In this document: piece by piece, positions 1 to 64,000 of the stretch
How the letters are laid out: each line of letters opens with the position of its first letter
How positions within the stretch are numbered: position 1 is the stretch's first letter
NCBI GenBank assembly: GCA_963556255.1
Contig: OY744607.1
Location: forward strand, 46,911,111-46,975,110
Reading direction: 5' to 3'
Length of the DNA stretch: 64,000 nt
Source of the DNA: Allolobophora icterica
Taxonomy: Eukaryota > Annelida > Clitellata > Crassiclitellata > Lumbricidae
Made by a program: the position numbers and the translations under genes
Notes under the pieces: model-generated
Database searches by the model: none
What the model was told of the DNA's origin: nothing
Seen by the model: the letters and a program-made list of their open reading frames with translations, nothing else

Positions 1-98
1 TTCTTCAAAATTTGGGGGGACAACTGTATACGGTGTCCCCCACTGTTAAAGGTGAAGGTCTTGTCCCGCTCGAACCCCTGGATCGCTGCCCGTGACAG
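1..98. mobile_element. hAT MITE, right part, cut by the window edge
   Basis: This stretch matches the right part of the complete copy at 34583-34787: the phrase around TTCTTCAAAATTTGGGG, then a run of C, then a terminal GGATCGCTGCCCGTG resembling GGATCGCCACCCATG there. The left end lies outside the window, so no target duplication can be tested. Confidence 0.5.
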
Positions 99-451
99 CC
101 ATCATTTTCTCGTAATTATTAGCAGGATGGAGCAGCGTTATCTCGTGCTTCCTATATTACTATTAGCAGTTACCAATTACTTCTTTCGTGTCGGTGTTTA
201 ATGCACAAGGCATCAAGCGATGGTCCACCAAAATCAAGCCGAAATCTGGTCAATATGAGGGAGGTGGGGGGTCATTCAAATGCGGACAAGGGGGAAAGGA
301 GGGCTATGACCAGTGCAGACGTCCGCATCTAAATTTTATACTTTTTTAAACACCTCCTTGTTTCAACTATCCCCGACAGACGAAAAGGTCAGTGAGGGGA
401 TTGCCTAAAACCAGGGGCGCCGCCAGGCTTAAAAAAAATTGGACGCACACC

Positions 452-775
452 CAGGAGCGTAGCCAGACTTAAATTCAAGAGGAGGCAAAAATCTTGAAAA
501 AAATTTGATGACCTTTTTTCTGCAAATTTTTTTACCTCTTTTTGGAGATTGAAGCACAATAAATTTTATGACCTTTTTTGGGAGATTTCTGACAAAAAAT
601 TTGATGACCTTTTTTGGGAAATTTCTTTGTCACAAAATTTGATGACCTTATTTTGGGATTTCTGCTTAAATTTCTTCTCTTGGGCCAGGATTCACCGTTC
701 AAGAGGAGGCAACATCCAGGTGAAGGGCTATAACCCAAGGAAAAATTTTCTTGCCTCAATGTAGCTACGCCTATG
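452..775. mobile_element. Small non-autonomous hAT nested in the element at 412-1735
   Basis: The ends are CAGGAGCGTAGCCAG and, as reverse complement of the right end, CATAGGCGTAGCTAC (11 of 15 match). Flanking octamers are CGCACACC (444-451) and TGCACACC (776-783), 7 of 8 matching. Inside are three to four imperfect repeats of a TTTGATGACCTTTTTT phrase, typical of subterminal repeats. Short ORFs here have no recognisable product. Confidence 0.7.
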
Positions 776-1295
776 TGCACACCCCTCACGTCTCCTCCCA
801 TCCACACCCGTCCCCTGTGTGCCACTCGAAGTCATACACTGAAAATAACTTTGACTCAGAGTGACTCATAAAAGTACATTATAACACATGCATATGATAT
901 CATATGATATTATTTACACATACTGTATGGTAAACCAAACTCCAACACTGGCCGGATTGCTGGCGCCTGCGTCCTCCTAGAACAGAAGCTAGGTAAGGAG
1001 CTGCTATCACTATAATTATAGCATGCAAGCATCATGTAATGGAGCTGATCATTGGTGCAGTGTTTCAAGTCTGTCTGGGATCCACATCATCACCGGAAGT
1101 TCCACTCTTTAAGCGATTTCAAGGTCATTGGCAGTTCATTGATCAACGGAAATATGAAACAGGATTGACAAATAACACAGTATCAAGATCACTGCAAGAC
1201 ATCAAAGATGGTGTTGTTGAGTTTGCAAACAGCTATCTGGAAAACAGTCAGCCAAGAGATGACTACAGAGAATTCACTCGATTCATACTACTCAT

Positions 1296-1640
1296 AGTAG
1301 GGGGCCTGATGACATAGACCCTTGTATAGCGGCCATTAGCTTGCCTTTTATAGCCTCTCCCTTAGCAGATGTTATAAATTGCTCTTTAAATACTGGTGTT
1401 GTCCCCCTAGCACTAAAAATTGCTAAAGTAATTCCGATATATAAGAAAGGAAATAGGAATGATGTTGCTAATTACCGGCCCATCTCAATTCTCCCTTACT
1501 TTGCCAAATATTATGAAAAAATAATGTCTGACAGGCTTACCAACTACATGTATGTCCAAAAGTCCCATGTTATATTTCACTCTCAGCATGGCTTCCAAGC
1601 GGGGCATTCTCAATTACATTCAAAATTACACAGTGAAAGT
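1296..1640 (+). pseudogene. LINE reverse transcriptase fragment (CR1/jockey-like)
   Basis: Translation gives a PDDIDPCIA stretch, then KIAKVIPIYKKGNRNDVANY and RPISILPYFAKYYEKIM. This is the conserved N-terminal part of non-LTR reverse transcriptases (block 1 to 2a), and HGFQAGHS corresponds to the usual QxGFR region. It stops well before any YxDD catalytic box, so it is a dead fragment. It lies inside the hAT at 412-1735. The ORF continues to 1805 only by chance. Confidence 0.8.
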
Positions 1641-2582
1641 GTCAAAAATATCGATGCGATGCGTAATCCTTGTGTGGATTTGATTTGGTGGGTGGACGCA
1701 CGTGCGTCCAGTGCGTCACGCTGGCGGCGCCCCTGCCTAAAACCGTTTCAAAAGACAAGTAGTGCTTACTATTTAGGCCTATATCACTTGTGTTTGTTGT
1801 TTTAAACTGCAGTAGCTTATGTAGAACACTGCTTACTTTCAGTTTTAAATAGCACGTACTGGTTGACATTTTACGTGGGCCCTAAGGTGATTTTAAATAA
1901 GATAGAACTGGTAGCTAATTAATGACGTTAGTCACAATGTTGGTTTTTCGTTCATTGGCAAAGGGGGAGGGGAGGGTAAGGTCAAATGCGGACAAGGGGG
2001 AGGGAGGGGTGCAAAGTAGGTCACATTTTGTGGACGTCCTTTATGGATGACTCCCAAGCGGTTTGTTCAACGTTGCAACTTCGTCACTAGGGGGCCTATA
2101 GAAGTGAAACTGTTGGTCTTTCTGCAGTCCATTCAGAAAAATGAGCTTTTGGATATATAAACGATGCACACAACCACCCACTTCCCAAAAAAATAATTAT
2201 CCAGGTTTAGAAAAAATTTTCAGCATCCCAAGTTTATCAGCAACAAACCTCATTTCAACCACTCCACTTATCACCAATCAACACCGCAAATGGAGTAGAT
2301 ACTGTCCTCATTCCGCAAACCGATTTCTCCAGAGTGGGAGTAGGAACTACAATTCATCCTTACCAACAGTCCTCCAACCGACCGAGTCGAGTTTTAGCCC
2401 AAGACAGCTTATGCATTTCTGATTAATATTAATTTGATTCCTATAAATGCTTTCATCGCAGAAGCGCGTCAACAATCTCGTAAGCTAATGCAACACGCGA
2501 TACAAAGTGAGGGGCGTTGAGCAGGTCAACAAGACCGATTGATCGTTTTGTTAAGTAGGCCTACTGCTATGCTTTGGGGAGG

Positions 2583-2790
2583 GGTATAAAGTAATGGTAA
2601 CGCTCATGGCCAGGAGAGCATAAGGCACGCGGATCGATTCCCGTAACCCCCTCTTAGGGCAGCGCCTTGTATGGCTGCCAAACCGTGTTTAATTAAGATC
2701 TTCATTGTACTTTCATGTTTAAATTTAATCTTACTGCGTCTGTCAGTTTGAAATAATAAAGAATATCATTATTTTATTATACATTTTTCC
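2583..2790 (+). repeat. tRNA-derived SINE, family A
   Basis: A box-A-like stretch (GTAACGCTCATGGCCAGGAG) is followed by a box-B-like GGATCGATTCCCG. The tail ends in GTCAGTTTGAAATAATAAAG and an AT-rich run. Near-identical sequence recurs at 36997-37200, and its tail appears in reverse at 46755-46826. The arrangement is that of a tRNA-headed SINE with an unrelated 3' body. Confidence 0.7.
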
Positions 2791-2873
2791 CAAATGAACT
2801 TGGATAAAAACAATAAACTGTATTTGATATCAGCCTCCTTCCAAAGTTCAGAAGTGTACAAGCGACCATAATG

Positions 2874-3466
2874 GGTCATCCATAAAAGACGTCCGCAATG
2901 AGGGGAAGGGAGGGTCATTCAAATGTGGACGAGGGAGAAGTGGGGTAATGACCAGTGCAGACCTTCGCATCTAAATTTGAGTTTTTAAAACACCTCATTC
3001 TTTCAATCTTCACCGAGAGACGAAACGGTCCGTGAGGCGATTGCCTAAAACCTTAAAGGACGTCCGCAAAATATGACCTACTTTGGACCCCTCCCTCCCC
3101 CTTATCCGCATTTGACCTTACCATCCCTCTATGCGGAGTTTTGCGGACGTCCGCATGCCTAAGCCAATTTTTAATGTCATCATCATTCTTTTTACAATTA
3201 TTCCACAGTTCCTGTGCATGTTTAAGTGACAGTTCGGGTTTCATATCGCAGGATGTGCAGTAATAAAAGCCTCTTTAGGGTTGCAGTAAAGGTTATAGGC
3301 CTACCATGCATGAGGTTTTAGGCAATCACTTCAATGACATTTTCGTCTTTCGGGGAAGGTTGAAACAAGGTGGTGTTTAAAAAACTAATTTAAAAGTTTA
3401 GATGCGGACGTCCGTACTGGTCATAACCCCTCCCCCTCGTTGCGGACGTCCTTTATGGATGACCCC
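2874..3466. mobile_element. Foldback (long inverted repeat) element
   Basis: The left arm starts GGGTCATCCATAAAAGACG and the right arm ends CGTCCTTTATGGATGACCC. The inverted match runs inward about 150-180 bp through the phrases GATGCGGACGTCCG, GTTTTTTAAACACC and GATTGCCTAAAACC. The middle (about 3056-3307) holds another C- and G-rich piece with CGTCCGCAAAATATGACC. No coding capacity is seen. The target duplication is unclear, so the superfamily is left open. Confidence 0.65.
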
Positions 3467-3654
3467 TTATGCGGTGTACTAGAACTTTAATACACTCTGG
3501 GTTTGAAAACTCTTAACAGGAATAAAATGCTCATTTAAATATCGAGTTTCTTCTTGATTGCCTAAGAGAGGGAAGACGTTTTGATCAGAGAGGCTAATAT
3601 TTCATTGTTTAAGACAGAGGGGGACAGGAATTGGAAGAGCTATGTAAATGTTGG

Positions 3655-3776
3655 TTTTTCGTTCATTGGCTTTGGCGCGCGGACGTCCGCAAAGGGGGGG
3701 GGGGTCAAATGCGAACACGGGAGGGGTCAAAAGTAGGTCAGAGGACGTCATTTATGGGATAATGGATGACCCTCAC
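3655..3776. repeat. Partial copy of the foldback family
   Basis: It shares GTTGGTTTTTCGTTCATTGG, a GGACGTCCGC motif, a G-run, GGTCAAATGCG and a terminal ATGGATGACCC with 1930-2060. Only the right half is present. Confidence 0.5.
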
Positions 3777-3799
3777 GACAGAATATCAATGGTGCTATT

Positions 3800-3905
3800 T
3801 TGACGAATGACTTGCTCAATACCTCTACACAGTAACCACTTCAGAGGATTCAACCCATACTCTTCACATCACATGCCAAACGCTCTAACCAATCAGCTAC
3901 TGTAA
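3800..3905 (-). repeat. tRNA-headed SINE, family B
   Basis: Read on the minus strand it runs TAGCTGATTGGTTAGAGCG, then ATGTGAAGAGTATGGGTTGAATCC. This is a tRNA-like A box and B box, followed by CAGTAACC-containing body sequence. The same unit recurs at 35075, 37200, 38150, 42185 and 54725. Confidence 0.6.
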
Positions 3906-5461
3906 CCCACCATTATGCACAATGCCAACAGCGAGAGTTGCCATTCACCTCACACCGACGTCAGCCGACCGCTTGGCGTTTGTTTTACGCCCCAACACGA
4001 TTTCTCGGCAGGACCGTTATCTTTAACCTTTGACCAGGTTTGTAGCATGAAGTGGTGACTTAAATCAATATCCCAATATTTCAGCTCGATTGTTTGTAAA
4101 CGGTCACTTAATGTGTTTGGCAGTAGCGTCGATAGCTAATGTGGAAAAATTTCGTGTACCACAAGAACATAAATTGTGACTGAAGTCATGATCTTATTTA
4201 CACACAATTTCTATGAACTTAAATAACGATTACACAGACATTTTTGACAACTGTCCAACGTTCCCACATCTGTTTAAAATCGCGTTACGCCACTTTTCGA
4301 CTCGCAAAATTATGGTGTTTCAATTGTGCATTACAAGGTCCATAAAATAACAACGGTCTCCAGGTGTCTTGCTACACGATCTCAACCACTCAGCAACCAC
4401 GTCATGCACAAGTTACTCTAGCATTTCTCGCCTGTCTTGTCAGTAGTGGGGTTAAACCAGGCATCACTCGCCGATCAAACCCTTCGACACATTCTGGCAA
4501 ATCTATCGATGCAAGAATCTTCTCATCCTGGATTTATCAGTTGGAGAAACTCGGGTCCAAACGCTGGTAGCTGGAGGCTCATTTAAAGTTACAAGATTTG
4601 GCGTGACTTGCACGCATAGTTGTCGCACGCGTCAGTTAAAATGACTGAGGCAGTCAGAATCAACGGAAAGAACTAAGATATCTTCTCTACTATCCACAGG
4701 GTGTACGTACAATCCGAACGTCTCGTCAGTTTTCAGTACTGCAATTGGTCGCCGATAACAAGAAGTTGGAAATGCCTAAAAATAAATGCAAAAAGTTTGT
4801 CGGAATTCTGTTCAACGTCAGAACCAATTCTTATGAGGAATAAGTATATGTAGGTAATCTTTATTGGTAGAAGATAAACCCTAAACTTTATTACGCTTAG
4901 AACTTGACATGGAGCCGTCTTCCGCAGGAATTGTGGCTTAAGCTCCTCAGCCTTTCTCTTCCCCTGTTCCAGAAACGCCTGAATTCCATTTTATTTGTTA
5001 GTGACAGCACTGACTTGGGTCAAGAGTGCATCTGAATCGTTGAGTGGCATTTTTATAAATGCTCGATTACAATTCCAATAACATAACAATGCACAAGAAA
5101 CAGTAAAAAAATGAAGCACGTCAAAGCCAAAGGGTTACACAGTTAATTATTCACTATAAAACTCGTATTTCAAAACACTGATATCCATGTTACGATTTCG
5201 CAGCATTGGTTTTCCAGTGGCTTTCAGTACACTCTGATCGTTAAAGTGTTAAACAAGTTTACCTGTTACCTGGTTTAGCAAATATTAACTAATCTGTTTG
5301 GTACACCATTGGTTGGCACTCAGTGCATTAGACACCGGCACAATAGAAGTTACTAATTACAACTGCATGCTGTGCAAACTTAAAAGTGTTGCCAAGCAAA
5401 ACAGTTTCTAAGTGCGAATGGAAAAATTACCTTATCGAATGTAGAATAGGTTGTCATGGTG
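3906..5461. other. Gene-free stretch downstream of the phosphatase
   Basis: No exon, LINE or SINE core could be recognised. A short ORF at 4364-4570 has no recognisable product. Two TTTATT hexamers (about 4859 and 4887) are AATAAA on the minus strand and could serve as poly(A) signals for the phosphatase, but this is not demonstrable. Confidence 0.4.
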
Positions 5462-8400
5462 TCAATCCTGCAACTGTGAAGAAACGTCAGTTTTAAAAAA
5501 CCACACATCGCAAAACTGCTCACAGTACCAGTTTCAAGCATCAAATACCTTCCCAATATATGTATCAGAGCACTTGTATAGTGCTAAAAACTGTAACTGA
5601 AAAGTAGTTGTAAGAAAGTAGTTTAGTTACAACTACTTCTGGTAAAGATTAATTAGAGGAAACAAACAGGTCTCTGTAAAATCAAACTGATCTGCAACCC
5701 CTAGAGAGGTGATATCAAACCATTGGCATATGATCAGAAACCATGGCAATCCAGTTTTCCACAATGCTATAGCAACTAGGTGTTCAGCTTCATGCAGTGT
5801 CTCCAAATTAGTTTTGTATCACAGTTGGCAACATAGCGACTTAATTTGTAATTCCACTGTTTCCAGTTATTGAATATTCATATCTAGATTAATAGTTCAT
5901 CATTGCTATGTAGGTGCACCTGGTGCGCATATGCACACAAGAAAATCTTATGTCAAGAGTAGAATAATTGATGGACATGCTGGTAGCTAACAAGTAGTGA
6001 TTTACTACTATCCATCAATCATGGATTCACACGAATTTCTCACTTACATGGTCTTCCGAGTTTGGATTTAACCTACTGATAATCTCCTCGATCTTGGCAC
6101 GCCTACAACAAAAATCAGTAGAACGTCATCAGACATGGCGTTTGGAATTGTGTAAACTAACCGAAGATTATCTTCTGTCGTAGCATTTAAATAATTCCAG
6201 ACTTTAAAATTCGAATGACCAACCACAGGGCTTAAAAGCGTAGACAGTGTTTATGAAAATTTCTACCGAAATACGTTCACCTTATGCTAGTACACACGGC
6301 AGCTGAGTGGCTAGAGGTTGGCTTGCAACATGGAAAGTATGGGTGAACACTTTAATGACGAGCTGCACCGGTTGCTCAGTCACTCTTAGTACATGCTCGT
6401 CGTTAAAGTGTTAAAGCCTCCCGTGTAGGGGGACCTTGAGTGGGTCCTTTGCTCCCAATTGCTTTGTGGCTCAGAACTGGACTTCCTGACCTTACAAGCA
6501 CAATAAATGCTATTTAAAAATTGAAAACATAATTACAAGAACCCATGCATTACAATACAAAATAATAGCCATATAAGTCGTGCTTTTGGGTAGGATTCAG
6601 AAGATGCTAAATAAATTTATTGTTACATTACATTATAAAACACTGGGATGTCTGCAACATTCCACAGCACATCAACCATTCAACCTGAGGAAATGAAATA
6701 TAACTGACAGAGGTTACATTTCTCCAAAAAGTAGTGCTCATCTATACACAAGATAACCAATACAGAGACCAAGTTACCTTAAACCAAAAAGTAGTGCTCA
6801 TCTATACATAAGTTAACCAATACAGAGGCCAAGTTACCTAAAACCAGAGTTGTGCTAAATATTCTATACACAAGATAACCAATACAGAGGCCAAATTACC
6901 TTAAACCAGAGTTGTGCTATTCTATACACAAGTTACCCAATACAGAGGCCAAGTTACCTTAAACCAGAGCTGTGCTATTCTATACACAAGTTAACCAATA
7001 CAGAGGCCAAGTTACCTTAAACCACAGTTGTGCTATTCTATACACAAGTTACCAAATACAGAGGCCAAGTTACCTTAAACCAGAGCTGTGCTATTCTATA
7101 CACAAGTTAACCAATACAGAGGCCAAGTTACCTTAAACCAGAGTTGTGCAATTCTATACACAAGGCAACAACACAGAGGCCAAGTTACCTTAAACCAGAG
7201 TTGTGCTATTCTATACACAAGTTGACCAATACAGAGGCCAAGTTACCTTAAACCAAACAGTTGTGCCAAACAGTTGTGTCCACACAGAAGTCAACCGATA
7301 CAGATGCTATACTAACTTTGCCCAAAGAACACGTTAATACTCCAGTTAACCGATGCAGACAAAGTGACGTACTTGGCATAAATACCGCCGCCGGGAGGTA
7401 GGCCTTCGATGTCTTCAACAGCCAGTAAATGCATCACATACTGTAGCATTGTTGCGTCTGGCGCGCTTGACTGAATTATCTCTACGAAAGCCGCAGAACA
7501 AAAGGCTTAACAACGAATTGCACAACACGATGATTACAGTACAAGAAACACTATCGTCGTAATTGTAATTATTTCATTATATTTATATACAGCCTTTTCA
7601 AGAAAACTCATCCAAAGTGCTCCCAACCTGACTACACAAGACGGAACAGAGTGGTCTTCAACCGCTTGCAAACAGAAGCATGGAAAGTAGAATATGCTCT
7701 TGGTGCAAATTGCATGGAAGTCTCCTCCAGAATCGTTAAGTCCTATCTTTTTAGAACTGTTAGATAGCCCAGTTTTTGACAACTACGGTTAGTTCAAAAA
7801 GTCCTTACACAAACGTTTCAATACATATAATAGCATTTTTCGTGAACAGTTTTGAACACAACACTGCACTTACAACATTAACAAAAACTGACAGAATAAT
7901 TACAGTAAATGCCACCATAAAAATTTCTTGTGGCTCCCAAAAATCTGCCAACATGTACATCGATAGGTGGCCAGTCCTCTACCTCGACATATCATCTTCC
8001 CACCAACAGCGTACGATCAGTGTACTCATTATAGCCGAGTTCGCTAGAGCCGTGAGTGGAGCAGAAATCTCGAATTTATAAAAATCTCGAATTTCTGCCC
8101 TGACTGGGGTTTGAACCCCGACCTCTCAGTTGATAGCCCAGCATTCTAACTACCAGACTATGATGCACTCCATACTAGGGAATGTAATCCCGGAGCATTC
8201 TGTCAATCCCGGGATTACGGGATTAGAAATTAATCAATCCCGGGATTATACTTTATGCAATGAAAAATTTTCCCGCCTATAGCATAAATGTATATTTAAT
8301 ACTGTTACGCGGTTGTGTATTAAAGAGGTTGGGTTTAAGAACGTTGTGGCGATGTGTTATAAACATGTAACCTTAAAATAACGAAAAGTTTAAGCGTTCG

Positions 8401-11400
8401 TTAGGAGTAATGTACGATAAAATTAATCGCAAGAAGCGTGAAGTGTCAATACATGTGGTACAATCTCCGAATACTGATGACTCAGAGCATAGGTAGAGGA
8501 ACTTGACAGCAGTAGGGCTCGGTTGCTACTTGATCAAGGTTTTGCCACCAACAGGCTGGCCCGCTTGTTTGATCCTCGGAGGGTAATTAACTTGGGGTGG
8601 GGTGTTTCTGAGTGGAAAGATCTTGATAGTTGATAGCGATCCCACGGCCGGGAATGAGGTCTGAGAACGACAGGTGACCAGCGCAGCACCGCTGCGGGAG
8701 GAGGGCACATCAGCCTGCAGCACCTTGATATTAAAGCAGCCAGAGTCGGTCTGTAGTCTGTACTAGGGCCCATAACCGTCGTTGCTGCTTATCTGCCGTA
8801 ATTAGCGTCCGTTGCCCAAGCCTCAAGGAAGAATTATACAGTAGATAAAGTAATTTTAATCCAAAAATCCGAATTTTTTGTAATCCCGAAAATACGGGAT
8901 CCCACGTTTGTCAATCCCGGGATTACGGGATTGAAAAATGTTCCGGGATCCCGGGATTCGGGATCCCGGGATTACATTCCCTACTCCATACATAACAGTC
9001 TATCAATACCTTTGACTTTATTCTCCAGCAGTGTATCTAATTTGCGTTCCTTCTGCATGGCCTCTTCCGATACAGCCGGCGCTCCAGCAAAAGCAACGAT
9101 CACAATACTCATGTTGTCACGGCTGCCCTGAACACAAACATGCATACATACCATGTAACGTAACTCAAGTGTAATGTAAACAATACTTTAAAATAGCATC
9201 ACAGTAGGCACTGTAACATTTACTACACCGTTCTCACCGATTCACACCTACGATGCGCATATTTATTTGGAAGCCAGGCAAGATTTATATAGCACCGTTA
9301 AATGATTCTAAACGGAGCTATATAATGTTCAGATGCGCATGAATCTCTCACCAGAAGAAGGCAAGAGGGCATTATCAATTTTATCTGTAAACTAGCTGGA
9401 TTACCCGGCGTTGCCCGGGGTTATAAGTTTCAATCCCTGCACCCCCACCACCCCCACCCCCCACCACCCCACCACCACCCCCACCCACCACCACCCCTAC
9501 CACCACCCCCACCCCACCACCACCACTCCCACCCACCACCACCACCCCACTCCCACCCACCACCACCACCCCACCCACCACCCCCACCCCCCATCCCCAA
9601 CCCGCCCCGCACCACCCTCCACCCCCACCACCACCACCACCCGTGCACCCCCACCACCACCCCCCACTCCCACCCCACTCTGCACCCCCACCACCCCTAC
9701 CACCACCCCCCCCACCCACTACCCCCACCACCACCCCCCCCCCCCACCACCACCCCCCACCACCCCTACCACCACCCACCACCCCTACCACCACTCCCCA
9801 CCCACTACCCCCACCACCCACCCCCACCCCCCCCACCCCCAACCCGCCCCCACCACCCTCCACCCCCACCATCACCACCCCCACCACCACCCGTGCACCC
9901 CCACCACCACCACCCCCACTCACACCCCACCCCCCACCCCCCACCACCACCCCCCATCCCACCCCCCCAACCACCCCTACCACTACCCCCACCACCACCC
10001 CCCCACCACCACCCCCAACCACCCCTACCACCACCCTCCACCCCTACCACCACCCCCCACCCACTACCCCCACCACCCACCCCCACCCCCCCCACCCCCA
10101 ACCCGCCCCCACCACCCTCCACCCCCACCATCACCACCCCCACCACCACCCGTGCACCCCCACCACCACCACCCCCACTCACACCCCACCCCCCACCACC
10201 ACCCCCCATCCCACCCCCCCAACCACCCCTACCACCACCCCCCACCCCCACCCCCGCCCCCTCCACCCCCACCCCCCACCCCCACCCCGCCCCCTCCACC
10301 CCCACCCCCACCACCCCCACCACCACCCCCGCCCCCCACCGACCGCCCCCACCACCCGCCTCCCCACCCACGACCCCCACCCACCACCACCACCACCCCC
10401 CCACCACCACCACCCCCCACCACCACCCCCAAATTGACTTACCAACAATAAATTTATCTTCGATGTTTGTTACACGTGCATGCATCCAATGCAGTAATCC
10501 TAATGTCTCTGCAGGGACTGCATCCAATGCAGTAAGCCTAATGTCACTGGAAGGACGGTAATTTTCCTATCGCTTGGGGAGATGTTTTGACCGTTTTTCA
10601 CCATGGTAGCGGTGAAAGGGGGGTAAGCGAACCCCTCCACTGGGTGTCCGATGCCGAGGCCGACACAGCAGTGAAGGTTTGGAGTGAAAAGGTGCAAAAT
10701 TGTAGAAGTTAAGCCCGGTCAAACAGACAGACAGAGGGACACACACACAGAATTCTCGCTTTATTATATAGATGGGGTGTTGTTATAGGCTGCGCCCCTT
10801 CAAAATCTCATTTTCTCAAGCGGGGAGCACCTTGGTTTTTGCTCGCAAGGGTTGTTAAATAAAATATGCAGTGTACATTACATTACAACCGTACATTTCA
10901 CAGTTAAGACCATATATGTACGATGCACAGTGCGTAATTTGAGATTGACAATAAACTCAAATGACCTCCTGAGGCTTATTTAAGAGTAGAGTGAAAAACC
11001 TGCTTCTGATAAATGACAAAATGATCGGTCAAGCTATAAAACAATAAATGCATACGAACAACAATCACGATCATCAGCTCTATTTTCCAAAGTGCTACAT
11101 AGAATTGCAGTCTTGCGAATAGCAATAAATAGTGAATACCAAAATATTAAACAAGAATGCACAAAAGACACCTAAACAGCACAACACAAGTGTCAGCACT
11201 AAATTATATGAACAGTATTAATGTAATTTAAAGAGCTAACTTTTGTCAACAGCATGATTTCCACTTTAACTAGCTATTGAGAAATTTAGAATTCATGATT
11301 ACGATCGTTATCTGTCGACATTTAGTTTACGGCTACCTAAGTGACCACAGGCTCTTCAACTGACCTTGGATAAGCATGCATCCACAACGCAGTTACAGAT

Positions 11401-12207
11401 TTCATCAAGGTTGCTCGTCACAAGCATCCGGTTACGCACGAAATCGCACAACTCCTCGTTGGACATGACATCCCAGATTCCGTCGCAGGCCAGGATCAGG
11501 AACTCGTCCTTGTCCGACCGTTCCTCCATGAACACTTCTGGTTCAGGCGAGACGAGCTGCTCACATGGGCCCTTGCCGCTCACGTTTTTGTAATCGAAAT
11601 CGCCGAGCGCCCGTGACACCGCCAACGATCCGTTCACCCTCTGGATCATGACGCTGCCCCCGGCGTTCTGGATGCGCTCCTTCTCGATCGGATTATTCGG
11701 TTTGTGGTCGTATGTGGCACACGCCACACAACCTTCACGCGACAGCACACTGCGAGAGTCACCGCAGTTGGCGATGAAGACGTGTTGCGGCGAGACCATG
11801 GTGCATACGGCCGTCGAACCGCTCTTATCTTTTCCACTTGTGGTGTCCGGGAGGTCGCGGAGCTGGTCGTCCAGTTTGAGGAAACCAGTCTTGATGCCGC
11901 TGCGCACGCTCTCGAGCGTTGGCTCAGTCCTCAGCGGATCCTTCGAATCATAGAAATCCTCGTTGCTCAGAATCGCCTCTAGCAGACGTTTGGCACAATA
12001 AGCCGAAACTCCGGCGCCGGCGTGACCGTCGAAGACCGCAAAAAACGACCAGTCTTTCAATCCTTGCGGTAGACCGATCATGGCGCAGTGCGCATCCTCC
12101 ATTTCAACCCGCCAGCCCTGCATGCTGCTCAGCCCGTACCGGAGGCCATTGCCAGAGCCCACCTCTGTGTGCTTGTCTGTTTTCGGCTTGTCGAGAAATA
12201 CACCCAT
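5462..12207 (-). CDS. PPM1A: PP2C-family Ser/Thr protein phosphatase (PPM1A/PPM1B type)
   Basis: A metal-dependent PP2C phosphatase, assembled on the minus strand from exons 11365-12207, 9010-9127, 7373-7491 (corrected start 7481), 6048-6102 and a possible minimal terminal exon 5462-5467. Phases agree at every junction and give about 376 residues, close to PPM1A (about 382). The start ATG at 12205-12207 gives [10 protein letters not shown], with Gly2 suited to N-myristoylation as in the family. Metal and catalytic residues are visible: Arg33, Glu37-Asp38, Asp60-Gly61-His62, Asp242 in LACDGIWD and Asp285 in SRDNMS. The C-terminal helical region (LPPGGG, then RLNP) is present. The family dephosphorylates stress-MAPK, AMPK and SMAD targets; that role is inferred from homology. 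The last exon is uncertain: after the exon ending at 6048 the next acceptor at 5468 reads one Asp and then a stop. Introns carry a minisatellite, a hAT and a Helitron. Confidence 0.93.
6346..6412. repeat. Hairpin-forming inverted repeat in a phosphatase-gene flank or intron
   Basis: The arm AACACTTTAATGACGAGC (6346-6363) pairs with 6395-6412, 17 of 18 positions matching, around a 31-base loop. A single similar arm (GATCGTTAAAGTGTTAAA) occurs near 5240, so this may be a very short dispersed foldback element. Confidence 0.55.
6720..7255. repeat. Minisatellite of about 59 bp in a phosphatase intron
   Basis: Roughly nine tandem copies of a unit containing ACAGAGGCCAAGTTACCTTA, AACCAGAGTTGTGCTATTC and TATACACAAGTTAACCAAT. 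Copies differ by a few substitutions and small indels. It lies between the exons at 6048-6102 and 7373-7481. Confidence 0.85.
7568..7790. repeat. Dispersed repeat of the 'TTTATATAGCACC' type
   Basis: Contains TTTATATACAGCC, CAAGAAAACTCATC, AGTGCTCCCAACCTGAC and ACGGAACAGAGTGGTCTTCA. These phrases recur in order at 29345-29590 and 49030-49200. The ORFs it creates are shared between copies but do not resemble known proteins. Confidence 0.5.
7990..8167 (-). repeat. tRNA-headed SINE, family C, interrupted by a hAT
   Basis: On the minus strand, TAGTCTGGTAGTTAGAATGC is a good A-box region and GGTCGGGGTTCAAACCCC a good B box. A body follows that contains CGAGATTTCTGC and CACTGATC-type sequence. Copies occur at 53490-53640, 61600-61770 and 62160-62380. 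The hAT at 8176-8983 inserted just beyond it, duplicating CTCCATAC. Confidence 0.65.
8176..8983. mobile_element. Non-autonomous hAT element next to a phosphatase exon
   Basis: The TIR TAGGGAATGTAATCCCGG is matched by CCGGGATTACATTCCCTA at the other end. The 8-bp target duplication CTCCATAC lies at 8068-8075 plus 100 (8168-8175) and at 8984-8991. Both subterminal zones hold many copies of the palindromic phrase AATCCCGGGATTA. No transposase is recognised in the interior. The right end is only 26 bp from the phosphatase exon edge at 9010. Confidence 0.85.
9392..10772 (-). mobile_element. Non-autonomous Helitron carrying a C-rich satellite
   Basis: On the minus strand the element begins TCTATATAATAAAGCGAG at 10772. 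It ends in CTAG at 9392-9395, with a GC-rich hairpin (CCCGGGCAACGCCGGG, about 9403-9419) just before the CTAG. The flanks are A on the 5' side (10773) and T on the 3' side (9391). These are the Helitron hallmarks: 5'-TC, 3' hairpin plus CTRR, and A/T insertion without target duplication. No Rep-helicase coding is present. Most of the 1381-bp interior is the CCACCC-like array. It sits in the phosphatase intron between 9127 and 11365. Confidence 0.85.
9430..10432. repeat. C-rich CCACCC/CACCAC low-complexity array
   Basis: About 1 kb composed almost only of C, A and a few T on the plus strand, built from CCCCCACC, CACCACCAC and CACCCCTACC. A longer period is visible: a block around CCCGCCCCCACCACCCTCC, CATCACCACC and CCGTGCACCC recurs near 9845-9905 and 10105-10165. 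The minus strand is G-rich with many GGGG tracts. Long ORFs through it encode only Pro/His/Thr or Gly/Val/Trp and are not genes. Confidence 0.95.
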
Positions 12208-13025
12208 TGCTCTTCTCACGGTTTACGTTGCCAAGACAGATCTTGAAGCAATGAAATCAAAGCAAACTGGAAGAAAAATGAAAATATTATAGGATCGATC
12301 TTAAAAACCAGCAAACCACTAGGTAAATGTAAATCTCCAAAATTTCTCAGCGCCGCACAAAAGTCACGTCAGATACACCAGCTTATTCACCGACGCTACA
12401 TCAAATCATGTCAGGTCAGAATCATGGGGATCAAGATGAAGACAGCAGGTGCTATGGTGGAAATCGTTGGTGGTGGTCATTGGGTGGTGCAGGATAGCTT
12501 ACGAATTCAGGGTCCACTGTTAGCTTCCAGGTTAAAATCATGTAAGCCAAGTGATTCCTCATTTATACATACCTTCATAAAAAGAAATCAGTCCACTTCT
12601 AAAGCGATACAGATAGGTCTGCATGCCTTGTCCCATCAGTTGATGCCTTGTGCATTAGACACAGGTGCAATAGAAGTTATTAATTACATTTACAATCACT
12701 TCAATCCGACCTTTCAACTCGACCCATAAACTGCTATGTGACAAGCCCCAGTCCAAAATTAGCTTCACTATACACTGACTCAGGTTTCAATATCAGATGA
12801 ACTTCAGACAATTTTTAAAGTAATCAAGATAACAATGGTGCAAAAGTCAAGCTTGGGCCATCGGCAAACACTTCAGACAAGTTAAGGCACAGAACAGACT
12901 GCGCAAAGTACAAGGCTCTGCAAAGGCAGAGACATGGACATGACAGATGTTATCAAGCAGGGCACGGAATACAGCCAAAAACTATCAGAAGAACTTGCAT
13001 GCATGTACCTGGACACTTACTACAG
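12208..13025. other. Upstream flank of the phosphatase gene
   Basis: The first few hundred bases should hold the 5' UTR and promoter of the phosphatase (minus strand), but no TATA box or initiator can be assigned. The small plus ORF at 12424-12729 has no recognisable product. Part of it (about 12650-12690, ATTAGACACAGGTGCAATAG) also occurs near 5330 and is repetitive. Confidence 0.35.
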
Positions 13026-14103
13026 TACTGTTGTTTTAGTTAACGGTAACGAAAACGAAAACCCTCGTTAACGAAAACTTAAGGTTTTAGTTAAAACTAA
13101 AACTATAACTAAAACGAAAACTTATACAAAAACGATAACAAAATAAAAACTAAAACTAGAGGAACCCACGAAAAACGATAACTGAAACTAAAACAGTCAA
13201 CTAATAATAACGAAAACATATAACGAAAACCAAAACTAAAACGCCCAACGAAAACCTATAGCTGTAGGACCATCGCGATTATTGGTTTTCATCATTTCAT
13301 GATCTATCGAACATAGCTCCACTAGCCCACCACCTCCCGAAGTAATTAATCCGGACGCAGTCGGGCCACAGGCTAACATTTCCTGACAGCTAACCAGTGA
13401 TGCCAATCGTTTAAGAGATAAACCCAGCGGCCAGCGCTAGTGATCATCCCGGCTCCCAAGTTCCCATTCCCAGCGGCCGCAGCGTTTCTAATTGGTGCTA
13501 ATTGAACGCATCAGTTATAACCCGAGTTGCCAACGGACGCAGTAGACCAGTAGCCCCAACTCATTATCGTTAAATCTTTTGCAATAATGAGTCATTAAGA
13601 ACCAACGCAAGTCATTACTCGATCTGTGAAACGTCCATCCCGCTACACCGGCTACAGTTAGTCCTTAGAATTACGTCATTTACTAATTTTTTAGTGGGCA
13701 GTTTGTGCGGTTACATGACTTACATCGAAGCTCGTTATCTTCAACTGTTAGAATTTTCCAATGTGTCGAAACTAAATTTAACAGTCATTAAAAGGTTCAA
13801 CATGTATATATGCATGCATACTACCATACTGAACACCTTGCTGTAAACCTAATGATTGCTTTTTGTAATACATTGATGTACATTCACGATGGCTAAGTAT
13901 CATGACTTTCAGTGACCAAATAACTAAAACGAAAACTAAAAAAACTAAAACTGAAACTAGGAGGTTTCAGTTTTGATTAACTATAACTAAAACAAAAACT
14001 AAAACTTGATGTTAAAACGAAAACTAATAATAACTAAAACACCTAGCACGGGAAACTAATAATAACTGAAACTAAAACTCGAGGCAAAACTAAAACATCA
14101 CTA
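13026..14103. mobile_element. Probable hAT-like element with AACTAAAAC subterminal repeats
   Basis: The left end TACTGTTGTTTTAGTT resembles the inverted right end TAGTGATGTTTTAGTT. Both outer 200-bp zones are packed with AACTAAAAC and AACGAAAAC variants, in the pattern of hAT transposase-binding subterminal repeats. The flanks TACTACAG and TACTAGTT share only five bases, so a target duplication is weak. No transposase is recognised in the 13260-13900 core. Confidence 0.5.
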
Positions 14104-14256
14104 TACTAGTTCCTTTTTAAGTACCTCACAAAAACACTGCCTTCACCACTCTATATGAGGCTAAAATATCCTTTAGAACAGGTATGTTGTTAGGAAGCAA
14201 AACAATGCATAGAAAACTAGAAGATTCATCAATGGCATGCCTATTATAACTTATTA

Positions 14257-14960
14257 TTATAAAATATTTAACGCATGCAAAGAAATATAGAAATGCACAG
14301 TTAGTCCGTCGCCAGGAGAAGAGCGGTTACATATCCAGATGTTTGAAGGCCAATGAGAAATAGCGAGTCCTGAGACGTTTCTTAAAGGAAGAGATAGAGT
14401 TTGAGCATCGAACAGACGTTGGTACGTGATTCCATTCCTTTGGAGCAGCAACATGTGGAGCCCAGCCACTAGGTTCCTCAGATGGCACTATGTTCAGAGT
14501 CTCTAGACAAGGGTTGGCAAACATATGGCACACGTGCCTAAAGTGGCACGCGTTCAAATTTTTTTGGCACGCGGAATTCAGAGTGTCCCCCAAAATTTAA
14601 AACTTACAAATACAAAATCCCTGTAGGAATCCACATTTTCTGTTTTGAAGGAGCTTAGTTTAACAACTTTCAAAAACGATCTTGAAAATAACGTCTTTAA
14701 TTCGTTTTTGTTACGCTCTGTTAACGTAAACCTATATGAGAAGAATAATGACATATTGTGCAAAATTTCGAGAGGCACGCGACAACTTTTTAAAAATGAT
14801 TTAGCAGCATTTTGGCACACACCTTAAAAAAGGTTCGCCACCCCTGCTCTAGACCAAGCTGTGTCGATAATGTCGAACGACCATGGACTCACAATTTCTC
14901 ATTAGAATTCAGATAAACTCTGATGGAATAAACTCTGATGAACAGCCAATGCTATGTGTC
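14257..14960 (-). pseudogene. LINE 3'-end remnant (CR1-like), split by a hAT
   Basis: The minus strand encodes WNHVPTSVRCSNSISSFKKR and then LRTRYFSLAFKHLDM. This is the conserved extreme C-terminus of CR1/jockey-type reverse transcriptase ORFs (W-N-x-L-P ... S-S-F-K-x-x-L). A related copy is at 34426-34960. The hAT at 14519-14846 interrupts it. Confidence 0.7.
14519..14846. mobile_element. hAT MITE inside a LINE remnant
   Basis: The left end AAGGGTTGGCAAAC matches the inverted right end CAGGGGTGGCGAACC. The target duplication CTCTAGAC is exact at 14511-14518 and 14847-14854. Next to the left end are repeats of TGGCACACGTG, with GGCACACACC at the right. A small ORF (14578-14820, minus) has no recognisable product. 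Confidence 0.8.
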
Positions 14961-15037
14961 AGATTCAAGTTCGACATTAGGCACAGCAATCATTATTATT
15001 ACTATTCTTAATACTTCTCAGAATCTGAACAGTCAGT

Positions 15038-15232
15038 GAAAGTTAACCAGGCATGTTAAAGTTAACCAGGTATGTTAAAGTTAACCGGGTATGTAAAAGT
15101 TAACCGAGTATGCTAATGCTAACCCGGTATGTTAAAGTTAACCGGGTATGTTAAAGTAAACAGGGTATGTTAAAGTTAACCGGGTATGTTGATGTTTATC
15201 GGGTATGTTTAAGTTAACTGGGTATGTTAAAA
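15038..15232. repeat. Minisatellite of about 18-19 bp
   Basis: About ten tandem copies of AAGTTAACCGGGTATGTTA with substitutions. No gene surrounds it. Confidence 0.85.
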
Positions 15233-16077
15233 ACCACGACACAGAACACGTTGTGCGGCCTCGTCTGACAACTAGATTATCTTAAATGTAAATGTTAAGT
15301 AACACTCCTGAAACAACAAATTTCCTGACTATTTGGTTGAAAATTGTAATTTTATATACGATAGTTTAAAAAAGTGAACTTTTATTTGGTTTCTACAGTG
15401 ATCAGTCATGGGCCAAGAGATCTTGACAATTACCCTTTAACATGTATGCACACCGATAACTGAAATATTTTAGCCTAAATTGCAAGTCTCAAGTTACAAA
15501 TAATTACCATAATATTGCTTCTTGTGCATATCGAAGGGTCGCTTTCATCTGCCCGTATTTCTCACACCACTTTTACTTAATGATGTACCTATACTGTCTG
15601 GAGCGGTGTTTTGTCTTCACTTTTAGATTCAAACAGTGCATTTGCAGGTGGTCTAATAAAGGACATACTTACTTACTTAGAGAGTCTTACTTTGAATTAG
15701 CATGAAATGACTCACATATGGTTCGTCTGACGACTGACTTTATCAGTCGTCAATTAGCAGAATAACGGGTAGTCGGATGCTGGCTCCAAGTCGTATTTTA
15801 CTAAACTTTTGACACCTTTAATGATCACAACATACTAGACTGCAATATTATTTTAAAATATCCTGGGGTGGGGGGTAATCACGCAGACTGAGTGCCTGTA
15901 TATATAAACAATATGGTTGCCACTGACTTTGCTCCAATAGAGCGCTACCTACCAGCTACATCCCATAATGCAATTCGCTAAATAAGTAAGTAACGAATAT
16001 GAACTTTTATTACAGTTCGTATTCACACGTATTCGAATTTAGAAAACATGAAATAAGGCTGCTATATGCATTTAGTT

Positions 16078-17271
16078 TAGGCTGACCAGACGTCCCGGTT
16101 TTCCCGGGACAGTCCCGGTTTTCTGCTAGCTGTCCCGGCTGCCGGGAAAGGTAGGCCAAACCCTAAAAATGTCCCGGTTTTTAAGAACTGACCTGACTTG
16201 TCAACGTCTCCTTGATTTTACTACTAGCATCTGGCGAGTAAATTCATTTTTAACTTCACTTTTATTTATTTATTACCATGCATAATACGGTAATACCTCT
16301 TCCGGTTCTAAACGTCATATTGTCGTGGTGATAATATCTGGCACTAAGATTACTAATTAGTAATCCCAGATAATATTCTGAGAGAACAGATTTTCATAAA
16401 TAATGATTTTTAATTTGAAATCATAATTCTAAAACTTGAAACTAAATTACTGAAATAAAGTTAGAAAATGTCAAAACGAAAATGTTCTTTTAACGACGAT
16501 CTGAAGGCCAAGTTTTCATTCTTGTCCAGCAGTGCGACTGATGGTAGTAGGCCTACTGCATTCTGCAGTATATGTAAGTCAACTATTTCGGTTGCTCACG
16601 GCGGCAGGTCTGACATCAATGACCACATTGCCATTTGTAAGCCAGTTGGGTATGGCATTGATGACAATGCACTGTTTGATGAAATGACATGCGTTTGTAA
16701 TTTTGTTACTCGAGAAAAAGTGGAACAATGGAATGAAAACAATGTTGCGGTGGATAGCAGATGGGTGCAGATTTTCAATGATCTGCAAGAAAGAGAGATA
16801 ATTCTTCCAAATTTGAAAATGATTCTACAATTCTTGTTAGCAATTCCTGGAACTAATGCTCCAGTTGAGCGAGTGTTCTCACTGATGAACTCTTATTGGT
16901 CAGATCAAAAAAGTCGATTATAAATCAGAAGAAACTCTTGAAGCTGTTATGATAGTGAAAGTGAATATATATGGAAGACACATGTGTTGAATTTTATGAC
17001 AGAATATTAGCAGACAAAAAGCTTTTAAGAAGCATACATTCAAGCACCAAATATGAGTGACTGATTTGATAAATTTAAAATTAAATTTTAAATTTAAAAA
17101 CATGATTTGCAATAAACCCTTTCAGTTATACCGATATATTATATATTGTATATTATTGTATAAGCATAAAATAGATATTTGTGCAAGTTATATTATAATT
17201 ATTGACAAAACACAAATTGATTTTGTGCTTGAAGTGTCCCGGTTTTTAGTTTCCAATATCTGGTCAGCCTA
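16078..17271 (+). mobile_element. hAT transposon with an internally deleted transposase
   Basis: The ends TAGGCTGACCAGA and TCTGGTCAGCCTA are perfect inverted repeats, and GTCCCGGTTTT phrases lie just inside both. The target duplication ATTTAGTT is exact at 16070-16077 and 17272-17279. The only ORF of note is at 16468-16923, which joins the N- and C-terminal parts of a hAT transposase. The element is therefore an internal-deletion derivative that would need transposase in trans. Confidence 0.9.
16468..16923 (+). CDS. Deleted hAT transposase: zinc finger fused to dimerisation tail
   Basis: A 151-residue ORF. Residues about 30-55 (FCSICK followed by a His about 20 residues later) look like a BED-type zinc-finger half. 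Residues about 115-151 contain LLAIPGTNAPVERVFSLMNS, the hallmark of the hAT C-terminal dimerisation domain. The RNase-H catalytic core with its DDE residues, normally several hundred residues between these parts, is absent. The reading frame is open across the junction from ATG to stop. It cannot transpose anything itself. In hAT and P families such truncated proteins can bind element ends and interfere with transposition, but a role here is only an inference. Confidence 0.75.
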   Translation: MSKRKCSFNDDLKAKFSFLSSSATDGSRPTAFCSICKSTISVAHGGRSDINDHIAICKPVGYGIDDNALFDEMTCVCNFVTREKVEQWNENNVAVDSRWVQIFNDLQEREIILPNLKMILQFLLAIPGTNAPVERVFSLMNSYWSDQKSRL

Positions 17272-18414
17272 ATTTAGTTACCATTTCAGACACTTGCTAC
17301 TTTATTTAGTTCTATTTCTTAAGATGTCAATTACAGTTCGTGTCCGTTACTTACTTACTTAGCGAATTGCATTATTGGATGTGGCTGGAAGGTAGCGCTC
17401 TATTGGCGCGAAGTCAGTGGCGACCATATTGTTTATATACACAGGCACTCAGTCTGCGTGGTTACCTCCTTGGAGTCTGTTGAGGAAATATAATTTGGTC
17501 AGGCATAATTACGTATCGTTACACACGTGATTCCGTTCAAACTTGATATGAACCGGATGTTTGCAATGGTTTTAACAGATTGATCTATTTGCGTTACTCT
17601 CGCCATTTCCGCCTCTAGCCCAATCTCCGAAAACTTCACTTTAAACCATTTTGCGTCAATTTTGTGATAGCGAATAATTTTGTACAACGAATATGCATTG
17701 GCTTGGCGCAGAATAAATGCCCCGTTTTACATTACAATACATTACACTCGTACGAGGTGGGCGAACAAGCGTCTTGGCGCCACTGGGAGTCCTGTAAATA
17801 GGAATTAAGTCACCGAGCATTGCATCTGAACACACGGCTCGTCGACAACGCGGTGCATCCGGAAAAATGTCAAAGTTCGCCAGTGGGCCGGGTATCCTAG
17901 AGCGACAAATTATCTGATGATCGTAAACAAACCGCAAAGAGGAAGGAGGTCTTTGGTTCGTCTCTGCGCTGTCTCTCTAGCAAACCAATCTCAAAACATG
18001 GCCGACAACAAAGCCACAGCGCAGGCGCAACCGGAATACGCTCTAAAATTAGCAAACTATGATGTAATGGAGAGCTAAATTTAGATGCTAGCTGGCGTGA
18101 CTTAATTGCACAACGCAGAGTAAGGATCGAATCGCTATTATTCTTATTAAATAGGAATTTTAGTTTCACAGCCGTTACACCACTGTATAAATAATTATTT
18201 ATACTGTGGTTACACCTTGCACTTATAGTTGTCTCGGGATTTATTAAGCGCCGAAAGTGTTAATCTCCTGATTACTTCCGCACAGAAAAAGGAAACGGAA
18301 GCAACGGGCTTGTAAACAGCTACTGAAGTCTCACCTTTTCAAATAGGCCTACTCCTACCCTGACTCGTCTGATACTCCGCCTTCCATTTGTTCTCGCCGT
18401 AAACGACACCCGCC
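17272..18414. other. Gene-free stretch
   Basis: No recognisable coding exon. The short minus ORFs at 17499-18169 have no recognisable product. Confidence 0.3.
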
Positions 18415-18419
18415 TTGAC

Positions 18420-18720
18420 AGCTGCTCTGCCTCTCCTGATCTGGTACCCTGGAAATCGGACTTTCCAGACCTCTTTTCCGGACCTCTTTTGGACTACTCT
18501 CTCTGGAAACCCCTTTGATCTGGTTTGGCCTCCTGGAAATCGGACTTGGACCTCTTTTGGACCACTCTCTGGAAACCCTCTGATCTGGTACCCTGGAAAT
18601 CGGACTTGGACCTCTTTTGGACTACTCTCTGGAAACCCCCTTTGATTTGGTTTGGCCTCCTGGAAATCGGACTTGGACCTCTATTTTATCACTCTCTGGA
18701 AACCCCTCTGATCTGACGTA
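18420..18720. repeat. Minisatellite of about 60 bp with dispersed flank
   Basis: Four to five copies of a unit containing CTGGAAATCGGACTTGGACC, TCTTTTGGACTACTCTCTGG and AAACCCC. The sequence after it (GTAGCGCTCGTGAATAGGAT, then GGTGCCCTGCGCTTGGC) recurs near 44400-44480 and 47590-47650, so the array grew at the edge of a dispersed repeat. Confidence 0.75.
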
Positions 18721-19782
18721 GCGCTCGTGAATAGGATGGTGCCCTGCGCTTGGCCTTTGAGTGGCGCTTTAGAAGTTTGGAGATAACGATTACGATGAGT
18801 AGACTCAAATTCGGTGGTCAGTACTAATCAGACATCATTGGTTAGTTGCACTCTAAGATCTTTGGTTGCAGCTTAACGACACTGTTTCATAACAAAGGGG
18901 AGTAGCGTCGCCCTCCTCGTTTCTCCATATTTGGGGCTGGCATTATCACAGGTAAGGCAGTAGCGGAGTTATGACTGATCTGTACCTCGCCGCCTTGTTT
19001 ATAAATACCTTGTGCTGAGAGTTAACCCTTACTTCACTTATTGCTATTGTACCTTTTCGCGCGCACTTATAGAGATCTCTGGGCCTAGATAAGGGGAATG
19101 TGACAAAAGTGGTGTTTAAATTTAGACGTGACTCAGCCTTAAATGATTAAAACTTAACTCCAAATCAATCTATATTGTTGCTTAGTTATATTTGTGGACA
19201 GATGACACTTTTGTGAGAACCAACCAAGTTGTATCGACAACATATCAACCCAGATCGGCCCTAGCAACCGTTACCCGTTGTCATGGTGCCTTGCAAATAC
19301 AAACGCGGAGGCATAGGCCTAATATGCGCGAATGCGTCTTGATAACAAACTAGTTAGAGCACAAAAGAAATAAATGCTTCAGGCGATTGAATCACGGTAA
19401 ATGGCCAAATCACTGGTCAGTTTCCCCTTTTTTTCAGATCTCACTCGCTTGCCCTCAATGGTTGTTTTGACCTGACCCAGAAACTAATCTGACACGCCTT
19501 GGAAGGTAAGCATCGAGTTTGAGAGACTTGGTGCAGCCTGCACCGCCTCAAAGAAGGGCAATCGCCAGTCTTGTAATGAAGCTAACCACGAGGGGCAGCA
19601 ACGATTATAATGGCCAGCCCTTTGCCCATAGACATCTTCTATTTACTTAGACTGCCTATTCTATGGTACAGAGTTGACTCGGTTTCCGGTTTCCGGCATC
19701 CGCCATACATCTGGCAGAAAGTTTCGTGTTCCTAGTACGACAAGGTTGTACATGATCGCCGCGACAAGTTGCAAAATTTACA
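18721..19782. other. Upstream flank of the THAP9-like gene
   Basis: No recognised gene. This should contain the promoter and 5' UTR of the THAP9-like gene or the left end of a P-type element. I could not identify a terminal inverted repeat. Confidence 0.3.
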
Positions 19783-22700
19783 ATGGTGGCATCCTGTTGT
19801 GCTTATAACTGCACTAATCGATACTCGAAGGATTCCGAGATCCGTTTTTATAGGTAAGGAATTTTTGTACAGTGGTACGATATCAAATTCACGTGTTTTG
19901 ATCGGCGTTTGGTCACATCGTTTTTCTGTTTATCGGTGGGCGCGTAGCAAATCAACGAATCCGCAAACGGGTATTACCGGCGGATCCCAGAAACTATTTC
20001 GTTTGTGTGTCTATCCCCGAAATAACGTGAACTTTTCCTAAAAATCATAAAGTTTTCGAACGCCAAAAACTAAACACATTTTCACAGCTATGTTTGACAT
20101 GTCAAAGTTGTATTTTAATGTTATAAATGCATGTAATTACATAAATTTTGCTAAATTTCCATGGTATACTGAATTATATTTGTAAGTTAAAACAATGTCA
20201 TTTGTACAAATCCTTTTAAGGGATACTTTTCATTAATTCAGAGAATTTATATAGAGCATCTCCAGGAGAACTACTCAGAGGTGCTCTCAGCCACCGATAA
20301 AGAAATGTAATTTGAGGGACTTACAAAAAAACAGGCAAGTGTAACCAAGGCAGCAATCGCAGGTCTAGAGGGAGGCCATTCTTGATGGAGGGACCGACAA
20401 TTGAAGAGGCCCAACACTGTATAAAAGCAGTTTGAGCACATGGAACTAAAGACTACCCCCTTCTCGAAGAGCGGAGAGTTCTATGGGTTGCACGGTTAGA
20501 CAGGTAGGATGGAGCAGGGTAGACCTCGAATCTGACACGATCAGGCCCTTAGCCAGCCACCTGTCATTGGGATGGGTGACAATTATTTTGGACGGTCATA
20601 AATTGTGCATGTTTCTCCTCCAGAACCATCCAGTTTTTGCTCTAGAGCCACTGCCAGCGTTCAGATGACCGTTCTGTAAGGAGCACGGGTTGATATTAGG
20701 CTCTGTAAACAGTTTGATGACCCTTGGTACAATAAATGGAGCATCAGTATTTATACATGGTATTATTTGATTGTTCTGCAGGTTTCCATTGAACAATACC
20801 GAACTAACGAAGAAGTGGCTGGTTGCAATTAGACGTCAAAAATGGCAGCCAAAACCAACAGACTTTATTTGCTCTGAACATTTCACATCTTCCTGTTTCC
20901 GAATATACAGCTCCCAAAAGAGACTTAAAGAGGATGCTGTTCCAGAGATATTCAGCTTTCCACAGCACTTGAAGAAGGAGGTACGAAAACGTCGTGTTCT
21001 TCAAAGGAACACTGTCTCACCAGCTGCGATGACAGTCTCGGATGTTGGTCCAGAACAGGCGGTCGCCAGATCTACTTCTTGTCTGTCCCATGATCATGTG
21101 CTTAGTTCAGGGTCTGTGACAGATCACAGCTATGCAATTACCTTAAGCCCTTGCAGCATCAAAAGGAAGTATGAGGATCTTCTGGAGAAGGAAAAGCTTC
21201 AAAGGAGTTTGATAGCTAAGAAGTTATCGGTCACTCGTCGCAAATTATTTCGTAAACAAACAAAGCTGCAAACTATGAAGGACGTAATAAAACAACTTCG
21301 GTCTAGAACTGATATCAATGCTGCATCTGTAGACCTGATTGAACGCTGTTTTGGGCAGATTCCATGTGAAATGTTGAAACGAAAACTATACTCTTCAGTT
21401 CAAGAACCATACAATGACACTTTGCGGTCTTTTGCCATGACTCTGCATTTTTACAGTGCAAAAGCTTATGAATTTGTTCGCCGCTCATTTTGCAAATGTC
21501 TACCACACCCTTCAACAATTCGGACATGGCACACTTCAGTGGATGGACGTCCGGGGTTTACAGCTGAAGCATTTGAGGTTTGTTGTTTCACTCTGAAAGT
21601 ATACTTGACATTCACTGTGAAAATTAATGCTGATGTGAAATTTGTACACTTGATAAATTGAATGAAGCGAGTAAGATTTATAGCAGTACCCGATCTGACT
21701 GCCAACCAGTTTTACTGCTGATGCGTGCCTCTTTCAGGCAGTAGCAGAGAACGAGAATAATGTACTCCGGCTCTTATTCCCAGATTGAGAATTGTAGAAA
21801 CAAGACGGGGAATTAGGCTTTGATCCATGTGAAGTTCAATATTTTATTCGTATTTTGCAAACTGACGTCAGCGAAATTTGAAAGCAGCAGATTTCAACGC
21901 TAGCAGTTTTGCAAGCCAAAGCGAAACTTGTTAACCGCGATTAAAACAACTTGTAAGCAAAATATTAAGTGAATGAAGTCGATAGCTTAGTGACTGGTTT
22001 CGACTTGAAGGCGTAGCGACGGATGGTGGTGGCGCTAGGGACTATCATAAAGTAGGCACATAAAACAATTTCTTTTAACCAGTTGGCATAAAGCAATTCT
22101 CAACATTATCAGTTGCCACAAAGTGATAAAATGAATAAGATTTAAAGTGGATTGATTAGATGGCAAGTGATTGCATTTAATTTTTAAAATGTTTGTTTTC
22201 TGTGTCTAGTGCCTTCGCCAACTGACTTCATCATCTCGTGATCCACTGCTCTGCAGCCTCATTTTTGACGAAATGTCGATTCGGAAGAACGTTCAGTGGA
22301 ATGGAAAAGAGAATGTTGGTTTTGTTGATTTGGGCACAGGAATTGACGATGACAGTATGCCTGTAGCTACTGAAGCTCTAATGTTTATTGTGGTGCCATT
22401 AAATGGTGCATGGAAACTTCCAGTAGCATACTTTCTTATAGATGGATTAGCAGCTGATGTGAAATCAAACCTTGTTCTTGAAGCCATTAACAGACTTTAT
22501 GCAGTTAATGTTCGAATCGTGGCTTTAGTTTGTGATGGACCCACTACTAATTTTGCTGTTGGTTCAAAACTAGGTGCATCATTAACAGTTGACAATATGA
22601 AGTCATTTTTTATTCATCCTGCAAATTGCTCTTGGAAAGTGCATATTATTTTTGATGCTGCACATATGTTGAAATTGATGCGTAATATATTGGCTGAGAA

Positions 22701-24048
22701 AGGGATTTTAACTGATGAAAATAACAAGCAAATTAGATGGCAACATATAAAGGATCTATATGAGCTTCAGGATAGAGAAGGTTTGAAAGCAGCCAACAAA
22801 CTGAAAAGGAGCCACGTTGAGTGGTATCAACAGAAAATGAAGGTTAGTCTGGCTGCACAGTGTATGAGCAGGTCAGTGGCAAATGCGCTTGAATTCCTAC
22901 GGGAAGATCTAAACTTGCCTCGGTTTGCTGATGTTGCACCAACTGTGGCCTTCATTAGAGTGATAGACAGACTTTTTGATATTCTGAATTCAAAGAGTAA
23001 GTTTGAAAAAGAATTTAAGTCTGTATTAAGGTGTGACAATGAGCAGTTTTGGCGACCTTTTCTGATGCAGACAACTGTTTATTTGTCCAATCTAAAACTG
23101 TTTGGTCTCCCACTACATCAAACCATGAGGAAGACAGCAGTGCTTGGTTTCATAGTAACAATAAACAGTGTTATTGCCTTGTTTGACGAATTTGTGTCAA
23201 CGCGTGTTTTACCTTATTTGGCCACGTATCGCCTGAGTCAAGATCACATTGAGCTACTGTTCAATGTTGTTCGCTCTCGTGGGCGATGGAACAACAATCC
23301 CTCAGCAGAACAGTTTCGAACAGCATATAGGCAGTTGCTAATGAAACATAATATCAAACCCAAGAATACGGGTAATGTGGTTTCTCAGGAGGAAACTGTT
23401 ATCTTGCCATCTGTTGGACTTGTTGAGAAACATGAGACCTCTGTGACAACTGCTGAGATTTTGAAACGTTTTAGTCTTGGCCATAGTGATAGTAGCACTG
23501 ATCATGATTACGCTTTAACTCCAGATCGGATTCATGTTTCTGAGTTTACTGCAAACATTGTCACCTATATGGCTGGATATGTTTCTCGCAAACTTTGTAA
23601 AACAATTACTTGTGTAGGGTGCAAATTATCATTAATTAGTAGCTCTAAAGTTGTGGAAAACTGCAAACTGATTCAACGCAAAGATGCAGGTGGTTTGTTG
23701 TATCCCAGTCAATCTGTTGTTAATGTATGCACTATTACTGAACGTTGTATTCGTTTTGTGTGTGGAAGAGCAGCTGATTCAGTTCCCAGGCAACGGAACT
23801 TGCGTCTTGCCTTGCAGGTTGCAGTTTTGGAAAGAATACAACTTTCTAACTTGTTCTTGGAAGCAGCAGATGACCATTCATGTGTACTGGATGTGTTTGA
23901 AAGCCACACTTTAAATCTTGTGCGTTTAATTATCAATCAGTATGTGAACATTAGATTTTATTCAGTGGGAAAAATCTTTTCAGATAAATTAAGAGGAAAA
24001 AATATCAGATTCAACAGCAATAAGAAAGTGTTATTTGCTCACCAATAA
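19783..24048 (+). CDS. THAP9: THAP9-like / P-element-type transposase, intact three-exon gene
   Basis: Exons 19783-19853, 20782-21577 and 22210-24048 join in phase (2/1, then 0/0) with GT-AG borders to give 901 residues without a stop; human THAP9 is about 900. The start MVASCCAYNC opens a THAP zinc finger: C5 or C6 and C10, then Cys and His in the phrase FICSEH. A coiled-coil-like basic stretch follows (KRKYEDLLEKEKLQRS). Exon 3 begins the RNase-H-like P-element core: PLLCSLIFDEMSIRK with Asp309, VCDGPTTN with Asp398 and FDAAHMLKLMRN with Asp438, which are conserved in this family. Drosophila P and human THAP9 use such a core to cut and paste P elements with GTP. Whether this copy is a mobile element or a host gene cannot be decided, since no terminal inverted repeats were found. 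Introns are 928 and 632 bp. Confidence 0.92.
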
Positions 24049-24145
24049 GAATGTTTTATTTGCTCACTATTACAATGTTATTCTTTCTTGCATGTTCATT
24101 CAGTGATATGAGATTACATGAACATTACATTACTTGCCATAGAGT

Positions 24146-24600
24146 TTAGACTTTATTGAAACTGTTTTTAGTGTACAGCCTACGCAGGCGAATTACCTGT
24201 ACCCAATACATAATGTAAAAATTTTAAAGATTGTAAATATTACTTTTGTGTGTTCAATACAGAATTTTGCTGCCTGTATATTTCACATGTAAATAGTCTT
24301 GTACATGTAAACCTTTTAGACTTTATTTAAACTACAGCTTACGCAGGTGAATTACCTGTACACAATACATAATCTAAAAATATTAATGATTTTAAATGTT
24401 AATTTTGTGTGTTCAATACAGAATTTGGCTGCCTGTATATTTCACGTGTAAATAGTCTTGCACATGTAAACCTTTTAGACTTTATTTAAACTGTTCTTGG
24501 TGTATAGCAGGTGAATTACCTGCACACAATATATCACTTAAAAATGTTAATGATTGTAAATATTAATTTTGTCTGTTCAATATAACCGCAGAATGACCTG
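24146..24600 (+). repeat. Three tandem copies of about 170 bp after the THAP9-like stop
   Basis: Units start TTTAGACTTTATT near 24145, 24315 and 24475. Each runs through GGTGAATTACCTG, CACAATACATAAT, TTGTGTGTTCAATACAGAAT and CTGCCTGTATATTTCAC. The third unit is shortened. They lie in the probable 3' UTR. Confidence 0.8.
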
Positions 24601-24631
24601 TGCCACACAGGCTAACCTGGACTTGCATACA

Positions 24632-24637
24632 AATAAA
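24632..24637 (+). promoter_or_regulatory. Candidate poly(A) signal of the THAP9-like gene
   Basis: An AATAAA hexamer occurs about 590 bp after the stop codon, after the tandem repeats and before a LINE remnant of opposite orientation. Assignment rests on position only. Confidence 0.4.
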
Positions 24638-24729
24638 TATTGAAAAACTCCTAGTTTTGAGTTGTAGTGCTATATCAATTGCAGCACACGTATACAAGTA
24701 ATGTTTAAATCAAAATGTGGTATAATAAT

Positions 24730-25035
24730 AATAATAAGACGATTTATATAGCGCCGTAGCACAGCCGAGGCCGAAGAAAGGGCGCTGTACATGAGTTACA
24801 AAAGTCATTGGCAGTCGTATGAAAGTTTAAAAAGATGTCTTCAGCTGTGATTTGAATGACTCCAGCGATGGTGCATTCTTAACGTGGTCAGGAAGATTTT
24901 TCCACCCAGTGGGTCCCATGACAGCGAAGGAACAGTCGCCAAATCTCGTAGAAGACCGCAGTACTTGTAATTGATTTTTTTTGACGATTCGTAGCCGACA
25001 TCTGTTCTGGTTATCTGCCACAGTCCACACGAATG
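24730..25035 (-). pseudogene. LINE 3'-end remnant
   Basis: The minus strand encodes SSTRFGDCSFAVMGPTGWKN and LPDHVKNAPSLESFKSQLKT, the standard C-terminus of CR1/jockey-like reverse transcriptase ORFs. It is followed by the tail phrase GCGCTATATAAATCG. It is 5'-truncated, as most LINE copies are. Degenerate relatives are at 32280-32420 and 56150-56260. Confidence 0.8.
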
Positions 25036-25091
25036 CAGAAATCAGAGATGTAATCTGGCATGAGATGATGCAGTGCTTTATACGTGATCAG

Positions 25092-25244
25092 CACTGGCGT
25101 AAACTTGTCCAAAATATTGGGGGAGGGGTTTGGTCACCTTTTCTACACTTATTCCATTGGATGTACAGTCCATCTCAATTATTGGGGGGCAAGTGCCCCG
25201 GCTGCCCCTCTCCCCCACCTCACCCCCCAGAGTCTACGCCTATG
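25092..25244. mobile_element. 153-bp hAT MITE
   Basis: It begins CACTGGCGTAAACTTG and ends GTCTACGCCTATG, imperfect inverted repeats. The octamer GTGATCAG is exact on both sides (25084-25091 and 25245-25252). The middle has GGGGGGCAAGTGCCCC. Confidence 0.8.
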
Positions 25245-25898
25245 GTGATCAGGCACAGTTTGTACGTAATCCGCTGAGGAACACGGTATGTTGGCAAAAA
25301 CCATATATTCTGCTTTTCAGTAAAGTATCGGGTTCTGCATCAACTCTGGAACATGTGCATTTTTAGCACGTTTTCTTTCAACGATTTTATTGTGTTCCGA
25401 CGATGAACAATGCACTGCCATTTTGGACCTTAGCCTCCTCACTACTAGGCCCATCTATGACTAGGCCTATGAACTCAATGGATCGTCGTATGCAGCAGCT
25501 GGTAATTACCAAACAATTGCGTCTGCTAATTAACTTGGTAAAATTTATATATGAACAGTAGACCTGCTTATTAAAGCTTAAAATTTCACATATTTGCAGT
25601 AAGATGCTGCTAAATGAGCTCACGCTAGTAACGTACATCGCACGGGAAAGCGAACGAGTCGGCAGCGTTCTGCCAACTATTTACCCACAATTCCAAGAGC
25701 GCCACTGCGTCAATTTTAGCTCGGCTGCGCCGAGGCGTTCATTGGTCTAAGTAATAATAGATGTCTATGGTCAGTGTACTGATTTTACAGCCGTGCTCGC
25801 TAGGTGGCGCAGAACTCTCGCAATATTAGACAAACTGACAGACAGACAGGCGGAAGTTAGAGTTGGATGAACCAATGAATTATGAATGCAAAGATGCT

Positions 25899-26040
25899 TA
25901 TAGCCATAGGCTCTGGGGGGGGGGGGCAGCTGGGCACGTGCCCCCCAATAATTGAGATGGACTGTACACCCAATACAACAAGTGTAGAATAAATAACCAA
26001 ATGCCCCACCCCCAATATTTTGGACAAGTTTACGCCAGTG
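25899..26040. mobile_element. Second copy of the 25092 hAT MITE, inverted
   Basis: Read on the minus strand it repeats CACTGGCGTAAACTTGTCC, TTGGGGGTGGGGC and GTACAGTCCATCTCAATTAT, and ends near GAGCCTATGG. The flanks AAGATGCT (25891-25898) and AAGGTGCT (26041-26048) match 7 of 8. Six extra bases lie at one end, so the boundary is less sure than for the first copy. Confidence 0.65.
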
Positions 26041-28374
26041 AAGGTGCTACATTCTACGAAATGTGTACGGAAATTTTTTCATTTATTTCATAAATCGTTT
26101 ACTTGGAAAGCAATGAGAATTCTTTCACACACACACACATACACACAGAAATACCCAACGATCTACCTAATGCATGCAAGTCTACAAATACAAGTATAGC
26201 CTTGCCCGGCAGATCGTAGGCATCAGTTTAAACGTCAGCTAACTGGAAAATCGCTCAATATTCAAGACATCATATTCATCTGATTCAGTTTCATTACTGG
26301 ATTCAGTTAAATTACTGGTTTCGTTGATTAAGCTTGCCGGACTGTTGAAATACAACTTGATACTGTGTGCCAGCTAGTTTCAGACAAGATTCAGTCTTGA
26401 GAACAGAGCATCGCTGTCAGCAGTAGACGTTGCAATTTCTAAGGCGAATATTACAGGCTGGAAGTAAAGACTCAAAGTGCAGTTCAGACACCAGTTTCCC
26501 AACTGATTCAGTCACTGCCGAGTATTTTGGAACAGACTGTTCAGCAGTTTCACACAAAACTTAAGATATACTTTAACAATTTTCTAAACAGCTTTCTCCG
26601 TTATTTCTGTTGCCGAGTATTTAAGAGCAGACTGTTCAGCATTTTCATTTAATACTTGAGATATATTGTAACAATTTTCTAAACAGTTTTCTCTGTTATT
26701 TCTCCGTCGTGCAAGCCCCTGATTGAAACACGTTGCGATTACATTTTATTCGGATTTATAACAAAATCATAGTTTTAAAAAGACCTATCAGCTAAATACA
26801 CTCATGCAAAAAGAAACTAAATGACATTGACAGACTTCTGAAGGCATAATTTGGAAACACAGATCCACAGAGTAGGCCGCAAGTGCACATTTCTGAGTAT
26901 ACCGTATACTGAATTATGATTCACAATACACTTAAATTTCTCAATAAAGTGCACAAGTCGTCCGGTTGATCCGCCCATTCGCATAGATTTCCAGTCAGGT
27001 CAAGAAGAAAACCAGTTACAAAAAGCCCATAACTTTATTAATAAACTACAGACTCTGAATGGTGTCAAACACACCCCGTGTCGCAGAAATCCAAAAATAT
27101 TCCACCGAAACAGAACCCCGACAGCAGGTTGACCAACTTTCTGGTTAAAACAGTCTTAAACTTAATGTCTAAGTCAGGCAACTAACTAACAGCACAGGAT
27201 TTAATTTGACTAACATGCTATGGCAGTTTACAATCATAATATAAAATCGTATTCACAATTAGTAAGTAAAACATTCGGTAATCTGCTAAGCTACGTTCAG
27301 CTCGACGCGGCACTTAGTTCCATCGAAAAACTTGGACGTTCACCAACAAATTCTCATCTGCTTTGCGTTCTTTCGAGAATGTAACCCAAAATAACGACAC
27401 ATCCAAACAACATGAACTTCAGCAAAACTGCTTGCCACAATTCAACACTCAGTACAATACAACCCAACAATATCATCATCCACCTATTCTGGGACTAATA
27501 TATAGGAGCACATCAAGAGGCAAAACTATGCTTCTACCACGGTCCACGAATACCATAACAAAAAAAATATATATACCACATTTCAACTGAGTACTAAATA
27601 ACATACACTGGCTGCTCGTGGAGCTTATCGCATAACAAATGCTTCACCAACATTTTCCCTCACTTTCGGTCACAGACTGTAACCATTTGTTCGAAAGTCA
27701 GTGGACTGTCATAGATTATTAACCGCTCAAAAATCAACCACTGTCACAGTATACAACCAACTGTTCAATAATCGGCACAATGTCGCAGCATAATAGCTGT
27801 TCAAAAACCAAACTGTTCACGACAGGATTATGTCTTTTTAGGAAGGAGCATAACCTATCATAAACTACCGTAAAATTTAACATAATCAATTCACAGTAAC
27901 GGACTACCTTCTTCGATGGCATATTCCACAAGCACGCTGCCACGCGGGTGCTTTAGAAACGCCCAACACCTAGTAGTGAGCCACAGATGGTCCACATCGA
28001 AAAGCAACTTGGCACTAGACGAAAGCCGTCAAACAACATAGGACAACAAAAGCATTGTTCGGAAGCCACGTGTGTGTTCTACTGCAGTGTTAGTGCCTTT
28101 GCTAGGTTGTTCAAAGGTGATGCATACAAAGCCAGATATATACAACACAAAAACAACCAATACATGAAGGTGGCTTTCTGCTGCAGTACGGCAAAAAAAC
28201 GTGCGACTTTGTTATGCAGCGTTTCTGCGACTATTTTGGATTCTGTGTATTCACACAACATTTAAGAAAATTTGTCTCATGATCAGAATCAGCACCATTG
28301 TGTGCTCGATAAATTTATGCAAATGAATGAGAAGCGGAGTAAAAACACAACTAAAAACTGTGAATCAGAAGCAT

Positions 28375-28500
28375 GAAGCCCAGAATCAGATGCAAGGGGC
28401 TAAGAATCAGATGCAACTAGCCCTAAATCAGATGCAGGGGGCTCAGAATAAGATGCATACGGCTAAAAATCAGATGCACAAAGCCACGAATTAGATAAAA
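28375..28500. repeat. Degenerate repeat of about 20-22 bp
   Basis: Six to seven imperfect copies of a unit like GAATCAGATGCAAGGGGCT. Confidence 0.6.
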
Positions 28501-28779
28501 AATAGAGACAGGATCTCGACTAATCAAAATCCTTGTTCCCAACACAGTTAACAGCAAAACGATCGACCCAGACAAACTAGAGTATATCAACTCAAGCCCC
28601 AAACACAGGTAAGTCAGTGACCCTCCACTTGTAATGGCAAATTCGGTGGCAAATGCTTCCATGAGACAACCTAATTCAGATATTAATTACTTCTACAGCA
28701 CTGGTTTTCAATTTATAAGGTTAAAAAACTGTTCAAGTCATGTTGAATTCCAGGTGGTCATCCAGAGAACAGTCCAGGA

Positions 28780-29062
28780 TAGGTACTCTATAAAGCCAAC
28801 ACTCAAGTATGCCCGTACTCCACCAGTCATGTACTATGACGTACAAGTACTCCATTATGAAAGTACAACATATGCAAGGATTTAATTAAACAAATATTTT
28901 GTCCAAGTACTCCAGTATTCCGCTGCTGCACCAAGCTTGTACCTCAGTGTATAAGTATTAGTTTAAACAAAGTGCTCCATATACTAGTACTCCATTTATA
29001 AAGTACTCCAGTATGCAAGTACTCCATTAAGAAAATACAGCACATGCGAGTATTCCATTAAA
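28780..29062. repeat. Degenerate GTACTCCATTA-type repeats
   Basis: About a dozen copies of AAGTACTCCATTATGAAAG-like phrases spaced 15-30 bp apart. Confidence 0.55.
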
Positions 29063-29109
29063 AAGTACTTGCCCATAAAACAAAAGTGTACAGAGCACAT
29101 GCATATCCC

Positions 29110-29215
29110 AAGACAACGACAGACAAATGACAACGACAGACAAAGGACAACAGACAAAGGACAACGACAGACAAAGGAAAACGACAGACAAAGGAAAACG
29201 ACAGACAAAGGACAA
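29110..29215. repeat. Minisatellite of about 17 bp
   Basis: Tandem copies of ACAACGACAGACAAAGG; about six units. Confidence 0.8.
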
Positions 29216-29344
29216 GCGGAAAAGATCCAAACATTTCAAACAAAATCTGTGTCCGTCTTTACATGCATATTACATAATATCCACATACACATATGTATAA
29301 CAAGTGTAGAATACTTCTTACATATATACTGTAACTGTAAATTT

Positions 29345-29590
29345 ATATAGCGCAACTTCAACAGAAACTCATCAGAGGCGCTCCTGACCTAACGCAACAA
29401 AACCACGATCGAACAGAATGGTCTCCAAGCGCCGGGCAAAAAAACAGGCAAAGGAGTTCACGTTGCAGGTTGCTAAGCAACTTATTCCAAAAAGAAATCT
29501 GCAACCAGGGATGACAAAGATCGAGATTCTTAAGATAAGATGGCAGATAGTCTTCAAGACAATTACGCACAAGCATCCAGATCTCAGACT
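29345..29590. repeat. Dispersed 'TTTATATAGCRC' repeat
   Basis: Same order of phrases as 7568-7790 and 49030-49200: TTATATAGCGCAAC, AACTCATCAGAGGCGCTCC, GAACAGAATGGT, AAGCAACTTATTCCAAA. The minus strand can be read as a short protein common to all copies. Confidence 0.55.
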
Positions 29591-29895
29591 TAATGCACTA
29601 TATATATATAATATTATATATACACAAGGCTAAGAATACATTCATATATACGTATGTATATATTCACACACCGTAGAACACACTGAACTGTCCTTATAAT
29701 GTCTTTGGAAGCCACATTAAGTTTTCTTAGGAGAGGTTGCCATAAAGCAGGCAGAATCTTTGTTGGATTCCACATCCCTTGGCCATGTTGCATCAAAATT
29801 TATATTACCACGACAAACGTTATGCAGAATGTCCAAACTGTGTTGTGAACCAATATATAACATACATATACTTCTACATATTTACTCGTACATGC

Positions 29896-29898
29896 ATG

Positions 29899-29957
<59 letters not shown>
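29896..29957. repeat. (TA)n microsatellite
   Basis: An almost pure TA run, broken once by a single missing base. Confidence 0.95.
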
Positions 29958-29958
<1 letters not shown>

Positions 29959-30384
29959 ACATATAATTAATGCAAGGAAATGGTTCGATTGTACGGCCTG
30001 CAGCCGAAACACCGTCCCTCGCGATTTTCTTCACACACAAAAACTTAAGATTTCTTGTGAACACTTTGCCACAGTTGATGACAGTTAAATTATTACAAAT
30101 GCAAAACATGAACCAACAATGTAATACACACTTTACATGACATTACATGAACTTCTACACAATAAACGGCCTTGTATATATATTATGTTCCCAGTACAAA
30201 CAGCAGATAACAGTGAACACAGTAATGTTGGGATACAATAGGAAGACCCAGAAGGACCAAAGATTCGTTTTTAGTACAGTTACCCATGAAAATGAAACAA
30301 ATGTAGAATGACAAAATTAATGATATCCTAATTTTACCAGCAGTTCATATATATATACATATATATATCATTTGCATAATTAAA

Positions 30385-30491
<107 letters not shown>

Positions 30492-31117
30492 CTGATAGAT
30501 GTCTTTTATTGGCCGATTACAAAACAAAGAAAGACTGAGCATGCGACCGAGAACAGCAGAAGCAGAAAGACACAGAAGGTGATTGAGGCAGACATAGAGG
30601 AGACAAAAGAAGGGAGTTAGAGAGGCTGAGATGGAGAGGAAAATCATGACAGACAGACAGGCAGGCAGACAGACATACAGAGACAAGTATGCTACCAAAC
30701 CCACATCGCACCAGATGACCAGGGCCAGTGTAGTTCGATGGACGCGGCTTCCAATTTCAGTTTTGAGTAAACTTGCTCATAGGAATAAAAACACAACTAG
30801 AAAACAACTAAAACTACTTTTAAAACACAAGAACAGCAGCTAACATCTACTGCACCACCACACAACACTCATCCACCCGTCTACCCAGTCAATGCTCCAT
30901 CCAACACAGAACCCATCTTGCCAACTGTCCATCCATCTATCCATCCACTCCCTCTATTCATATTGTCATCCACCTATCCTTCCATCCTACCTATTCATCT
31001 TTTCGTCCATCTTCAGTTCTACACCCACCCCATGCCCCTATCAATCCATCTATCTTTCCATCCACCATCGCCCATAGTTCAGATAGGAGCGATGTCCGCA
31101 AATGGACCGAGTCGCAG

Positions 31118-50561
<19,444 letters not shown>

Positions 50562-51180
50562 TTGGTAGCTTATTTACAGATTTCCGACTGATCGATAACA
50601 ATTTTTAGAAAATCTATTATTTTGTGAGAATTTAATAATAATTTTACAAACAATCAACTAAATGCATCTCTACTCTGTTATGATCACGTGGCACACGCGG
50701 ACTTCCGGGAGTGCTTGCTTATGTAGCGCCTGATATATGTCTCTACAGCCTAACGCAATGTAATGTAATGGTATATCGCAGAGACTTTTCAGCTCTCGAT
50801 AAATTCTGGAGGTAGGCCAGCTATAAGCACTTGCACTTTATGAACTTCGTGACAAAACCTATAATAAAGAAGAATCCTTGCCATGTATTACATACAATGC
50901 TGCCGCCGATTAAGCACGTGCACACTCGTAACGATAGTAGATGCGCTCACGGTCCCACAACCGTGCGCTTCCAAGGTATGACAACTTGTCTCATAAATGC
51001 TTCCTTGCATGGGCGGCGATCATGGGTGTCGAAGGGGACAAGACCCCCAATTTAACGGGGGGGACACGCCATGCATCGACCCCCACATTTTGAAGAAACA
51101 CTAAAAAAAAGGTCGTAAAATTTAGTCGCGCGTGAGCGCGATAATTTTTTTAACCTTTTTTAGACCAGATCAGTTCACGG

Positions 51181-52136
51181 CAGACTTGTTGTCCTCGAGA
51201 CCGCGAGGTCTTGGTCTCGAGTGCACTCGAGTTCGTTTTTAAAAGTCTTGGTCTTGGTCTTGGTCTTGAGGTTCAAGGTCTTGGTCTTGGTCTTGAGGTT
51301 CAAGGTCTTGGTCTTGGTCTTGGTCTTGAGGTTCAAAGTCTTGGTCTTGGTCTTGGTCTCGCAAGACCAAGACCAAGACCGGCTGTCAATATGAACAGTC
51401 ATTTAACAAAACTCAAGAATTTTAAAACTTATCAAACCTGTTTGCATCATAACCTACAACAAATACCTACGGACGGATGCAAGTCTTGTTGGTCAGGAAA
51501 ACCTGGCCATTGGCAGCAGCAACTAAGTTATGCTGCATATGGAAGCCCAGTCGAGACTTGTTTCTGAAGCCAGACGGTCTGATAAACCATGGGAGGATAT
51601 CAAAAGGCTCACGATTTGTACATTTACATCCAGTGCTTGAAAAGTTACTGTGTGTGCCAGCGACTTCAGCACCTATCTATGGAAAGTATTTTTCACGTGG
51701 TGGAATTTTTATGAGGCTCAAAAAATTGTCAGAAAATTCTGAGCGAATTGTTTTTTATAAAATACAAAAGGCATTTGGAATAACAGTTTGTATGCAGGAC
51801 TTTTGTAAGTTATACGAATTCGGAATTCTCTGCAGTCTGCATTTAAAGTTCATTTGCTTGAATAAAATAAACGACTCACGTTTTCATTAAAAATATCGAC
51901 TCCACAATTTTTTGTGGAAGGAAAGAAGTCTTGGCCTGAATGGGATTTTTTGGGTCTTGGTCTTGGTCTTGGTCTCGAGGTTCAAAGTCTTGGTCTTGAT
52001 CTTGGTCTTGAGGTTCAAAGTCTTGTTCTTGGTCTTGGTCTCGAGGTTCAAGGTCTTGGTCTTGGTCTTGGTCTCGAGGTTCAAGGTCTTGGTCTTGGTC
52101 TTGGTCTTGAGGTTTAAGGTCTTGACAACAAGACTG
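51181..52136 (+). mobile_element. Inner hAT element with GGTCTT subterminal arrays
   Basis: TIR CAGACTTGTTGTC / GACAACAAGACTG (12 of 13). The exact octamer GTTCACGG lies at 51173-51180 and 52137-52144. Next to each end is an array of GGTCTT (about 51235-51375 and 51955-52125), organised in larger units ending GAGGTTCAAGGTCTTGG. The middle carries a hAT transposase C-terminal remnant. Confidence 0.9.
51477..51890 (+). pseudogene. hAT transposase C-terminal remnant
   Basis: The ORF contains HPVLEKLLCVPATSAPIYGK followed by YFSRGGIFMR. The hAT dimerisation signature is C-V-P-A-T-S-A-P-x-E-R-x-F-S-x-G-G. The Glu-Arg pair is replaced here by Tyr-Gly-Lys. Nothing upstream corresponds to the DDE core, so the element could not supply its own transposase. 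Confidence 0.75.
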
Positions 52137-52294
52137 GTTCACGGCGATACATTTTTTAGACTACCTCTTTTTTGACCAGACCAGTTCAAAACTCTTTTTT
52201 GACCAGACCAGTTCAGAACTTTTTTTTGACCAGACCAGTTAAAAATGTTCCCCTCGCCTGTCAAACAAGGTCGCCGCCACTGCTTCCTCGCTAG

Positions 52295-53489
52295 CAGTGG
52301 CGGCGCCAGACAGTTTTTGTAACCACGGCATACCCGGCATAGCCAATTTTGTAACCAGTCATACAAGTAACCATGTGCAGAGTGCGATTTTTGGAGAGCG
52401 CGGTAGCGCGAGCTTAAATGGTGACCATAGGCCCTATTATAGGCCTACAAATAGATATGCTGAGTATGCTCTCCAAGATTTGGCTACCATACAGTACTCC
52501 TCTCGTCTCCAATCCTCCTTATGTAGGCTATCACTTAATTTACAGTAGGCCTAATTACTAATAATTTCTGTTTTTATATAATTGGCTACATTGTTTGACT
52601 GTAATAATGTTTATACCATGTACAGCGCTACACGTTTGCTAGTGCTTCTCAATAAAGAAAATAGATAGGTAGAACGAGAGCGACAGACAGACAGACAGAC
52701 AGAGAGTGGGCTCGGCTGGGGGTCCAAACCATCGCCACCCCCACCGGTAAATCGGACACCGATCCACGCTACAGGTCGAGCGCTTTAGCCAATCGGTAGT
52801 GGTTGTGGTTTCCAGTGTTTAACAACATCTTATAGATGCTGAAAGCCTGAAACCGTTGACGTCGCCTTACCTTAGCCACATTGACTGAAAAATGCTTTAT
52901 TTTGAGCTATTCGGCCAATGTTTTGCTTGCCTATATAATTATGGCATTGGTTGACAACGTTTCAAAGGTGTCTAAAAAGAATGCTCTGTATCTCAACCGT
53001 ATATAACATCAGTGAACGGCGTTTTAAAGGCATGGGGGGGGGGTACGGGGCATTTGCCCCCTTGATTTTTGAAAAAAAGGAAAAAGATGGAACAAGAAAA
53101 GGAGGAAGAAGTAGGCCTAAGGTGAAAAAAGAAAAAAATGATAGGCCTAGTCAGATTCAGGGACGTCATTTAAGTGACATCATATGCACACTGCAGCACA
53201 CTTCATGGAGCAGCTGGCTTACAGTTTTGCACATGTACTGGACTAAAATAAGAAAGCAACAAGCCATCAACAGGCCTACTCAATTAAATGGGGCAATAGG
53301 CAAACAATTAAATGACATGGACTAGGCCTATGTCAAATTAGTAACTGGCCTAAGAGAAGAAGAGCAGTCCCTTAAACTAACCATGGGGAAGCCATAGGCT
53401 TATCGGTATGAAGCTTATACAAGTATATCGACTTCGTTTTTCTTAGCCTCGGTATTTGCAGTCCTCTCCCCGCCGTCTCATCTTCCCAC
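52295..53489. other. Gene-free stretch with a lone hAT end and simple repeats
   Basis: Starts with an unpaired hAT-type end. It contains a (CAGA)n run near 52685, a tRNA-like segment (52720-52805) and the phrase GGGGTACGGGGCATTTGCCCC (53038-53058), like the centre of the 25092 MITE. The ORF at 52951-53325 has no recognisable product. Confidence 0.4.
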
Positions 53490-53640
53490 CGACAGTGTAT
53501 GGTCTGTGTACTCATTCTAGCTCATTCGGCTAGGGGGCGCAGGTGGAGCAGAAATCTCGACACAGTTTATTTCCTGCCGGGTATGTAATTACCGCTCCCC
53601 AACCTCTTGGTGGATAGTCCAGCTCGCTAACCACTGGCCT
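53490..53640 (-). repeat. tRNA-headed SINE, family C
   Basis: Minus strand: CCAGTGGTTAGCGAGCTGG, then CCAAGAGGTTGGGGAGC, then body CGAGATTTCTGCTCCACCTG and GACCATACACTGTCGGTGGG. Confidence 0.6.
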
Positions 53641-54057
53641 AAACATCTACGAATAGGCCTATGTAGGCCTACCTATAGACATACGTGTAGGAACATCATT
53701 AATGAGTCACTCTTACTACTATCCAGCCTGTTGTGGTGACGTACCCTTCTATTATTAAGCTAGGCCTACTTATGTCCTATAATCTGTTAACTATCCAGAG
53801 GATGGGGCTATAAGTAGGTCCACCCACGCCAGGGCAAAATTAGGCCTCCATATCGCCAAGCCTATATCGGTAGGCCTAGGCGCATTGTGGCTCGATAACT
53901 GGCTTTGAATCTCAGCCCGTGTGCGCGGCGCGAATTGCTCCCAAAATCTTATCATCGGATAAGATCTTGCGAGTTGGTGTTATCACGGATCGATAATGCA
54001 CCTGGTGAAAATGCAGCAGGCATGCGCATTATCTGTGATTGACGGGTCGCCTTCAAA

Positions 54058-57000
54058 ATGGCTGCGTTTTACGAGAAGACGACGCTGAACGCCAAGGTTT
54101 CGCTGTTTCTTCTCGTCGTTCTTGGCGTCTTCTTGATCGTGTCCTATGCCTCACCCTACTGGACGACGATACCCGATGGAAATGCCGGACTGTGGATCGC
54201 CTGCAATGGACCTGAATGCTACGAACGATGGAATCAATGGATAATCGGTTAGAACCGATTTAGTTGTAGGCCTAGTCTTAATATTATTGTCTGTTGCCGA
54301 CTGCAGTCTATATTTGCGCCTGGCTGTCCCTTCTGCCGTTCATTCATTCATTATCCATCCAATCCATCCATCCATCCGTCCGTCCGTCCGTCCGTCCATC
54401 CGTCCGTCTAGTCCATCCATCCATCCATCCATCCATCCATCCATCCATCCATCCTATGTTGATTCAAAGGCACGTTTGTGTGAATTGTCGACGTATACAC
54501 CGCATAGCTTAATTATAGTTGAGCTTTGTCTAACCTCGGAAATCATTATCTGTGATGCTAGTGCCACCTTAGTTGTTAGAAGATACTCAACCGATGGACA
54601 TTGACAGAATCGCAAATCGCTTACAATATATAATAATAGTAATAATAATAATAAATTAATAATAATAATTATTATTATTATTATTATTATTAGTTGTAGT
54701 AGTAGTTGTTGTTGTTGTTGTATCTGTTATACATTTGACAGGCGCCACTATTCGACGACCAAGTATCAATCGATTGCGTTGAGCAATAGTGAGTGAAGGA
54801 CTTGCTCAAGGTCCCTACACAGCAACCCTCATAGAGGGGAAGGCTAGAACTCGTACTCTCAGTACTACAAGTTGCACATCGCTTTTTCACAACATTTTTG
54901 TAAGTGGACATACAGTAATTATGGAAAGTTTGTTTACAAATCCTCAGAAGTGCTATGTATTGACCTACACTTAAAAGCTGCAATGTAAATTGAATTGAAT
55001 TTAAATTTGTTTATTGTTATTACTATTATCCAGTAGCAGAATAATAATAATAGTAATAAATAATAATAATAATAATAATAATACTTACATACATACATAC
55101 ATGCATACATACTAATAATAATCATCATCATCACCTGGTATATGTACCTTTATTTTATTATTTTTTGTGATATATTGCCTGGTGTTATTATTGTTATTTT
55201 ATTATTATTCTATATTATTATTATTAGTAGTAGTAGGCCTAGTATTATTACTGTAAGAATATGAAGCACCAGTTAATAAAAGCAAAGTGCACCTCAGAAG
55301 CTCTAAAATTGTCTCCACACTGTCTTACACAGCGATAGTGATTGATCTCACCAGCAATGGTGATTTATATCACACAAACAATTCATTGAAAACCCGCAGG
55401 GTCGAAGCCATACGGTTGCTATAGAAAAACGTATACATTTATAATTTCACAAATATTGCTGATGCAGGATGGGTAAGAGCGGTCCAGGTGATGCTGTCGA
55501 TATCTCTGATTTGCTGGACCTTCGCGACGTTCTGCCTCTGTCTCTACCTGTTCTTCACCCGATTCCAGGATGACAGAAGACTCATCTTCGTCTCCTGCGC
55601 TACGATCTTCACCTGTGGTACGTGTCTGATCAAGATAAGTAAGTAAGTAAATAGTCTATTAGTGAGACAAGCGCCCACACTTTACAACAACAATGCACAC
55701 AATTGTGAAAAAAGTATCACAATATCAGTAGGAAAAAAACTGATGCAATAATATAATAAGAGTTTTAAAAGTTTAAATATACACACGCCGCCACTGCAAG
55801 TTGGATACCGAAGCAGTCATGAAAACTAACGTTATCACAATTTTTTTTATTTGTATAACTAGTGAGCAAATGATGAAGGATTTTTTATGCAACATGCAGT
55901 GTTTGAAAGTATAGTAATTCAAACTTGAATTTATGGAATTGCTTAGAAGGCAGTAATTGCTAAAAGACAGCCTTGGGGTGACTGGATGTGCTTAAAGAAC
56001 TTCAGTTTAGTTTTCTCCCAAATCTTCCCCAGTGACAAAGATCACACACTGATTGAAGGCATTAACTGAGGACATTATTGATTCATGGCATTGTTGATTG
56101 AAGGCATATATTTATTGAAGCATCACTGATTGAAGGCATCATCGATTGTCGCCATATCCATTGCGTGGAACAGTCTTTCTGACTACGTGAAGAAGCGCCA
56201 ATCTCTGGAGACATTTAAATCACAGCTCAGACCTATCTTTCTAAACTTTCAAATAAATGTCACTGATTTTTTCAGTGCTTCTTTCTAGAAAAAAGGTTCC
56301 GGAACTGAACAATAGGTTCCGGAACTGAACAATTATGGAAGGGATAAAATCCGAGAAAAAACTGAATATACTGAACTGAATTTGGGATTGGAAGGGGTCT
56401 CAATAACACTGAAAACAGTTCACAACACCTTGTCACCTTGTCACCTTGTGCTGTCAGCTCGTGGAGCTCTAGCGACCGTCCTGGTGAACACACTCCACCA
56501 TCTCCTATTCGATGACAAGTCTCTCAATTCCGCCAAATTCATGCCAGTTACATCTTGTATCTCATCCATCCATCTCCTCCTTGGGCGACCCAGTCTTCTC
56601 CTCCCCTCACCGCACGCCAGCATCATTTCCTTCTCCAGACCATCAGATCGCATAACATGTCCAAAGAACCTTAGCTTCATTCTTGTCGCAGTTTGTTTTA
56701 ACGACTCTTCATTCTCAACTCCAATCTCCTCTCGTATTGATTCGTTCGTTCTTTTCTCAGTCCAAGATATTCTCAGCATCTTCCTCCATATCCACATTTC
56801 ACAAGCGTTAACCTTATTTTCCATGTTCTTTGTCATTGTCCACGTCTCGCAACCGTACAGTACCGTAGGAAAGATTAGTGCTCTCACGAGCCTTTTTTTG
56901 GTTTCTATGCTCACATGTTTGTCTTTCCATATCTTTTCCAGTCCGGTCATTGCAGCTTTCCCTATAGCAATCCTTCGTTTTATTTCTGGATCACACTTTC

Positions 57001-60000
57001 CCTCCTTTCCAACCAGTGATCCTAGGAATGTGAAGCTTTCTACCACCTCTATTTCCTCTCCGTCTATCTCAAAACTATCCCAATCTGCTGTTGTCATGAC
57101 CTTTGTCTTCTTTATGTTGAAGTATAAACCAGCTTTTTCACTTTCTCTCCTGACCCTTCTTATCAGTTCTGCCAAATCCTCTTTTCTTTTTGCCATTAAT
57201 GTTGTGTCATCCGCGTATCTAAGGTTATTCAGTGTCTTTCCAGCAATTTTTACTCCCTCAATTGCCCCCTCCAGTTCTGCCTTTCTCATTATTCTTTCAG
57301 CATATAGATTAAACAGGAATGGAGACAAGATGCATCCCTGCCTCACTCCTTTCTTGATTCTGAAATTGTCAGTGTCTCCGTATTCTGTTCTTATCACCGC
57401 TATCTGGTCTTCATATAAACCCTTTAGTAACATTATCAGGTGTTTCGGAATTCCCATTTCAAGCAGGGTTTTCCACATTAAATCATGGTTAATGCAGTCG
57501 AATGCCTTGCTATAGTCAATGAAACAGATGTGAACCTCCTGTCCATACTCCCTTTGTCTCTCCATTATCCACCTCATGTTGGCTATATGGTCTCGAGTTC
57601 CACGAGATTTCCTAAACCCTGCCTGGTTCACCGGAAGTTCTCTTTCAATTGTGCCTTCCATTCTTTTGTGAATTATTTTCAGAGCAAGACGGAGAGTCAA
57701 GGGCCCCTCGATCTAATGAAGCAACAGGACTAAAGCCGAAAGGACGTCTAGAGGTGGATCGATTCGGAGGGGAAAGACTCAACCTGAGCTGTAAGCAGAA
57801 GATGAAGTTGGGCACATGGAACGTGCGAAGTATGCAGAGCGGAAAGATGGACGTGATACAGGGAGAGATGAAGAAATTAGACATAGCAATCCTAGGATTA
57901 AGTGAGACAAGGTGGAAGGGACAAGGACATTTCAGTTGGAATGGATACAGGATAATAATGTCAGGACAAAAAGAGAGAGGAAAAAATGGAGTTGCAATCA
58001 TGTGTGACAAGTCAAGCGCAAATGCGATAATGGGATATGATACAGTGAGTGATAGAATTTTGAGTGTAAGATTCAGAGGAAGAAAGGTCAACATAACCAT
58101 TATACAGGTATATGCTCCAACATCGATATCGTTAGAAGAGGAACACGAGGGTTTTTACACCAGCCTGCAAAGTACAGTGGACAGAACTCCGAAGGGCGAC
58201 GTACTAGTGATCATAGGTGACTTCAATGCGAAGGTGGGTCAATGCACCGGAGGCGATGGAGACACATTAGGTAGTCATGGCCTGGGTGAACAGAATGAAG
58301 CAGGAGAAAGACTTGTTGAGTTTTGCAAAGGGAATGGCTTAGGAATTATGAACACTTGGTTCGAACAGCCTAAGAGAAGACTGTACACATGGACGTCACC
58401 GAATGGGAAGCATAGAAACCAGATTGACTACATACTGATAAACAAAAGATGGAAAAGCACAATAAGAGATGTGAGAACAAGGCCAGGAGCGGACTGTGGA
58501 ACTGACCATGAGCTATTGGTAGCAACACTGAGAACGAAATTGAAAAAGATAAAGAAAGGAGATCGATTGATCAGATACGACTGCAAGGGTATCACACTGG
58601 AATACAGGATGGAAATAAAGAATCGGTTTGAAGTACTAGAGAGAGATGAGATAGAAGAGGAAGAGGATTCGAACAACCTATGGGAGAGGATGAAGAAAAC
58701 AATAGTCGAAGTCGCAGATAAGCACATTCCAAAGAAGAAGAAAATCACAACAACGACATGGCTATCGAGAGAAGCCATATGCATGGCGGTTGATAGGAAG
58801 GCTGCAAAGAAGGCAGGAGAAAAGGATAAGGTAAGGGCACTGAACAGTGCCTTCCAAAAACAAGCACGGAAAGATAAAGAAATACATCTAAACGAATTAT
58901 GCAGAGAAATGGAAGACGAGGGAAGGAAGGGACGAACCAAGGAAATGTTCTCAAAAGTAAAGACAATCACGGGAAAATTTGCACCTAGAATGGGCTCAAT
59001 GAAGGCAGGAGATGGAAATGTAATCTGCGATGAAGAAGGGATAAAGCATAGATGGAGAGAATACACGGAGGAGTTGTATAGGGAAGACAAACGAGTCAAA
59101 AAAGAACAAATTGACGTAACAGAGTATGAAAAGGAACCGGAGGTCATGGAAGCGGAGGTAGAATGGGCAATCAGACAACTCAAGGACAATAAGGCACCCG
59201 GTCAAGATGGGATACCTATAGAACTGATAAAAGCAGGGGATGATGCGATGATAAAAACAATAACAAAATTGTGCAATCAAATATGGGCAACTGGAGAATG
59301 GCCGGAGGACTGGAAGAAGTCGATCTTTATACCTATATTCAAGAAAGGAGATGCGAGGGAGTGTGAAAATTATAGGACGATAGCAATGATATCACACAAT
59401 GTTCACAACACTGAAATTAAATTAAAATAACTAAATTATTGTTTTTATTATTAAAATAAATAAATAATTTTTAGTAGTTGAAAAAAGGTGCCAGAACGCC
59501 GTTCCGGCTGAAAAACCACTGGATTTTTTAAACTCGTGTACAACGCCCTATTCTTTGGTCTCGGCTTAGCTACTGTAACAGCACTATTATAACTTAATTA
59601 TCTTATTATCATTATTATTGTTGTTATTCTTGTTACTATGATTATTATTACTACTATTAATATTATCATTTATTATTACTACTACTACTATTATTGCTAT
59701 TATTATTACTATTATTATTATTACTATAATTATTATTGTATTATTATTGTATTATTATTATTATTATTATTGTTATTATATTATTACTAAATTTATTACA
59801 ATTATTATTTATCATTCTATTGCAGGTGTTTTCACACTGCTCTGTGTTTTTACGTGGGCCGCTGGGCAGCATTATGGGAGTGATGAGATCCTCAACTGGG
59901 CGTATGTGATGGCTTGCTTTGTCGCCATCCTCTCCTTCGTCACATTCGTCTTTCTACTAAAAGAACTTCAACAGACCAACTACGCGAGTCGCTACCAGAA

Positions 60001-60019
60001 AGTTCCGGATGCTATGTAG
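54058..60019 (+). CDS. Four-pass membrane protein of claudin/PMP22 type
   Basis: Exons 54058-54247, 55468-55617 and 59826-60019. Both introns are phase 1 with GT-AG borders, giving 177 residues. Four hydrophobic segments are visible: about 16-36 ([17 protein letters not shown]), 67-90 ([20 protein letters not shown]), 100-125 ([20 protein letters not shown]) and 140-162 ([19 protein letters not shown]). The first loop has W38 followed by [11 protein letters not shown], the W-GLW-C-C signature of the claudin/EMP/PMP22 superfamily. Short N- and C-terminal tails would be cytosolic. No PDZ-type YV ending is present. I cannot name a specific orthologue, so junctional or channel-subunit roles stay open. 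The start ATGGCTGCG opens the longest frame. Intron 2 (4.2 kb) holds an inverted RTE LINE. Confidence 0.9.
54355..54453. repeat. (CCAT)n/(CCGT)n microsatellite
   Basis: Tetranucleotide array switching from CCAT to CCGT and back, in intron 1 of the claudin-like gene. Confidence 0.9.
54725..54885 (-). repeat. tRNA-headed SINE, family B
   Basis: The shared body runs CGACCAAGTATCAATCGATT, GACTTGCTCAAGG, ACACAGCAACC and AGTACGAGTTCTAGCC on the minus side. It is flanked by long ATT/TTG microsatellites at 54635-54720. Confidence 0.6.
56150..56262 (+). pseudogene. LINE 3'-end remnant
   Basis: Encodes [20 protein letters not shown] and QLRPIFLNF, a degenerate reverse transcriptase C-terminus like that at 24730-25035. 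Confidence 0.65.
56441..57697 (-). pseudogene. RTE LINE reverse transcriptase, 3' half
   Basis: Open for about 415 residues. Contains [34 protein letters not shown], the catalytic box [11 protein letters not shown] and [20 protein letters not shown]. The thumb and C-terminal region follow with [11 protein letters not shown], then FGHVMRSDG and [18 protein letters not shown]. Reading is uninterrupted, so the copy is young. The ATG given by the ORF is an artefact of the inversion junction. Confidence 0.92.
57712..59400 (+). pseudogene. RTE LINE endonuclease and start of reverse transcriptase, 5' half
   Basis: From ATG at 57802 the protein begins [17 protein letters not shown], an AP-endonuclease start. 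Catalytic motifs [25 protein letters not shown] and [10 protein letters not shown] are intact. A Lys-rich linker follows, then [20 protein letters not shown] and [11 protein letters not shown], reaching [12 protein letters not shown] before leaving the element at 59400. The last 10 codons of the ORF are flanking DNA. The short 5' UTR (about 57700-57801) is retained. Confidence 0.92.
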
Positions 60020-61559
<1,540 letters not shown>

Positions 61560-61569
61560 GTGTTAACGA

Positions 61570-61775
61570 CTTTATTTTCTTAGCCTCGGCATATGAGGGG
61601 GCTAGTCCTCTCCCTCCCACCTGTCTTCCCACCGACAGTGTACCCATTATAGCTGAGTTGGCTAGGGGCACAGATGGAACAGCAATGTCAAAACAAATTT
61701 CTACTCTGGCAAAGAGTTTAACCCCTGACCTTTTGGATGACAGTCCACCATGCTAACAACTAGACTGTCGAATTA
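61570..61775 (-). repeat. tRNA-headed SINE, family C
   Basis: Minus strand: AGTCTAGTTGTTAGCATGG, CCAAAAGGTCAGGGGTTAA, and a body with GCTCAACTCAGC-like and ACACTGTCGGTGGGAAGAC phrases. Confidence 0.6.
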
Positions 61776-61914
61776 AACGAGGACGTTAATCCTTTACTAG
61801 CATGTTGTAACAGCTTAAATGCCATGCTCGCTGATTCGCCATAGACAGGCGCAGAGGAATAGCAATCTTCAAGTTAACCTCCTGAGACCTGCAGTAAAAG
61901 GAATGCAGTGCCAC

Positions 61915-62100
61915 TAGCTGAAAGCTAATGTAGTTCCTTAAGCTAACCTGAAAGCTAATGTAGGTGCTTAAAAAAACCTACCTTGAAAGTTAATGTAGCC
62001 ATTGAGCTAACCTGAAAGCTACTGTAGTTCTTTAAGCTAACCTAAACGCTCATGTACTTCCTTAGGTTAACCTGAGAGCTAACCTCAAGCTAACCTTAAA
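61915..62100. repeat. Minisatellite of about 30-35 bp
   Basis: Five to six copies of AACCTGAAAGCTAATGTAG followed by TTCCTTAAGCT. Confidence 0.75.
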
Positions 62101-62159
62101 CAGCAGAGAAAATGTATGTGGATAATGTCAAAGGCTACTATGGATAAGAAAGTGTTGGC

Positions 62160-62385
62160 AACTTCATTTTCTTAGCCTTAGCTTAGCATATAAGAGTGGG
62201 TGGCCAGTGGTCTCCTTCACTGCCTAATCATCCAACTGACAGTATTATATGATCAGTGTACTCATTTTATAGCCAAGTTTGGTGAAATAATTATTGAAAT
62301 AACATTCGTTTTCATCAGGATTTGAAGCCTCAACCATGCGGTGAACAGTCCAGCACACTTACCATTAAATTGTTGCACTGCTAAA
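62160..62385 (-). repeat. tRNA-headed SINE, family C, degenerate
   Basis: Shares TTCATTTTCTTAGCCT, ACTGACAGTATTATATGATC, GTGTACTCATTTTATAGCC and the terminal GGTGAACAGTCCAGC region with 61570-61775. Confidence 0.55.
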
Positions 62386-63479
62386 ACAAGCCCTACACGT
62401 TTCGTCAGTTTGAACGGATCTTTACTCTTCTTCAGTACAAAGAAACTATCATCAAAGTTACAAAGGCGCCGGTAAAACAGTTATCGTTCCCAGTCTGATC
62501 GTCAAGAAATTCAGATCAGATCATGAACGAAAGTTTCAAATACTCAACAATGCACAAACATTAACTCAAGAGGACACTAAAACAAACGATATGACATGAG
62601 GAAAACAAAATGAAGGCATCTTAACAGAACCAACAGCTGGCATATGTTGACGTTATGTACAGTCTGGCCCATGTGAAATACAACCTTCAGCAATTGATCA
62701 TATGCAACAAATAATATATACACTCTGTAAGTGTACAGTTGCACATTAGTAGTCTTTGTGAGGTACTTGAAAAGCGCTATATTACGTGTCTTGTTACAGA
62801 TATACATGCACTATTGTTAACACTGAAAGTGTACAGCTGTCCAGGTACAATAATGCGCTTTACAAGTGTACAAGAGCAAATGCAATGACCAATAGCCACG
62901 AAACTGACCTTCACCCAACGTTTCGTTTACCAGCATTATCCAATTTGGTTAATGCATCTCGAATTAAATTTTTATAGGCTTAAGATTTTTTTACAAGAAT
63001 TTTTTCCCCTTTCATGTTTTCCTTGTCATGACATTCTCTAAAGTTTTGAAATTATAAGTTACACCAACATACAGGACTTCCAAAACAGTATTCATTACCC
63101 AAACTGTCAAAACACGAATGTATTAAAACGTATTACAATGTATTACAAGAGGGAGCTATCCGTAGCAATCGCATCAGTATCTAGCTAACCTCATGACTTC
63201 TATAGCGCCGTTATGATAATGCATTAATCAGTGGTGTGCAACAAGGCATGTCTGCAAACTCGGCCAATCGCAGTGATCAGTTCAGCGTGTGACAAATTGA
63301 AAGTCAGAGGACAAGAAAGCTACAATCTATTGCAAGTCTGTATAGTACCATGAAGGAATTCAATTAGGTGTAATTACGAGATGTGCCCAACGACTGAATA
63401 TTTTGCCTTAGAGATGACAAGAGTTTAGTATGACTGTTCAAAAACTTTGGGAGCCATTCACAGGCAACTGATTCGAAAG
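62386..63479. other. Gene-free stretch
   Basis: No recognised coding exon; the short ORFs have no family signature. Confidence 0.3.
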
Positions 63480-63605
63480 TGTTAGAATGGTACATTGCAT
63501 GCCTTGTAAGACGATGATTGCTAGTTCGAGCCTTACCTGAGATGGTTATGTGCACAAAAGTCCTTCTCGTTGTGCTACATAAATACATGACGACATTATT
63601 GGTTT
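63480..63605 (+). repeat. tRNA-like SINE head
   Basis: TAGAATGGTACATTGCATGC and ATTGCTAGTTCGAGCC resemble A and B boxes, with a short GTGCTACATAAATAC tail. The acceptor stem does not pair, so this is not a functional tRNA gene. Confidence 0.5.
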
Positions 63606-64000
63606 CAATGCAATCGCTTTTCACAGCACTTTTCGCACCAAACACGACATCATTGAAGACAACCCCTCCCAGAAAAATACTATCCCTAATTTTCGAAATC
63701 CTGAGGGATCACATGTGCCTCTGGTAAAAAATAATAATAGTAATAATAGTCCAAACAAAGACCCGTGGTTTCCATGCCTTTCAAAACCTGATCCACATCT
63801 GTGGAATTCACAACCAATTTGCAAATAACCGAAGATTAGTCTTTTTCCACCAATGCCTTGGGGTGTATTGTGTAAATTAGTTAAACATAAGAACCTGAGG
63901 AATCGTATCTAACTCGGGTGTATTAAGAAACAAATCTCATTAACACTACTAATAATAAATCTGAAACAGACTGCCTATCAATCTTAATCTGAAAGAGACT

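What the first reader, a model, noticed from the sequence alone, without database searches (positions are those of the whole stretch)
19783..24048. Full-length, uninterrupted THAP9/P-element transposase
Three exons join in phase to 901 residues with a complete THAP finger and the P-type RNase-H core acidic residues. Intact P-type transposases are uncommon outside a few lineages. No terminal inverted repeats were spotted, so it could be either a recently active P element or a domesticated host gene. The three tandem 170-bp units after the stop could be 3' UTR or a subterminal element feature.
Basis: partly seen in the sequence, partly recalled or inferred. Interest (0 to 1): 0.75.

Follow-up and report, generated by a model that had tools for sequence, protein, structure and literature searches.

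The report
Recently mobile autonomous P-element transposon
This is a complete P-element (a cut-and-paste transposon best known from fruit flies) with an intact transposase gene, inverted-repeat ends and many near-identical copies in the same animal genome, so it is a recently jumping parasite of a known kind and not a host gene.

Summary
The transposase is real: three exons (19783-19853, 20782-21577, 22210-24048, +) give 901 residues with THAP, HTH, split RNase H, GTP-binding insertion and THAP9_C domains. The three Drosophila P catalytic positions are kept (D309, D398, E637). The host genome (1.12 Gb, unnamed) holds 15 full-length copies of exon 3 at 99-100% identity, window included; five share the top score. 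Aligned copies set the element at 19627-25769 (6,143 bp), with imperfect 26/25-bp terminal inverted repeats starting CATAGACATCT. Of 16 copies, 13 have 8-bp target-site duplications and 10 keep the 901-residue frame. Eight young copies differ from the window copy by 3-9 bases over about 6.1 kb. Purifying selection shows between subfamilies, not among young copies. Against a simple picture, the window copy has both ends but no target-site duplication; unexplained. The '170-bp units' are a 159-164-bp repeat inside the element. It is a new family of the P superfamily, probably in a lophotrochozoan. Present-day activity is not shown.

The parts
19627..25769 (+). Complete P-superfamily element, 6,143 bp
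   Evidence: Homology with other genomic copies starts and stops here; ends read base by base
19627..19652 (+). Left terminal inverted repeat, CATAGACATCTTCTATTTACTTAGAC
   Evidence: 23 matches in 26 columns against the right end, two mismatches and one gap
25745..25769 (-). Right terminal inverted repeat, read inward CATAGACATCTATTATTACTTAGAC
19783..19853 (+). Exon 1 (71 nt): start codon and first part of the THAP finger
20782..21577 (+). Exon 2: rest of THAP finger, linker, HTH domain
22210..24048 (+). Exon 3: split RNase H with GTP-binding insertion, THAP9_C domain, stop
22267..22269 (+). Codon of D309, place of Drosophila P D230
   Evidence: D in 19 of 23 aligned rows, the others G, K, Y and a gap
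22534..22536 (+). Codon of D398, place of Drosophila P D303
   Evidence: 23 of 23 rows
23251..23253 (+). Codon of E637, place of Drosophila P E531
   Evidence: 23 of 23 rows
21578..22209 (+). Intron 2, donor GTTTGT weak by eye; if kept, the product is 316 residues without the catalytic domain
   Evidence: a repressor role is inference only
24156..24582 (+). Tandem repeat, period 159-164 bp, about 2.5 copies, probably 3' UTR
   Evidence: AATAAA at 24632
24740..25083 (-). Probable tail of a non-LTR retrotransposon reverse transcriptase carried inside the element
   Evidence: Translation, motif recalled; no Pfam match
25092..25244 (.). Nested miniature element, 153 bp, with 8-bp duplication GTGATCAG at 25084-25091 and 25245-25252
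   Evidence: a related copy in inverse orientation lies outside the element, about 25891-26040

Best explanation
An autonomous transposon of the P superfamily that multiplied recently in this genome by cut-and-paste transposition. Shown from sequence: intact transposase gene, inverted ends, many near-identical copies at different places, most with their own 8-bp duplication. Inferred from the Drosophila system: the transcript is spliced at two introns; the protein binds element DNA through its THAP finger, pairs the ends with the help of GTP, cuts with the D309/D398/E637 RNase H site, and joins the element to target DNA with cuts 8 bp apart. Inferred only: mRNA keeping intron 2 could give a THAP-HTH repressor.
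For: 15 full-length exon-3 copies at 99-100% identity including the window, five with the top score. 8-bp duplications in 13 of 16 copies, each chance match 1.5e-5. Inverted ends shared by copies. Intact frame in 10 of 16. All P transposase domains, the three catalytic positions, and fold match to the Drosophila P strand-transfer complex. Purifying selection between subfamilies, 14 synonymous to 4 nonsynonymous, none among young copies, 3 to 11. One internally deleted copy (L023) keeps both ends and its duplication.
Against: The window copy has both ends but unmatched flanks CCTTTGCC and GTCAGTGT. No RNA, no insertion polymorphism and no activity data. The inverted repeats are imperfect, and no subterminal inverted repeat above chance was found. 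An 11-bp inverted match somewhere in 1.2 kb is itself common in shuffles (68 of 300 reached 11 or more); the weight lies in its exact position at the ends, not its length. No target-site palindrome was found (p=0.23).
Confidence: 0.9

Rival explanations
1. A domesticated host gene of the THAP9 type, kept for a cellular function.
For: Intact 901-residue frame; full THAP9 domain set including THAP9_C; purifying selection between subfamilies.
Against: Many near-identical copies, inverted ends and duplications; young copies show no constraint.
Confidence: 0.01
2. A recent burst that is now over: the transposase excises but no longer integrates, as reported for zebrafish THAP9, or all copies are silenced.
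For: Zebrafish THAP9 excises but did not transpose in the cited assays (PMC10983969, abstract and passages). Several copies are already broken: L016, L019, L020, L021, L022, L023.
Against: Seven copies have intact frame and regular ends, and distances among the youngest (L009-L012) are 1-3 bases in 6.1 kb, so any loss would be very recent.
Confidence: 0.3
3. For the window copy alone: it is a rearranged insertion, through recombination between two copies, a flanking deletion or an aberrant transposition joining ends of different copies, which removed the matching duplication.
For: Both ends intact but flanks differ. The right flank GTCAGTGT starts with G like 8 of 10 tabulated duplications, so the left flank may be the one replaced.
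Against: No reciprocal flank among the loci fetched by then; the genome-wide flank search was never made. Two mutated 8-mers cannot be excluded, though only the first and fifth bases would be unlike chance.
Confidence: 0.7

Closest known systems
Drosophila melanogaster P element and its transposase (PDB 6p5a, 6pe2)
   Same: THAP, HTH, split RNase H with GTP-binding insertion, DDE positions; fold; 8-bp duplications; internally deleted copies
   Different: 6.1 kb against 2.9 kb; imperfect 26/25-bp ends against perfect 31-bp ends (Drosophila values from PMC7776569, passages); no subterminal inverted repeats found; carries nested repeats. Transposase identity over the Foldseek alignment 24%
Zebrafish Pdre2 / THAP9
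   Same: Transposase with THAP9_C domain, inverted ends and 8-bp duplications (PMC10983969, first part of the text and passages)
   Different: Zebrafish ends are 13 bp with 12-bp subterminal repeats and one full-length gene is described; here about ten intact copies. In the tree the window groups apart from two fish THAP9-like rows; the zebrafish protein itself was not compared
Human THAP9
   Same: Same domain set, from Pfam model names
   Different: Human gene lacks inverted ends and multiple internally deleted copies (PMC7776569, passages); the human protein itself was not compared
Unnamed proteins P0001-P0010
   Same: 57-93% identity; one clade with the window, 11 rows, support 100/100
   Different: P0001 is a 512-aa fragment at 93%; the hosts, ends and copy numbers of all ten are unknown

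Membership tests
P superfamily DNA transposon | Transposase with THAP finger, HTH, RNase H split by a GTP-binding insertion | tested here: met
   Six Pfam models above cut-off; best PDB sequence and fold matches are Drosophila P transposase
P superfamily DNA transposon | Three catalytic acidic residues | tested here: met
   D309, D398, E637
P superfamily DNA transposon | Terminal inverted repeats | tested here: met
   19627-19652 and 25745-25769, shared by copies
P superfamily DNA transposon | 8-bp target-site duplication | tested here: met
   13 of 16 copies; not in the window copy; one copy lacks its right end; one has a partly masked flank whose four readable bases agree
P superfamily DNA transposon | Internal THAP binding sites and subterminal inverted repeats | tested here: inconclusive
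   No subterminal inverted repeat above shuffled sequence; binding sites were not looked for
P superfamily DNA transposon | Transposition activity | not testable with these tools
   Needs an excision and integration assay
Domesticated THAP9 host gene | Single copy without transposon ends | tested here: not met
   15 full-length copies and inverted ends
Domesticated THAP9 host gene | Conserved synteny across species | not tested
   No related eukaryote genomes in the tools

The most novel reading that the evidence does not exclude
A P element still jumping today in a lophotrochozoan animal, able to excise and integrate by itself, with a built-in brake in which retention of intron 2 yields a THAP-HTH repressor, evolved separately from the splice switch of Drosophila.
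Probability: 0.2. Interest if true: 0.65.

Novelty: new member of a known kind. Interest (0 to 1): 0.42.

Why it matters
Most mechanistic knowledge of P transposition comes from one fly element. The zebrafish transposase of PMC10983969 excises but did not integrate. A family with ten intact reading frames and seven structurally regular copies, nearly identical to each other, in what is probably a lophotrochozoan, is a good candidate for a naturally working P transposase outside insects. It would allow direct comparison of end recognition, GTP use and splicing control.

Tried and rejected
Domesticated-gene reading: rejected on copies, ends and duplications.

Palindromic target preference: in ten tabulated duplications 13 of 40 self-complementary pairs against 10.5 expected, p=0.23; over 14 bp 17 of 70 against 18.4, p=0.70. 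G as first base in 8 of 10 is only a hint. These ten are the copies with both flanks directly readable; L017, L019 and L022 were not included.

Subterminal inverted repeats: none above shuffled sequence.

Relatives in viral or prokaryote collections: 47 and 62 pattern matches, none confirmed by tblastn; the tool says records of the window's own genome may be left out.

Host name: a neighbouring PPM1B-type phosphatase exon matches unnamed proteins at 94% and 86%. Among the 120 listed of 6,311 hits, rows naming an organism are molluscs, Lingula and a leech at 69-74%, and one fish at 62%. So probably a lophotrochozoan; not named further. A search for mitochondrial COX1 did not complete.

Missing duplication of the window copy: no reciprocal flank in the loci fetched by then. 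Genome-wide counts of internally deleted or miniature derivatives were planned with the element's two ends and never answered.

Literature: six searches listed no paper that I recognised as describing this element; with the host unnamed and the library partial this says little.

Full report
Observation. The three exons join in phase to 901 residues. Pfam finds THAP (5-81), P-element HTH (196-273), RNase H N part (280-411), GTP-binding insertion (440-560), RNase H C part (629-663) and THAP9_C (728-875), all above cut-off. The PDB sequence search gives four matches: Drosophila P transposase (E=7.6e-26) and three THAP1/THAP2 finger entries. D309, D398 and E637 stand at the places of D230, D303 and E531; that these are the catalytic residues is from PMC7776569 (passages). 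In an alignment of 23 rows the second and third are invariant and the first is D in 19. AlphaFold2 on exon 3 with 22 relatives gave mean pLDDT 79.7. Foldseek ranks the Drosophila P strand-transfer complex first (E=5.9e-18 and 7.5e-18, TM by target 0.68 and 0.70).

Gene model. Splice sites are GT..AG; the donor of intron 2 (GTTTGT) looks weak. P0002, a predicted protein of 683 aa, runs through the exon 2/3 junction in the same phase. If intron 1 is kept the frame stops at once; if intron 2 is kept a 316-residue protein results. That this could be a repressor is inference. Exon 1 of 71 nt resembles, from memory only, the first coding exon of human THAP1; no call tested this.

Copies. Exon 3 searched in the window's own genome (1,117,693,669 bases, 328 contigs) gave 41 matches. 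Fifteen cover all 1,839 bases at 99-100% identity, window included. Five of these share the top score, and one further match covers bases 1-838 at 98%. The tool calls such counts lower bounds. I fetched 17 places: the 14 other full-length ones, the deleted one (L023) and two diverged relics (L024, L025). Counts below are over 16 copies: the window and L009-L023. L024 and L025 were left out as relics (78% and 90% over part of exon 3).

Boundaries. In most copies homology starts at 19626-19628 and stops at 25769-25771. The ends read CATAGACATCT...AGATGTCTATG, giving 19627-25769. They align over 26 columns with 23 matches. This pair had appeared as I7.

Target-site duplications. Thirteen of 16 copies have an 8-bp duplication. 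Ten are read directly (L009, L010, L011, L013, L014, L015, L016, L020, L021, L023). L017 has a 4-base insertion beside its left end. L019 and L022 were read after fetching their far ends. One copy has a masked left flank whose four readable bases agree. L018 lacks its right end. The window copy has both ends but different flanks, CCTTTGCC and GTCAGTGT. A chance 8-bp identity has probability 1.5e-5.

Integrity. Ten of 16 copies keep the 901-residue frame: window, L009-L015, L017 and L018. L016 has a nonsense codon at 229. L020 and L021 have a 2-base length change and stop after residue 707. L019 and L022 are interrupted in exon 2. L023 has lost about 0.9 kb within exon 3. Of the ten, L018 lacks its right end, L013 has an altered right subterminal part, and L017 has the 4-base insertion. 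Seven (window, L009-L012, L014, L015) have intact frame and regular ends; L015 has one tandem unit fewer.

Age and selection. L009-L012 and L014-L017 differ from the window copy by 3-9 substitutions; L013 by 23, many probably in its altered part. Distances among L009-L012 are 1-3. At an assumed 2-5e-9 changes per base and year this is of the order of 0.1-0.3 million years or less (the rate is assumed). L018 differs in the coding part by 14 synonymous and 4 nonsynonymous codons (ratio about 0.11, p=2e-5 against neutrality under an assumed transition bias). The young copies L009-L017 together show 3 synonymous and 11 nonsynonymous changes, one of them a stop, and no sign of constraint (p=0.41). 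The contrast has Fisher p=0.0036. L020 and L021 give 14:10 and 14:12. L019, L022 and L023 were not counted, being partial. This fits a lineage of working elements with short-lived copies.

Kinship. The protein search listed the best 120 of 179 hits and scored only the 7,995 candidates sharing most words. P0001 is 93% identical over 57% of the query; P0002-P0010 are 57-66%. Rows naming an organism (Nymphon, two fishes, Ixodes, Rotaria, Ephemera) are 36-43% identical. A tree of 30 rows groups the window with P0001 (100/100) and these with P0002-P0010 (100/100), apart from the two fish rows; it is midpoint-rooted and some rows are long. No relatives were confirmed in the viral or prokaryote collections.

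Other contents. The tandem repeat 24156-24582 lies before the only AATAAA between stop and element end (24632). A probable LINE tail in antisense (24740-25083; motif recalled, no Pfam match) is followed by a 153-bp miniature element with duplication GTGATCAG. The alignments of the young copies run through both, so they were aboard before the burst. In L019 and L022 about 75 bp of the miniature element is missing.

Verdict. A new family of the P superfamily, recently mobile, autonomous by anatomy. Ordinary in kind, but it can be tested directly. Open: the window copy's missing duplication, the host's identity, RNA support and present-day activity. Papers: PMC10983969 seen as the first of seven parts and passages; PMC7776569 as passages; PMC1562414 as abstract and outline; PMC10027918 and PMC13228809 as passages; others only as search listings.

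Noticed in passing
window 19619-19626 and 25770-25777: The window's own copy has both ends but no target-site duplication, unlike 13 of 16 copies.
   Followed up: partly
window 25092-25244 and about 25891-26040: Two related miniature elements, one nested inside the P element with an 8-bp duplication and one in inverse orientation just outside it, with near-duplication AAGATGCT/AAGGTGCT by eye.
   Followed up: partly
window 56441-59430: A LINE whose endonuclease (+, 57616-59427) and reverse transcriptase (-, 56444-57712) lie on opposite strands, as in a 5'-inverted (twin-primed) insertion.
   Followed up: partly
window 16465-16923: Short ORF with a finger-like N-terminus (by eye) joined to a hAT dimerisation tail, the latter just below Pfam cut-off: looks like an internally deleted hAT transposase.
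   Followed up: partly
L023: Copy with about 0.9 kb of exon 3 deleted but ends and duplication kept; the aligned pieces overlap by about 4 bases at the junction, as in internally deleted Drosophila P copies.
   Followed up: partly
window 18480-18715: Tandem repeat of about 60/127 bp left of the element; a similar stretch (about 84% over 196 bp) lies left of the unrelated insertion in L015.
   Followed up: no
window 11356-12222 (-): Host exon of a PPM1B-type phosphatase; nearest named relatives are lophotrochozoans.
   Followed up: yes
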